Origin: Deltaproteobacteria bacterium GWA2_38_16
GTDB taxonomy: Bacteria; Bdellovibrionota; JACOXK01; 2-02-FULL-40-11
Assembly: GCA_001797335.1 (NCBI GenBank)
Contig: MGPE01000006.1
Coordinates: 187,342-251,341 of the forward strand
Direction of reading: 5' to 3'
DNA length: 64,000 bases
Part shown: in pieces, positions 1 through 64,000 of the stretch
How positions within the stretch are numbered: the stretch's first letter is position 1
How the letters are laid out: the number at the start of each line of letters is the position of its first letter
Made by a program: the position numbers and the translations under genes
Notes under the pieces: generated by a model
What the model was told of the DNA's origin: nothing
Database searches by the model: none
Seen by the model: only the letters and a program-made list of their open reading frames with translations

Positions 1-164
1 AAGCTGTCCGGCACGGAATTTCAAAAGCTTTAATTCAGTTTAATCCTCAGTTAAGAAGAGTTCTGAAGGCTGAGGGCTTACTCACCCGAGATGCTCGTAA
101 AGTAGAGCGGAAAAAACCGGGTCAAAGTGGCGCTCGCAAACGCTTCCAATACTCAAAGCGTTAA
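1..164 (+). CDS. rpsI: 30S ribosomal protein S9, C-terminal part (partial at window edge)
   Basis: Frame from base 3 reads [53 protein letters not shown], the conserved S9 C-terminus. Confidence 0.95.
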
Positions 165-167
165 TCC

Positions 168-668
168 TTAATTATTTCTCCAATAGTCGAATCGAACACC
201 CCATTTATTATAAGGATAACCACCAAAACCAGGAGCTCCTGTAAAGAAATCTCCTGCATTCACCCAGTTGGCATTCATGTTCACAGCGCTATTTGCACTA
301 TAGGTCATCTGCCCTGTTGAAGGTTGAAAGTTCCCTGGATAATACACTTGGAAATTAGAATAGGGAGAATTTTGAAATTGATTCCAAGGAAGTCCACCAT
401 TTTGCTGATATTGATTATACATACTATTAAATTGATTCCATGGATAGCACTGGCCATTATATCCCATAATGGGATAGTTACCTTTTAAATTTTGTCCTAC
501 TTGAGGATAAGGACCATAGCCATTAAATCCATTCATCATATTTTGGCAAGGTTGCCCTGCATATCCATAAAGATTGGGTTCTTGTTCATTCTTGCCACAT
601 CCACTCACTAATAAAGCAATAACCACTACAGTCATTGCAATTACAATTTTCTTCATATTTGTTTTCAT
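168..668 (-). CDS. Putative lipoprotein, Gly/Asn/Tyr/Gln-rich
   Basis: Signal peptide with lipobox (ALLVSGC); GGAGG 5 nt upstream of the ATG at 668; low-complexity aromatic/Asn-rich mature part. Confidence 0.75.
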   Translation of the reverse strand: MKTNMKKIVIAMTVVVIALLVSGCGKNEQEPNLYGYAGQPCQNMMNGFNGYGPYPQVGQNLKGNYPIMGYNGQCYPWNQFNSMYNQYQQNGGLPWNQFQNSPYSNFQVYYPGNFQPSTGQMTYSANSAVNMNANWVNAGDFFTGAPGFGGYPYNKWGVRFDYWRNN

Positions 669-703
669 ATGTACCTCCACAAAAGTTTCCTACTCTAAAT
701 ATG

Positions 704-719
704 TGCAACCCCCATGCCA
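704..719 (-). promoter_or_regulatory. sigma54 (-24/-12) promoter for the 168-668 lipoprotein
   Basis: Minus strand reads TGGCATGGGGGTTGCA; GG-N10-GC spacing exact; about 35 nt upstream of the start codon. Confidence 0.65.
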
Positions 720-876
720 ATTCCTGGATTATTTATAACTATTTGATTTTACTTATTATTTATTACTATTTAAAAAACAATGGACTTCAGCGGAAGCCTA
801 GAACGTGCCAAAAATCGGTAGTCATGGTGACAATTTTTGTGAATTTTGTTATGGTCTGAAAAATGGGAGGTGTTCT

Positions 877-1197
877 ATGAAAAAAATAATTTTAGGTGTA
901 TTTTTAATGGGTATATTGCTGGCGCCATTGGTGGCTCAAAGTCATGATACCTGCGAAGATTCTTTTACGCTGCAAGACTCTTATGATCATGCCTGTACAG
1001 TAGAAAAATTAATCTACGTAGATCCTGATGAAGCTATTACTGCTTGTACTTTTCGTGCAAAACCTAATGAATGCACCAAATATCTTTTAACGGGCATATC
1101 AAGAGATAAAGAATGTTATGATTTAGCTTTTCGATATTACGAAACAGAAAAATCAACAGAGCTTTGCACCTTTAGAACCTTTCGCTGTAAGCTCTAG
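877..1197 (+). CDS. Small secreted Cys-containing protein
   Basis: GGGAGG upstream of ATG 877; signal peptide MKKIILGVFLMGILLAPLVAQS; several Cys in the mature part. Confidence 0.7.
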   Translation: MKKIILGVFLMGILLAPLVAQSHDTCEDSFTLQDSYDHACTVEKLIYVDPDEAITACTFRAKPNECTKYLLTGISRDKECYDLAFRYYETEKSTELCTFRTFRCKL

Positions 1198-1199
1198 AT

Positions 1200-1691
1200 C
1201 TAAGGAAGCCACGTTAGGCTTTGGTGTATAGCAAAAATGTCCGGTAGATATTCGGTATTCATTTTATAAGAAATTCGAATAACTTCTCCTGATTTTTTTA
1301 GATAAAATTCTTGAATCGTTTGATTCTCTAGGGAATTAATTTCTTTTGTAAATCCTCTAAAACCAAAGATTCCCTTAAGCTCTGTTTCTTGCCACGTAAG
1401 ATAAGAAAAATTATTCTCCACATAGTGCTTAAGATCCTCTTGGGTCAAAATATCTTCTAACGATAAAAAAGAAACAGTATAGTTTGCCTTTTCTTCCTTG
1501 TTTTCTACCGAAGCAGGAGAAGAAAGAGAAACAATATATTCCATATCTAAAGAAGACCAATTTTTAGGATAAGTTAATTCTACTCCTAAAAGAGGGACTC
1601 TTAATACTTTTCCATTTCCAATTTCTCCACCTTGTATCGCCCACGCTGACATTCCAATAAAAACACTTAAAATCAAAATGACCTTTTTCAT
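1200..1691 (-). CDS. Secreted protein of unknown function
   Basis: Signal peptide MKKVILILSVFIGMSAWA; overlaps the upstream TIGR02147 gene by 4 nt. Confidence 0.7.
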   Translation of the reverse strand: MKKVILILSVFIGMSAWAIQGGEIGNGKVLRVPLLGVELTYPKNWSSLDMEYIVSLSSPASVENKEEKANYTVSFLSLEDILTQEDLKHYVENNFSYLTWQETELKGIFGFRGFTKEINSLENQTIQEFYLKKSGEVIRISYKMNTEYLPDIFAIHQSLTWLP

Positions 1692-2509
1692 TTTAACCTC
1701 CGTGTTAAGGGATAAAATTGAATATTCAATTGATATACTTCTTCCAAATTTTCTTCGGCGGATAGAATTTCGTTTAATTCTTTTCGAAAATATTTAATTT
1801 TTTCTTTGATACAGGGAATTTTACTTTTGGGCAGGGCAATCGTAAGCCCTGAAAATTCTCTTTCTTCTAAAGGTGTATTGAATAAGCACTCCAGTGCTTT
1901 TTGAATAAAGGCTTCATGAAGTTTTTTAATGGCGATGTTTGATACTTCATCAGAAGTTTTTACCGCTCGATAGGATGGCATCCATTTGGAATTTTTCCGG
2001 GTTAAAAGCCCAAGGCGCTTTAATATCTTTAAGCTTTCCCGAGCATGAGCAGGGGTAATGGCATGATTTAACTTTTGAGAAATCCACTTAGGATCATCTT
2101 TAAAATCAGGAAGTAAAACCATTTCTCGGATCACCCAATGATACCATTCGCTATATACTTTTTCCTGGTCCCTTAAAATTTCTCTAGCTGAAACTCGTCG
2201 TTTAATCTCAAATAGTTTTCGAAGATATTCTGATTGCAGAGAAGCATCTTTGCTTTGATTTAAACTGACCATCGTTTCAAAATAATGGGCTTCTCGCTCA
2301 GAAAGTTTTAACCCCTTCACAAATTTTTTAAGATATTCCGGGGTTAAAGATCTTTTTCCATCCATCACCAGTTTTAAATAATTAAAGGAAGGGAGCTCTG
2401 CCTTCCGGGCAAAATATCGAAAGGAGAAGGCAGAGCTTTTTTGTTTTGCTTCAGTATAGTAATCTTTCAAAAACTTCCGATAATCCGAATAAGAAAAGAT
2501 ATCAGGCAT
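1688..2509 (-). CDS. TIGR02147 family protein
   Basis: N-terminus FSYSDYRKFLKDYY... with YLKLVMDGKRSLTPEYLKKF, typical of this family (Fibrobacter/Bdellovibrio-type genomes). Confidence 0.8.
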   Translation of the reverse strand: MPDIFSYSDYRKFLKDYYTEAKQKSSAFSFRYFARKAELPSFNYLKLVMDGKRSLTPEYLKKFVKGLKLSEREAHYFETMVSLNQSKDASLQSEYLRKLFEIKRRVSAREILRDQEKVYSEWYHWVIREMVLLPDFKDDPKWISQKLNHAITPAHARESLKILKRLGLLTRKNSKWMPSYRAVKTSDEVSNIAIKKLHEAFIQKALECLFNTPLEEREFSGLTIALPKSKIPCIKEKIKYFRKELNEILSAEENLEEVYQLNIQFYPLTRRLK

Positions 2510-2520
2510 CTCATCACCTT

Positions 2521-2573
2521 GTCATCCTGAGCGAAGCGAAGGATCTGGATTCTTCGCTTACGCTCAGAATGAC
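2521..2573. repeat. Dispersed palindromic repeat, full copy
   Basis: GTCATCCTGAGCGAAGCGAAGGATCTGGATTCTTCGCTTACGCTCAGAATGAC: near-palindrome; related copies elsewhere in window. Confidence 0.85.
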
Positions 2574-2582
2574 TTCTTGTAT

Positions 2583-3551
2583 TTATGGATGAAAGCTTCT
2601 CGCTAAGCGCACAGTGTTATAGGCATTCACTCTGCCGCCTGCCATTACCTTATTTTGTAAGGCAGGGATAACATCCACTCCATTCACAATAACATCTATT
2701 AAATCCTGATACGCTAATGTGGGGTTAATGGATAATGCCAATGCCGCAATAGCTGAAACAATGGCTGTTGAAAAAGATCCTCCAGACCATGTTATTTGTT
2801 TATCTAAATGATTATAACCAGAAATATTGGTTCCCGGAGCGGCCACATGAACAGAAAGCTTTCCCCAGTTTGAATAAAATGCAAGCTGATCTTTTTCGTC
2901 CGACGTGGCTACGACCAGCATATTATCACTGACACACCGAGCTGAGACAGGATCTAAATCATATCCACCATTTCCAGCAGTACTCACAAACAAAATCCCT
3001 CTCGTTTTAAAAGATGCTATGGTTTCACACAAGTCAGGTGCTGTAGGCCCAACTCCTAAATCAATAATTTTAGCTCCTCGGCTTACCACATATTGAATTG
3101 CTTCTATGACAGAAGTAAAATCTCCTCCTCCTTGATCATTTAAAGGATTGGCCAACACCATGCTGGTATTTTTAAGCATGCCTCTGTGTGTTCCACCCAC
3201 AAGGCCCGTAATGAAAGATCCTATTCCATGATAATCCATAGGATCAGACGTTTTGTTGTTCGTATTAATCCCAAATACATCATCGACATAACCATTGTGA
3301 TCATCGTCAATGCCATTGGCGGAAATTTCATCTGTATTCAGATCAATATTTTGTCTTAAAGAATCAAGCTTATAATTGGCCCCTGTACTAATCATGCCTA
3401 TTTTAACATCTTTACTTCCTCCTGTAATGGTCCATGCTTTTTCAATTTGAGTTTTATCTAAATAATAAAAACCATCCTCAAAAGAATCTGCGAAAACTGA
3501 AATAGATATAAGAGATAGGATTATTCCACTTAAAGCGGCTAAGCGTTTCAT
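2583..3551 (-). CDS. S8 subtilase-like protein with substituted catalytic Asp
   Basis: NGIDDDHNGYVDDVFG, HGIGSFITGL, AGNGG and GGSFSTAIVSAIAAL motifs; Asp motif reads ISTG instead of IDTG. Confidence 0.8.
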   Translation of the reverse strand: MKRLAALSGIILSLISISVFADSFEDGFYYLDKTQIEKAWTITGGSKDVKIGMISTGANYKLDSLRQNIDLNTDEISANGIDDDHNGYVDDVFGINTNNKTSDPMDYHGIGSFITGLVGGTHRGMLKNTSMVLANPLNDQGGGDFTSVIEAIQYVVSRGAKIIDLGVGPTAPDLCETIASFKTRGILFVSTAGNGGYDLDPVSARCVSDNMLVVATSDEKDQLAFYSNWGKLSVHVAAPGTNISGYNHLDKQITWSGGSFSTAIVSAIAALALSINPTLAYQDLIDVIVNGVDVIPALQNKVMAGGRVNAYNTVRLARSFHP

Positions 3552-3677
3552 GGCGCCCCCTTTATTTTTTTGTTAACAGCTGAATACGTTATTGAAAGAT
3601 CTTAGATACTTTGTACTGACTAACTCAAACTAAATCATAGATAGAAAAAATTTTCAACCATAATAGAAGTAAAAAAA

Positions 3678-4412
3678 TTATTTTTTGTTAATTTTTGCTA
3701 ACAGGCAAAGTCCACGAAGGGTGAGCAAGGGATCAAAGACATGAGAGAAAGATAAGAGAGGAGATAAGAGATGTCCAAGGCCGCCAGTTAAAATAATTTT
3801 TGGTTTTTGATGAATTTCTTTTTGAATTTTTGCAATAACCCCATCGATCATGGCTGCATACCCTTGCACAATTCCAGATTGCATTTGATGAACAGTATTT
3901 TTTCCTAAAAGTTTTTTAGGTGCTTTAAAAGAAATGATGGGAAGTTTCGCGGCCCGATCAAATAAAGCCTGAGCAGAAATTTTTAAGCCTGGGATAATAA
4001 GCCCTCCCCTGTAATTTCCTTTTGTGTCAATATAATCCACCGTGGTGGCCGTTCCTAAATCAATCACCAAAAGGGGCTGCTTATATTTTTCAAAAGCGGC
4101 TGAATTATTCACAATACGATCAGCCCCTACCTCTTTCGGACGATCCACTAAAAGTCGAATGGGAAGCTTTAGGCGATGAGTGACAAAGAGTATTTTATTT
4201 AAAGAAATATTTTTTTTAAGTTCTTTTTTAATTCGTTTATCTAGGGAAGGGACAACAGAAGAGATAATGGCAGAATCGATGTGCTTGCTTTTGTCATTCT
4301 GAGCATAGCGAAGAATCTCAGGAGTGGGAATCCTTTTTTGAAAAAATAGGATCTCCCCTTTAAATAAACCAATAACGGTGTCTGTATTCCCTATGTCTAA
4401 TGCAAGTAACAT
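3678..4412 (-). CDS. coaX: Type III pantothenate kinase
   Basis: MLLALDIGNTDTVIGLF, GADRIVNNSAA, VIDLGTATTVDYID, RGGLIIPG. Confidence 0.93.
   Translation of the reverse strand: MLLALDIGNTDTVIGLFKGEILFFQKRIPTPEILRYAQNDKSKHIDSAIISSVVPSLDKRIKKELKKNISLNKILFVTHRLKLPIRLLVDRPKEVGADRIVNNSAAFEKYKQPLLVIDLGTATTVDYIDTKGNYRGGLIIPGLKISAQALFDRAAKLPIISFKAPKKLLGKNTVHQMQSGIVQGYAAMIDGVIAKIQKEIHQKPKIILTGGLGHLLSPLLSFSHVFDPLLTLRGLCLLAKINKK
4293..4318. repeat. Dispersed palindromic repeat arm inside coaX
   Basis: GTCATTCTGAGCATAGCGAAGAATCT; encodes part of PEILRYAQNDKSK in CoaX. Confidence 0.85.
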
Positions 4413-4438
4413 AGATTCTTCGCTTCGCTCAGAATGAC
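4413..4438. repeat. Dispersed palindromic repeat arm abutting the coaX start codon
   Basis: AGATTCTTCGCTTCGCTCAGAATGAC, inverted relative to 4293-4318 (24/26 complementary). Confidence 0.85.
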
Positions 4439-4445
4439 ATATAAA

Positions 4446-5174
4446 TCAAAATGACACGAGATCCCCGGTATAGACAGGCAAGGTTTCGCCCTGTGGGGTT
4501 CGAATAAGGAGCGCTCCAGTCGTATCCAGACCCACCGCTACTCCTCTTATTTTTTTTCTTCCATCTTTTACTTCCACGGCACGTCCTTTAATAAGGCTTC
4601 GCTCTTCCCACATTTCTTTAATAAAGGAAAACCCTTTTTCAAGATACGTGTTATACCACTCTTCAAAAGACGCTAAGAGATCTTCTAATAATTGGCTTGG
4701 CTCAATATTTTTTCCCAACACTTGATAAAGGGAAATGGCGTTGGGTAAAGATTTTGGGAACTTATCTTGATTTACATTAATCCCCATCCCTACCACCATA
4801 AAATCAACTTTATCTCCTTCTGATTCCATTTCTGTTAAAATACCTGATATTTTTTTCCGATCCACCAAAACATCATTCGGCCATTTAAGTTGTGGGGCAA
4901 TATTAAGATATTTTTCCAAAGCACTGGCCACGGCTAATGCCGCCACAAATGTTAAGTGGGAGATGTCTTTCGTTGCAATAGAAGGACGCAAAATTAAAGA
5001 TACATATAGATTTCCTTTTTTAGAAATCCACTTTCGTTGCATTCTTCCTCGGCCTTTGGTTTGTGTTTCCGCAAGAACATATTCACCCTCTTGGGCACCT
5101 TTTTTAGCAAGTTCATAGGCAATATCATTGGTAGAAGTTACTTTTTTATAGGAATGACATTTTGAAAAAAGCAT
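4446..5174 (-). CDS. birA: Biotin--[acetyl-CoA-carboxylase] ligase
   Basis: STNDIAYELAKKGAQEGEYVLAETQTKGRGRMQRKWIS, LKWPNDVLVDRKKISGILTE; no N-terminal HTH. Confidence 0.92.
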   Translation of the reverse strand: MLFSKCHSYKKVTSTNDIAYELAKKGAQEGEYVLAETQTKGRGRMQRKWISKKGNLYVSLILRPSIATKDISHLTFVAALAVASALEKYLNIAPQLKWPNDVLVDRKKISGILTEMESEGDKVDFMVVGMGINVNQDKFPKSLPNAISLYQVLGKNIEPSQLLEDLLASFEEWYNTYLEKGFSFIKEMWEERSLIKGRAVEVKDGRKKIRGVAVGLDTTGALLIRTPQGETLPVYTGDLVSF

Positions 5175-6017
5175 TTAATCCACCTTCCTCACTAAAAGAC
5201 TAAAATCAAAAGTGGTAACAGAATGTGTTAAAGCACCGATAGAAATACGATCCACTCCTGTTTGGGCATAATTTTTCACATTTTCTAGTGTTACGCCGCC
5301 AGATACTTCTACCAAGGCTTGTTTTTGAATCATTAAAACTGCTTCTTTCACATTTTCAGTAGAAAAATTATCTAATAAAATAATATCTACTTTGGCATCC
5401 AGGGCTTCTTTTACTTCTTTTAACGTAGTAACTTCCACTTCAATTGGCATCTTAGTTTTTAAATTGCTTCTTACTTGGTGGATGGCATTTTTTAATCCAG
5501 GCGTAGCAATTAAATGATTTTCTTTAATTAAAATTGCATCGTATAAACCAAAGCGATGGTTTTTCCCACCTCCTATTTTTACCGCATATTTTTCTAAAAA
5601 CCGAAAAGCAGGAGTGGTTTTTCGAGTATCCATAATATCTACCGCACATCCTTTAACCGCCTCTACAAACTGATGCGTAAGCGTAGCAATCCCTGAAAGT
5701 CTTCCTAAAAAATTTAAGGCCACACGTTCTGCTTTTAAAATATCCCTCAAATTTCCTTCTAGTAAAACCACTTCATCAGAGTTTTTTATTTTTGCGCCGT
5801 CTTCAAAACGATTTTTAATGATAACCTTTGCATTTTCCCATGAAAAAATTTTCTCTAAAAGAAAAAGTCCACATAAAACTCCTTCCCCTTTACTCACAAT
5901 CTGTGCTTTGGCACATTGCTTAGGCCCAATGAGTAAAGAAGAAGTGATATCTTCCCTTCCTACATCTTCCTCAAATGCAAGTCGGATGAGGTCGTCTAAT
6001 GGACTTCCTTTAAACAT
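5175..6017 (-). CDS. nadC: Nicotinate-nucleotide diphosphorylase (carboxylating)
   Basis: EDVGREDITSSLL, LNFLGRLSGIATLT, DTRKTTPAFRFLEKYAVKIGGGKNHRFGLYDAILIKENH. Confidence 0.95.
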   Translation of the reverse strand: MFKGSPLDDLIRLAFEEDVGREDITSSLLIGPKQCAKAQIVSKGEGVLCGLFLLEKIFSWENAKVIIKNRFEDGAKIKNSDEVVLLEGNLRDILKAERVALNFLGRLSGIATLTHQFVEAVKGCAVDIMDTRKTTPAFRFLEKYAVKIGGGKNHRFGLYDAILIKENHLIATPGLKNAIHQVRSNLKTKMPIEVEVTTLKEVKEALDAKVDIILLDNFSTENVKEAVLMIQKQALVEVSGGVTLENVKNYAQTGVDRISIGALTHSVTTFDFSLLVRKVD

Positions 6018-6022
6018 AAAAA

Positions 6023-6658
6023 TTAATCTTGCTCTTTTAAGAGCTTTTGAATTTCTTCCCGAATAATTTTTTCAGCAATGGGGGGAATGATTTCCCTACA
6101 TACTTTTTCTATGGTTTCTCGAGGAGCAGCCTGTAATGTGGCCGGTACCTCTGGAATAGAAGCAGGTTTTAAAACTTCGGCAATAGGTTTTTCCAAAAAT
6201 TCTAAAGATTTTTCCAACTCTTCTTCATCAAATAAACTTTTAAATTCATCTTTGGGCATGTCTATAACCAGAGAGGGTTCTGGAAGAGATTTTTTCTTTT
6301 CTAAGACATCTAACAACAGGCTTAAAAATTCTTTGGAATTAAACGGTTTAGAAAGCTTTCCATCAATACCTAAGGTTTTTATTTCTTCTTCTTCTTCTTT
6401 CTTAAGATGGCTAAAAAGAAGGGCTATTTTCATGGTTTTTAAAGAAGGCGTATTTTTAAAAAACTTAATTAAATCAAGGCCATTGGCCTCACCAATCGTT
6501 AAATCCACTAAAGCCATATCGGGTTTTTCTTTTAAGGCCAACTCTTCCCCTTTTTGCCTATTTTCGGCTGAAATCAACGAGTAAGGGCTTCCTTTTAAGA
6601 TAAGCCCCGCTACTTTTTGTATTGTTTTTGAATCATCTATGAGGAGTATTTTAGACAT
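6023..6658 (-). CDS. Response regulator receiver protein with C-terminal extension
   Basis: ILLIDDSKTIQKVAGLIL, MALVDLTIGEANGLDLI, KLSKPF. Confidence 0.85.
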   Translation of the reverse strand: MSKILLIDDSKTIQKVAGLILKGSPYSLISAENRQKGEELALKEKPDMALVDLTIGEANGLDLIKFFKNTPSLKTMKIALLFSHLKKEEEEEIKTLGIDGKLSKPFNSKEFLSLLLDVLEKKKSLPEPSLVIDMPKDEFKSLFDEEELEKSLEFLEKPIAEVLKPASIPEVPATLQAAPRETIEKVCREIIPPIAEKIIREEIQKLLKEQD

Positions 6659-6666
6659 GCTTCAAA

Positions 6667-7725
6667 TTACCTTGTTTTAAAAGAGACTGTCAAGCGCCGC
6701 ATTTCTAAGGTAATTCGCTCCTCATCCCCGTGGCTATTATTTTCAAAAGTATGACTAAATGCCTCCTCCGGCGCCATAGAAGAAAATTTGTAATTTTGAT
6801 CATAATAATGCTCAAGAAGTAGGCAAGTAGCCCCTTTATAGTCTTCTTGTTGAAAAAGAGTATGGATCTTTTTAAAAAGTTCCCCTCCCAAGCGCTTTTC
6901 AATAGAAAAAAGAGCCTTTTCAAGTTCTGGAACTAAATTTTTATCTCCCTCTCCCAAATATTCTTTTAAAATCCTCTCCGTTCTTTTTTCTAAGGAGCTT
7001 CGAATGAGAATCTTGGACCCTTTTTCCATGTGCTCCATCCACAGTTGGGGCAAGACCACAGGACCAATGCGTTTACTTTCTCCTTCTATAAAAATTTGAG
7101 GGCTTTCTTTATATTTTTTAATTTCTTGATATAAAAGAGCTTCAAAATTTTTTTGAGTTTGTTTAGGAATAATTCCAACTTGTCCGAACACAGATCCCCG
7201 GTGATGGGCCAAAGCTTCTAAATCAATTACCGGAAGTCCTTTTTCTTTCATCTTATTTAAAAGATGGGTTTTCCCACTACCCGTAAATCCATAAAGCGTT
7301 ATTAATTTAAAAGGATAAGGACTATTTAAGACATTTAAAACTTCTTGCCGATAATTTTTATACCCTCCCTCCACCACACATACCTTTAGTCCTGTTAAAT
7401 CTAAAACAGTGGCTACCGTCTGGCTACGAAGCCCCCCTCGCGCACAATAAAGAATAGGCATTTTCTCAAAAGCAGCTGTTTTTATTCTTAAAAATAAAGT
7501 AGGAAGCTTAGGAGAAATAATGTCTAACCCCCGTTCTCTGGCCACCTCTGCCCCTTTTTGTTTATACAGTGTCCCGATTTCTACTCTTTCCTCATTGCTA
7601 AGAATAGGAACATTGATAGCACCAGGAATACTTCCCTCTTCAAATTCCAAAGAAGTACGCACATCAATAAAAATAGAATTTGTAATATTCAATGCATCAG
7701 ATATGGAAAGTCTTGTTACAGCCAT
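6667..7725 (-). CDS. mnmH: tRNA 2-selenouridine synthase
   Basis: Rhodanese domain with CARGGLRS plus P-loop FTGSGKTHLLNKM. Confidence 0.88.
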   Translation of the reverse strand: MAVTRLSISDALNITNSIFIDVRTSLEFEEGSIPGAINVPILSNEERVEIGTLYKQKGAEVARERGLDIISPKLPTLFLRIKTAAFEKMPILYCARGGLRSQTVATVLDLTGLKVCVVEGGYKNYRQEVLNVLNSPYPFKLITLYGFTGSGKTHLLNKMKEKGLPVIDLEALAHHRGSVFGQVGIIPKQTQKNFEALLYQEIKKYKESPQIFIEGESKRIGPVVLPQLWMEHMEKGSKILIRSSLEKRTERILKEYLGEGDKNLVPELEKALFSIEKRLGGELFKKIHTLFQQEDYKGATCLLLEHYYDQNYKFSSMAPEEAFSHTFENNSHGDEERITLEMRRLTVSFKTR

Positions 7726-7788
7726 TTTTCTCTTCTACCTTGAACAGATTTTATTGACAACCTGTGAACCTCTCACTTACAGTTAATA

Positions 7789-8325
7789 GTGATGACTACA
7801 GAGTGGATATCTGACTTAGCCCAAGCCGAAATCGAAACTCAAGAAACGGGGAAAATAGATGCTTTTGGGCATCTCAATGAAGAAAAAATTTTAAATGGGC
7901 ACACCCTCTCTTTTTTAAAAGAATTAAAAACAGTTTTTCAATCCGCCGCCCAACAATTTAATGAACTTAGACAAGATTCCAGACAAACCATTAAAATTTA
8001 TGGCATTGCTCAAACCGAAGCTGATTTTTTAGTATTTAGAAATAGTTTAAAACTCGTGGTTAGTTATGCCAGAGTAGGACAAATTGAAATTTCATTTCAT
8101 TCTCTTTCTGGGGGACTGTTTGCTCCTAAAAAAATTACTCCTTCCACAGGTCGCCATGCAGTACCTAAACCACCGGGAAACACCGATGATGTTAAAGGCG
8201 ATCTTTTAGATATAGAACTGGGCCCTTTTAATGAAGCCTATTGGACCTTTAAAGGAATCCGCGTTGATTCTTCTGCCGTTGTTCGCTTTTATCTCACCGA
8301 ATTCATTAAAAACAGCGCAAGCTAA
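7789..8325 (+). CDS. Hypothetical protein
   Basis: Uninterrupted ORF immediately upstream of dps; no recognised motif. Confidence 0.6.
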   Translation: MMTTEWISDLAQAEIETQETGKIDAFGHLNEEKILNGHTLSFLKELKTVFQSAAQQFNELRQDSRQTIKIYGIAQTEADFLVFRNSLKLVVSYARVGQIEISFHSLSGGLFAPKKITPSTGRHAVPKPPGNTDDVKGDLLDIELGPFNEAYWTFKGIRVDSSAVVRFYLTEFIKNSAS

Positions 8326-8340
8326 GTAAAAAAGGAGAAA

Positions 8341-8817
8341 ATGATGAAACCTAATATCGGACTTTCTGCCAAAGACTGTACAGAGGTGGTTCATGTTTTA
8401 AATACCCTCTTATCCGATGAATTTATACTGTATACTAAAACACTTAACTATCACTGGAACATCACAGGTCCCCACTTTCATGATCTTCACAAACTTTTAG
8501 ATACTCAATACCACGAACTTCTTGAAACGATCGATAGTGTTGCAGAACGGGTCCGCTCTCTGGGAGGTCATGCCTTGGGATCACTTTTGGAATTTACTCA
8601 AAACACCCGACTTAAAGAAGAACCTCACAAATATCCTTCTGCAAAAATAATGATTTCAAATTTACTCTCAGATCACGAATCCATTATTGCAAACTTAAGA
8701 AAAGATCTTGAAACCTGCCAACTAAAACACCACGATGCAGGGACAACAGATTTTTTAACAGGCCTCATGGAACATCATGAAAAAACAGCTTGGATGCTCC
8801 GAGCATTGCTAGAATAA
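8341..8817 (+). CDS. dps: Dps-family ferritin-like protein
   Basis: NYHWNITGPHFHDLHKLLDTQYHELLETIDSVAERVRSLG; SD GGAG. Confidence 0.93.
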   Translation: MMKPNIGLSAKDCTEVVHVLNTLLSDEFILYTKTLNYHWNITGPHFHDLHKLLDTQYHELLETIDSVAERVRSLGGHALGSLLEFTQNTRLKEEPHKYPSAKIMISNLLSDHESIIANLRKDLETCQLKHHDAGTTDFLTGLMEHHEKTAWMLRALLE

Positions 8818-8838
8818 ACATGTTGGTATCGATGCTCC

Positions 8839-8866
8839 GTCATTGCTTCGCTATGCTCGCAATGAC
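8839..8866. repeat. Palindromic repeat, second subfamily
   Basis: GTCATTGCTTCGCTATGCTCGCAATGAC. Confidence 0.6.
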
Positions 8867-8921
8867 AAACAAAAGCGCACAATTCTTGTCAAAGACAAAA
8901 ACATCCATACTTAGTCAGATT

Positions 8922-9293
8922 TTAAGCAGCTTTTTTCAGATCAATTTTAATAGAGTCATAATTGACAACAGGTGTTTTAACTTCTCTTCCATTTATTTTT
9001 CTTTGCTTGATCTGAATGACACCTATGTCTTCAAAAAATAAAATGACTTTATTTAGATTTGATATGTCTGTGCCAGACAATTTTGCTAATTCGTAAACTG
9101 ATCTTGGCTTAAAGGCAAGAATATCAGAAAGAATATAGATATTTTTGATGAAACGCTCAAAAGTTCGCTTATCGTCAAAAGAAATCTCATAATGAGGCTC
9201 CTTTATTTGTCGCTTCTTAACCTGTTTAAATGCCTTTTTAAAATCTTCTAATACTTCAGAAGAAGATTTTAATGAAATAACAAGCTGTTTCAT
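8922..9293 (-). CDS. HTH DNA-binding protein, probable TumA-type antitoxin
   Basis: AFKPRSVYELAKLSGTDISNLNKVILFFEDIGVI winged-HTH-like segment; 4-nt overlap with upstream TumE-like gene. Confidence 0.75.
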   Translation of the reverse strand: MKQLVISLKSSSEVLEDFKKAFKQVKKRQIKEPHYEISFDDKRTFERFIKNIYILSDILAFKPRSVYELAKLSGTDISNLNKVILFFEDIGVIQIKQRKINGREVKTPVVNYDSIKIDLKKAA

Positions 9294-9577
9294 AATCTTA
9301 CCCCCATATGTGTTAAGACAAGTTGATTAAAATCTGAAATCAAGTTGTCTTCGGAAATAAAGTGATACTCTACTTCCTTGTCATTTATATGAACATGATG
9401 TCCCTTTGGATGATGGTTATCCATAAGTATTTTTCTATTTTCCTTTTGATCCACGCAAATAAGTCTATATTTAACACCATCTGGATATTTCTGAGTCACC
9501 GTCACCTCATAGAGGACAATTTCAACAACAAATCTATTTTGAAGCAGTGCCTTATGATAATACTTCAGCGCAACCAT
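9290..9577 (-). CDS. TumE-family (DUF6516) toxin-like protein
   Basis: VEIVLYEV...YRLICVDQKENRKILMDNHHPKGHHVHINDKEVEYHFIS; start placed at ATG 9577 because the promoter/operator overlaps the longer ORF. Confidence 0.75.
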   Translation of the reverse strand: MVALKYYHKALLQNRFVVEIVLYEVTVTQKYPDGVKYRLICVDQKENRKILMDNHHPKGHHVHINDKEVEYHFISEDNLISDFNQLVLTHMGVRL

Positions 9578-9580
9578 AGT

Positions 9581-9620
9581 ATATTGGTAAAATAATACCA
9601 ATATATAAATATTTTGTCAA
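9581..9620 (-). promoter_or_regulatory. Promoter with palindromic operator for the tumE-tumA module
   Basis: Minus strand TTGACA-N17-TATTAT; perfect inverted repeat ATATTGGTA-N6-TACCAATAT with the -10 in its centre. Confidence 0.7.
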
Positions 9621-9656
9621 TTTTATTTTTCAGCCCATAGGTTAACCACACCGCCC

Positions 9657-9750
9657 GTCATTGCGAGCCGAATGAAATGAGGCGTGGCAATCTCAGTGAA
9701 TTTCAGGGTGAAAGGCAGCTTTGTCATCCCGAACGCAGTGAGGGATCTCG
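9657..9750. repeat. Composite dispersed repeat
   Basis: GTCATTGCGAGCC...GGCAATCTC ... GTCATCCCGAACGCAGTGAGGGATCTC. Confidence 0.6.
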
Positions 9751-9779
9751 TCGTCTCTGCTTCTAGAAATATTCCATTA

Positions 9780-9998
9780 TCATTTCTTATGCTCACCTAA
9801 CAAAGACAAGGCTTTTTTTGAATTACTTTTACGAACCAGTAACTTTACTCCTCCAGAATGAAGTCGTAAGTGAGGCTCCATTCCGCCAACATCATCTGAT
9901 GAAATTCTTGCTTGAATACCATTACTTTCAAGCAGTTGTCTGGCCATTTCAGCCTCAGTTCTATTATTGAATGTTTTAATATAAATAAAATCATCCAT
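9780..9998 (-). CDS. DUF2007-like putative signal-transducing protein
   Basis: FIYIKTFNNRTEAEMARQLLESNGIQARISSDDVGG...GVKLLVRKSNSKKALSLL. Confidence 0.8.
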   Translation of the reverse strand: MDDFIYIKTFNNRTEAEMARQLLESNGIQARISSDDVGGMEPHLRLHSGGVKLLVRKSNSKKALSLLGEHKK

Positions 9999-10038
9999 CG
10001 TTGAAAGTATAACTTTATTTCTGATTAACAGTCAAAGA

Positions 10039-10074
10039 AAAATGACGGGACTGCTCCGAGCACTGTTAGAATAA
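10039..10074 (+). pseudogene. Possible dps 3'-end relic
   Basis: Frame reads KMTGLLRALLE* versus Dps C-terminus KTAWMLRALLE*; strong nucleotide similarity over the last ~27 nt. Confidence 0.35.
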
Positions 10075-10207
10075 AATAACTAGTTACTAAGTGTTCTGCA
10101 GGTCACTGTGCACACTCAAAAAAGATTTAGAGTCTGTAAATTATTAGGTTGCAAAATGACATGCTGAGCCTTATAAAACTTGAAACTTTAACAATGGAGG
10201 TCGTCGT

Positions 10208-10570
10208 ATGAAAAAACTTATTTTAGTTGGTCTTGTTCTTATTAATGGATCCGCATGGGCTGGTACCAAGTATGTATGCGTAGAATATAATAAAAAAACC
10301 GAGAGGCTAAAACAGACCATGGTTGTGCTGACTCAAATTGGTGATGAAAAAATAGAAGAAAACGTTCCTGCGAGATTTTATTTTGAATTATTTCGTGGGC
10401 CGAGCACCCTTGCAGACTTAGAAACTGAAGGCACAGTAACCACTGAAGATGTATATTTTGCATTTAACTCCGATGACAACAAAGTACATTTTCAAACATA
10501 CCTCGATGAATTAGAGGAATCTAGTTTAACGCTGAATAATAAAGATCGGGGCACATTTGTTTGCCGCTAG
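10208..10570 (+). CDS. Small secreted protein
   Basis: Signal peptide MKKLILVGLVLINGSAWA; GGAGG upstream. Confidence 0.7.
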   Translation: MKKLILVGLVLINGSAWAGTKYVCVEYNKKTERLKQTMVVLTQIGDEKIEENVPARFYFELFRGPSTLADLETEGTVTTEDVYFAFNSDDNKVHFQTYLDELEESSLTLNNKDRGTFVCR

Positions 10571-10652
10571 CTTTTAAATTATGACTCTTTCTGAAAAAGT
10601 GCATTTTTTTTAAATTCGCATACTTCCCCTCCTCAAGAGAGGGTGCCTATAA

Positions 10653-10693
10653 GTCAGCGAGGACGACTCTCTCGGATAGGGCTGATTTTTTTT
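10653..10693 (+). terminator. Candidate terminator/structured RNA downstream of 10208-10570
   Basis: TCAGCGAG...CTCGGATAGGGCTGA followed by a T run. Confidence 0.35.
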
Positions 10694-10770
10694 AAAAATA
10701 AACGATTGAAGGCGACTAAGAGTTATTACCTACTTGGGATTGGCCGGTTATGGATCTAAATCAAAGATTG

Positions 10771-10794
10771 GGATTCTTCGCTTTGCTCAGAATG
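10771..10794. repeat. Dispersed palindromic repeat, half copy
   Basis: GGATTCTTCGCTTTGCTCAGAATG. Confidence 0.6.
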
Positions 10795-10914
10795 GAGGAT
10801 CTCGCGAATTGCTTTCTCTTGCAAAACTGTGCCAGTTTTTCTAAGGTGTAAGGGGTGTGACCACCATGGAACAACCCTTTATCAAAAAAAATAGCTCAAT
10901 AAATTAACCTATTA

Positions 10915-11244
10915 TTATTTATTAATAGCTCGTTCCAAAGACTCAGATTCTAAACCTGCCTGCTTATTTTGATTACGTACGATCTGCACATCAATGGAAA
11001 CTTGAATATCTACTTTTCCTGCATAACCATTGGCTCGTTCCATGCGAATCATTTCTGAAGCCATTTGGGTTGCTTCTTTTTCAGCTTCGTTGATAAGCCT
11101 AGTCACTTCACGATCTGCTGAATCAAGGACAACAGTTGCAGCAGTATTTGATTTCGATGCGTTGTATGTTTTCAAAGCATAAACTGAACTAAACGCCACT
11201 GCTGTTAATACGACGATGATAAAACCACCGATCACTTTTTTCAT
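10915..11244 (-). CDS. Small exported/membrane-anchored protein
   Basis: Signal/anchor MKKVIGGFIIVVLTAVAFSSVYA. Confidence 0.65.
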   Translation of the reverse strand: MKKVIGGFIIVVLTAVAFSSVYALKTYNASKSNTAATVVLDSADREVTRLINEAEKEATQMASEMIRMERANGYAGKVDIQVSIDVQIVRNQNKQAGLESESLERAINK

Positions 11245-11311
11245 AATTCCTCCCTCTTTATTAATAATTTCATTCTATCATTTTATCGGATAAATAAGAG
11301 AATTTATTTAG

Positions 11312-12988
11312 CTATTTTTTAAAATACGAAACAAGATAGATTAAAGAAAGAATGGCGGCGAGGCCAAGGCCTAAGACACCAAAGGGAGAAAGTCCAAAGA
11401 GAGAAACATCTTTGTGGAAAATAAGAACAATGGTAGACGAAAGCACAATGGCTGCGATGAGGATAGAAAGAGAAAGCAATTGTTTTCCTTTCATCTCTGT
11501 TTCTTGATAAAGCTCCAACCCTTCTATTTTTACATGGCTCACCCATTCATCATTAGAAAGACGTCTTAAAATTTGCTTTAATTGACGCGGCAACATTTGT
11601 AAAAGTGTGGCGCTATCTCGCAAAAGATAAGCAAATTCCTTAGAGAGCCGGCTGGGGTCATATTTGGTTTTAAAAAGAATTTTAGCAAACTCCCCCATTT
11701 CATGAACAATATCAAAATCGGGGTCAATGGATCGTCCCATGCCTTCAATCGTAATAAGCGCTTTAAATACAAGCATGAGATCTTGAGACATTTTTAAGTT
11801 GTGCCGACTGGCTTCTACCGTTAATTCCAAAAGCATCCGCCCAACATTAATATCTTTTAACGGCAATCCATAATAGGGTTCTACAAGCTCTCGAACTTGT
11901 TTTGTAAAATGATCCACATCGACTTTGCCAGTGGCAATGCCAATTTCACAGTATTCATACACCAATGCTTCGTAATCTTCTGTAACCAGAGCCAAAAACA
12001 TATTTCCCAGAGCATCTCGGGTGCGTTGATTGATTCTTCCCACAATTCCAAAATCAACAAGACCTATTTTTTCATCTGCCAAAACAAACATATTTCCCGC
12101 ATGAAGATCCCCATGAAAAATTCCATCCACTAACACCATTTTATAAAAAGCTTGAACTCCATTATGGGTAAGATTTTTAACATCTACTTTCTTTTCTTGA
12201 AGTGCATTAAGGTTGCTAAATCGAATGCCTTCGATTTTTTGGAGGGTTAATACCTTGGTGGCGCTTAATTCGCGATAGACTTTGGGAATAATAATGGATT
12301 CATGGCCTTCAAAATTCTTTTGAATTCGAGCCATGTTGCCAGCTTCCACCACAAAATCGAGTTCTTTTCTTAAACTTTTAAAAAACTCTTCAACAATACC
12401 TCTGGGATTAAAAGTTTTGGTTTCTTCCACATATTTTTCAACTAATCCTGCAATGATAAAAAGAATATTAATGTCTGTATCAATAATCTTATCAATCCCC
12501 GGGCGTTGAACTTTAACCACCACCTCTGTGCCATCGTGAAGCATGGCCTCATGGACCTGGGCAATAGAAGCCGCTGCCAGAGGAGCTTCACTAAATGTCT
12601 TATAAAGCATTGAAAGCGGGGCTTTTAATTCCTTTTCAACAATTTCTTTAATGGCCAAAAACTCCACGGGTTTTACGCTATCTTGAAGATTTTTAAATTC
12701 TTCAGCAAATTCTTCTGGAATAAGATCCGGCCTAGTACTTAATACTTGCCCCAATTTTACAAAGGCAGGACCTAATTCTTCAAAAGACAGTCGAAATCGC
12801 TCTGGAAGGGTCAACCGTTCTTTTTCTTTATCTCTTCTTAAAGTAAAATCAGGAATAAGTTTTAATACACCAATCCGCTCTACAATTTCGGCCAGTCCAT
12901 GCTTTCCCATGACAGCCACAATGGTCTTAAGACGGCCTACATTTTTAACGGTTTGGCCAATTTGGCTACTAAATTTTAAAATACCCAC
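11312..12988 (-). CDS. ubiB: ABC1/UbiB-family atypical kinase
   Basis: FEELGPAFVKLGQVLSTRPDLIP, AAASIAQVHEA, FHGDLHAGNMFV, DFGIVGRI; two C-terminal TM segments. Confidence 0.88.
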   Translation of the reverse strand: MGILKFSSQIGQTVKNVGRLKTIVAVMGKHGLAEIVERIGVLKLIPDFTLRRDKEKERLTLPERFRLSFEELGPAFVKLGQVLSTRPDLIPEEFAEEFKNLQDSVKPVEFLAIKEIVEKELKAPLSMLYKTFSEAPLAAASIAQVHEAMLHDGTEVVVKVQRPGIDKIIDTDINILFIIAGLVEKYVEETKTFNPRGIVEEFFKSLRKELDFVVEAGNMARIQKNFEGHESIIIPKVYRELSATKVLTLQKIEGIRFSNLNALQEKKVDVKNLTHNGVQAFYKMVLVDGIFHGDLHAGNMFVLADEKIGLVDFGIVGRINQRTRDALGNMFLALVTEDYEALVYEYCEIGIATGKVDVDHFTKQVRELVEPYYGLPLKDINVGRMLLELTVEASRHNLKMSQDLMLVFKALITIEGMGRSIDPDFDIVHEMGEFAKILFKTKYDPSRLSKEFAYLLRDSATLLQMLPRQLKQILRRLSNDEWVSHVKIEGLELYQETEMKGKQLLSLSILIAAIVLSSTIVLIFHKDVSLFGLSPFGVLGLGLAAILSLIYLVSYFKK

Positions 12989-12991
12989 TTT

Positions 12992-15109
12992 TTACTCCCT
13001 GAAAATAAAATCAATCTGCCGTTTGTCGATATTGACATTTTTTACTTCTACTAAAACTTTTTGCCCCAAATGATATTCCTTTTTCGTGCGACGACCTTTC
13101 AGCATATAATGCTCCTCTATAAACTGATAAAAATCATCCTGCATCGAAGACATGTGCACAAGCCCCTCAATAAAATAGTGCTCAAGCTCTACAAAAACTC
13201 CAAACTCTGTCACTCCACTGACATATCCAACAAACTCTTGCCCTACTTTATCCATCATAAATTGAGCCTTTTTGAGAGCCACAAATTCCCTTTCTGCTTC
13301 TTCAGCTGTACGCTCTCGTTTTGAACAATGCTCACACGCTCGTGCCAAAAAAGCTTCTTTTTCGACATCGTTCGTATCGGCATTTTTACTCTTTTGCTTA
13401 AGTTCAGCCTTTAAGAGCCGATGCACCATTAAATCCGGATAACGGCGAATGGGAGACGTAAAATGTGTATAGCACTCCGATGCTAGCCCAAAGTGTTTTA
13501 AATTTTTATCTGCATAGCGAGCCAATTTCATGGAACGAAGTAAAGCCGTATTTAAAAGTTTTTCTTGGGGCTCCCCTTTCAAGGTTTTAAGAAGTTCACT
13601 ATAGATCTTGGCATGAGGTACTTTTTGATGAGGAAGCGGATACCCCAAATTATGGGCTAACTCATTAAACTCGGCCAAAGTGACATCTGATGGCTCCTCA
13701 TGCACCCTATAGATAAAGGGGCGTTTTTTAAAAAACATAAATTCTGCTACAGCTTCATTGGCGGCAATCATAAACTCTTCAATAAGCATATGGGCCTCTA
13801 GCCTAGATCTTTTAACAATGGTTTCAATGGCCCCTTCCACATCTAAAATAAGTTCAGATTCGGGAAGATCAAAATCCAAACATCCTCGTTTTTGCTTTTG
13901 TTCTTTTAACCGCTCCTTAAGTTCATTCATGATGAGTACATCTGAAACCAATGAGGAATACTTTTTGGAAATCTCGGAATCTTTATCTAAAATAGCTTGA
14001 ATGTCTGTGTACGTCATTCGATGGCGACTGATAATCACAGATTCATAAATCGTATAGGCCCGTCTATTGCCCTCAGGATCAAATTCCATTTCACAGGTAA
14101 ATGTCATTTTTTCTTCTTCGGGTCTCAAGCTACACAAATCATTGGATAATACTTCTGGAAGCATGGGAATGACTCCCCCAGGAAAATAAACGCTTGTCCC
14201 TCGTTCGTACGCCTCCTGATCAATGTGAGAATTTTTTCTGACAAAAAAGCTTACATCTGCAATCGATACCCACAGTTTATAATGCCCATTTTTCATTTTT
14301 TGGACACACACCGCATCATCAAAATCTTTGGCAGTTTCTCCATCAATGGTCATAAAAGGAAGCTTTTTTAAATCCATCCGATGAGTGACTTCATCTTTTA
14401 AGTTCCACTGTTTAAGATGGGCTGCTTCCTCAAGAGAGCCCTTGGAAAACTCCTGAGGCAAATCATATTTGTAGGCCATGGATGAAAAATCAACCTCTTG
14501 AACTCCACTTTTACCTAAAACTTTGATAATTTCTCCCTCTGCTAGGCGATGCTCCTCTTGATATTTTTTAATTTTACACACAACTACCTGCTTATGGGAT
14601 TGCACAAATCTTTTATCAAAAGGAATTAAAATACACTCCCTTCCACCAAACGTGCTCTCACTTCCTTGTGGAATAACACAGACCGTTTTCCCTCGTACAA
14701 AAAGCGTTCCAACAACATTTTTTGTACCTCTTTGCAAAATTTCTACTACTTTTCCCGAGTTATTAGGCCCTACCATGACTTTTAATCGATCCTTATTCAT
14801 GAGATTATTTACTTCAGAATTACTTAAATAAACGTCTGGAATGGATGTATCGTCCGGGATTAAAAAACCAAATCCCTTAGAATGTTTTTTGAGGATTCCA
14901 ACAACAAAATCATCTTTTTGGGGCAGTCGATAGCGCTTTTCAGCCCCACGAATAATTTTTCGATCCTGATATAAGAATTTAAGCGTTCTTCGGAAAAGTT
15001 TGCGCTCTTTTTGAGATATTTTAAAATAATGGCACAATTCATCAAACGTCATGGGCTTATAGGAGCTATCCCCCATCACATCTAAGATTTCTTTTCCACC
15101 GATATTCAT
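12992..15109 (-). CDS. rnr: Ribonuclease R
   Basis: TIDGETAKDFDDAVCV, LRPEEEKMTFTCEMEFD, HFTSPIRRYPDLMVHRLL, C-terminal S1 domain. Confidence 0.93.
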   Translation of the reverse strand: MNIGGKEILDVMGDSSYKPMTFDELCHYFKISQKERKLFRRTLKFLYQDRKIIRGAEKRYRLPQKDDFVVGILKKHSKGFGFLIPDDTSIPDVYLSNSEVNNLMNKDRLKVMVGPNNSGKVVEILQRGTKNVVGTLFVRGKTVCVIPQGSESTFGGRECILIPFDKRFVQSHKQVVVCKIKKYQEEHRLAEGEIIKVLGKSGVQEVDFSSMAYKYDLPQEFSKGSLEEAAHLKQWNLKDEVTHRMDLKKLPFMTIDGETAKDFDDAVCVQKMKNGHYKLWVSIADVSFFVRKNSHIDQEAYERGTSVYFPGGVIPMLPEVLSNDLCSLRPEEEKMTFTCEMEFDPEGNRRAYTIYESVIISRHRMTYTDIQAILDKDSEISKKYSSLVSDVLIMNELKERLKEQKQKRGCLDFDLPESELILDVEGAIETIVKRSRLEAHMLIEEFMIAANEAVAEFMFFKKRPFIYRVHEEPSDVTLAEFNELAHNLGYPLPHQKVPHAKIYSELLKTLKGEPQEKLLNTALLRSMKLARYADKNLKHFGLASECYTHFTSPIRRYPDLMVHRLLKAELKQKSKNADTNDVEKEAFLARACEHCSKRERTAEEAEREFVALKKAQFMMDKVGQEFVGYVSGVTEFGVFVELEHYFIEGLVHMSSMQDDFYQFIEEHYMLKGRRTKKEYHLGQKVLVEVKNVNIDKRQIDFIFRE

Positions 15110-15167
15110 AGCTAAAAGATAATCTGGTTGACTTTAAATATCCAGTTCAATATGTCTGAAACCAAAC

Positions 15168-15254
15168 GCTGGGATGGCGGAATTGGCAGACGCGCAGGAC
15201 TCAGAATCCTGTGGGGTAACACCTGTGGAGGTTCAACTCCTCTTCCCAGCACCA
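15168..15254 (+). tRNA. tRNA-Leu (anticodon CAG), CCA encoded
   Basis: Acceptor GCTGGGA/TCCCAGC, anticodon loop CTCAGAA, long variable arm, GGTTCAACTCC T-arm, ends ACCA. Confidence 0.92.
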
Positions 15255-15270
15255 ACTCCTCTTCCCAGCA
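15235..15270 (+). repeat. Tandem duplication of the tRNA-Leu 3' end
   Basis: CAACTCCTCTTCCCAGCA occurs at 15234-15251 and 15253-15270. Confidence 0.85.
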
Positions 15271-15310
15271 AATACTCATAAAATCCTTCGATTATTCCGA
15301 TAAGTTGATT

Positions 15311-16741
15311 ATGAAAAGAATAGTTTCATTTTTTATACTGATATGTCTCTTTTTTCTCTCCCATTTTGGGTTCACATTTGATTTTATCAATAACTGCCCC
15401 AGCATGAGTACAGAACAGAAACAGACAGCCAGCGAGGTGTGGAATAGCCTCGTTCAAGAAGCCAAAAGAAGAAGTATAGAAAATAAAATGGTAACTTTTC
15501 TAAATGCGTTTAATAAATACTGTGGCAATCCCGTGTTATATGGGATGGCCGTATCAAAATCCCTTCCTCTTTTAAGAGAGGGCCAAGAATCGCACATTCA
15601 ATTGATGAAAAAAGAAATTGAGCGTGTTTCCAAATATCGCGCTCCCCTCTTAGAGTGTGCAGAACTAAAAGAGGCAGCCCAAACCCTCAATCGTTCCATA
15701 AACTGTGAGGATAGTGCTCTCAAACGCCAGATGAGCCAAGGCATTCAAGCTGCCTCAAATCGAATTCAAAGCTGTACCAATGTTGATAATCGCACAGACA
15801 TTTTACAACGCCCCAGAGATCAAGATTCTACGGGATGGTGTTATGCCTATACCGTGGCTGATCTTTTAAGTTACAAAACGGGAAAACTTATTTCAGCTGC
15901 ACACGTAGCAAATACTTACAATGACAGTTTTATAAACCATACAAAACAATTTTTTAATACCTCGGAAGCAGATTTACATGGAGGCATGATAAAGAGCGCA
16001 GCGGAGAAAGCTCTACAAAAAGGGGTATGCCTAGAAGAAGACCTTCCCTCTTCGGACTATCTCTATAGTTCACTGACAAATATTAAATCTGGCATCCATG
16101 GAGTTGAAAATGCTAAAGATCTATATGACGAGTCTTTATCCCCTTCTTGGGCAGAACTTCTTTTTCATCCTATTACCAGTATTACTTCATGGGCAACCCA
16201 TGATGAAACTATTGCATCTTCTCCCCAAGAAATTTTTCAAAATTGTCCTGAAATTCAAGGAAATTGGAAAGAACTTTTTCCCAATTTAAACATGGACACA
16301 ATCTTAGAAGTTCTTGCACAATCTACCTCTATGTCTGTCGTTGATAATTTAATTGCCAGAGCTTGTTTAAAAAATTCTTTTGTTCCAGACACAAAACTTA
16401 ATATCGTTGAAAAAATATACCGAGGAGGACTTGGAGAGCCTACTCCGGATGAAATGACTCAAGATATTGACGATCAATTAAATCATAAAAACATCGTAGG
16501 AATTTATTACAAAGCCAGCTTACTCCAAGATAGATATGCTGCTCCCAAATATGGACACGCCTCAAGTGTCGTAGCAAGACGTTTTAATTTTCTATCTGGA
16601 GCCTGTGAATATTTAATTAGAAACTCCTGGGGATCTTCCTGTGCCAATTATGATAGTGAATTTTCCTGTTCCGATGGTCATGTTTGGATTCCCCAAGAAC
16701 ATCTTGTAAATATGATGTATGGAATTACCTATGTACAATAA
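15311..16741 (+). CDS. Secreted papain-like (C1-type) cysteine peptidase
   Basis: Signal peptide from ATG 15311; RDQDSTGWCYAYT (Gln/Cys), YGHASSVVARR (His), IRNSWGSS (Asn). Confidence 0.75.
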   Translation: MKRIVSFFILICLFFLSHFGFTFDFINNCPSMSTEQKQTASEVWNSLVQEAKRRSIENKMVTFLNAFNKYCGNPVLYGMAVSKSLPLLREGQESHIQLMKKEIERVSKYRAPLLECAELKEAAQTLNRSINCEDSALKRQMSQGIQAASNRIQSCTNVDNRTDILQRPRDQDSTGWCYAYTVADLLSYKTGKLISAAHVANTYNDSFINHTKQFFNTSEADLHGGMIKSAAEKALQKGVCLEEDLPSSDYLYSSLTNIKSGIHGVENAKDLYDESLSPSWAELLFHPITSITSWATHDETIASSPQEIFQNCPEIQGNWKELFPNLNMDTILEVLAQSTSMSVVDNLIARACLKNSFVPDTKLNIVEKIYRGGLGEPTPDEMTQDIDDQLNHKNIVGIYYKASLLQDRYAAPKYGHASSVVARRFNFLSGACEYLIRNSWGSSCANYDSEFSCSDGHVWIPQEHLVNMMYGITYVQ

Positions 16742-17174
16742 GAACATTTTTAAAATTTTTATACTGATATATTGTCTGTGGTTTTTAACTCCCACCCTCA
16801 GTCAGGCCATAGAAACCATCTGTACTTACGGCAAAACTAAATATATTTACATAGGTAAACCTATTATTAAAAAAGAACCCTACTGCCTTACTTACCCGGA
16901 AGATCAAAAAAAAGCTTCCCTTATATCCTTAAACTGTAAAAATAAAACATGCGAAGCTCTTAAAGAACCCTCTCAAATAATATCTAAGCAAAAATTATAT
17001 TCGGAAATTGGAAGCCCAGGTTTTCATCTTTGCCGAACATTAAAAGGAAAACCTCAGCTATTAGACTACTGGCATGGTAACCAGTGGCACTCCACCAGTC
17101 GCTGCCAATTTTCAGATGATTCCTTTATTGAAATTGACTACCTTTATCACCTTTGGTCCAAATCTATCTTTTAA
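16731..17174 (+). CDS. Secreted protein of unknown function
   Basis: Signal peptide MYNKNIFKIFILIYCLWFLTPTLSQA; start overlaps the upstream stop region. Confidence 0.65.
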   Translation: MYNKNIFKIFILIYCLWFLTPTLSQAIETICTYGKTKYIYIGKPIIKKEPYCLTYPEDQKKASLISLNCKNKTCEALKEPSQIISKQKLYSEIGSPGFHLCRTLKGKPQLLDYWHGNQWHSTSRCQFSDDSFIEIDYLYHLWSKSIF

Positions 17175-17236
17175 TATCGTTTGACAAAATCACCAAAGCC
17201 ATATTAATTAGCCTCCACCTTAAAGGAGGTATCTAA

Positions 17237-18346
17237 ATGAAAAAATTTTTAACTGCACTTTTTACATTTATTTCTCTCTCATCTTTTGCTCAACAAAATG
17301 AAGCTACCGTTACCCTACCCGAAGGATTTGTGGCTCCTGGAAGTTTTTATTGGACACGTCTTTACTGGAAAGGCACCTCTGATGCCTTTAATCATGGAAA
17401 ACTTTTTACAGTGAAAGAAGATGGAAGTAAAGAAACCCACAATGTCTGGCTCGTTGTTGGTATAAAGCCAACGGTAGACGTAGCTAAAGATTTAGGAAAA
17501 ACCGGATGGGAATTATTAAAAACGTATAGAACTGGAAATGTATTTAAAGATTATTTTAAAAATTTAGGGACTGCTTTGTGGAGACTGCCTTATAAAACTT
17601 GGACACATTTAGTGCATAAACTAACCGTGGTCAAAAACGATGCCGTTGAAAACTATAATGATATTGGTGGCTCCACCTTAGTTGAAAACTGGGGACCTCT
17701 CGGCGCAGGAGTTGCTTTTTTATGGAATAACGGAAAAACAGCGGTTCAAGGCGTTTGGACACTGGGTGTTGAATTCCCAGTTGAACTTGCTGGCAGAACC
17801 ACGTGGCGTACCTTAGAAGTGGTTCATTATACCTTGGTTCCCGTAGAACCCGCTTTAGGTACTGCCGCCCTTTGGTTTGTTTTTGAACCTATTAATGCGG
17901 TCAGGGGCATACCTCTTTCCGTTGTTGCAGGAACAACAGGCGTTTTATTAACAGGAGTTACGGCCAGCATGGAAGGCACAAAATTCTTAGTATGGGATAC
18001 TTGGCACGCTGATTCCAAAGATTCTACTCAAAAAGCCATGATCCGAGTTCCAGCTAATCCAGAGATTGAAAATCAATTGGATGTTGCTTTTTCCACATCT
18101 GAAGATAATCAACAACTCATGGAAGGGTTTGAAGCCGTGATTGGCCAATTTGAGTCTCAACATCAATGGATTGCCATGAGCCATATTGTTTCTAAACTTA
18201 CCCAAACCATGAGCGTCATGAAAGAAACCATGAGCACTCTGCCAGAATCTGAACAAGCTCAAATGGCGGCAGAATATGACAAGCTTTCTACTCTAAAAAT
18301 TGTATATTCTATTGACTTAGAGAGAAAACTTTTCGCCCAACAATAA
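17237..18346 (+). CDS. Secreted protein of unknown function
   Basis: Signal peptide MKKFLTALFTFISLSSFAQ; AAAGGAGGT upstream. Confidence 0.7.
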   Translation: MKKFLTALFTFISLSSFAQQNEATVTLPEGFVAPGSFYWTRLYWKGTSDAFNHGKLFTVKEDGSKETHNVWLVVGIKPTVDVAKDLGKTGWELLKTYRTGNVFKDYFKNLGTALWRLPYKTWTHLVHKLTVVKNDAVENYNDIGGSTLVENWGPLGAGVAFLWNNGKTAVQGVWTLGVEFPVELAGRTTWRTLEVVHYTLVPVEPALGTAALWFVFEPINAVRGIPLSVVAGTTGVLLTGVTASMEGTKFLVWDTWHADSKDSTQKAMIRVPANPEIENQLDVAFSTSEDNQQLMEGFEAVIGQFESQHQWIAMSHIVSKLTQTMSVMKETMSTLPESEQAQMAAEYDKLSTLKIVYSIDLERKLFAQQ

Positions 18347-18365
18347 ACCTGTTATACTGCTTCCC

Positions 18366-19262
18366 GTGAAAATCGGGATTGTGGATTTAGGTACAAACTC
18401 TTTACGGTTTGATATCTATAAGCTTTATCCTCATCAAAAAGCAGTTATACTTTATCATAAAAAAGACATGCTCCGTCTAGGGGAAGGTGTCTTTACAAGA
18501 CAAAAACTCTCTCAAAAAGCTGTTCATCGTGTGATTAAAAGTTTAATGGATGTTAAGCACCTTGCCCAAAAATATGAGGTAAAAAAAATAACCTGTTATG
18601 GTACCAGTCCTTTCCGAGAAGCCAAAGATTCCAACGTGTGGCTTAAAAAAATTAAAGAAAAAACAGGTTTTAAAATTTCTGCCATTTCAGGTAAAAAAGA
18701 AGCTACCTTAATTGCACAAGGCATTCTCCACTACCATCCTACTTCTCAAAAAACCGCGCTCATTGATATTGGAGGGGGAAGTACAGAAATTTCTATCTGC
18801 CAATACAATAAAATTTTGTTTTCTAAAAGCTTAAATTTAGGTTCCATGAGGCTGCAACATGTTTATTTAAAAAAGAGCCCTCCCTCTCAAAAATCAATAG
18901 AGTATTTAAGATCCCATATTCAATATGTCCTAAAAAAAGCTTTTAAAAATTACACCGTGGATAAAGCCATTGGAAGTGCGGGAACCATAAAGGCCTTATT
19001 GAATGTGGCAAGTTCATCTCACCATAAAATCTATAGAAAAAATTTAGAGTCTTTTTTAGAATCTATTCAACCCCTTACACTTCAAAAACTTAAAAATATT
19101 CTAAAAACAGAAGGCCAACGGGGCGATATTATTGTGGCCGGAAGCATTCTTCTTCTTGAAATCCTACGGCATTTTAATCTACACTCTATATCTGTTACTA
19201 AACGAGGGCTACGAGACGGCATTTTACTAGAAAACATACAACACTATGCAACATTCTTTTAG
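18366..19262 (+). CDS. Ppx/GppA-family exopolyphosphatase/pppGpp phosphatase
   Basis: GIVDLGTNSLRFDIY, ATSPFREA-like CYGTSPFREA, IDIGGGSTEIS; GTG start. Confidence 0.9.
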   Translation: MKIGIVDLGTNSLRFDIYKLYPHQKAVILYHKKDMLRLGEGVFTRQKLSQKAVHRVIKSLMDVKHLAQKYEVKKITCYGTSPFREAKDSNVWLKKIKEKTGFKISAISGKKEATLIAQGILHYHPTSQKTALIDIGGGSTEISICQYNKILFSKSLNLGSMRLQHVYLKKSPPSQKSIEYLRSHIQYVLKKAFKNYTVDKAIGSAGTIKALLNVASSSHHKIYRKNLESFLESIQPLTLQKLKNILKTEGQRGDIIVAGSILLLEILRHFNLHSISVTKRGLRDGILLENIQHYATFF

Positions 19263-20238
19263 TATTAAAAAAAATAAATTAGCATCCACTCGAAAACGTC
19301 TGTATGAAAGCATTGAAACTTTTACCAAAAATTTACAAACGTATCCCATTACTCTACTTGATTTAAAAATTATTGATGCTTCCATAAAAGAACTTTGCTA
19401 CACCGCTAAAGTATTTGCTCCCTATCATCACAGACGAAAAGTCACCGTTTTTGGTTCCGCAAGAAGCGCCGCGTCTGACCCTTCTTCTAAACAAGCCAAG
19501 AAATTTGCCGAAGAGATGGTTCGCTTAGGATATATGATTATGACTGGCGGCGGACCGGGTATTATGCAAGCAGCTCAAGAAGGAGCAGGCTCTACCGGAA
19601 GTTTTGGACTTAATATTCAACTTCCCTTTGAACAGCAGCCTAATCGTATTATTCAAGGGGATGCTAAACTTGTAAACTATAAATACTTTTTCACCCGAAA
19701 ATTGACCATGGTAAAAGAAAGTGATGCTCTGGTTCTGTTTCCAGGGGGTTTTGGGACTCAAGATGAACTTTTTGAAACCTTAACGCTGCTTCAAACTGGA
19801 AAAACCACTCCCACCCCTGTAGTGTGTATTGATAAAAAAGGGGACACTTATTGGAAAGAATGGAAAAAATTTAATTTTGATAGTCTTCTTCGCAGAAAAC
19901 TTATTTCCAAAGATGATACCCACCTCATTCATTTTACAAGCGATGTAAATGATGCCATTGCACACATTACGTACTTTTATAAAAACTACCATTCCATTCG
20001 CTTTCATCACAATTGGCTTTTAATCCGTCTCTGGAGACTCCCACCCACAGATGATCTTAAAAAGATTAGTCGTGAGTTTAAAGACATTATTAGGAAAGGC
20101 ACGATTGAAGTGGCTACGGATGACCTCCCCTATGATCCTGATATTGAAGATTTGGCCATTAAAACCCTACGGTTTAATTTTGATCAACAAAGCTTTGGTA
20201 AGCTAAGACTGCTCATTAATACGTTCAACCGTTATTAA
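19246..20238 (+). CDS. LOG-family protein (lysine-decarboxylase-like fold)
   Basis: MTGGGPGIMQAAQEGA and FPGGFGTQDELFETLTLLQTGK; overlaps ppx by 17 nt. Confidence 0.88.
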   Translation: MQHSFSIKKNKLASTRKRLYESIETFTKNLQTYPITLLDLKIIDASIKELCYTAKVFAPYHHRRKVTVFGSARSAASDPSSKQAKKFAEEMVRLGYMIMTGGGPGIMQAAQEGAGSTGSFGLNIQLPFEQQPNRIIQGDAKLVNYKYFFTRKLTMVKESDALVLFPGGFGTQDELFETLTLLQTGKTTPTPVVCIDKKGDTYWKEWKKFNFDSLLRRKLISKDDTHLIHFTSDVNDAIAHITYFYKNYHSIRFHHNWLLIRLWRLPPTDDLKKISREFKDIIRKGTIEVATDDLPYDPDIEDLAIKTLRFNFDQQSFGKLRLLINTFNRY

Positions 20239-20245
20239 AAAGGTT

Positions 20246-20322
20246 GTCATCCTGAGCGAGGCGAAGGATCTCTTCGATAAGAGCTATGAGATTGCCACGT
20301 CGCTTACGCTCCTCGCAATGAC
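20246..20322. repeat. Composite dispersed repeat
   Basis: GTCATCCTGAGCGAGGCGAAGGATCTC ... GAGATTGCCACGTCGCTTACGCTCCTCGCAATGAC. Confidence 0.7.
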
Positions 20323-20393
20323 AAAAGTGCCGTTTTACGGCATCTGTCTAATAAATATCCTTCTTTTATGCCTATCTTATGCTTGAAATCCCC

Positions 20394-20409
20394 TGGCATA
20401 CTGTTTGCT
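20394..20409 (+). promoter_or_regulatory. sigma54 (-24/-12) promoter
   Basis: TGGCATACTGTTTGCT; GG-N10-GC spacing exact, upstream of ORF 20447. Confidence 0.65.
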
Positions 20410-20446
20410 TCCTCATGCACATGAGACAGTATAGAACGTAGGAGGT

Positions 20447-21571
20447 ATGTATATGAGGACAGATAATTTGAGAGCAATGCTTGCAGGGTTAATTTTACTT
20501 TTAACTGTTATCAGTATGGTAAAGCTTGGAACTCACAACTCTTTTCTTTTAGCTCAAGAAGATGAATTTAATACCAACATTTCCGCTTACCTCGACCAAA
20601 CACGCAGCGGTTCTGCTCGTTTAGATACTTTAGACAAAATTTTGGAAGGCCTTTCTAAAGATGTAAATAAATGGCTCTTATTAAGACCTGCCATGGTAAC
20701 CATTTTAAACAATAAAGACGATGACCTTTATGTTCAGTATCAAGGTCTTTTAAAACTTCAAAAACTGCCAACGGTGGGGCCTAGTCTTATTATTAATTTA
20801 TTATATGATAATACAGATGCTTTCACAGCTTCCATAGATCGCCTGAATGTCATTATAGAAGCTTTGGCCAATAGCCAAGAAAAAACAGCGTTACCCGATA
20901 TGTATAAACTTGTAGATGACATCAATACCAAAACTCAAAATATTGATAACGGCAATGTTATATACAGCTGGAATACGGTTTTGGATAAAATTGGCCGATA
21001 TCTGGGCTCTATCAACGATCTCTCCACCATTCAAGAACTCTTAAAACGATACAATGATCTCCCCAGACATCAAACCAATATTCGAATCGTCATGGCCACC
21101 TTTTTAGATTATCAACTTCGAAATATAGAAGGCAGAAAAGATTTTACCTTAAGCCCAGAAGATATCACTCTCATCACTTCTATGATTGGAAGTGAAACCT
21201 TCTTAGATAAAACCCAAGACAAATTCTTTGTCTTAGGGACTTTGTTCATGGCACTAAACGGTGATCCAAAATTATTTGTCTTTATTATAAACTATCTTTC
21301 TTCTTATAGAGAACAAATCAGTCCCAAACGACAAGCATTTTTAACACAGATCTTAGAAAAAGCAGAAGAAGTAAAATCTCTCTACGAAGCTATCCGTATT
21401 AAACAATCTTCTGATGATGAAGGCAATGGAACCAGACTTCTTCTTTTCTTTCTCAGTATGGGGGTTAGTGAATTTACCGAACACCCAGAAGAATCTAAAA
21501 AAGAACCCTCTCCTGAAAGACTTCTCTACAATTGGTTCCGTGAGTGGTTATTTTTTACGAAGAACTCCTAA
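20447..21571 (+). CDS. Hypothetical exported/anchored protein
   Basis: AGGAGG before ATG; N-terminal hydrophobic segment. Confidence 0.65.
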   Translation: MYMRTDNLRAMLAGLILLLTVISMVKLGTHNSFLLAQEDEFNTNISAYLDQTRSGSARLDTLDKILEGLSKDVNKWLLLRPAMVTILNNKDDDLYVQYQGLLKLQKLPTVGPSLIINLLYDNTDAFTASIDRLNVIIEALANSQEKTALPDMYKLVDDINTKTQNIDNGNVIYSWNTVLDKIGRYLGSINDLSTIQELLKRYNDLPRHQTNIRIVMATFLDYQLRNIEGRKDFTLSPEDITLITSMIGSETFLDKTQDKFFVLGTLFMALNGDPKLFVFIINYLSSYREQISPKRQAFLTQILEKAEEVKSLYEAIRIKQSSDDEGNGTRLLLFFLSMGVSEFTEHPEESKKEPSPERLLYNWFREWLFFTKNS

Positions 21572-22855
21572 GCGCAGTAAATGGCGAGCAGCAACTCTGC
21601 CTACCTCTCCTTCAGGATCTGCCTGATATACATATTTATAATATTCCACCGCTGTATGGACATCTCCAGATTGTTCATAACTTTCCCCCAGAATGAGTCT
21701 AAGTTGAGGAACTCCAGGTATAATTTGATCGGCTTTTAAAAGATCTGTCTTTGCTCCAGCATAGTCTTTGGTTTGATATTTTAAGTAGCCCAGAAAAAAA
21801 GAAGGTTTAAAAAAATCAGGATACGCTTGTATGGCTTTTCGAAGATGTGTTTTTGACGTTTCAAACTCTTTTCTCATCATATACACATAACCTATATCTG
21901 CATGAAAGAGGGCTTCATTGGGTTTTCCTTTGAGTGCTTTTTGAAAATGAGTAATGGCATCGTTCCACCGACCTTCATTGGCCACCTTTATCCCTTCATC
22001 ATGCTCCTTATAAAAAGGTTCTTCTCTTTTTAATTTTTCTGAAAGCTTTTTAAATTGTTTGGTTGTTTGGATATTATCGGGACGCTTGGCCACCAAAGCA
22101 TATTCAGTACTAATTAAAGCTTTTGCATTGGCCACCCGCTCTTGAGAGGGAGGATGGGAAGCAAACATAGCATCAATAAAACTCGCTTCTCGGGTCTGTA
22201 ATTTTTGAAGCAGTTCAAACGTTTCAAGAGCTCCTTTAGGATCATAATGAGCTCGGGTCATGTAACTCATCCCAAGTTCATCAGACTGAATTTCTTGATC
22301 CCGACCATATTTGGCAAGCCCTGCCTGAAGTCCCACAGAACCCAGAGCCAGCATCGCTTGTCTATTTTCAACATTCTTAGTTTCTAAAGCAATAGCGCCT
22401 AAATTAAAAAGACCTCCCCAAATCATCTGCCTAGACATGGCCCGAACGGCGTGGCGCGCTGTCACATGGCCAATTTCATGTCCCAAAACCGCCGCCAGTT
22501 GTGACTCATGATTCATTTGGGTTAAAAGCCCCCGCGTAATACAAATTTTTCCACCTGGAAGTGCAAAGGCATTTACCTGGGAAGTATTCACAATTTTAAA
22601 TTCATAATTTAAATTGGGTCTATGCCCCAGGTGAGCTAATTTTTGCCCTACGTCATTAATATACTTTTGTGCTCCTTGATCTGGGTAAATACCATCAAAG
22701 GATTGAATGGTGGGACCATAGTATTGTTTTCCCATACTGATTTCTTGCTCTTCTGAGATAAAAGCCAGTTCGGCCTCCCCCGTCACGGGATTTGTCGCAC
22801 ACTGAGCCATACAGAGACATGAAAGTAGCAATCCAATAATATAAAATTTATTCAT
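21548..22855 (-). CDS. M48-family metalloprotease lipoprotein with TPR repeats (BepA-like)
   Basis: Lipobox LLLSC; HEIGHVTARH; C-terminal TPR-like repeats. Confidence 0.9.
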   Translation of the reverse strand: MNKFYIIGLLLSCLCMAQCATNPVTGEAELAFISEEQEISMGKQYYGPTIQSFDGIYPDQGAQKYINDVGQKLAHLGHRPNLNYEFKIVNTSQVNAFALPGGKICITRGLLTQMNHESQLAAVLGHEIGHVTARHAVRAMSRQMIWGGLFNLGAIALETKNVENRQAMLALGSVGLQAGLAKYGRDQEIQSDELGMSYMTRAHYDPKGALETFELLQKLQTREASFIDAMFASHPPSQERVANAKALISTEYALVAKRPDNIQTTKQFKKLSEKLKREEPFYKEHDEGIKVANEGRWNDAITHFQKALKGKPNEALFHADIGYVYMMRKEFETSKTHLRKAIQAYPDFFKPSFFLGYLKYQTKDYAGAKTDLLKADQIIPGVPQLRLILGESYEQSGDVHTAVEYYKYVYQADPEGEVGRVAARHLLRLGVLRKK

Positions 22856-22888
22856 AAAAAAAAGCCCCTCTCAAGAGAGGGGCTTTTT
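22856..22888 (-). terminator. Intrinsic (potentially bidirectional) terminator
   Basis: AAAAAAAAGCCCCTCTCAAGAGAGGGGCTTTTT; lies between the mini-ORF stop and the M48 start codon. Confidence 0.85.
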
Positions 22889-22906
22889 AGTAACTATCGT
22901 AAAAAC

Positions 22907-22966
22907 CTATTTCTTTTTCTTTTTATGATGTTTTTTGGCTTTTTTCTTTTTATGTTTTTTCTTCAT
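22907..22966 (-). CDS. 19-aa Lys/His mini-ORF MKKKHKKKKAKKHHKKKKK (leader peptide or basic micropeptide)
   Basis: ATG AAG AAA AAA CAT AAA AAG AAA AAA GCC AAA AAA CAT CAT AAA AAG AAA AAG AAA TAG on minus strand; AGGAGG at 22974-22979 with 7-nt spacing; terminator 18 nt after the stop. Confidence 0.6.
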   Translation of the reverse strand: MKKKHKKKKAKKHHKKKKK

Positions 22967-23138
22967 TGTCTTTCCTCCTGTTGTAAGTGCTACGTTAAAA
23001 TCAATTAAATACATTTAAAGTGTAGCATGGAATTTTTCAAAAAAAAAGAAAAAAAATAAAATTTTGATATTTTTTTTGAAAATTTTTTAAAAAAATCCCT
23101 TTTTATTTCCATTTTTTGTGGGTAGGATCCTTTTTGTT

Positions 23139-23702
23139 ATGGAAAAAAGTTCTTCACCAAAATTTAAACCCAATAAAAAAGGCCTTGTCATTATTTATAC
23201 CGGAAATGGAAAAGGGAAAACAACGGCTGCGTTGGGCATGGCCGTTCGCGCGGTTGGTTACCAGTGGAAAGTGCTCATTTTACAATTCATTAAAGGGAGT
23301 TGGACTTATGGGGAAGAAAAAGGAGTAAAGCTTCTTTCTCCGTCGGTAGAAATGAAAAAACTTGGAAAAGGATTTTATAAAATCTTAGATGACAAACTTC
23401 CTGAGGCAGAACACCGAAAAGCCGTAGAAGAAGCCTTAAAGCTCTCCCAAGAAGCCATCGCCTCTCAAAAATATAATCTCATTATCCTAGATGAAATTAA
23501 TGTGGCTGTCAGTTGTGGGCTTTTAAAGGTAGAAGACGTGGTTCAATTAATTCAAAAAAAACCTGCTGAGCTTCACTTGGTGTTAACGGGACGCGATGCC
23601 AAACCCCAAATCATAAAACTTTCCGACCTTTGTACAGAAATGAAAGAAGTTAAACATCCTTTCCAACAAGGCTTTCTAGCGCAAAAAGGAATAGACTACT
23701 AA
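23139..23702 (+). CDS. cobO: Corrinoid adenosyltransferase (CobA/BtuR type)
   Basis: YTGNGKGKTTAALGMAVRAVG, LQFIKGSWTYGEE, LIILDEINVAV, LTGRDA. Confidence 0.92.
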   Translation: MEKSSSPKFKPNKKGLVIIYTGNGKGKTTAALGMAVRAVGYQWKVLILQFIKGSWTYGEEKGVKLLSPSVEMKKLGKGFYKILDDKLPEAEHRKAVEEALKLSQEAIASQKYNLIILDEINVAVSCGLLKVEDVVQLIQKKPAELHLVLTGRDAKPQIIKLSDLCTEMKEVKHPFQQGFLAQKGIDY

Positions 23703-24250
23703 TACGCCCCTTCTGGCGCTTGAGGCATAGCTTGCTGAGGAGGCTGAATACTTTGAGGAGCCCTAGAGAATTGATTAAGTGTTTCTACCATCCGATCATG
23801 GTTATTTCTAATTTCTGTCGTTAATTTTTCAATCATATTTCGAAGATCATTCATATCTCGCCTTAAAGAATTCATCTCTTGCTCTTGTTTTTGGGATGCC
23901 GCTGGGCTAACGGCGGGAGCAGAAGGTGTGGATGTTATCCCACTAATACTTCTTCCCTGTCCACGACAGCTATTTAAAACTTGTTCTCTTTTTTTGGCAT
24001 TAAGATAGTCCCAATTTTTCTCTTTAGACATACATTGATGAAAACCAGAAAAACTTTCTGGTTCCATAAATTCTAGATACCCAAGAAGTCTTGCGGTTTG
24101 AACAGCTTTTGTAAAATTATCTTTATTGGCCGCTTCCCGAACAAAAATACGTTGCATTTCTTCTTGATAATTAAGCAATGATTCTGCAGAGATAGCAGCA
24201 AACGAAGCACCTAAACCAACAATAATGATGATCACATAGAATTTTTTCAT
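23699..24250 (-). CDS. Exported coiled-coil protein of unknown function
   Basis: N-terminal signal; QEQEMNSLRRDMNDLRNMIEKLTTEI coiled coil; Pro/Gln-rich C-terminus. Confidence 0.65.
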   Translation of the reverse strand: MKKFYVIIIIVGLGASFAAISAESLLNYQEEMQRIFVREAANKDNFTKAVQTARLLGYLEFMEPESFSGFHQCMSKEKNWDYLNAKKREQVLNSCRGQGRSISGITSTPSAPAVSPAASQKQEQEMNSLRRDMNDLRNMIEKLTTEIRNNHDRMVETLNQFSRAPQSIQPPQQAMPQAPEGAY

Positions 24251-24302
24251 AACGATACCTCCAAATCTTCTATCTACGTATCGTCTATTTTAGAGATTTT
24301 CT

Positions 24303-24974
24303 TTAGTGTTTTTTTAAATTGATTTGTGCCTGAGGCAACCGAATATATTTAGGGCTAAGTTCTTTTGGATCTACCGCCCGTCCTTCTTGAACCGCTTTTA
24401 AGGCCAAAGTCCCCACATGAGAAGCCCGTGGAAGAGAAAGATAAAGAGGTGCCCATAAAAATCCTCTGGGTAATTCTTTAAAGAGCTCGCGACACGTTCC
24501 AATCATCACTGTGGGCGATGACAGACATGAGATAAGTTTTTCGGGAGCATACACGCCCTCTTCCAAAACTTGGACAGGTTCTTCTTTTTGAAACCGATAC
24601 ACAGCTGCATATACTTCCCCCCTACCTGCTTCTAAAAGAGAACACACTCCCCCCGAATACAGCGTGCCATTTAAACTTAGGGCTTCCAAAGAAGAAACTC
24701 CCACCACTTTTTTATGCTGGGCTTTTGCAAATGCTTTGACCGTTCCCAATCCTACTCTAAGTCCCGTAAAAGATCCTGGGCCCATGGCCACAGCAAAAAG
24801 ATCCATGTCAGACAAAGTAAAACCTACGCGTTGAAGAAGAGTATCTACAGAAGGTATCAGTCTTTCACTATGCGTTTTAGGTGAATAAAAAATTTCTTCT
24901 CCATAGACCTGTGATTCATCCATCACAGCTAAGGATCCAAAAGCAGTGGATGTTTCAAATGCAAGGATTTTCAA
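24303..24974 (-). CDS. tsaB: tRNA threonylcarbamoyladenosine biosynthesis protein TsaB
   Basis: MKILAFETSTAFGSLAV, AVAMGPGSFTGLRVGLGTVKAFA. Confidence 0.93.
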   Translation of the reverse strand: MKILAFETSTAFGSLAVMDESQVYGEEIFYSPKTHSERLIPSVDTLLQRVGFTLSDMDLFAVAMGPGSFTGLRVGLGTVKAFAKAQHKKVVGVSSLEALSLNGTLYSGGVCSLLEAGRGEVYAAVYRFQKEEPVQVLEEGVYAPEKLISCLSSPTVMIGTCRELFKELPRGFLWAPLYLSLPRASHVGTLALKAVQEGRAVDPKELSPKYIRLPQAQINLKKH

Positions 24975-24975
24975 G

Positions 24976-26661
24976 TTAGATAATTCCAGCCATTTTCTTA
25001 AAAAAACTTAAAATACCCATCCAATATCGGCTGATATCATTGTAGAAAACAAAGAGCAGTAACACTAAAAGGAAGGCCACTCCGGCTCGATTAGCAAACT
25101 CTAATACTTTATTACTGAGAGGCTTTCCTCCTCGAATCACTTCACACAAGAAGAAAAATAAATGTCCTCCATCCATAACAGGAATGGGTAATATATTTAA
25201 AACCGCTAAATTAATACTGATCATCGCTAAAATCATCAAAAATGGAAAAAGTCCTTGTTTTAAAGAATCTCCAGCCACTTTTCCAATAAGAATAGGTCCC
25301 CCTACTGCTTTTAGAGGAATATTCCCTGTAATAAGTTTACCCACCGTCTTTAAAATAATATAGGATAATCCCACACTTTTGGCCGTAGCAGAATAAAGTG
25401 CACGAAAAGGATTAAGCACATAATACCGTTCAAACTTGGGAGGAGTATACATTGTATCTGTTCCTCCTCCTACAATTCCTATTTGATAAATCTCTTCATT
25501 GGTACCACAAGGATGCTGCCCTACTATTTTAGCAGGAACCACTTGAACACGATTTAGTGCTCCAGCTCGATCATAGGTTAAATAAAAATGTCCAGGATCT
25601 TTCCCAAATTTCTGAATACTTTCTTTGAGCTCATCCCAATCACCAATAGGAATATCATTAATAGCCACCAGCCGATCCCCTACTTTGAGTCCAGCTCTGG
25701 CTCCGGCAGTGCCAGGTACAAATTCCTGTTTTACAAAAAATTCATAAGAATACAGACCTAAAAAGCGCTCTTTTTGATCCACACTTAATAAAAAATACTC
25801 TGGTGGAAGAGAACTTTGGATCGTTAAGTCTTTATCCCCTCGTCTGACTTTAAAGGTAAGTTCTTTTTGAACAATCTGAAGCAAATATTCTTTTAATTGA
25901 TACCAATAATTAATGGGCACTCCATTCAAAGAAATAATTCGATCTCCATTTTTTAAACCTATAAAAGCAGCCCATGATTTTAAATTGGTTATTCCAATAG
26001 TAGGATTTGGCCCCAATTCGGAAATCCCCTTAAGAACCCCTCTTTTAACTTTTTCACAATACATGTTCCAGTCTTCTTCGACTTCAGGCTTAAAAGTCAC
26101 ATCAAAGGACTGATCCCGTCGCTGAATGGTCAGGGTTATGTCTTGATCACGGCTATGCGCGATGGTAGCTAACAAATCTTCTCGAAATCGACTAATTTTC
26201 TTTTGATTTACTTGGGTGACTGTATCCCCCGATCGCAATCCCAACTGCCATGCTTGAGATCCTTCGTTGACATGCGCTAAATAAGAAGTAGCCACTTTTT
26301 CAAGCCCTGCTACTTCAATCACAAAAAAGACAAAAACAGCTAAAATAAAATTAAAAATAGGCCCTGCAGCAGCAATGGCAATTCTATTCCATACGGGTTG
26401 ATTTGAAAAAGACCGTTTTGCATCTGCCCCCTTAATAGGTGCCGTAGGATCTTCCCCGTAGAGCTTAACGTAGCCTCCTAGGGGAATAAGAGAAATACAG
26501 TACTGGGTCTCTCCCATTTTTTTCTTAACAATTTTAGGTCCAAAGCCTAAAGAAAAAACTTCGACTTTGACCCCAAAGAATTTAGACACAATGAAGTGCC
26601 CAAATTCATGAAAGAAAACCAAGACTCCTAATAAAATAATAATGCCAAATAAATATTCCAT
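24976..26661 (-). CDS. rseP: RseP-type site-2 protease with apparently three PDZ domains
   Basis: FFHEFGHFIVSKFFGV, NLAVLNILPIPVMDGGH; three PDZ-like GLxxGDxxxxxNxxxI segments. Confidence 0.92.
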   Translation of the reverse strand: MEYLFGIIILLGVLVFFHEFGHFIVSKFFGVKVEVFSLGFGPKIVKKKMGETQYCISLIPLGGYVKLYGEDPTAPIKGADAKRSFSNQPVWNRIAIAAAGPIFNFILAVFVFFVIEVAGLEKVATSYLAHVNEGSQAWQLGLRSGDTVTQVNQKKISRFREDLLATIAHSRDQDITLTIQRRDQSFDVTFKPEVEEDWNMYCEKVKRGVLKGISELGPNPTIGITNLKSWAAFIGLKNGDRIISLNGVPINYWYQLKEYLLQIVQKELTFKVRRGDKDLTIQSSLPPEYFLLSVDQKERFLGLYSYEFFVKQEFVPGTAGARAGLKVGDRLVAINDIPIGDWDELKESIQKFGKDPGHFYLTYDRAGALNRVQVVPAKIVGQHPCGTNEEIYQIGIVGGGTDTMYTPPKFERYYVLNPFRALYSATAKSVGLSYIILKTVGKLITGNIPLKAVGGPILIGKVAGDSLKQGLFPFLMILAMISINLAVLNILPIPVMDGGHLFFFLCEVIRGGKPLSNKVLEFANRAGVAFLLVLLLFVFYNDISRYWMGILSFFKKMAGII

Positions 26662-26662
26662 A

Positions 26663-26753
26663 ATTAATTCCTCAGTTTTGGGGAAATACTGTGTTCTCGG
26701 TCGTCAGGCTCCTCCCTGCGGCCTTGTCTTTCCCTCAAAACTGAGGGATTAAT
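26663..26753. repeat. Long inverted repeat between dxr and rseP
   Basis: ATTAATTCCTCAGTTTTGGGGAAA ... TTTCCCTCAAAACTGAGGGATTAAT, ~24-nt arms, 42-nt GC-rich loop. Confidence 0.85.
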
Positions 26754-26797
26754 CCTATTCCCCACATAGAATTTTTAAAATAACATAAATTAAAAAC

Positions 26798-27940
26798 TTA
26801 AAACAACTCCTTTGTTTTTTTACGTGCCCACTGATCCGCCTCTAAAATTCCCTCCAAGGATAAAGGAAAAGATTCGCTATATGAAGATAGGGTTTTTTCA
26901 ATAACTATTGGGATTTGAGTAAATAAAATTCGTCGTTTTAAAAAGGCTTCTACAGCCACTTCATCTGCTGCATTTAAAAGACAAGGGAACACTCCCCCCT
27001 TTTTTAAAGCTTCAAACGCTACTGCTAAAAGAGGAAATTTTTTAAAATCAGGTTCTTCAAAAGTTAATGTCTTGATCTTGGTTAAATCTAAGGAAACCAC
27101 TTCTGTGGCCATACGACGGGGATAAGAAAGTGCATATGCAATCGGAGCCTTCATGTCTGGAACGGATAAACAAGCCAACATATTTCCATCCCTATAACTC
27201 ACCGTCGAATGAATAATAGATTCTGGATGAATAACCACCTCTATCTCTGAAGGAGATACTCCAAAAAGCCAATGGGCTTCGATCACTTCAAAACCTTTGT
27301 TCATAAGTGTTGCAGAATCAATAGAAATACGGTTCCCCATCTTCCATTTGGGATGACGAAGCGCTTCTTCAGGAGTGATATGAGAAAAAGTTTCCAAAGC
27401 CCGATTTAAAAAGGGCCCCCCAGAAGCGGTAAGCGTTATTTTTTTAAGATTTTCTCTATTCTTTTGTTCTAAAACCTGAAAAATAGCACTGTGTTCACTA
27501 TCAATAGGAAGAAGCTGAACATGTTGCCTTTGTACCTCTTCCATAACAAGCTCGCCTGCTGCCACCAATACTTCTTTATTGGCCAAGGCCACCTCTTTTT
27601 GAGAAGAAATGGCAGCCAGAGTGGGCTCAATGCCTTTAGCTCCCACCAAAGCTGAGATCACAAAATTACTTTCACTATACGTAGCCACTTCTTTTAATCC
27701 TTTTTCTCCCCATAAAACTTCAATAGAAGGGAATTGTTCCCGAATATCCTCTGCTAAGGTTTCGGTGGCTACAGAAACAAGTCTTGGATGAAATTTTTGA
27801 ATCTGCTCTAGTAAAAGATGCGTATTGTACCCTGCTGCTAATGCAGCCACTTCAAACGTCTCTGGAGCAGTTTTAATCACTTCTAGGCTATTCACCCCAA
27901 TAGAGCCTGTAGATCCTAAAATAGAAATTTTTTTCTTCAT
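26798..27940 (-). CDS. dxr: 1-deoxy-D-xylulose 5-phosphate reductoisomerase
   Basis: MKKKISILGSTGSIGVNSLEVI, SALVGAKGIEPTLAAI, IDSEHSAIFQ. Confidence 0.94.
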   Translation of the reverse strand: MKKKISILGSTGSIGVNSLEVIKTAPETFEVAALAAGYNTHLLLEQIQKFHPRLVSVATETLAEDIREQFPSIEVLWGEKGLKEVATYSESNFVISALVGAKGIEPTLAAISSQKEVALANKEVLVAAGELVMEEVQRQHVQLLPIDSEHSAIFQVLEQKNRENLKKITLTASGGPFLNRALETFSHITPEEALRHPKWKMGNRISIDSATLMNKGFEVIEAHWLFGVSPSEIEVVIHPESIIHSTVSYRDGNMLACLSVPDMKAPIAYALSYPRRMATEVVSLDLTKIKTLTFEEPDFKKFPLLAVAFEALKKGGVFPCLLNAADEVAVEAFLKRRILFTQIPIVIEKTLSSYSESFPLSLEGILEADQWARKKTKELF

Positions 27941-28764
27941 CCGAAAAATGCCACCTTTGCATAAAAATAAATAAAGGGCCCACAAAAGAGCACACTATCA
28001 AAACGATCTAAAATCCCACCATGACCGGGAATGACCACTCCTGAGTCTTTCACTTGAAGCGCTCTTTTAATAAAAGATTCAAATAAATCTCCTACTTGGC
28101 TTAACACCGCTCCTAAAATCCCTACGATAAAGCAATCCAAAAAAGACAACTGAGAAAAAATAAAAAGTTTATAGCAAAGGACGCCCAAGGTAGCCAACGC
28201 AATTCCCCCTACTGCCCCTTCTACCGTTTTATGCGGGCTTACGACCGGAGAAAGTTTATGCTGCCCCCAGCGTTTTCCAATAAAATATCCTCCCGTATCT
28301 GAAAGCCAGGGAATTAAAAAAACCAAAAATATCCAGTAGGTCCCCAATTCCAATTCTTTAACTTTTGGCCAAAAAGAAAACAAGAACCCAATATAAAAAA
28401 CACCACTTAACGTTAATGACAGTTCTGAAAAAAGCTGAGTTAAACTATCTGAAGAAGTTTGAGCTAAAAAAAGATAAAAAACAAACAACACTAAAAAAAG
28501 TACACTAATTCCCTCATATAAAAAAGAGGACCTAAAAATAATTAACGCTGCCAATAAAAAACCTACTGTAATCCCTAAAAATTTTTGGGCTCGTTTTTCA
28601 GGAAAGGTAAAAAGAGCAATAAAATATTCAATAAGCGCTCCAAAACAAGCCGCCAAAGCTAAAAGCGTCATCCCCCACTGCTCGCCATAAATCATGAGTG
28701 CTAAAATGGCACTGACCCCAATAACAGCAGTAAAAGTTCGTGTTTTTAATCCATCAAAACTCAT
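27937..28764 (-). CDS. cdsA: Phosphatidate cytidylyltransferase
   Basis: SDTGGYFIGKRWGQHKLSPVVSPHKTVEGAVGG, GDLFESFIKRALQVKDSG..PGHGGILDRFDS. Confidence 0.94.
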   Translation of the reverse strand: MSFDGLKTRTFTAVIGVSAILALMIYGEQWGMTLLALAACFGALIEYFIALFTFPEKRAQKFLGITVGFLLAALIIFRSSFLYEGISVLFLVLFVFYLFLAQTSSDSLTQLFSELSLTLSGVFYIGFLFSFWPKVKELELGTYWIFLVFLIPWLSDTGGYFIGKRWGQHKLSPVVSPHKTVEGAVGGIALATLGVLCYKLFIFSQLSFLDCFIVGILGAVLSQVGDLFESFIKRALQVKDSGVVIPGHGGILDRFDSVLFCGPFIYFYAKVAFFG

Positions 28765-29491
28765 CTAATTGCTCGTGTGTTAATCCAAAACGTCTTTCTC
28801 TATGCTGATAAGAACGTATGGCCTTTAAAAATTCTTCTTTATTAAAATCGGGCCAAAGTGTGTCTGTCACATATAATTCCGTATAAGCCATCTGCCATAA
28901 TAAAAAATTACTAATCCTCATTTCTCCGCTGGTCCGAATGAGAAGATCGGGATCTGGAAGATCTTTGGTATATAAATATTTTGAAAAAAGAGCTTGATCT
29001 ATTTTTTCTGGAATACATTTTTTTTCTATGCACAATTTTGCTATTGTTTGAGTGGCCCGAAGAATTTCATTTCTCGAACCATAAGACACAGCAAAATTTA
29101 AAATCATCTCGGTATTCGTGGCAGAAAGTTCCATGGTTTTTTTAAGTTCTTCTAAAACAAATAAAGGAAGCCGTTCAATATCGCCCAACGTACAGAGCCG
29201 AATATTATTTTTCATGATATTGGGGCGCTCTTGAATAAGATACTCTTGCAATAGATGCATTAAGGCATCTACTTCCTCTTTGGGGCGACTCCAGTTTTCA
29301 TCAGAAAAAGCATAAATGGTGATTACCTTTATTCCCAATTCTTTGGCGAAAATAACGGTATCTTTGACATTGGCCGTTCCACGGACATGTCCTTCAATAC
29401 GGTTTAAAGACCGGTTCTTTGCCCATCTGCCGTTTCCATCGGGGATAATTGCCACATGCACAGGCAACCCTGAAGGATCAATATCAGCCAT
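28754..29491 (-). CDS. uppS: Di-trans,poly-cis-undecaprenyl-diphosphate synthase
   Basis: HVAIIPDGNGRWAKNR, YAFSDENWSRPKEEV, DLLIRTSGEMRISNFLLWQMAYTELY. Confidence 0.95.
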   Translation of the reverse strand: MADIDPSGLPVHVAIIPDGNGRWAKNRSLNRIEGHVRGTANVKDTVIFAKELGIKVITIYAFSDENWSRPKEEVDALMHLLQEYLIQERPNIMKNNIRLCTLGDIERLPLFVLEELKKTMELSATNTEMILNFAVSYGSRNEILRATQTIAKLCIEKKCIPEKIDQALFSKYLYTKDLPDPDLLIRTSGEMRISNFLLWQMAYTELYVTDTLWPDFNKEEFLKAIRSYQHRERRFGLTHEQLDEF

Positions 29492-30020
29492 GTAAAATAT
29501 CTTTTTCTTTGGTCACAAGGAGGGAATCTATTTTTTGGATTTGCTCATCGGTCATCTTTTGGATTTGATTTTGAGATTTTCTTAAATCATCTTCGGGTAA
29601 ATTTTCTTTTTTTAAATCATCATTGGCATCTCGGCGAATAAGCCGGATAGAAACCTTGCCGTCTTCCCCTACTTTTTTAACTAATTTTACAAGCTCTTTT
29701 CGGCGTTCTTCAGTTAACGGAGGAAGTTGAATCCGAATAATTTTTCCATCGTTATTAGGTGTTAATCCCAAATCAGACATTTGAATGGCTTTTTCAATGG
29801 CTTGAATTTGTGAGGCATCCCAGGGTTGAATAGTTAAAAGTCTTGCTTCAGGAGCAGAGATCGTAGCCATATTCTTTAAAGCCGTCATATTTCCATAATA
29901 ATCTACCATTACGGTATCTAAAAGTGTGGGTGTGGCTCGGCCCGTTCTTAGTTTAGCCAACTCACTTTTTAGATTATCGAGTGTTTTTTGCATCTTTAAT
30001 TGGATTTGATTCATGTCCAT
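29484..30020 (-). CDS. frr: Ribosome recycling factor
   Basis: LRTGRATPTLLDTVMVDYYG, IQPWD, ERRKELVKLVKK. Confidence 0.95.
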   Translation of the reverse strand: MDMNQIQLKMQKTLDNLKSELAKLRTGRATPTLLDTVMVDYYGNMTALKNMATISAPEARLLTIQPWDASQIQAIEKAIQMSDLGLTPNNDGKIIRIQLPPLTEERRKELVKLVKKVGEDGKVSIRLIRRDANDDLKKENLPEDDLRKSQNQIQKMTDEQIQKIDSLLVTKEKDILHG

Positions 30021-30023
30021 ATT

Positions 30024-30749
30024 TTATTTGCTTCCTACTAAAGTACCCAAGTCTTCCCCATACACCACTCGTTTAATATTCCCTACTTTAGACAAATTAA
30101 AAACAATAATTTTTAAATCATTATCCATGCACAAAGAAATGGCCGTTGAATCCATCACAGAGAGCTTTTTTTGAAGAACTTCAATATAGGTTAAGTGATG
30201 AAACATTTTAGCCCCCTTTGTTTTTAAAGGATCTTTGTCATAAACACCATCTACTCGGGTGGCTTTTAAAATAACCTCTGCCCCAATTTCCATTGCTCGA
30301 AGGGCAGCCGCTGTATCCGTAGTAAAATAAGGGTTTCCCGTACCTGCTGCAAAAATAACAATTCTATGTTTTTCTAAATGTCGAATGGCTCGTCTTCGAA
30401 TATAGGTCTCGGCCAATTGCTGCATGCCAATAGCCGTTAAGACACGTGTATACACTCCACATTTTTCAAGTTCATGCTGAAGGGCTAGGCTATTAATGGT
30501 GGTTGCCAACATTCCAATATAATCTGCAGAAGCCCGGTCCATTCCTTTGGAGCTTGCTTCTAGTCCTCGCCAAATGTTGCCACCTCCAATAACAATGGCT
30601 ATTTCAACGCCTAAATCCCAAATTTCTTTAATTTCTTTAGAGACTTTTTCAAGAATTTCTGAACTAATACCGCTTTCTTTTTCTCCACTTAAAGCTTCAC
30701 CACTTAATTTTAAAAGAATGCGTTTATACTTAGGGTTAGTTTTCGTCAT
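30024..30749 (-). CDS. pyrH: UMP kinase
   Basis: [45 protein letters not shown]. Confidence 0.95.
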
Positions 30750-30753
30750 GAAT

Positions 30754-31362
30754 TTATGGTTTTTTTTCCAGACCCTCACCTAATTGAAATCGTGAAAATC
30801 GCCGGATAGTGCAATTTTCCCCAAATTTAGCAATCAGTTCTTTCAGTAAATCTTCAATGGTTTTATCAGGATCTTTCACAAAGGGTTGTTTTAATAAACA
30901 AGCCTCTTCATAATATTTTTGAATTTTTCCTTCAACAATTTTATCAATGACATTGGCAGGTTTTTTAGATTGTGCTGCCTGGTGTTTATAAATTTCTTTT
31001 TCTTTATCTAGCACATTTTGGGGGACCTCTTTTTCGCAAATGTAGAGCGGATTAGAAGCGGCCACTTGCATGGCAATGTCTTTTACAAAAGCTTGAAAAT
31101 CTTTATTCTTCGCCACAAAATCTGTTTCGCAGTTTACTTCAATTAAAACCCCAATTTTCCCTTCTCCATGAATATACGCATGCACCAATCCTTCAGAGGT
31201 AATACGGCCAGATTTTTTAGCCGCATCGGCCATTCCTTTTTTTCTCAAAAAATCAACCGCTTTATCAAAATCTCCCTGGCTTTCTTGGAGCGCCACTTTG
31301 CAATCCATCATGGGAGCTCCTGTTTTTTCTCTTAATTTTTTAACAGATTCAGCGGTAATCAT
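30754..31362 (-). CDS. tsf: Elongation factor Ts
   Basis: [33 protein letters not shown]. Confidence 0.95.
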
Positions 31363-31371
31363 GTAAGATCC

Positions 31372-32232
31372 CTAGTCCTTCTCTTCTGGTTCTTCTTTAT
31401 CTTGTGGAGGTGTATCTTTAGCTTTTTCTTCATACTCTTTGGGATCTAAAATCACCACCGGTTCTTCGGGGATACTCAATTCATCCAACGCAGAAACAGT
31501 TTCAGTTTCTTCTTCGGGTTTTACACCTTGTTCTCGGAGTTTTAACTCAAATTCCTGTACTCCTTCTAAACAGGCTGTTGCAATTAAGGAAGAAAAAAGC
31601 CGAATGGCTTTAATGGCATCGTCATTACCAGGAATAACATAATCAATATCATCAGGATTACAGTTGGTATCTACAACTGCAACAACAGGAATTCCCATTT
31701 TTTTGGCTTCTTTTACAGCAATTTTTTCTTTTCCTGGATCTAAAATAAAGAGTGCACCAGGAAGTTTTTTCATGTCTCGAATCCCACTTAAGGTATTTAA
31801 AAGTTTTTGACGCTCTTTTTTAAGGGCCGCCACTTCCTTTTTAGGAAGCGCTTCAAACAATCCCTTTTCTTCCATATCTTCAATTTTCTTTAGAGTATTA
31901 ATTCCCATACGGATAGTTTTAAAATTGGTAAGTGTTCCTCCCAACCAACGATGAGTTACATAAAACATTTTTCCTCGGGTGGCTTCTTCCATGACAATTT
32001 TTTGAGCTTGCTTTTTAGTTCCTACAAACAGCACTTTTTGCCCATCGGAAGCTACCGATTTTACAAAATTACAGGCATTACGGCAAAAATCTACAGTTTT
32101 TTGAAGATCGATGATATGAATGTCATCTCGCACATCAAAAATAAATGGCTTCATTTTTGGATTCCAACGACCCCGCTGATGACCAAAATGAACCCCGGCT
32201 TCTAAAAATTCTTTCATTGACAGTTCTGGCAT
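31372..32232 (-). CDS. rpsB: 30S ribosomal protein S2
   Basis: [58 protein letters not shown]. Confidence 0.96.
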
Positions 32233-32321
32233 ATGATTATTCCTTTTCTAAAGTTAAAAAGTTTAAGCAAATCTTAGGCTTATTAACATAGACGTTGGTT
32301 TTATGGCAAGCAGAAAAGCAT

Positions 32322-33389
<1,068 letters not shown>

Positions 33390-33502
33390 TTACAAGTAAA
33401 AATTACCTAGATTCTCTGTCATTCCCGCGAATACACAAGTTAAAAAGTCTTGGTGATGACCTGCCCCCGATGAAGCTCTGGAATGAAATTTTGAGATTAA
33501 TC

Positions 33503-33539
33503 TTGACTAAGACCCAAAAATAATGGTAATATTTGGGCC
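33503..33539 (+). promoter_or_regulatory. Promoter of the DUF4143 ATPase gene with an overlapping imperfect palindrome
   Basis: TTGACT-N18-TAATAT; CCCAAAAATAATGGTAATATTTGGG; GTG start 7 nt after the -10. Confidence 0.5.
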
Positions 33540-34700
33540 GTGTTCCAAAGATTAGCTAACATATCGAAATCACAGTCTTTTTTTCTATTTGGCGCAAGGG
33601 GAGTTGGAAAATCAACCCTTTTAGATCATTTCTTTATGCCCACTGAGAGAGTTTTATTTGATTTACTAGATTTTGAACTCTCCAATGAATTAGCCAGTTA
33701 TCCCAATAACCTCCTCAAACGACTTACTCCTCATCATGGAAAGACTCCTTGGGTGGTCATTGACGAAGTACAAAAAGTGCCCCAGCTATTGGATCTGGTT
33801 CATAAACTGATCAAAGAGAAAAGTTTTAAATTTGCCCTTACGGGTTCTAGCGCAAGAAAACTAAAACGAGGATCTGCAAACCTTCTTGCAGGCAGAGCTT
33901 TTGTTTACCATTTGTTCCCTCTGACCGTTTCTGAACTGGAAGATCAATTTTCTTTGGATGACGCTCTAAAATATGGGACATTGCCTCAAATTTTCGAACT
34001 GGAAAGCAATTCAGATAAGGCAGGATTTTTAAAAGCATACACAGAAACGTATCTTAAAGAGGAAATTATTACCGAACAAATTGTTCGAAATCTACCTCCC
34101 TTTCGTCGTTTTCTCGATGTTGCCGCACAGATGAATACTAAAGTCATTAATTACTCTAATATTGCTAAAGATATTTTATCAGATCCTAAAACTGTTAGCG
34201 GATATTATGACATTTTGGAGGATACATTGCTTGGAATACGTTTGCCCGCCTACCATACATCCATTCGAAAGCAGCAAAAAAAAGCATCGAAGTTTTATCT
34301 CTTTGATACCGGCATAGCACGCACATTGGCAGGGCAAGTGGACTATGATTTGATTCCAAAGAGTTTTGAATATGGACAATTGTTTGAAGGATTTATTATC
34401 AATGAATTATATCGTCGACTTACCTACATGAACAAACAATTTAAGCTTTCATTTCTTCGTGTTCAAGAAGATATGGAAATTGATTTAATCATTGAACGCG
34501 GTAAAAGTGCACCCACACTGATTGAAATCAAATCTGCTGATAAGGTGGATGAACGACATGCAAAGGGTTTATTGACATTGGGACGTGATTTCAAATCATC
34601 AAAACAGTATCTGATCTCCAACGACCCTCATAAAAAACAATTTTCTCAAGTTCTGGCTCTCCCTTGGAAAGAAGCCATTGAACTTATTATTGGGGACTGA
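33540..34700 (+). CDS. AAA-family ATPase with DUF4143-type C-terminus
   Basis: FLFGARGVGKSTLLDHF Walker A, WVVIDEVQKVPQLLDLVH, GSSARKLKRGSANLLAGRA, C-terminal LIEIKSADKV nuclease-like motif. Confidence 0.88.
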   Translation: MFQRLANISKSQSFFLFGARGVGKSTLLDHFFMPTERVLFDLLDFELSNELASYPNNLLKRLTPHHGKTPWVVIDEVQKVPQLLDLVHKLIKEKSFKFALTGSSARKLKRGSANLLAGRAFVYHLFPLTVSELEDQFSLDDALKYGTLPQIFELESNSDKAGFLKAYTETYLKEEIITEQIVRNLPPFRRFLDVAAQMNTKVINYSNIAKDILSDPKTVSGYYDILEDTLLGIRLPAYHTSIRKQQKKASKFYLFDTGIARTLAGQVDYDLIPKSFEYGQLFEGFIINELYRRLTYMNKQFKLSFLRVQEDMEIDLIIERGKSAPTLIEIKSADKVDERHAKGLLTLGRDFKSSKQYLISNDPHKKQFSQVLALPWKEAIELIIGD

Positions 34701-34703
34701 CAA

Positions 34704-35774
34704 ATGATTTATGAAATCGTTCTTAAGGTTGAAAAAAAGGTAGCCGGTAAATTTGCAAAATGGCTTCCAGAACATATAAAACAAGTTTTGGAATCACCCG
34801 GATTTAAATTGGCGCGCGTGGCTCGCCCACAATCTGAGACCGAAAGTGACCACTTAAAGTGGGTCGTTCAATATGACATTGCCTCTAAAGAATATTTTGA
34901 ATCCTACCTTAATGAACGGGCCCCGCAGATGCGTGCTCAAGCTGAGCAAGAGTTTGGAAACGCTCTCATCGCTACGCGTTGTGTTTATGATCCAGTTCAA
35001 GTGATAGAAAAATCAATTCCAAAGTCCGATCTTCTCATGTCAGATTTTCCCAAAGTCTATTGTCCCTTTATTCGACAAACATTTAAGGTAGACTCAAACC
35101 AGTGGAAAAAACTGGGGCAAAAACTTCAGTTGAGAAACCCCGAAGTCTATCTAGCTGTCAATCGGATCAATCCTGGATTTGAATGGGTGTTTGAAGACAA
35201 AGATACCTTCGCAGTCGAGAAGCTCCATGGCACAAATGTTAAGATCTTACTTGAAAATGGAAAAGTTTTAGCGATTCAAAATAGAAAAAATATCATTGAT
35301 CCTCTTCTCATTGCAAAAGGGCAAAATTTTATTCTCGAAGGAATTTTAAATTCAGCTGCAAAGGGGGTCGTTCCCATGGATGGTGAATATGCCGGCGAAG
35401 TCATTGGCCCCAAACTCCAGGGAAATCCTTACAAATTGGAGACTCATGAATGGTACCCCTTTGATCTTTCCATCACAAACTTAAGATATCGATCTTTTGA
35501 TGAACATGACCGTAATTACCAGAATTGGAGCGCATGGTTCAAAGACCATCTCTATTCACGCCTTTTTACCAAACGTGCGTCAAAAAAGGGATCTGATGAA
35601 AAAGTTTTTGCAGAAGGTGTCATATTTTATAATTTAAAACGAAAATCAGAAAGCAAAACTTGGATGGCAAAACTTCGAAGGGATATGTTCCCATGGTATT
35701 ATGAAGGCATAGACATTCAAAATTTTGACCCTGCAGGCAGAGATAAAATAGAAAATCAGGAACAATTTGATTGA
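34704..35774 (+). CDS. DUF4286-like domain fused to an RNA ligase domain
   Basis: N-term MIYEIVLKVEKKVAGKFAKWLPEHIKQVLESPGF; ligase motif I EKLHGTNVKI, GEYAGEVIGPKLQGNPY, motif IV AEGVIFYN, motif V TWMAKLRRDMF. Confidence 0.78.
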   Translation: MIYEIVLKVEKKVAGKFAKWLPEHIKQVLESPGFKLARVARPQSETESDHLKWVVQYDIASKEYFESYLNERAPQMRAQAEQEFGNALIATRCVYDPVQVIEKSIPKSDLLMSDFPKVYCPFIRQTFKVDSNQWKKLGQKLQLRNPEVYLAVNRINPGFEWVFEDKDTFAVEKLHGTNVKILLENGKVLAIQNRKNIIDPLLIAKGQNFILEGILNSAAKGVVPMDGEYAGEVIGPKLQGNPYKLETHEWYPFDLSITNLRYRSFDEHDRNYQNWSAWFKDHLYSRLFTKRASKKGSDEKVFAEGVIFYNLKRKSESKTWMAKLRRDMFPWYYEGIDIQNFDPAGRDKIENQEQFD

Positions 35775-35800
35775 TGCAATCCAAGAAGGAATCAATTTAG

Positions 35801-35838
35801 TTGACATATAATCAATTTTGATTATAATTGTAATCATA
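35801..35838 (+). promoter_or_regulatory. Consensus sigma70 promoter with overlapping palindromes for the MNT/HEPN module
   Basis: TTGACA-N16-TATAAT; perfect IR TATAATCAA-TT-TTGATTATA (35807-35826) plus TGATTATAATTGTAATCA. Confidence 0.7.
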
Positions 35839-35847
35839 ATTGACTAT

Positions 35848-36429
35848 ATGAAGTTTTTATCTATAATTACCAAATCAAAAACAAGAAAGAGGCTATTTAT
35901 ATTGTTTTTTTCTAATCCAGAAAAAAAATATTATTTACATGAGATAGCACGACTTATTGAATGCCCAGCTCAAAATATTCGACGAGATCTTTTGCCTTTT
36001 GTAAAAGATGAGGTTTTTAAAATGGAACGGGTAGGAAATCTTACCTTTTATTACCTTAATCAAGATTATCCTCTATATGAGGAATTAAAAAGTATTATTA
36101 CCAAAACAGTAGGGATAGAGGCCCTTTTTAAGGGTGTTTTAAAAAATATATCTAATATTCAGGCAGCTTTTATTTTTGGTTCTTTTGCTGCGGATAAAGA
36201 AAGAGGGTCATCTGACATAGATCTTTTTATTTTAGGTGGGCCGGATAAAGATAGCCTGATTAAAGCAATTTCTGAATTAGAAAAAGAAATACACAGGGAA
36301 ATTAATTATGTTATATACTCAAAAAAAATATTTCAAAAAAAGAAAAAAGAATATAATAGTTTTATTGAGTCTATTATAAAAAATAAAAAGATTTTTTTAA
36401 TAGGAAAGGAATCTGATCTTGAAAGATAA
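35848..36429 (+). CDS. HTH domain plus MNT-type nucleotidyltransferase (antitoxin-like)
   Basis: HEIARLIECPAQNIRRDL wHTH; FIFGSFAADKERGSSDIDLFILGG. Confidence 0.82.
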   Translation: MKFLSIITKSKTRKRLFILFFSNPEKKYYLHEIARLIECPAQNIRRDLLPFVKDEVFKMERVGNLTFYYLNQDYPLYEELKSIITKTVGIEALFKGVLKNISNIQAAFIFGSFAADKERGSSDIDLFILGGPDKDSLIKAISELEKEIHREINYVIYSKKIFQKKKKEYNSFIESIIKNKKIFLIGKESDLER

Positions 36430-36889
36430 AATTTCTCAATGGCTTGAAAAGAGGGAAATTAAGGAAGAAAAAGTTCACCCTAAAGATATTTGTAAATTAT
36501 TACATCGATCCCTAAAAGATATTAAAGCTGCAAAAGATAATTTAGATTCTAATGAGGAGCTTTCTTATATGGCTGCTTATTTGGCAGTATTAAGAGCGGG
36601 GAGAGCCCTAATGTTTGCATATGGATATCGTCCTTCGGGAAATGCGCATCATAAAATGACATTTGAATTTTCTGAAGTTGTTTTGGGAAAAAGCTTCTCT
36701 CTTCTTGTAAATAAAATTAATGATATGCGAAAAAGAAGAAATCAATTTACGTATGATGTAGAATATATTGATTCTATTTCAGAGGATGAATCTAAATCAT
36801 CCATTTCAGATGCTAATGAGTTCATTAAGGCCATCATTAGTTTTATTAAAAACCGTTGGCCCTTAGAGAGTGAATATAAAAAAATATAA
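36419..36889 (+). CDS. HEPN-domain protein (toxin-like)
   Basis: Helical; AAYLAVLRAGRALMFAYGYRPSG..HH..MRKRRNQFTYDVEYI; overlaps the MNT gene by 11 nt; TTG start. Confidence 0.78.
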   Translation: MKDKISQWLEKREIKEEKVHPKDICKLLHRSLKDIKAAKDNLDSNEELSYMAAYLAVLRAGRALMFAYGYRPSGNAHHKMTFEFSEVVLGKSFSLLVNKINDMRKRRNQFTYDVEYIDSISEDESKSSISDANEFIKAIISFIKNRWPLESEYKKI

Positions 36890-36956
36890 TTAGAGAAAAA
36901 TTGCAGTTTTACTTTGACTTTTTTTAAGAGAACGATACTCTCTTTTGGAGGGTATC

Positions 36957-38114
36957 GTGAAAAAAATCGTTGTGTTCTTAGGTGTTTTTATTTTCTTGGG
37001 GCCAGCTGCATTTTCAGGAATTCAAACTTTTTCGATGATCCAAAAAAGAACGATGCATCGAAGTATTTTATTACCCGATGGAAACGTTCTCATCACAGGA
37101 GGAGTGAGCAGTTTAAAACCCATCCCCTGGCCACTCGCTCATGCAGAATTATTTTTAGCCCATGAAAAAAAATTTATTTCTCTTCCCTCTATGAGATCTT
37201 CCCACGTAGATCACACACTGACTTCTTTATCCAATGGCACTGTCATTATTGCAGGGGGGAATCTGAGCCCTGAAATTGAGTTCTATGACACTCAAGAAGG
37301 AAACTTTAAATCTCTTAGGTCCCTACAATCACCCCGCGCAGGACATACTGCACATGTGGTAAACGATAGAGAACTTTTTTTAATAGGAGGCTATAAAGTT
37401 AAAATTGGGCCTTTGGAAAAACACCTAGAACTCATCCCCATGCCACAAATTCAGCCTTTAGGATTTTATGATATTATCTCTCTTAACCACTGTGAAGTGT
37501 ATGATCTTCTTTCACAAATTTCTTCTTTAATCCCCTTACCCACCTGGCTTCCCAAAATATCTTTTCATCGATCCCTGCAACTTCCTTCTGGAAATATTTT
37601 AATTTTTGGAGGGATGAGCGCCTGGAATAAAGTGGTTGAATTAGACGTAGCTACAAGAACATTTTCAATACGGGGATATTTGACTACCGCCAGAGAAGAT
37701 GTCGCCCTTCTTCCTTTAGATGACCATCGTATTTTAATCAGTGGGGGGACGAATGATCACCAACAATCTTTAACCTCTTTAGAAATTTTTGATCTACATA
37801 CCAATACGTCCCAACTCTTAGGAGCAGAGCTTCACACTCCCAGAGAAGATCACACCATGGTTGCTATCCAAGAGGGCTATGTTTTAGTAGCTGGAGGGGA
37901 AATAACAGGGAAAACCAATGACCAAGATATTATTTTAAACAGTGCAGAACTCATTAATATTGAAAAACCAGAGGTTATTGATTTAAAAGATTTTTTCTCA
38001 CCAGCAAGATCTGACCACGAAGCAACAGTTCTTAAAGACCACAGTATCCTTTTTACAGGCGGAGAAGCTCCGAACAACACTATTTTAGACACTGCTAATT
38101 TAGTGAGATTTTAG
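36957..38114 (+). CDS. Secreted kelch-repeat protein
   Basis: Signal peptide; repeated LPDGNVLITGG / LSNGTVIIAGG / LPSGNILIFGG motifs; GTG start after GGAGGG. Confidence 0.85.
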   Translation: MKKIVVFLGVFIFLGPAAFSGIQTFSMIQKRTMHRSILLPDGNVLITGGVSSLKPIPWPLAHAELFLAHEKKFISLPSMRSSHVDHTLTSLSNGTVIIAGGNLSPEIEFYDTQEGNFKSLRSLQSPRAGHTAHVVNDRELFLIGGYKVKIGPLEKHLELIPMPQIQPLGFYDIISLNHCEVYDLLSQISSLIPLPTWLPKISFHRSLQLPSGNILIFGGMSAWNKVVELDVATRTFSIRGYLTTAREDVALLPLDDHRILISGGTNDHQQSLTSLEIFDLHTNTSQLLGAELHTPREDHTMVAIQEGYVLVAGGEITGKTNDQDIILNSAELINIEKPEVIDLKDFFSPARSDHEATVLKDHSILFTGGEAPNNTILDTANLVRF

Positions 38115-38119
38115 TAAAT

Positions 38120-38890
38120 CTAGTGGCGCCTTAGTTTTTTGATGGCCTTAATGAGATCTTTAAGAGGAGGAGTGGGTTGGTTTTCAAGATAGAACCTAAG
38201 GCTAGAAATAAGTTCTTTTTGAAAGCAAACCAATTTTTCATAAATATCCATAGCAGAAACCAGAGGGTCTAGGGAAAAATTGCAAGACTCTGGATTTAAC
38301 TTGGTTCCGGAGAGGACTAAAAGTATTGCTTCGCCATTAACTCCGCCATCGATCTTTTGGCCTGCTTCAATAAGTTTTTGAAGATTTAAATCTGGATCTT
38401 GATCCAATAGCCACAGAAGATCATAAAGATCTTTTTCACCACAACGACTCACCAATGTAGATGCTTTCATCATCAATAGAGTTTGGGGTAAAACCACACA
38501 AATCCCATTAGGCAATGTTTCAAAATCACCCGTCTGCCCAATTTGAAAGAAGTGTTCATCACATACGATATCAATTGTAAAAGAATGATTTTTAAAAACA
38601 CACACCGCTTTATAATATTGAAGCGTTTGAAACTCATAGGTAAACTTTACGCCCAAAGATACCAGGGATTTGGCTGCAAGGACGGCTGCTTTTTGGGAAT
38701 CCAGATCTTTTGTGAATAAATCTAAATCATCAGATCTTCGATGCCCTGCATAAAAACCCGATAAAGCCGTTCCTCCAACCAGAACAAGGCCTGGAATATG
38801 TTGCTTAAAAAAATACTCCAGACATTGATATAAGGCAGCTGGTAAAGTCTTTTTTGCTAATTCAAGGTTTGGTCTTGCACTAAATGCCAT
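38120..38890 (-). CDS. AbiEii/AbiGii-type nucleotidyltransferase (toxin-like)
   Basis: LVLVGGTALSGFYAGHRRSDDLDLF. Confidence 0.82.
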   Translation of the reverse strand: MAFSARPNLELAKKTLPAALYQCLEYFFKQHIPGLVLVGGTALSGFYAGHRRSDDLDLFTKDLDSQKAAVLAAKSLVSLGVKFTYEFQTLQYYKAVCVFKNHSFTIDIVCDEHFFQIGQTGDFETLPNGICVVLPQTLLMMKASTLVSRCGEKDLYDLLWLLDQDPDLNLQKLIEAGQKIDGGVNGEAILLVLSGTKLNPESCNFSLDPLVSAMDIYEKLVCFQKELISSLRFYLENQPTPPLKDLIKAIKKLRRH

Positions 38891-39366
38891 AATTGCTCAC
38901 TTTGTTTTTGTCGAATAGGGGGTAAATATTTTTTGTATTTTGGGAAAAGAGTCCAAATACTTTTTCCCACCATATTTTTAGATTGAAATAAACCATACAC
39001 TTCCACTAAACGACTTAACGCTCTAGGCTTATGTTGCACCAAAGCAATCACAAAATCTTCCAAAGAGGGATAAAGATGATCCCACAGAAGAGAAGCCGTA
39101 AGAGATGTTTTCTGAGGGGTATCTTGGCTCAGAGGAAGAGAGGTCATCAAATCATCCACCTTTAAATGAAGAGCCAAGGCAAGCGATTGAAGATGCTTGC
39201 TTTGAACACTAATGGTTGTGTCATCTTTTTGGAACCCCTTTTTTTGAAACCCCCTTTTTTGAAACCATAGACAAACCGCCTGTTTTGAAACATGCGCCAT
39301 TCTAGCAAGCTCAGACCGTGATAAATGGCGAAGCCTAGAAATAACCCTTAAAACATTTATATTCAC
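38857..39366 (-). CDS. XRE-like HTH regulator paired with the AbiEii gene
   Basis: LSRSELARMAHVSKQAVCLWFQ HTH; overlaps downstream gene by 34 nt. Confidence 0.65.
   Translation of the reverse strand: MNINVLRVISRLRHLSRSELARMAHVSKQAVCLWFQKRGFQKKGFQKDDTTISVQSKHLQSLALALHLKVDDLMTSLPLSQDTPQKTSLTASLLWDHLYPSLEDFVIALVQHKPRALSRLVEVYGLFQSKNMVGKSIWTLFPKYKKYLPPIRQKQSEQLWHLVQDQTLN
39222..39266 (-). repeat. 15-bp in-frame tandem repeat (three units) encoding FQKRG-FQKKG-FQKDD
   Basis: TTTCAAAAAAGGGGG / TTTCAAAAAAAGGGG / TTCCAAAAAGATGAC. Confidence 0.8.
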
Positions 39367-39456
39367 AATAATATTATACTTATTAACCTTAAAAAGTCAA
39401 GTTTAGTTGACCGCTAATAACTATAGTGATGAAAAACGAAAGAGAAACCATATGGT

Positions 39457-39506
39457 ACATAAATACATATTTATGTTTTATTGTATTTATGTATTGACAT
39501 AAATAC
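39457..39506. promoter_or_regulatory. Two palindromic operators upstream of mazEF-like genes
   Basis: ACATAAATA-CA-TATTTATGT and GTATTTATGT-ATTG-ACATAAATAC. Confidence 0.75.
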
Positions 39507-39528
39507 AGCCAAGGAGTACCCTTAGATT

Positions 39529-39753
39529 ATGAAAAGAAAGAGTTTCAAGATAACCATAGATCTTATGGATCAAAATCTTTATGAGCTTTTAAAATTAGAG
39601 GCTGTTCGCCAACACTCTATGAAACAGGTGATTCATAATGCTTTAAAGCTTTATTTTGAAGATCGCCTTGAAACATTCACGTTGGCCGAAGCAGCTAAAA
39701 AAGCATTTTCAGAGTGGGAAAATCCGCTAGATTCTGACTATGACAAACTATAG
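39529..39753 (+). CDS. Ribbon-helix-helix-like antitoxin
   Basis: MKRKSFKITIDLMDQNLYELLKLEAVRQHSMKQVIHNALKLYF; 14-nt overlap with toxin gene. Confidence 0.75.
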   Translation: MKRKSFKITIDLMDQNLYELLKLEAVRQHSMKQVIHNALKLYFEDRLETFTLAEAAKKAFSEWENPLDSDYDKL

Positions 39754-40087
39754 TTTTCCTGATATTGTTTTGGTTCCATTTCCTTTTACAGATCAAATAA
39801 CTATTAAAAAACGCCCTGTTCTTATTTTAAATAGTTCAGATTTTTCAAATCGCACACCCCTCATTATTGCCAGCATGATCACAAGTTCTCTTACTCCACT
39901 GTGGCCCGGAGATTATATACTCAAAGAATGGGAAAAATGTGGGCTCTTACATCCTTCAAAAATTCGGTTGGGAAAAATCGTAACATTAGAAACAGACATT
40001 ATCTTAAAAAAATTAGGCTCTCTCCCCTCTCCAGAAATATCAAAAATAAAAAAAATATTTAAAGATGTATTTTCTGCTATGGCTTAA
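39740..40087 (+). CDS. PemK/MazF-family endoribonuclease toxin
   Basis: PDIVLVPFPFTDQITIKKRPVLIL, GLLHPSKIRLGKIVTL. Confidence 0.85.
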   Translation: MTNYSFPDIVLVPFPFTDQITIKKRPVLILNSSDFSNRTPLIIASMITSSLTPLWPGDYILKEWEKCGLLHPSKIRLGKIVTLETDIILKKLGSLPSPEISKIKKIFKDVFSAMA

Positions 40088-40126
40088 CTATATTGAAATA
40101 CACAAAGAATGGCTTTCATGTTTATT

Positions 40127-43000
40127 TTAACGTTCAATCACATGTCGAATAAATTGAGAATGTACATCTTTTCCCACTTCATTTATCCAATCATCTTTTG
40201 TAAACATATTCGTTACAGTACTTGTATACGTAACAAACATCATGTCACTGTCTTCATAAGTATCAGTGGTTCCATAATGATACACATTGTAATGAAGCAC
40301 ATTATTATCTGAATTAATTACTCGTCCGAATTGCCCTACTCCTTTAAGAATATCAATAAGTTCTTGTCGCCCTATGGACTTACCATAATGATAAAATCGT
40401 CCCCCTCCATTAGCAAAACTTAAAACCACATTTCCCGTAATTTCAAAGGTCGAAGTAGATTTGCCATCTAAAGGCAATACAAAGGCAATTGGGATATTTT
40501 GAAATACATTATTTTTAAAAGATCGAATACCATGATCACCCTCATAGATAAAAACCCCTGTCCCAGGACTATCAAAACAATTATTTAAAACCTCGATCTT
40601 TCCTCCATTAACATGGTCAATAGAAATTCCTCTTGGCATTGTACCAGTAAAAACATTGTTTTGAATTTTAATATTATGGCTATTTTCTCCTATTTGAATT
40701 CCTTGCCAAATACCCTGAGTTTGAAATGTAAACCCATGAATAATAAGATTAGACATATTAATACCAAATCCTGCAGGACGATTGCCTCCAGGTCCATTAA
40801 TTTTAGGAGAAAATGTGGGACGTGCTCGAATAATTAAGGAGGCATTTTGGTCGGCTGTTGTTTTCTGAATAACATGATTTAAAACATAAGTCCCATTATC
40901 TTGAACTTCAATAATTCGAGGGCTCCTAAGATTAGTTGGCACAGCATCAATAGCATTTTGGAGATCATTAAACCGTGTAGCACAGCCCGCAGGCATATCT
41001 TTTGCCACCAATAAAATATCAGGAGCATCTTCATTACATTGCTTTTCTGTATAAAGATGTGTTTCCCTCCCCGGCAAAAGAAGTTTTTCAAAGCCATCAC
41101 ATTGTGTAATAACACCGCCTCCGCCCCCGCTACCTGCAGGAGGAGTTAATACAACACTAAATTCTCCATTGGCATTTCCCTGTCCAAGAACAGAATTTAA
41201 ACGAACAATGGCCTCTGTACGCTTTGTAAGATAGGGGGCCCTAATGACTACAGAAAGAGAGCCGTTAGCATCTGTTTGAATTTGTATTCCTTCTCGCATG
41301 AGATTCACATCTTGAAAAGAATCAATAAAAATTGATCTTTCAGGACTATAAATATCAAACTGCTTTCCCGCTTCTACCGCTCGATTATTACCATCTTTTA
41401 CAGGCTGACTTATAATAGTCATCGTGCTAACACCGTCTCCCACCAATGTATAAGATCCTTCAAAATCAATGCTACCACTCGGCATACCAGGTTGGCCTTG
41501 GGAGGGGGCTTTAGAAAATGGAAGGGCAAGTAGCGTTGTTTGCCCATCATTAGAAGTTACGGTCACCGTCGAAGTGCTATCAATAGTATCATTAACATTA
41601 GATTTAAGTTGAAATGACAGCATACTCTCAGCATTGGGTTTAATTTGAATTCCATCTTTAGAAGTATCTTGATCAGAGGTTAAAATAGTTCCCAAACTAG
41701 AGGCTATCGTAAAAAATATTCCTGACTGATCTGTAATCAAAACCCCTTCAGAATTAGTAATAGCGCTACTCGTAATAAGAGACTGGGTTTGCCCATCGGA
41801 AATAAGAGGCGAAGGAAAAGCAGATAAAGTAAAAGAAGAAAGAGCTCCTAAGCGGGTAGTAATTCGTGCCTGTGAATTTAAACTTCCACTGTTGGCTATC
41901 AACGTGAGAGTTCCTGTTTTTAGTGTTTTTAATAAAAATAATTGCTGCCCTAAATTGGTTACCACCCCATCTGAAGCATTAAGCCCACTAAAGGTCACTG
42001 CACTCACCGGAACTTTAAATCCATCTAAATCTCGTCCAATGACTTTTATAAAAACAGACTCTCCCGTTAAAATATCTGCCCCAAAATAAGCTTCTTGAGG
42101 AGTGGCAAAACTTCTTACAAAATCAGAGGCCCCTTTTGAAATTCCATTGGTTGTGCGAGTAATAGCTTCTTGATCTTTCCCTTGGGAAGATCCATCGGAA
42201 ACAGTAAGACGATCCACAAGCACACCCAAAGAATCTTCTAAAACAAGATCAGCATTATTTTTGGGAATCGCCTGTGCTAAATTTCGAATGACTAAAAATT
42301 CTCCTCCATTTAACTTTTCACCTTCTGATCCAATTTCATAGAGCACCTGTTCAGATAATTTAATTTTCCATCCTTGAACATTCATCATTTGATCTGTAGC
42401 ATTATAAAGTTCCACCCATTGACTTTGATTGTCTTTAGGATCAATGATCACTTCATTTAAAACAACTTTTGGATCCCTATTAGCCAATAAAGGAAGCGTT
42501 ACCGCTAATTGGATTTCTGACAATACCCCCGCTGTTTTAATTTGTACCTCTACAGGCTCTTGAAGTTTATTGCCCTCGATATCTATTACATCCGTTGTAA
42601 TCTTAACCAAATAAACCATGCCTGATTCAAGAGGGGTCAAAGGGGTTACGGTAAAATCTTTACCACTGTTACCCAATTCTATTTTTCGATCTACTTCAGT
42701 ATTGTTGGTTAAATTTAATAAAAGAATATTGCTGAGGGTGATGGTTTCAGGCTTTAATCCCTTAGTACTGATAAATAAAATATTCACCCGACTGGGCACC
42801 CGATAAATAGGCTTATTATCTAACACAGAAATTTGGCTTACCGAATTAGGCAAGAAAGAAGATCCTGAGACGCTATCTTGAAATCCACTTAAAATCACCC
42901 CAAATGCCCCTGCCACAGGAGCTAAGCTTCCGCCCCCTTTCTCCCCTCCGCAGGAAAACAATAAAGGAAATAACCATAATAATAAATAAACTCTTTTCAT
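40127..43000 (-). CDS. Large surface lipoprotein with lamin-tail-like domain and C-terminal parallel beta-helix
   Basis: Lipobox LLFSC; VVLNEVIIDPKDNQSQWVELYNATDQMMNVQGWKI; Ig-like repeats; NNVFTGTMPRGISIDHV...-type beta-helix. Confidence 0.8.
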   Translation of the reverse strand: MKRVYLLLWLFPLLFSCGGEKGGGSLAPVAGAFGVILSGFQDSVSGSSFLPNSVSQISVLDNKPIYRVPSRVNILFISTKGLKPETITLSNILLLNLTNNTEVDRKIELGNSGKDFTVTPLTPLESGMVYLVKITTDVIDIEGNKLQEPVEVQIKTAGVLSEIQLAVTLPLLANRDPKVVLNEVIIDPKDNQSQWVELYNATDQMMNVQGWKIKLSEQVLYEIGSEGEKLNGGEFLVIRNLAQAIPKNNADLVLEDSLGVLVDRLTVSDGSSQGKDQEAITRTTNGISKGASDFVRSFATPQEAYFGADILTGESVFIKVIGRDLDGFKVPVSAVTFSGLNASDGVVTNLGQQLFLLKTLKTGTLTLIANSGSLNSQARITTRLGALSSFTLSAFPSPLISDGQTQSLITSSAITNSEGVLITDQSGIFFTIASSLGTILTSDQDTSKDGIQIKPNAESMLSFQLKSNVNDTIDSTSTVTVTSNDGQTTLLALPFSKAPSQGQPGMPSGSIDFEGSYTLVGDGVSTMTIISQPVKDGNNRAVEAGKQFDIYSPERSIFIDSFQDVNLMREGIQIQTDANGSLSVVIRAPYLTKRTEAIVRLNSVLGQGNANGEFSVVLTPPAGSGGGGGVITQCDGFEKLLLPGRETHLYTEKQCNEDAPDILLVAKDMPAGCATRFNDLQNAIDAVPTNLRSPRIIEVQDNGTYVLNHVIQKTTADQNASLIIRARPTFSPKINGPGGNRPAGFGINMSNLIIHGFTFQTQGIWQGIQIGENSHNIKIQNNVFTGTMPRGISIDHVNGGKIEVLNNCFDSPGTGVFIYEGDHGIRSFKNNVFQNIPIAFVLPLDGKSTSTFEITGNVVLSFANGGGRFYHYGKSIGRQELIDILKGVGQFGRVINSDNNVLHYNVYHYGTTDTYEDSDMMFVTYTSTVTNMFTKDDWINEVGKDVHSQFIRHVIER

Positions 43001-43106
43001 CGCATACGTTCCACTATTAAAGAATTTTACTGATATTTTTAATTATACCCCAAAAACGCGTTCATAAAACAAAAAATTTTATCTTAGCAAAAGCTTTAAT
43101 GATTTT

Positions 43107-45737
43107 TTAATGAAACAGCTTCTGCAGGTTTTGTTCGAGTTTTTGTTTTTTGGATTGAAGGTCAGAAAGACGATCTCGTTCTTTTTGAACAATGTCTTTG
43201 GGGGCGCGTTCAATAAAGGCTTCATTCGAAAGGCGGGTTTGAAGCCCGACCAAATCGGTATTAATTTTTTCTAGTTCTTTTTGAAGACGTTTTTTTTCTT
43301 CTTCCACATCCACTAGATCTGTGATGGGAATAAAAACATCTAAAAATCCCAGGGCCCCTACCGCCATATTTTTAGCTTCCATCGCTTTTTCAGAAAAGTG
43401 AAGCTCTGAAAGTTTCGCTAATGTTTGAAGAGCCACTTCATTTCTCTTCAGTATCTCTAAGACCTTTGTATCTTTAGAGACAAGGGTTGCAGAAATAAGT
43501 TTTGAGGGAGAAACCGTATGCTCTCCTCTGACATTTCGAATGTAAGAAATAATTTCTTTAAGCATTTCAATTTCTTTTGTGGCTTTTGGATGAATGTATT
43601 TTTTATTAAATTTTGGATAAGAAGCCATCATGATACTTTCTTCTTCATGAATGGGTAAATGATGCCCCAGCTCTTCCGTTACAAAGGGAATAAAAGGATG
43701 CAAAAGTTTTAAAAGCTCTTTTAAAACAAAAATTAATATTTGCTGAGCCTCTTTCTTTTGAGAAGGGTCTTTAAGAAGAGGCTTAATAAATTCCACATAC
43801 CAGTCACAAAATTCATGCCAGGTAAAATGATAGACCGTATTGGCGGCTTCATTGAGTTCATACCTTTCTAAATGATCATTTGTCTTTTTCACCGTCAAAA
43901 AAAATTGAGATAAAATCCAGGCATGGACAGGAGAAAGATGCTTAGGAAGATTTTTCTCAAGTTTAAAATCCGGTTCTACATTCATTAAAGCAAAACGCGT
44001 GGCATTCCATATTTTATTAATAAAATTTCTATACCCTTCAATGCGATCTTCTGAAAGTTTGACATCTCGCCCTTGGGTTGCCAAAGCCGCTAAAGTAAAT
44101 CTGAGCGCATCAGCCCCATATTCTGCAATCGTATCCAAAGGATCAATCACATTGCCTTTAGATTTACTCATCTTTTTTCCTTCGGTGTCTCGCACCATGG
44201 CATGAAGATAGACATATTTAAAAGGCGGCTTTTTCATAAAATGAATGCCCATCATCATCATCCGAGCCACCCAGAAAAATAAAATATCAAATCCCGTTTC
44301 CATAACAGTAGACGGGTAAAAAACTTTTAAATCTGCGGTTTTTTGTGGCCAGCCGAGTGTTGAAAAAGGCCAAAGCGCTGAACTAAACCACGTATCTAAA
44401 ACATCTGTATCTTGAGAGATATCGGTACTCTTACATTTTTGGCACTGGGTAGGATCTTTCACAGAAACGGTAATGTGTTGGCAATGCTTACAATACCACG
44501 CAGGGATTCGATGCCCCCACCAAATTTGGCGCGAAATACACCAATCTTTAATATTTTCCATCCAGTTAAAATAGGTTTTAGCCCAACCCGAAGGAATAAT
44601 TTTTACGTTCCCTTTTCGAACGGCCTCGATAGCGGGTTTGGCCAGGGGCCTGGTTTTAACAAACCATTGAGTTGAAAGATGAGGCTCTAAAACTGTATCG
44701 CATTTCTCACAGTGTCCCAATAACACCGTATAGTCTTCTTCTTTTTCTATGACTCCTTGGGCTATTAAATCCGCTAACACTTTCTTACGGGCAGCAAAGC
44801 GATCAAGTCCTTGATAGGGAAAAGCCTTTTCATTTGTTTTTGCATTTTTATCGAAGATAGAAATAACTTCTAGTTGATGACGTTTCCCCACTTCAAAATC
44901 ATTAAAATCATGTCCCGGCGTAATCTTTACAGCACCCGAACCAAATTTTGGATCGGCATAGAGGTCTGCAATAATAGGAATTTTTCGGGTTGTTAAAGGA
45001 AGACATACATATTTACCCACCCAAGACTTATACCGAGGGTCTTTGGGATGAACCGCTACGGCTGTATCTCCGAGCATGGTTTCAGGACGCGTCGTTGCAA
45101 CGATAATAGTTCCACTGCCATCTTCCAGCGGATATTTTAAATGCCAAATTTTTCCGGGTTTTTCAACTTGCTTTACTTCTAAATCTGACAGGGCCGATTC
45201 ACACCGAGGGCACCAGTTAATAAGATAATCCCCTCGATAAATCAGCTTTTCTTGATAAAGACGGACAAAGACTTCTCTTACCGCATGAGATAAGGTTTCA
45301 TCCATCGTAAAATGTTCTCGGGTCCAATCACACGAACTTCCAAAGCGTTTAATTTGCATGATAATGGTTCTTCCATACTGCTCTCTCCACTGCCATACCC
45401 GCTCAATAAATTTTTCTCTTCCAAAAGCATGCCGAGTAATTCCTTCTTTAAGTAGGGCTTTTTCTACGACGGTTTGAGTGGCAATGCCGGCATGATCCGA
45501 ACCTGGAAGCCAGAGCGTATTAAACCCCGCCATTCGTTTCCATCGAATCAGAACATCTTGAATAGTAGAAGTCAGGGCATGCCCCTGGTGAAGCGCTCCG
45601 GTGATATTGGGAGGAGGCATCATAATAACAAAAGGCTTTTTCTTGGATTTATTATTGGCTGTAAAATAGCCCCTTTTTTCCCAAAACTCGTACCACTTTT
45701 CTTCAATATCTTTGGGGTTATAATGCTCTAAAGTCAT
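43107..45737 (-). CDS. valS: Valyl-tRNA synthetase
   Basis: MPPPNITGALHQGHAL, KMSKSKGNVIDP, C-terminal coiled coil. Confidence 0.96.
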   Translation of the reverse strand: MTLEHYNPKDIEEKWYEFWEKRGYFTANNKSKKKPFVIMMPPPNITGALHQGHALTSTIQDVLIRWKRMAGFNTLWLPGSDHAGIATQTVVEKALLKEGITRHAFGREKFIERVWQWREQYGRTIIMQIKRFGSSCDWTREHFTMDETLSHAVREVFVRLYQEKLIYRGDYLINWCPRCESALSDLEVKQVEKPGKIWHLKYPLEDGSGTIIVATTRPETMLGDTAVAVHPKDPRYKSWVGKYVCLPLTTRKIPIIADLYADPKFGSGAVKITPGHDFNDFEVGKRHQLEVISIFDKNAKTNEKAFPYQGLDRFAARKKVLADLIAQGVIEKEEDYTVLLGHCEKCDTVLEPHLSTQWFVKTRPLAKPAIEAVRKGNVKIIPSGWAKTYFNWMENIKDWCISRQIWWGHRIPAWYCKHCQHITVSVKDPTQCQKCKSTDISQDTDVLDTWFSSALWPFSTLGWPQKTADLKVFYPSTVMETGFDILFFWVARMMMMGIHFMKKPPFKYVYLHAMVRDTEGKKMSKSKGNVIDPLDTIAEYGADALRFTLAALATQGRDVKLSEDRIEGYRNFINKIWNATRFALMNVEPDFKLEKNLPKHLSPVHAWILSQFFLTVKKTNDHLERYELNEAANTVYHFTWHEFCDWYVEFIKPLLKDPSQKKEAQQILIFVLKELLKLLHPFIPFVTEELGHHLPIHEEESIMMASYPKFNKKYIHPKATKEIEMLKEIISYIRNVRGEHTVSPSKLISATLVSKDTKVLEILKRNEVALQTLAKLSELHFSEKAMEAKNMAVGALGFLDVFIPITDLVDVEEEKKRLQKELEKINTDLVGLQTRLSNEAFIERAPKDIVQKERDRLSDLQSKKQKLEQNLQKLFH

Positions 45738-45902
45738 AGAGCTTGCATCGTAGCAAAATCATGATTAAAAGCCAATATTTTGACGCTGAACAGTCACAAA
45801 GATGGCTTTTTAAAGCTTTCTTCCCAATTTGACAAAACGCGTTATGTGATATATAAGTACATAGAATTATTTAAAATTTTGAACGTATCCCCGAGTAACT
45901 CC

Positions 45903-46823
45903 ATGGCACAAAAAGCGTTGGCACAAAATATGCGTAAGAAAAAGAGTGTGAGTCATCACATCCTTTTAGTTGGACTAAAGACAACCCTTTCAAAAGTTGT
46001 TCAAAACGGATTACAAGAAGACGATTTTATTCTTCACGAGGAATTCGATCTTACGAAAGCCTTAAAAGCCATCGCCAGGCTTGATATTTCTTTGGTTGTC
46101 TTAGATCAAGATACCTATATCACCGAAGAAAGCTTAGAATTTTCTAAACGATGTACTTCCGTTATTAGTCATCCTTCCGTCATTTTGCTTACGGAAAATA
46201 CGTCTATTGATCACCTGCGGCTTCTTTTTCAACACAAAGTTCATGATTGTTTGATAAAACCTTTTAAAATGTCTGAGCTCTTTGATTCCATCAAACGAGG
46301 GCTCGAATATCGCCAAACCCATATTTATGGAGTGAAAGATGCCTTGACCGGTCTTTATAATCGATATGCATTTAAAGAAATTCTCCGTCAAGAAATCGAA
46401 AGAGCCCAGCGATATGATCGCCACTTGTCTCTTCTCATGATCGACATTGACCATTTTAAACGTGTTAACGACATGTTTGGTCACCTCATCGGAGACCATA
46501 TCTTAGAAGAACTTTCCCGCGTTATTCAATCTGCTTTTAGAAAAACAGACACTATTGCTCGGTTTGGAGGAGAAGAGTTTTCCATTATTCTTCCAGAAAC
46601 AACCGTTGGTCATGCCACATTGCTTGCTGAACGGATTCGCAAAAAAATAGAAGGGCATGATTACTCTCGTTTTATTAAAAAAGAAAGACTTACGGTGAGT
46701 ATTGGAATTTCAAATTATCACACGCCCGGCAGAAAAAGCGACATCACTCTTATCCACTCTGCCGACCAGGCTCTGTATACAGCTAAAAAAGAAGGACGCA
46801 ATAAAGTTGTTCTTTCCCGCTAA
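45903..46823 (+). CDS. REC-GGDEF diguanylate cyclase
   Basis: Receiver-like domain; DALTGLYNRYAF and ARFGGEEFSIILPE. Confidence 0.9.
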   Translation: MAQKALAQNMRKKKSVSHHILLVGLKTTLSKVVQNGLQEDDFILHEEFDLTKALKAIARLDISLVVLDQDTYITEESLEFSKRCTSVISHPSVILLTENTSIDHLRLLFQHKVHDCLIKPFKMSELFDSIKRGLEYRQTHIYGVKDALTGLYNRYAFKEILRQEIERAQRYDRHLSLLMIDIDHFKRVNDMFGHLIGDHILEELSRVIQSAFRKTDTIARFGGEEFSIILPETTVGHATLLAERIRKKIEGHDYSRFIKKERLTVSIGISNYHTPGRKSDITLIHSADQALYTAKKEGRNKVVLSR

Positions 46824-47721
46824 AAAATCGGCATGTGTTGTTATTTCTTTTTATTTTCTTTTAACCATATCATTTCCTCTTTACGCTCAATCCAGCACTC
46901 CCCTTCCTTCAGAAACCATTAAAAAAAGTATCCCCTACTCTCCGCTCGTAAAATGGACAGCCGTAGGCATTATACCCACTGTTATTTTAAGTTATGGATT
47001 TTTAGCATGGTGGAGACACGGTTTTACTAAAAAATTCTATTTTGATGATAAAGAAGGGTTTTTTGGAGCCAGCAGTTATTCTGGTGGTTCAGATAAAATA
47101 GGCCATTTATTTTCAACATATTATTTTTCAAAAATATTAAATGAATTTCTCTTGAGCTCAGGAGAAAGCAAAGAAAATTCTCTTTTATATAGCACATTAA
47201 CTGTTGGGATACCTTTTACATTCATAGAAGTATTAGATGGATTCATGCCATCATATGGGGCGGGATTATGGGACATGGTTTTTAATGCGGGGGGACTGGC
47301 TTTCAATTATGCAGAACAAAAATCTCCCCTATTTAATCGCATGTTTAATTTAAGTCTATCCTACTGGCCCAGCGATCAATTTAAAAAAGAATTTAATGAC
47401 CATTTAAACTTTTCAGAAGATTATAGTGGCATGACTTATCATCTTGATTTTAATGTTATGCAATTATTTGATTTTGGAAAATTCAACTTATTAGGTCATC
47501 TACCCAACATAAGTGCTTCTTTTCACACAAAAGGATTTAGACCCAAGGAAGTATATCCCATGCTGGAATATTCTCTGGGATTGGGAATCGATGTGAGTTC
47601 ATTAATGGATCGATATCCCTTCTGGAAAGAGGTTTTTTCGAGCATAAAAATTATCCCCATGCTCACTCTTTACAATAAAAAATATTATTATACGACTATC
47701 AATGGAGTAAGAAGATTATAA
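46807..47721 (+). CDS. DUF2279-like (YfiM-type) exported protein, paralog 1
   Basis: FFGASSYSGGSDKIGHLFSTYYFSK; likely TTG start at 46807 giving a signal peptide ending PLYAQ. Confidence 0.7.
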   Translation: MFFPAKKSACVVISFYFLLTISFPLYAQSSTPLPSETIKKSIPYSPLVKWTAVGIIPTVILSYGFLAWWRHGFTKKFYFDDKEGFFGASSYSGGSDKIGHLFSTYYFSKILNEFLLSSGESKENSLLYSTLTVGIPFTFIEVLDGFMPSYGAGLWDMVFNAGGLAFNYAEQKSPLFNRMFNLSLSYWPSDQFKKEFNDHLNFSEDYSGMTYHLDFNVMQLFDFGKFNLLGHLPNISASFHTKGFRPKEVYPMLEYSLGLGIDVSSLMDRYPFWKEVFSSIKIIPMLTLYNKKYYYTTINGVRRL

Positions 47722-48620
47722 AATTTATAAAAAATATTTCATTTTATCTCTTCATCCTTTTTTTCTTTCTTAGCTTTCATAGCCCTCTTTTGGCACAAAC
47801 AGAAACCACAGCCCTTAAAACTACTCCCTTTTTAAAATGGACAACGTTAAGTGCTATTCCCGTTGGTCTTTTGGGGCATGGATTTATTGCTTGGTGGCGT
47901 CATGGGCTATCCCCAAAATTTAGATTAGATGAAAAAGAAGGGTTTTTTGGAGCTAGCAGTTACTCTGGAGGATCTGACAAATTAGGCCACCTGTTTGCCA
48001 ATTGCTTTATTTCAAAATTAACGACCGATGTTTTGATTTCCGCTGGTGAAAACAAAGACAATGCTCTTTTATATAGCTCACTAGTAACCGGCATATCGTA
48101 TACTCTGGTAGAGGTATTTGATGGTTTTCTGCCCAGTTATGGGGCGGGGCTATGGGATATGGTTTTTGATGTTGGGGGTATTGCTTTGAATTTCGCTGAA
48201 AAAAAATACCCTACGTTTGATCAGCTCTTTAATTTTAGTGCTTCTTATTGGCCAAGCCCAACTTTTATAGACCTACCCACTCACAATAATTTTTCAGAAG
48301 ATTATAGCGGCATAACGTATTACGCTGATTTTAATTTCATGCGTCTTATGAATTTTGGAACCTTAAATACCCTGGCTCATTTACCACAATTTAGCCTTGC
48401 TTTTCACACCCAAGGGTTTAGTCCTCGTGAACAACAGCTCACTACAGAATATTCTTTAGGGCTAGGCATAGATATGGTTCCTCTGATTGAACGGTGGTAT
48501 AATCGCCCATACTTAAAAGATATTTTTTCATCCATCAAAATTATTCCCATGTGGGCACTTTATACTAAAAAATATCACTATATTCGTGATGCCGAAGGCG
48601 GCAGGATTAGAAGATTATAG
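47715..48620 (+). CDS. DUF2279-like (YfiM-type) exported protein, paralog 2; putative ATT start
   Basis: FFGASSYSGGSDKLGHLFANCFISK; upstream in-frame IKFIKNISFYLFILFFFLSFHSPLLAQ signal peptide; GGAG then 7 nt then ATT. Confidence 0.65.
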   Translation: MIKFIKNISFYLFILFFFLSFHSPLLAQTETTALKTTPFLKWTTLSAIPVGLLGHGFIAWWRHGLSPKFRLDEKEGFFGASSYSGGSDKLGHLFANCFISKLTTDVLISAGENKDNALLYSSLVTGISYTLVEVFDGFLPSYGAGLWDMVFDVGGIALNFAEKKYPTFDQLFNFSASYWPSPTFIDLPTHNNFSEDYSGITYYADFNFMRLMNFGTLNTLAHLPQFSLAFHTQGFSPREQQLTTEYSLGLGIDMVPLIERWYNRPYLKDIFSSIKIIPMWALYTKKYHYIRDAEGGRIRRL

Positions 48621-48627
48621 AGGATAG

Positions 48628-49941
48628 CTATTGATGATCGGGTGGAATTTTGACATATGTTTCAATTTTAAAATCATCTATAGCTTCAACTTCGATAACA
48701 GGAACTCCATTTTCCTGATCCACAATTTTCCCTTTCACTCCTATTTCCTCTCCCATTAGAGATAATAATCTGGAGTGCTCTTGAGATCTTAAAATATATT
48801 TTGTTTGACCATTTTCTGTAATTTTATATCCTCCTTTTCGCCCTATAAAACGTCCCCTATCTTCTATCTTTCCAATGGTCACATATTTTCCTTTTTCATC
48901 TTCTGATTGAGGAAGTCTTTTCTCTTTCACTACTTCATAAGCTTCATTGATATGAATCACAGGCTTAATTCCTTCTTTTTTAAGACCATCTTTTTCCCAA
49001 ATGTATTTTGCTTGAAAGACAATATTTTTACCCAATAATTTATTTAGATTATATTTCTGGCTTTGGATGGGAAATATTTTTTGCCCTTCATATTCTATAT
49101 AATGAGAGGAGGTCTTACCTAAAAACATACCCTGGTCTTTTAGAGTTCCCATCCCCGATAGAAAAGGAACACCCAGTTCATTTTTGGCATTATCTAAATG
49201 ATGAATATATTTATAAAGTTTATTATACCTATTTAAATCAATATCAAAAAGTGCTGCTGTGGTTGGATAGCCACGCCATAAAAACTGCCCATCTTGATAT
49301 TTAATATATTTTTTATGAGGGATATTAGGATCATAAATTGTAAAAGTCATACTCTCATCATCCTCTATAAAAACACCATACACCATTACTGCATGATTAA
49401 TTTCTTTCTTGGTATCAGATATATTGTTATCGATTTGCAATGTAATAGGCCTGCCTCTCCTAAGCTCTTCAATAAGAGTTTGTGCAATTTTTTTATTGCA
49501 GGCTGCATCGCACTGAAGGCCTTGAGACTCACTTGTTTCAAAAAATAAAGGAGCACAGGTATTAAATTCATGAAAAAAATCTTTCAATAAACGATCTTGG
49601 GATGTTTCTAAAAATTTCTTAAGTATCTTCTGATGGTTTAAAGATAAATCTTTAATGGAACTCACTCCCCCTATAATCACGGGCACCCCTGAACAACTGG
49701 CACTTTCAAGTGCTTGGCTAAGTTCTTCGTCATTCAGCGCAGGTAAGTTAGGGTTAAATTGTAAAAGTCCTTGAGCTTCTACAAAAGCAGACATGGCATA
49801 GCATTTTCCACCTCCGAAATTATCAAATGCAATTTGATCTTCTTCAGGAATTCTGAGCGCTATGATTTCACTTGCAACTGCTTGGGAAAAATTGAGCCAT
49901 AGAAGCATAACAATTATTTTTTGATAAAAATGATTACTCAT
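48628..49941 (-). CDS. Secreted papain-like-fold cysteine peptidase candidate
   Basis: FGGGKCYAMSAF (Cys), INHAVMVYGV (His), IYDPN (Asp); signal peptide. Confidence 0.6.
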   Translation of the reverse strand: MSNHFYQKIIVMLLWLNFSQAVASEIIALRIPEEDQIAFDNFGGGKCYAMSAFVEAQGLLQFNPNLPALNDEELSQALESASCSGVPVIIGGVSSIKDLSLNHQKILKKFLETSQDRLLKDFFHEFNTCAPLFFETSESQGLQCDAACNKKIAQTLIEELRRGRPITLQIDNNISDTKKEINHAVMVYGVFIEDDESMTFTIYDPNIPHKKYIKYQDGQFLWRGYPTTAALFDIDLNRYNKLYKYIHHLDNAKNELGVPFLSGMGTLKDQGMFLGKTSSHYIEYEGQKIFPIQSQKYNLNKLLGKNIVFQAKYIWEKDGLKKEGIKPVIHINEAYEVVKEKRLPQSEDEKGKYVTIGKIEDRGRFIGRKGGYKITENGQTKYILRSQEHSRLLSLMGEEIGVKGKIVDQENGVPVIEVEAIDDFKIETYVKIPPDHQ

Positions 49942-52189
49942 ATTTTCTAATAGCTTGATCAATGTGTTGTCCAACCTGAGGATCGTTAATTAAAATTTTT
50001 AATGTTTTTAAAGAGTACACAATCGTATGTCTAAGATAGTCGGGAGCAGTTTTTAATTTTTGAATGAGCGGGCCAACGGCCCTTGGATCTCCAATAGATC
50101 CCAAAGCCTCCATTGCATAACTTTGCACCAAAATATCAGAATCATTGAGACCTCTCACTAAAGGCTCTACAGCTAAAACACCGATTTGTTTTGTGGCTGA
50201 AATCAGTTGAAAAGAAATATAAATTTTTCTACTTCGAATCCCGTCTATAATAGGATTAAGAGCAGGTTGGCCAATAAGTCCCAACGCTTTCCCTAAACCC
50301 CTTATGGTTATTTCCTCTTCATCTGTTCTGTTTTGGTGATCTTGAAGGCTTTTTAATTTATCTAAAATAGGCTGAACGGCGATAGAACCCATATTCCCTA
50401 AAGCATCAATAGCTACTTCTTGAGTGCCATAGAGTTTATCATGGAGTGCTTCCATGAGATAAGGAATGGTTTGGGGATCTTTTAAATTTCCTAAAGAGGT
50501 TAACACAGTCTCTCTTACAGCGCTTTTTTCATCGTTCACATGGTGGACCAGCGCTTGGATAACCTGGGGATTATTTTTAAATGTAGATAAAACCTTAGCC
50601 GTTATAGTCTGGAAATGGGAAGGGGAATTATTGAATATTGAAATCAGTGTATTGGCAGCTTCCTCATCATCGGAAAAATTTCCTAAAGCTAAAATAGCCG
50701 CTATTTTTACATCTTCATCTTGTTCTCGATTAAAAATATCCATGAGTTCAGGAATAAATTTTTTCTCTTTTAAAAAACCTAAAGCCGAAACAGCTTTTTC
50801 TCTAACCTTTGGATCTGGATGAGTTATATTTTGATGAAGTTGATTTATAAATCGCTCCTGACTGATTTCATCTTTACAAAATAAGAGACCTGAAAGGGGA
50901 AGGTGGTGATATTCATAAAACTTACAAATTTCAGATGAATTTTCCGTTAAAAAATAATCCATAAATAATTTTTTGATACTCTCTTCATATTGATCACAAT
51001 TTTTCGTTTGAGAAAGAGCATCATCAAATGTTTTTTGAGAGACAAGCTCATCTTTTTGTATTTCAGCATTAACTTTATCTCTCATTTTTTTTAAAATATG
51101 TGCACTATTGACAGGAACGGAAGGAATATTTAAGCGCCCTTCTCGAACATATCGGGCAGCCAAAAGGGCCTTAACCATATTAGGCATGCCCCATCCGGTT
51201 TGATGATCAAAACCCGTTGAATTTAAATCAAAACTTGAAGCTTTTAAAATATTTTTAATTTGTGGCGGAGTAAGATTAGGATTTACTTTTAGCATATTTA
51301 AAATAATGCCACTCACCACGGGAGCCGCACCACTGGTACCACTAAACCTTCTTCCCTCTAGGGATAACATGTTATAGTCACTGGGTGCTGCAAAATCTGT
51401 AGATGCCCCTTGATTAGAAAAAATAGATGATCCCAAATAAGGATTTAAAGAGGCAATAGATAAAAGATTATCTACATTAGAAGGATATAAATTTTCTTGG
51501 CCAAAGTCATTTCCTGCAGCCCACACCAACGTTACTTGGCTACTTTTAACTTTTTCCATGAGACGCTGTATTCTAAGCGTATTTGGAGACTTAAAATAAA
51601 TCATGCTTAAGTTAATGACTCTAGCGTTGTGATCTATGGCATCTTCAATGGCATCTGCTACATCCTCATCCCACATGCCATCCACGAGGGGTTCTTTGGC
51701 CGAATACACATACATTTGTGCATTTTTAGCTTCTCCCACAGAGCAGTGATCTTTTGAACACAAAATAGAAGCCACCTGAGTTCCATGACATATTTCTTCC
51801 TCATCTGCCCCTTTTTCACAGGTCACATCCATTTGTTGAAATGCTTCTCTCTCTTTTGAAATGCCACTATCAATAACAGCTGTTTTAATGACTTCATCTT
51901 TTTCATCTGCTGTTAAAAGTGTATCTTTAAGCTGTGCTCCCACTCGCCACTGAGCCCAATAGGGTTCAAAAATATTTGCTTCTCCTTCAAAGAGGCCGGT
52001 CGCACAGGATCTCGGACTAAAGGCTGGATTAGGAATAAAACACTCATCTAAAGGAGGCGTCATTTGTAACTGATGTTGGACATTGTTAAACAGAAAAAGG
52101 GGTTTAAGCAGGCCAAAAGGAATATTTTGAGCATATCCTATACCCCCATATAATAACATGCCTAATAATATTAAAGCTCTATTCCTCAT
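49934..52189 (-). CDS. S8 subtilase with C-terminal HEAT-like repeats
   Basis: AVIDSGIS, HGTQVASI, AAGNDFG, SGTSGAAPVVSG; then DPKVREKAVSALGFLKE-type repeats. Confidence 0.88.
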   Translation of the reverse strand: MRNRALILLGMLLYGGIGYAQNIPFGLLKPLFLFNNVQHQLQMTPPLDECFIPNPAFSPRSCATGLFEGEANIFEPYWAQWRVGAQLKDTLLTADEKDEVIKTAVIDSGISKEREAFQQMDVTCEKGADEEEICHGTQVASILCSKDHCSVGEAKNAQMYVYSAKEPLVDGMWDEDVADAIEDAIDHNARVINLSMIYFKSPNTLRIQRLMEKVKSSQVTLVWAAGNDFGQENLYPSNVDNLLSIASLNPYLGSSIFSNQGASTDFAAPSDYNMLSLEGRRFSGTSGAAPVVSGIILNMLKVNPNLTPPQIKNILKASSFDLNSTGFDHQTGWGMPNMVKALLAARYVREGRLNIPSVPVNSAHILKKMRDKVNAEIQKDELVSQKTFDDALSQTKNCDQYEESIKKLFMDYFLTENSSEICKFYEYHHLPLSGLLFCKDEISQERFINQLHQNITHPDPKVREKAVSALGFLKEKKFIPELMDIFNREQDEDVKIAAILALGNFSDDEEAANTLISIFNNSPSHFQTITAKVLSTFKNNPQVIQALVHHVNDEKSAVRETVLTSLGNLKDPQTIPYLMEALHDKLYGTQEVAIDALGNMGSIAVQPILDKLKSLQDHQNRTDEEEITIRGLGKALGLIGQPALNPIIDGIRSRKIYISFQLISATKQIGVLAVEPLVRGLNDSDILVQSYAMEALGSIGDPRAVGPLIQKLKTAPDYLRHTIVYSLKTLKILINDPQVGQHIDQAIRKYE

Positions 52190-52340
52190 CTTTCTTCTTA
52201 TCGGAATAATCCATCTGCCCCTTTAAGCTAAAAGCTTATATACGATATAGACGTAGACGGTTGTTTAAAAAATATACATTGTGAAAGAAAAATGAGAGCC
52301 CCTAAGCCTTTAATATTCCTTAACTTTAAACTTATTTTAA

Positions 52341-52358
52341 TGTGGTCTGTATGTTGCA
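52341..52358 (+). promoter_or_regulatory. Weak sigma54-like promoter
   Basis: TGTGGTCTGTATGTTGCA: GG-N10-GC spacing exact, -12 good, -24 degenerate. Confidence 0.35.
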
Positions 52359-52385
52359 CTATTATAAAGCAAGAGGCCAATAACA

Positions 52386-53252
52386 ATGAAAAAAATATTT
52401 TTTTTACCCTTGTTTTTTATTTGTCTTTTAACTTTTCAGAGCTTAGCACAGGAATCAAAAGAAGCATCCCCCCCACCTTCTGACCCAGAGCTTTTAAGAC
52501 TTACCATAAAACCTAACTATGATTGTATCAGTGGGGCAGGCTGTTCTGGTTCTGTAGAAGAAACTGCAAAAACATTTGCCATTGTTAAAGCTAAAAAAGA
52601 AGCTAGTTCTGGTGGTCTTCAAGACAGCAGTGTTTATCTAGAAAAACATGAATGGAGCAATGGATTTTGGGATGGTGGAAAATATACTTTAAGCAATCAT
52701 CCCACGGATATTGTAAAAACAGAAAGCAAAACAGAACACATTATTACTTATCCTTCTTCTAGTGGCCAACTCACGATTAAATATACTTTGGGTGCATTTA
52801 ATCCAGAAACAAGAACACAAGATTTTTCTATTGAAAACATCGAGGGATTAAAATCTTATAAACAAGAAGGAAAGGTAACTCCAGATCCCATTTCATTTAA
52901 CTGGAAAATCGTTCAAAAAGAAGATGGTTCTTTTAAAGTAGTCGATGCAGAAGATCCTTCTTTTGAAATTCACTCTATCATTCTTAAAATTGGCGCTTGG
53001 AAAACAGGAATACTCAGTGGAGATGGGGGCGCCACCCATTTAGAAATTAGCGGGACTAAAGAGACCATAAATGAAGAGGGGCAGACGATTCGAGCTTCTC
53101 ACGTAAAAAGCCAACCTATTACTCATCATCTTAAAAAAGTAGAAACTGCTCCAAAAGAAGAAGGTTTGTGTGGCCTAAATCCATTACAAGATATTAAAAA
53201 CTTAAGTAAATTTTCTACATCTGTTTTAGATTTAACCACAAAATTTCTTTAA
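52386..53252 (+). CDS. Secreted protein of unknown function
   Basis: Signal peptide MKKIFFLPLFFICLLTFQSLAQ. Confidence 0.7.
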   Translation: MKKIFFLPLFFICLLTFQSLAQESKEASPPPSDPELLRLTIKPNYDCISGAGCSGSVEETAKTFAIVKAKKEASSGGLQDSSVYLEKHEWSNGFWDGGKYTLSNHPTDIVKTESKTEHIITYPSSSGQLTIKYTLGAFNPETRTQDFSIENIEGLKSYKQEGKVTPDPISFNWKIVQKEDGSFKVVDAEDPSFEIHSIILKIGAWKTGILSGDGGATHLEISGTKETINEEGQTIRASHVKSQPITHHLKKVETAPKEEGLCGLNPLQDIKNLSKFSTSVLDLTTKFL

Positions 53253-53346
53253 CAATTCCCTAGCTCACCTAATATAAAAAGCACTGGATAATTACCTCAA
53301 ATACCTGTAGAATGTTCTTAATTCCCCTTCCCATAAAGGTATCGAC

Positions 53347-55383
53347 ATGGACAAAATTACCATGCTCATCGTGGATGATGAGCAATATGTGTTGTCCGCT
53401 TTAAAAAGACTTTTTCATTCCCCTAAGTACGAAGTCTTTTGTGCTCAAGATCCTGCTAATGCCTTAGAATTACTTGAGAAAAATCCTCATATCGGAGTCA
53501 TTGTTTGTGATCAAAAACTAGGGGAAAATGAAGGAACCGATTTTTTTGCCAAAACTAAAGCCACCCATCCCGATATTTCCCGGGTTCTTTTGACAGGCTA
53601 CTTTAATTCCCAAATTGCCCAAAATTCTTTGCTTAAAGGGGAGGTCTATCGCTTTGTCACAAAACCCTGGAATGATGATGATCTGATGATGACGGTTGAA
53701 AACTCTTGGAAGCGCTATGAGCTTTTAAACCAAAACCGAAAACTGTTAAATCTTATTCGCAGTCAAAATGAGCATCTAAATCACCTTACTCTAAATCTTA
53801 AAAATGTGATTGAAAACCGAATTGAACGAACGGTACAGTCTCAAAAAGCCATTCGGGCCAAAAAAATACAACTTCAAATTACTCATACCCTTATTAAACG
53901 TTTAAGTCGCTGTAAAAATTTAAAAGAAATTTTCAAAACCGTCCTTATTGAACTTAAAAAATTAATCCCCTTTGATACCGCCAGTATTGTGGTGCAACTA
54001 AACCCAAACCAATATTTGCTATTAAATCCAAAAACACAGGTATATCCCTTCTCTTTAAAAGATCATTCTCTGCTTCAACGTATGTTCCAAAATCCTCTTC
54101 CCACCATTTCAACAGAACATTCTTCTTACCCTTCGGAACTTATTTTTCCTCTCATGGATGAAAATCGTCCCACCCCGATTTGCATGGCTACATTAAGTCT
54201 TTTGAGTCACCAAGAGCATGCTTTCTCCGAAGAAGACATAAAACGCCTTTCAGACATTGCAAGCCCCATTGCCATTGCCATCGAGAAAATGAAACTTTTA
54301 GAAATTGTTGAACAAGGATCTCGTCAGTGGGAATCTACGTTCGACGCCATTAGTGATTTAGCAACCGTTATCGACAAAAATTTTAACCTCATTAAAGCCA
54401 ATAGAGCCGTTGAAAAAATTACTCATGAAAAAGTAGAAAAAGTCATTGGGAAAAAATGTTATGAAGTGTTGGCCAATAGAAAAAGCCCCTGCAAAAATTG
54501 TCCTGCCTTAGAAAGTCTAAAAACACGCGCTTTGACCTCTGAAAATGAAATTAAAGATTTTAAAGACAAAGATTATTTTACATGGGCTTTTCCCATGTTA
54601 GATCCTAAAAAAGAGGTGAACTCTCTTGTTATGTATTATCGGGACCACACAGAATCTTCCCAACTTTTCCGCCAACTGATTCAATCTGAAAAAATGGCTG
54701 CCATTGGACATCTGGCCAATTCTTTAGCCCATGAACTTAATAACCCTTTGACAGGGATTACGGCCCTATCACAACTCCTCAGTAAAGAATTAGGCCCTCA
54801 TAATACTTGGTATCCAGACATTCAAGAAATCGAAAAAGCATCCGTACGATGTAAAAATATTATTGAAAATCTCTTAAATTTTTCTGAAAAAACAAAATCA
54901 ACCAAAAAATCTTCTGTCTCTCTTAATGAAATTATTGAATCCACCCTTCCTCTTATTCAATACTCCTCTACGGCCAAACAAAATATTCGTATTCATAAAC
55001 ACTATGCCAAGGATTTACCTAAAATTAAGGCCAACACCAATGAACTCCAACAGGTATTTTTTAATTTACTCCTCAATGCCATTCAAGCCATGCCCCAAGG
55101 AGGCGTACTCGAAGTTAAAACTCAGTATTTAGTCGGAAAAGAAGCTCTTCAAATTACCATTACAGACACAGGGGTGGGCATTCCAAAACAAAATCTTTCT
55201 AAAATCTTCGACCCTTTTTATACCACCAAAGAAAAAACTTGTGGCACCGGTCTTGGACTTTCGGTAAGCTATGGCATTATTAAAAATTACGAGGGCGCCA
55301 TCGGAGTTCAAAGCACTTTAAATAAAGGATCTACTTTTAAAGTTACTCTGCCTCTGATGACGACCAAGGAGAAAGTCCATTAA
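53347..55383 (+). CDS. Hybrid REC-GAF-PAS histidine kinase
   Basis: LIVDDEQYVLSALKRLF; AHELNNPLTGITALSQLL H-box; FFNLLLNAIQAMPQGG N-box; GTGLGLSVSYGI. Confidence 0.92.
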   Translation: MDKITMLIVDDEQYVLSALKRLFHSPKYEVFCAQDPANALELLEKNPHIGVIVCDQKLGENEGTDFFAKTKATHPDISRVLLTGYFNSQIAQNSLLKGEVYRFVTKPWNDDDLMMTVENSWKRYELLNQNRKLLNLIRSQNEHLNHLTLNLKNVIENRIERTVQSQKAIRAKKIQLQITHTLIKRLSRCKNLKEIFKTVLIELKKLIPFDTASIVVQLNPNQYLLLNPKTQVYPFSLKDHSLLQRMFQNPLPTISTEHSSYPSELIFPLMDENRPTPICMATLSLLSHQEHAFSEEDIKRLSDIASPIAIAIEKMKLLEIVEQGSRQWESTFDAISDLATVIDKNFNLIKANRAVEKITHEKVEKVIGKKCYEVLANRKSPCKNCPALESLKTRALTSENEIKDFKDKDYFTWAFPMLDPKKEVNSLVMYYRDHTESSQLFRQLIQSEKMAAIGHLANSLAHELNNPLTGITALSQLLSKELGPHNTWYPDIQEIEKASVRCKNIIENLLNFSEKTKSTKKSSVSLNEIIESTLPLIQYSSTAKQNIRIHKHYAKDLPKIKANTNELQQVFFNLLLNAIQAMPQGGVLEVKTQYLVGKEALQITITDTGVGIPKQNLSKIFDPFYTTKEKTCGTGLGLSVSYGIIKNYEGAIGVQSTLNKGSTFKVTLPLMTTKEKVH

Positions 55384-56155
55384 TTCTTTTGAAGCTGCTA
55401 TCTTAGGAGCTATCCAGGGGCTCACTGAATTTTTACCCATCAGTAGCTCTGCCCACCTGATTATGGCCCAAGCTTTTTTAGGTCTGAAAGATCCAGAATT
55501 TTTATTCGATGTTATTATTCATCTGGGCACTCTCTTGGCCACTGTTCTTATCTTTTATAAAGAAATTATAAAACTTTTTACACATCCCAGAGCCATTCTC
55601 TTGATTATTGTTGCAGGTATTCCAACCGCCATCATGGGATTTGTGCTGGTAGATTACATGGAAAAATATTTTTGGTCGATGAAGGAAGCCTGTATTGAGC
55701 TTATTATGACGGGATTTATTCTATGGTTTACCCAATATGCTCCCTCTAAAAAAATAGAACTAGAAGAAACCCTTTTTTCAAATATCACTATCCCCAAGGC
55801 CTTCTTGATTGGCATTGCCCAAGGAATTTCTATTTTTCCTGGCATTTCACGTTCTGGGCTTACTATTGCCACGGCACTTTTCTTAAAAACAGGCAGACGA
55901 GATGCTGCCGTTTTTTCTTTTCTGCTTTCTATCCCCTCTATTATAGGAGCTGTAGGACTTAAGCTTTTAAAAACCCCCCTTACTCATTTCCATCCCCTTC
56001 ATTTTGGAATTGGGTTTACGACTTCCCTTCTTTTAGGAACTATTTCTCTTCTTTTTCTAATTAAACTTGTGCTGGAAGGAAAATTTTATAAATTTAGCTA
56101 TTATTGTTGGATCGTGGGCAGTGCTGCACTCATTGCTTCTTATTATTTTTTATGA
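55379..56155 (+). CDS. uppP: Undecaprenyl-diphosphatase, putative ATT start
   Basis: (I)NSFEAAILGAIQGLTEFLPISSSAHLIMAQ; AAGGAG 7 nt upstream of ATT 55379; GISRSG motif. Confidence 0.88.
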   Translation: MNSFEAAILGAIQGLTEFLPISSSAHLIMAQAFLGLKDPEFLFDVIIHLGTLLATVLIFYKEIIKLFTHPRAILLIIVAGIPTAIMGFVLVDYMEKYFWSMKEACIELIMTGFILWFTQYAPSKKIELEETLFSNITIPKAFLIGIAQGISIFPGISRSGLTIATALFLKTGRRDAAVFSFLLSIPSIIGAVGLKLLKTPLTHFHPLHFGIGFTTSLLLGTISLLFLIKLVLEGKFYKFSYYCWIVGSAALIASYYFL

Positions 56156-56517
56156 ACCCTTCGCATATTCTTATTATTGATGATGAACACATTATTACTC
56201 GGGCTTTAAGTCGTGCTTTTCAAAGAGAAGGATTTCAGGTTTCTACTGCTTCCGATGGAGAAGCAGGTCTTAAAAAAATCTTGAGTGAAAAACCAGAACT
56301 CATTCTTTTAGATATTATTATGCCTAAAATGTCTGGACTAGAAGTCTTAGAACACATTCGAACACAACAAATCACCACTCCTGTGGTCCTCATGACAGCT
56401 TATGGAGATACTAAAACTGAAACCACGGCTAAAGAACTGGGAATTTCGGCCTATCTCACAAAGCCCTTTAACAATATTGAAGATATTATTGCCCTTGTCC
56501 ACCGATTGACCTCTTAG
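56152..56517 (+). CDS. Single-domain response regulator
   Basis: ILIIDDEHIITRALSRAFQREGF, LILLDIIMPKMSGLEVL, TAYGD, YLTKPF; ATGA overlap with uppP. Confidence 0.9.
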   Translation: MNPSHILIIDDEHIITRALSRAFQREGFQVSTASDGEAGLKKILSEKPELILLDIIMPKMSGLEVLEHIRTQQITTPVVLMTAYGDTKTETTAKELGISAYLTKPFNNIEDIIALVHRLTS

Positions 56518-56553
56518 GGAAACTACATTATCCTATCTTATTTGAAATTTTAG

Positions 56554-56632
56554 AATAAAGAGATATTAATTTCTGTATGGGCCCCTCCGCCCGGTGTAGA
56601 TCCTCCCACACAAAAATTAATATCTCTTTATT
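56554..56632. repeat. Perfect 19-bp inverted repeat with GC-rich 41-nt loop
   Basis: AATAAAGAGATATTAATTT ... AAATTAATATCTCTTTATT. Confidence 0.9.
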
Positions 56633-56652
56633 TATCAAAAAAAGACTGAAAT

Positions 56653-59397
56653 ATGGAAAAACAGTTTCTTATCATACAGGGATTGCGCCAGAATAATCTT
56701 AAAAATCTAGACCTCAATATCCCTCATGGAGAGCTCACGGTTATTACCGGTCCCTCTGGATCTGGAAAATCATCCCTGGCGTTTGACACCATTTTTGCTG
56801 AAGGGCAAAGACTCTACATTGAATCCCTGTCTACCTATGCACGCCAATTTTTGGAACGCGTCCAACGCCCCAATGTTGATTTAATTAAAAATATTTCTCC
56901 CACCATTGCCATTGAACAAAAAAATTCTGTTAAAAATTCCAGATCAACCGTGGGAACGTCTACTGAAATTTATGATTATTTAAGACTTTTATTTTCAAAA
57001 ATCGGAAAAATTGAATGCCCCCGCTGCACCATTCCTATTAAAAAAGATACAGTTTCTTCTATGGTTGATTTTGTGCTGAAGCATTTATCAGGACAAAAAA
57101 TTCTTATTTTAGCCCCTTTTTCTTTAGCCCAGATTCAAAAAGAACCTTTCATTAAATACCTTTTAAAAAAGGGATTCACTCGCATACTTTTAAATAATAA
57201 AATTTGTGATTTAAATTCTGAAATTTCTATTGATAAAGAAAAAGAATTGCTCATCGTTCTAGATCGCCTCATCGTCAAACCTGACATTAAAGCAGAACTG
57301 ACCGATTCTTTAGAAATTACATATCAAGAAGCCAAAGGGCGCGCCTCAATTCAAGATGAAAAAGGGGCCTTCCATAAATTTTCTCTAAGACTTTGCTGCA
57401 GCCAATGTGATTTAAAATTTCCAGACATTCTTCCTTCTTTTTTCTCCTTTAATAACCCTTATGGGGCTTGTTCTCACTGTCACGGTTTTGGAAATAATCT
57501 ATTAATTGATGAAGAGCTTGTGGTCCCCAATAACACCGTTAGCCTTGAGCAGGGCGCTATTGATCCTTGGACAAAACCTTCTTTAAAAAGATGGCACAAG
57601 CGCCTCCTAGAATTTTGCCAAAAAGAAAAAATTTCTATTGAAACCCCTTATAAAGATTTGGATTCCAAAGATCGAGAGAAGATCTTTAAAGGCACAAAAG
57701 GATTTAAAGGCGTTTTAGGATTTTTTAAACAGCTTGAAAAAAAGAAATATAAAATGTCGGTTCGGGTCTTTTTAAGTCGCTATAAAAGTGCTTTCACTTG
57801 CCCCATCTGCCAAGGAAAACGCTTAAGAGAAGAAACTAATTTTGTTAAAGTTCAGGGAAAAACCATTGCAGAACTTTTGTCTTTAACCGTTGAAAAATCT
57901 AAAAAATTTTTTGACTCTCTTGCGCTTTCTTCTTACGAGGCCGAAGTTTCAAAAGAAATTTTAAGACAATTAATAGCCCGCCTTACTTTTTTAAGCAAAG
58001 TAGGATTAGATTATCTAACGTTGGATCGCCTAACCAAAACCCTTTCAGGGGGAGAGGCTCAACGCATTAATGTCGCCAATCAATTAGGCGCAGCACTCAT
58101 GAAAACAACCTATGTTCTTGATGAGCCTAGCATTGGCCTTCATCCAAGAGACAATAAGCGGCTTGTCTCTCTTTTAAAAAATCTACGAGATTTGGGAAAT
58201 ACCGTCATTGTAGTTGAACATGAGCCCGATATTATTCGAAACGCAGATTATATTATAGAACTAGGCCCGAAAGGAGGAGAAGCCGGCGGAGAACTCATGT
58301 ATCAAGGAAGTTTTTCTCAGTTTTTAAAACAAAATACCCTTACCTCTTCTTATCTCACTCAAAAAGAAGCCATTGCCATTCCCAATCAACGACGAAAAGG
58401 CAAGGGACACACCTTAAAACTATTGGGGGTTACTCACCACAACTTAAAATCGGTCGATCTTATTCTTCCCCTTCATCAGTTTGTCTGCATTACCGGCGTT
58501 TCTGGATCTGGAAAAAGTTCCTTAATTCATGACACGCTTTACAATGCCTTGGCCAGAATTTTAAAAATTGAAAATAATAAAATTGGCCGATTTAAAACAA
58601 TTTCTGGTTTTAATCACATTCAAAGCCTTCGTCTTTTGGATCAAGAACCCATTGGAAAAAGCTCACGATCTAATCCCATTACTTATATGAAAGGGTATGA
58701 TGAAATTCGAAAACTCTTTGCTCAAATTCCAGAAAGTAAAAAAATGGGCCTTATGGCTTCTTCTTTTTCTTTTAATATGAAAGGGGGACGGTGCGAACAT
58801 TGCGAAGGAAGTGGATTTCAAAAATTAGAAATGCATTTTTTAGCAGACCTTTATTTAACCTGCGACTATTGCATCGGGAAAAAATTTAAAAAAGAAATTT
58901 TAAGCATCAAATTCAAAAATAAAAATATTGATGACGTCTTATCCTTAACGATTGATGAAGCTTCTACATTCTTTATTACCCATCCTCACCTTCGACAAAA
59001 ACTTAAAATTTTACAAGAAGTTGGGTTAGGATATTTAAAACTGGGACAACCTGCGCCCACTCTTTCTGGTGGAGAAGCTCAACGTCTTAAAATTGCCAAA
59101 GAACTTTCTTTTGAAACCAAAGAGGGTCTTTATATTTTAGATGAACCCACAACAGGGCTTCATCCAGATGATATTAAAAAATTACTCAGTGTTTTAAATC
59201 GTCTGGTTGATCAAGGAAATACAGTTGTTGTCATCGAACACAATTTAGATGTCATTAAAACCGCAGATCACATTATTGACCTTGGCCCTGAAGGGGGCGA
59301 TCGAGGGGGTCAAATCATTGCCACAGGCACTCCCGAAGAACTTATCCACATCCCCCATTCTCACACCGGCCAATATCTTAAAAAGGTACTTACTTAA
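56653..59397 (+). CDS. uvrA: UvrABC system protein A
   Basis: GPSGSGKSSLAFDTIFAEGQRLYIESLSTYARQFL, two Zn-finger regions, TLSGGEAQRI. Confidence 0.96.
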   Translation: MEKQFLIIQGLRQNNLKNLDLNIPHGELTVITGPSGSGKSSLAFDTIFAEGQRLYIESLSTYARQFLERVQRPNVDLIKNISPTIAIEQKNSVKNSRSTVGTSTEIYDYLRLLFSKIGKIECPRCTIPIKKDTVSSMVDFVLKHLSGQKILILAPFSLAQIQKEPFIKYLLKKGFTRILLNNKICDLNSEISIDKEKELLIVLDRLIVKPDIKAELTDSLEITYQEAKGRASIQDEKGAFHKFSLRLCCSQCDLKFPDILPSFFSFNNPYGACSHCHGFGNNLLIDEELVVPNNTVSLEQGAIDPWTKPSLKRWHKRLLEFCQKEKISIETPYKDLDSKDREKIFKGTKGFKGVLGFFKQLEKKKYKMSVRVFLSRYKSAFTCPICQGKRLREETNFVKVQGKTIAELLSLTVEKSKKFFDSLALSSYEAEVSKEILRQLIARLTFLSKVGLDYLTLDRLTKTLSGGEAQRINVANQLGAALMKTTYVLDEPSIGLHPRDNKRLVSLLKNLRDLGNTVIVVEHEPDIIRNADYIIELGPKGGEAGGELMYQGSFSQFLKQNTLTSSYLTQKEAIAIPNQRRKGKGHTLKLLGVTHHNLKSVDLILPLHQFVCITGVSGSGKSSLIHDTLYNALARILKIENNKIGRFKTISGFNHIQSLRLLDQEPIGKSSRSNPITYMKGYDEIRKLFAQIPESKKMGLMASSFSFNMKGGRCEHCEGSGFQKLEMHFLADLYLTCDYCIGKKFKKEILSIKFKNKNIDDVLSLTIDEASTFFITHPHLRQKLKILQEVGLGYLKLGQPAPTLSGGEAQRLKIAKELSFETKEGLYILDEPTTGLHPDDIKKLLSVLNRLVDQGNTVVVIEHNLDVIKTADHIIDLGPEGGDRGGQIIATGTPEELIHIPHSHTGQYLKKVLT

Positions 59398-59891
59398 TCG
59401 CATTCATCCTTAGCTTTTTTATTTTTATTAATGATAAATTGCTTTTCTTTTGTTTTTTCCTTCACAATGATTTCTATTGCTTCTTTCTGCCTTATTTCCC
59501 CTTCTTCAAGAGCAAAGTAAAGCTCTTGCTCCAATTGCCTGCGGGTAGCTTTCACTAGCACATGCTCTGGCCAAAGATTAATATCAGAGTTGCTTCCACC
59601 GATAGAGAGGGGAATAAAATGATCTATCGTATATCTGTGCCTGCAATCAGACGGAATCTTGTATTCATCATAAATTTTTTCCCGCCTATCCGAACTGACA
59701 TTACGTTGACAATAGGGGATATTTTCTTGATACTTATACGTTACAAAATCAGGATCCTGTATTGTGCAAAGATCTCCCTGTGTCCAGTTCGGATCAGGAA
59801 TTAAAGGAAACGAAAGAGCGAGGTTTGTACTTAAGAAAAAACCCACAACAAGAGAGGCTCTTACGACACTAACGACTATCTTATTTTTCAT
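59394..59891 (-). CDS. Exported HNH-type nuclease-like protein
   Basis: Signal peptide; CRHRYTIDHFIPLSIGGSNSDINLWPEH. Confidence 0.75.
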   Translation of the reverse strand: MKNKIVVSVVRASLVVGFFLSTNLALSFPLIPDPNWTQGDLCTIQDPDFVTYKYQENIPYCQRNVSSDRREKIYDEYKIPSDCRHRYTIDHFIPLSIGGSNSDINLWPEHVLVKATRRQLEQELYFALEEGEIRQKEAIEIIVKEKTKEKQFIINKNKKAKDECD

Positions 59892-60124
59892 TACTCCTCC
59901 TTAGTAAGCCATTTAGGGTGACTTGTAGAAACGCCGAACCATATTTTCGGCCTATAATTAAGAGTTACTCTATAACCCTAATATAATTAGAATTAACCTG
60001 TCAAGAATTTGGATTAAATTTTAGGAAAGATAAGATTTAAGCAATTCTTAAAAGCAGATAACTGGATTCCGTCGGAATGGACGGTTTTCCGTCCGCATTT
60101 TTCGCCATTTGAGCTCAAAACCCC

Positions 60125-60141
60125 TGGCACATGCTTTGCAT
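60125..60141 (+). promoter_or_regulatory. sigma54 (-24/-12) promoter in front of the DUF4258/YgiT pair
   Basis: TGGCACATGCTTTGCAT, matches TGGCAC-N5-TTGCAT; GG-N10-GC exact. Confidence 0.65.
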
Positions 60142-60156
60142 ATACATTTTTCTCAA

Positions 60157-60474
60157 ATGCAATTTGGCCTATATAAAATTAAACGTTTAATATTGAAGGG
60201 GAATTATAAATTTACAGATAAAGCCGAAACAGAAATGTACGCTACTAATATCACACGAACGGACGTCTTAGAAGCAATTGTAAACGCATTCAGCATTGAT
60301 AAAATCATGAAATCAATAAGTCCTGGGAAGACACACAGAGGTGAAAAAGTGTATGTAATCAAAGGAGTTACATACGACAACATTCCCATTTATACTAAGG
60401 GGGCAATCAAACAATTTAATGGAAGGGATATTCTTTATATTTTGATTTCTGCTAAGAGAGAAGGTATATTGTAA
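60157..60474 (+). CDS. DUF4258-type protein (MqsR-like toxin candidate)
   Basis: KLILKGNYKFTDKAETEMYATNITRTDVLEAI-type core, followed at 4 nt by YgiT-type zinc finger gene. Confidence 0.65.
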   Translation: MQFGLYKIKRLILKGNYKFTDKAETEMYATNITRTDVLEAIVNAFSIDKIMKSISPGKTHRGEKVYVIKGVTYDNIPIYTKGAIKQFNGRDILYILISAKREGIL

Positions 60475-60478
60475 TTAT

Positions 60479-60703
60479 ATGGCTAAACAACCCATTAAAT
60501 TAATCCAGTGCCCCATGTGTGACAGCACAAACATAAAATATATCGTTGAAGATCGCACCTATAAAAAGAATGGAAAAAAGATTATTGTTCCAGCCGTTCC
60601 TCGTGAAAAATGCTTTTCTTGTGGAGAACAATTTTTTGACCAAAATTCATTTGAGATCATTGAAGCCTTCTTTGAAAACACTAAAAAAACTGCGACAGGT
60701 TGA
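60479..60703 (+). CDS. YgiT-type zinc finger protein (MqsA N-domain-like), no HTH
   Basis: CPMCDSTNIKY...VPAVPREKCFSCGEQFFD. Confidence 0.78.
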   Translation: MAKQPIKLIQCPMCDSTNIKYIVEDRTYKKNGKKIIVPAVPREKCFSCGEQFFDQNSFEIIEAFFENTKKTATG

Positions 60704-60744
60704 TCTTTACCTTTCAACATATTAAGCGACTAATCCAACGCAGT

Positions 60745-61737
60745 TTAATTATGATTTTGGGAAATATATGTAGTAATTTTTTTAACTTCTTCGATGACGG
60801 AGGGGGTGAAACGACCCCCTATCCAAAAAAGATTTTTAAGGGTTGTTTTTTCCATTTCTTGAGGATCCGTTACCTCTAAAGGAAAAAGTTGGTCAATAAC
60901 TCCTATCTGCTCCCACTCTACTTGATTAAAAAACTGAGGCCATGCTTTTTGAATAAATCGTTTTCCAGCTCTTATTTTTTTTGCCACTTCCTCTGCATCC
61001 ACCAGTTCTTCTTCTTTTAAAAAGAAAAGCCATTGGGAAATTTGTTTTGTACCTTCTATTAAGGTGCTATCCACATTCGAAGGAAAAAATCCAACCCCAT
61101 TACTATCTAAAGAAAATAAAATATTTTGGTAATCACACACTTTTTCTTTTAAAATAAAATTAAGCTTTACCGCAGAAACCATTTTTTGTTTTCGGATCTT
61201 TTTTAAAAATCGAGGATGAAAATAATCCGTTCCCAGCATATGAGTTAACCCAGTAAAAGGAATAGCCGCCACAACCGCTTTGGCTTGCCACCCTTCTTTT
61301 CCACTTATTATTTTTTGAATGGTGTGATCTTGGATGGCACATTCTAAAATAGGAGTTGAAAGCTTAATCTCTACCGAAGAAAAACCAGCATTTAAAGAGG
61401 TAAAAACTTTTTCTATGCCTCCCCGAGGAAAAATAAAATCTTTAAAAAAGAAATATTTTTGCTCTGGACTTATTTCTTCTGGACTCACAGACACCCAATT
61501 CATTTTTCGAAGAGCAAGGGGTTCTTGATTAAAAATTTCAATATATGAAAGATCTAAGCTCAAGGTTTTAGAAAGTTCAGGCGTTAGAAGATTAAAACCA
61601 TAATCTAATCTACTTTTTCCGCCCAGTTTAGGATCTGCTTCGCACAGTAAAATAGAATATTTTTCTTTAGAAAGGAGAAACGCTGCCAGCTGTCCTGACA
61701 ACCCGCCTCCTATAATAGCAACGTCATAGAGTGACAT
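60745..61737 (-). CDS. NAD(P)/FAD-dependent amine-oxidase-like oxidoreductase
   Basis: DVAIIGGGLSGQLAAFLLSKEKYSILLCEA. Confidence 0.85.
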   Translation of the reverse strand: MSLYDVAIIGGGLSGQLAAFLLSKEKYSILLCEADPKLGGKSRLDYGFNLLTPELSKTLSLDLSYIEIFNQEPLALRKMNWVSVSPEEISPEQKYFFFKDFIFPRGGIEKVFTSLNAGFSSVEIKLSTPILECAIQDHTIQKIISGKEGWQAKAVVAAIPFTGLTHMLGTDYFHPRFLKKIRKQKMVSAVKLNFILKEKVCDYQNILFSLDSNGVGFFPSNVDSTLIEGTKQISQWLFFLKEEELVDAEEVAKKIRAGKRFIQKAWPQFFNQVEWEQIGVIDQLFPLEVTDPQEMEKTTLKNLFWIGGRFTPSVIEEVKKITTYISQNHN

Positions 61738-61759
61738 GATTTATCTTATATCAGGAAAT

Positions 61760-62101
61760 TTAAAATAAACGAAAAGAAATAATGAGCATGAAGAAATAAT
61801 TCAAAGCCCCTCCCACCGCAGAAATAAGAAGGGCAGAGGAATCTAAAATCTTAATCGCTGTCTCTACAGAATAATGATACACAGCCATAAGCATTCCACT
61901 AAATCCAAAAGGCATTAAAATAAAAACAGATAGATTGGCTAAATTTTTTTGATTTAATTTCACCCCTAAGACTTCCTGAGAAGCCAAGCCTTGAATCCCT
62001 TCTTGCAGCCATAAATGATAGCCACAAATCGCAAAAACAAGAAGCGATCCAATGACAATAATTCCTAATGAAATCAATGTAATAAGTCTTTTTTTAGCCA
62101 T
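61760..62101 (-). CDS. Small integral membrane protein
   Basis: Three hydrophobic segments; minus-strand promoter TTGTCA-N16-TATAAT upstream. Confidence 0.6.
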   Translation of the reverse strand: MAKKRLITLISLGIIVIGSLLVFAICGYHLWLQEGIQGLASQEVLGVKLNQKNLANLSVFILMPFGFSGMLMAVYHYSVETAIKILDSSALLISAVGGALNYFFMLIISFRLF

Positions 62102-62145
62102 AATAAACGTTCCACTTACTTTTAATTATACCATGTAGTCTGCCA

Positions 62146-62174
62146 TTGACAAGAAAGCCTAAAATCCCTATATA
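62146..62174 (+). promoter_or_regulatory. sigma70-type promoter for htpX
   Basis: TTGACA-N17-TATATA, 10 nt before ATG 62185. Confidence 0.55.
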
Positions 62175-62184
62175 TAAGAGCATT

Positions 62185-63036
62185 ATGTCAAATCATTTTA
62201 AAACAACGATTCTTTTAACGCTGCTTTCTGTTTTATTTATTTTCATTGGTCGCGCTTTAGGTGGACAACAAGGGATGGTCTTTGCCTTTCTTTTTGCCCT
62301 GGCCATGAATATTGGCTCCTACTGGTTTTCAGATAAAATTGTTCTGGCACTTTATCGAGCAAAACCCCTTGAAGAAGGACATGATATTCATTCCTTAGTC
62401 AGAGAACTGGCCCAAAGAGCCAAAATGCCCAGCCCAAAAGTGTATTGGATAAATTCTTATTCTCCCAATGCGTTTGCTACGGGACGAAATCCCACTCACG
62501 GGACCGTGGTTGTTTCTGAAGGACTTCTTCGCATTTTAAATACCGAAGAACTCAAAGGGGTTTTAGCCCATGAGATGAGTCATATTAAAAATCGAGATAC
62601 GCTCATTAGCGCTATTGCCGCAAGCATTGCTTCTGCTTTAGTAATGCTCGCCAATATGGCCAAATGGGCAGCTATTTTTGGGGGCATGAGACGAAATAAC
62701 GACGAAAGACAGGGTGGTGGTCTTGAACTCTTAGCCATGGCTATTGTTGCTCCCTTGGCTGCAACGCTCATTCAAATGGCCATCTCCAGATCAAGAGAAT
62801 TCCAAGCAGATGCCTCAGGGGCTCAAATGGCTGGTGGTCCCTATGGTCTTATTTCTGCTCTTCAAAAAATAGCAAAGGGAGCTCAACAAATGCCCATGGA
62901 ACACGCCACCCCTGCCACTTCTCATTTATTTATTATTAATCCTTTATCCGGCGGGACTTTATTGCAACTTTTTAGTACGCACCCTGCTTTAGAACAACGT
63001 ATTGAACGGCTTAGAAATTATAGACAATATGTCTGA
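62185..63036 (+). CDS. htpX: HtpX-family M48 membrane metalloprotease
   Basis: [35 protein letters not shown]. Confidence 0.94.
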
Positions 63037-63298
63037 TCTCGAACATCCTAGAACAATTGATTTTTCAACCTTCATTTTTTCTTTGGGTTCTGCGGCCCTT
63101 ATTCATTTAGGAGTCACTGCAAATCCTATGAATAATAAAATTGAAAAAAATTTAGAAGAAGCCAAACAAAACATAGATCTTTTGTCTTTGCTTCAAGAAA
63201 AAACCAAAGGCAATTTAACAACAGATGAAGAAAAATTGATTCATAATTTATTACATTCTTTGCGAATGCGTTATGTAGAGGAGACTCAAAAATCATGA
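63029..63298 (+). CDS. DUF1844-family protein
   Basis: [19 protein letters not shown]...[44 protein letters not shown]. Confidence 0.8.
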
Positions 63299-64000
63299 AA
63301 AAAATTCTTATTATTACTTTTATTTTTTTAATGGGAGCTCTGGCTTCCTTTGCATATCTTTATCATAAAGGAAATTTAACTCCGCTCATCGCTAAATCTC
63401 CCATCTGGACTGAAAATGCCCCTCTCATTACTTCCCCCACTTCTAACGGATCTACGAATGTTGAAATTTTTGTAAACATCGCTGAGAAATTAAGACCAAC
63501 GGTAGTTAACATTCACACCACTCAAACCATTAAAGGAGGCGGCATATCCCCTTTTCAGGGATTTGAAGATGATGAATTTTTTAGACGATTTTTTGATGAC
63601 TTTTTTGGACAAAGAGGCATGCCCAAAAGTAAACCCAAAGATTTTAAACAACAAAATTTAGGATCTGGATTTATTATTAGTCGCGATGGCTACATTATTA
63701 CCAATAATCATGTCATTGAAAAAGCCGATGAAATTAAAGTAAAGCTCACCGAAGAATCTAAAGAAAGCTATACGGCTAAACTCATTGGAACCGATGCCAG
63801 AACCGACATTGCTCTTATTAAAATTGACCCCAAAGGAAAAGAATTACCCGTGGCTCCTTTGGGCGATTCTGATAAATTGAGAGTTGGCGAATGGGTAGCT
63901 GCCATTGGTCATCCTTTCGGTTATGGGCACACGGTTTCTCACGGTATTGTGAGTGCTAAAGAACGTCTTTTTGGAGATGGTGTCACGCATCCTTATAATG
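63295..64000 (+). CDS. DegP/HtrA-type serine protease (truncated by window end)
   Basis: LRPTVVNIHTT, GSGFIISRDGYIITNNHVIEKADEIKVKL, DIALIKID, AAIGHPFGYGHTVSHGIVSA. Confidence 0.9.
   Translation, partial: MKKILIITFIFLMGALASFAYLYHKGNLTPLIAKSPIWTENAPLITSPTSNGSTNVEIFVNIAEKLRPTVVNIHTTQTIKGGGISPFQGFEDDEFFRRFFDDFFGQRGMPKSKPKDFKQQNLGSGFIISRDGYIITNNHVIEKADEIKVKLTEESKESYTAKLIGTDARTDIALIKIDPKGKELPVAPLGDSDKLRVGEWVAAIGHPFGYGHTVSHGIVSAKERLFGDGVTHPYN

Follow-up and report, generated by a model that had tools for sequence, protein, structure and literature searches.

A candidate stand-alone gene for a nearly pure-lysine micropeptide, conserved in an uncultured bacterial family

Introduction

In a 64,000-nt stretch of contig MGPE01000006.1 from Deltaproteobacteria bacterium GWA2_38_16 (the window, below), a minus-strand mini-ORF of 19 codons, with its ATG at 22966 and its stop ending at 22907, encodes 14 K, 3 H and 1 A after the initiator, and the intrinsic terminator behind it ends at the start codon of a gene for an M48 peptidase-TPR lipoprotein. 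Is this a leader that controls the protease gene, or a gene in its own right that has come to lie beside it? Peptides so short fall under the usual gene-calling cut-offs, and genes of this type are masked as low complexity, so that a case conserved across a whole family is easily missed.

Results

On re-reading, the geometry described by the sequence-only reading (Shine-Dalgarno (SD) site, spacer, ATG, MKKKHKKKKAKKHHKKKKK, stop, hairpin, M48 ATG at 22855) was exact to the base (Table 1). Among all 57-mers of both strands of the window the mini-ORF ranks first in A content, without a tie, and it is the sole case in the window of at least 14 K/R/H within 18 open codons; it is not a chance feature.

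Table 1. Features of the mini-gene locus, in window positions
Feature	Position	Strand	Basis
M48 peptidase-TPR lipoprotein gene, outside the mini-gene unit	21548..22855	-	Pfam PF01435 and TPR; behind PqqC-like gene in relatives
Intrinsic terminator of mini-gene, ending at M48 start codon	22856..22888	-	Fold against shuffles; hairpin with A and T runs on its flanks
Micropeptide ORF MKKKHKKKKAKKHHKKKKK, stop codon included	22907..22966	-	Orthologues in G001-G005; single-base changes against genus g2 synonymous only
Shine-Dalgarno AGGAGG	22974..22979	-	7-nt spacer to ATG; GGAGG-type site retained in all relatives
5'UTR block AACGTAGC	22989..22996	-	AACGYAGC before SD in 6/6 family genomes
Putative extended -10 TGCTACACT, 3' of T-rich tract	23019..23027	-	TG(C/T)TA plus TTTTTTCTTT tract in 6/6 family genomes
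cobO/btuR, divergent neighbour	23118..23702	+	PF02572; adjoins mini-gene in genus g2 too
Conserved ORF, positional anchor of locus	23699..24250	-	Without Pfam match; orthologue in 5/5 relatives

Orthologues were sought in the other family members (G001-G005, with G001, G004 and G005 forming genus g2), the window's own genome being the single species of genus g1 compared. As a protein query MKKKHKKKKAKKHHKKKKK was nearly blind owing to its low complexity (even its self-match scored no better than E 0.55), and DNA patterns were used instead. The pattern for MKKKHKKKK gave exact matches in G001, G004 and G005 (JACPSU010000076, JACPST010000131 and JAHFEZ010000017 are the genus g2 accessions, all metagenome-assembled genomes labelled Deltaproteobacteria), whose mini-genes encode MKKKHKKKKAKKTKKKKK and are near-identical in sequence to that of the window genome, the G004 copy being cut by the contig end. 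A pattern combining the SD with MKKKHKKK, which is blind to the type found in G002 and G003, found the mini-gene, among the named genomes, in these three contigs alone, its eight other matches being to longer proteins or unrelated short frames. The diverged versions in G003 (MAKKKKKTTKKKKSKKKAKKKR, 22 residues, L137:6689-6757, plus strand) and G002 (MAKKKKMKRSKKKAKKKKAKKKSKKRR, 27 residues, L139:8363-8446, minus strand), each with GGAGG 5' and a strong terminator 3', were located via the neighbour orthologous to the window ORF 23699-24250, by reading the intergenic stretch beside it. The mini-gene is thus carried by 6/6 family genomes examined. Matches of the mismatch pattern outside the family were other ORFs, mostly without an SD, and a second A-rich match in the window genome (L003) was an A-rich stretch at which no comparable mini-gene was seen. 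No mini-gene was found in the viral contigs searched, and a close-relative search of genome contigs with the M48 protein returned nothing.

The sequence-only reading would have been undone by relatives holding only an A-rich tract; the reading frame itself is conserved. Between the window and genus g2, all 5 single-base differences in the ORF are synonymous (four codons and the stop codon), and the sole other difference is an in-frame replacement of CATCAT by ACA, so that HH becomes T. With the five substitutions, a small sample, taken as independent, the chance of 5/5 synonymous changes was 5e-5 to 2e-3 under neutral models (kappa 1-8) and 7e-3 when only transitions were allowed, a null that mimics selection for a purine tract. 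The frame preserved in G002 and G003 points in that direction too. With its frame conserved and its single-base changes all synonymous, the minus-strand mini-ORF at 22966-22907 is a genuine, family-conserved gene.

Upstream, the TGCTACACT region may act as the promoter, to go by its conservation. The 12-nt 5'UTR block of genus g2 (G001, G004, G005) is identical to that of the window, with an SD of like kind, and the longer block AACGTAGCACTT occurs as a single exact copy per genome wherever it is present; as a regulon motif AACGTAGCACTT was rejected, its one-mismatch matches being no commoner than those of the reversed control. The 5'UTR showed no compensatory changes or pairs, and an Rfam search gave no match.

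The terminator lies where the sequence-only reading had put it, its stem having been drawn there as 9 bp with a 2-nt loop; the predicted fold has a G+C-rich core of 8 bp closed by a CTTG loop, together with five A-T pairs, at -20.2 kcal/mol against an average of -9.3 for shuffled sequences (z -4.6). In G001, G005, G003 and G002 a strong hairpin of unrelated sequence stands at the equivalent place. Every complete mini-gene locus has its own intrinsic terminator 3' of the ORF, and the downstream gene varies between genomes.

Gene order in the window is LOG-like (+), an ORF at 20447-21571 (+, without Pfam match), M48 (-), mini-gene (-), cobO (+) and the neighbour ORF (-). In G005 it is LOG-like (+), ORF (+), PqqC-like (-), HPPD-HGD-FAH-flavin reductase (+), mini-gene (-), cobO (+) and neighbour ORF (-), and G001 has the same order across its contig. 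The orthologue of 23699-24250 adjoins the mini-gene locus in G002, G003, G004 and G005. An obligatory co-occurrence with cobO was rejected: G002 and G003 gave no cobO match, though both carry the mini-gene. In the relatives, what lies opposite the mini-gene terminator is a convergent tyrosine-catabolism operon or some unrelated gene, and only in the window genome, among the family genomes whose downstream side can be read, does M48 stand behind it. The region upstream of the M48 orthologues, which the sequence-only reading had proposed to align, holds the PqqC-like gene, not the mini-gene: M48 overlaps the end of PqqC-like in G004 and lies immediately behind it in G003 and G002. G001 and G005 (90% and 61% complete) yielded no M48-TPR orthologue; at 7550-7650 of the G005 locus L140, no M48-TPR gene follows PqqC-like, unlike in G004 of the same genus.

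All 5 family relatives retain PqqC-like and HPPD genes, and a search of the window genome (G000, rated 100% complete) found neither. By gene order on the collinear map with G005, the block of ~5 kb to which these two searched genes belong falls at the terminator/M48 junction (22855/22856). The simplest history is that this junction is a deletion scar, M48 adjoining the mini-gene because the PqqC-like/tyrosine-catabolism block was lost in this lineage, which would have brought the M48 start to the terminator. The locus would then be an example of a deletion that mimics an attenuator.

Discussion

A conserved promoter-like sequence, an SD, an ORF, its own terminator and changing neighbours together argue for a stand-alone gene, and we consider it likely, with some reserve, that the locus is an autonomous monocistronic micropeptide gene whose product is a polyanion-binding polycation. 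Transcription would start from a dedicated promoter, which is probably an extended -10 preceded by a T-rich tract, and would yield an RNA with a ~45-nt 5'UTR containing the conserved block, a strong ribosome-binding site, the 19-codon ORF and the intrinsic terminator. The product would be a disordered and, we infer, abundant polycation that most likely binds nucleic acid (DNA, RNA or ribosome) or polyphosphate, much as a detached H1-like tail might, and expression of M48 would now probably depend on read-through of the terminator or on a promoter that escaped recognition. As its alternative the sequence-only reading had offered a free-standing basic micropeptide with a terminator to itself; this is supported, a terminator being present at every readable downstream side.

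That reading had preferred a leader attenuating M48, and a lineage-specific ribosome-mediated attenuator or translational coupler now seems the least probable explanation, very unlikely given that the unit predates the junction and is carried by five relatives with no M48 behind it wherever the downstream side can be read. What suggests it in the window is the terminator abutting the M48 ATG with no better-than-chance promoter in between (a single consensus match, 22874-22845, does not exceed chance and would place the transcription start within the M48 gene), together with possible pairing between CAUAAAAAG in the mini-ORF and CUUUUUAUG at the M48 start. Through this pairing, translation of the mini-ORF might by accident affect M48, a possibility to which comparison lends no support; an M48 control role peculiar to the window lineage, of which one species of genus g1 was compared, keeps a small residual chance. 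Sensing of Lys/His charging does not fit the His codons, which vary between relatives (genus g2 has T in place of HH, and the G002 and G003 versions lack His); the Lys codons are conserved across the family, and Lys content is accounted for equally well by the chemistry of the peptide itself. In minimum-energy folds the terminator is retained, pairing elsewhere is limited to weak A-U, and no antiterminator forms; nor had the sequence-only reading found a strong one by eye. Like trp/his-type leader peptides, the mini-gene has a short ORF dominated by one amino acid and an intrinsic terminator behind it, with a structural gene next in line in the window genome only; unlike them, it has no conserved downstream gene, antiterminator, biosynthetic link or conserved His codons. 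A small regulatory RNA of ~155 nt with a secondary mini-ORF (a dual-function RNA) is scarcely more probable: codon-level constraint on the ORF, a strong SD and an ORF length that changes freely weigh against it, as do the Rfam result and the 5'UTR free of compensatory pairs, even with a conserved 5'UTR block, an sRNA-like size and a terminator at the end. Somewhat less improbable, though still unlikely, is that the product is a ribosomal micro-protein specific to this lineage, of the bS22, bTHX and bL37 kind, and not a nucleoid or polyphosphate binder. Like these it is tiny, highly basic and encoded by a stand-alone gene, its strong SD and dedicated terminator would suit an abundant ribosome component, and its KKKHKK motif is, we presume, reminiscent of AURKAIP1/COX24-type peptides. 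Unlike them, it matched nothing in the families and structures searched (the 27-residue orthologue against PDB chains, the 22- and 27-residue orthologues against Pfam and NCBIfam, a test limited by low complexity), and its sequence varies freely save for lysine, where ribosomal proteins retain specific contacts.

For the preferred stand-alone polycation, polyanion binding is the most likely activity on grounds of composition. It is favoured because H1-like tails bind DNA or are linked to polyphosphate granules: the AlgP tail binds DNA and has an effect on polyphosphate granules (PMC9239181), and Hc2 binds DNA, i.e. the chlamydial chromosome (PMC2848022). The family orthologues (18-27 residues, 73-78% K+R, zero D/E) are lysine-dominated, acid-free and of low complexity, as H1-like sequences are, and share with the AlgP C-terminal domain and Hc2 the Ala/Thr/Ser spacers and little or no acidic charge. 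Unlike those proteins, which exceed 150 residues, the micropeptide has no second domain, clear repeat unit, proline or Pfam match, and its binding is a prediction. Whether it stands for a new family of stand-alone peptides, ~20 residues long and made almost wholly of lysine, with a conserved promoter and 5'UTR dedicated to them, which serve an uncultured bacterial family as minimal polycations for the nucleoid, the ribosome or polyphosphate, we regard as evenly balanced. If it does, the gene would come near to being the smallest in nature for a polycationic protein, and could be used to ask how little sequence polyanion binding requires.

Beyond the family, homology from sequence alone is weak owing to low complexity. 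G006, of the same class, carries at a different genomic place a 48-residue lysine-rich gene with its own terminator and a KHKKKKA core as in the window peptide, which is likely orthologous to the mini-gene and agrees with the tail-like polycation reading. Neither the relatives of 22, 27 and 48 residues (Pfam, NCBIfam) nor a 79-residue lysine-rich protein of the phylum matched a curated H1-like profile. Across 192 relatives, a pattern of SD plus MAKKKK listed 36 places against 0 for its reversed control, and those that were read were mostly H1-like lysine-rich proteins, found across the phylum. A stand-alone lysine-rich mini-ORF of ~27 codons with an SD and a terminator (MAKKKKGTKKKATKKKATKKKATKKRK, minus strand of L149 in G138) was seen in another family of the same phylum, and L152 (G120) encodes a 79-residue bacterial histone-fold protein with a lysine-rich N-terminal tail, which matches PDB chains 9qt0, 8cmp and 8fvx.
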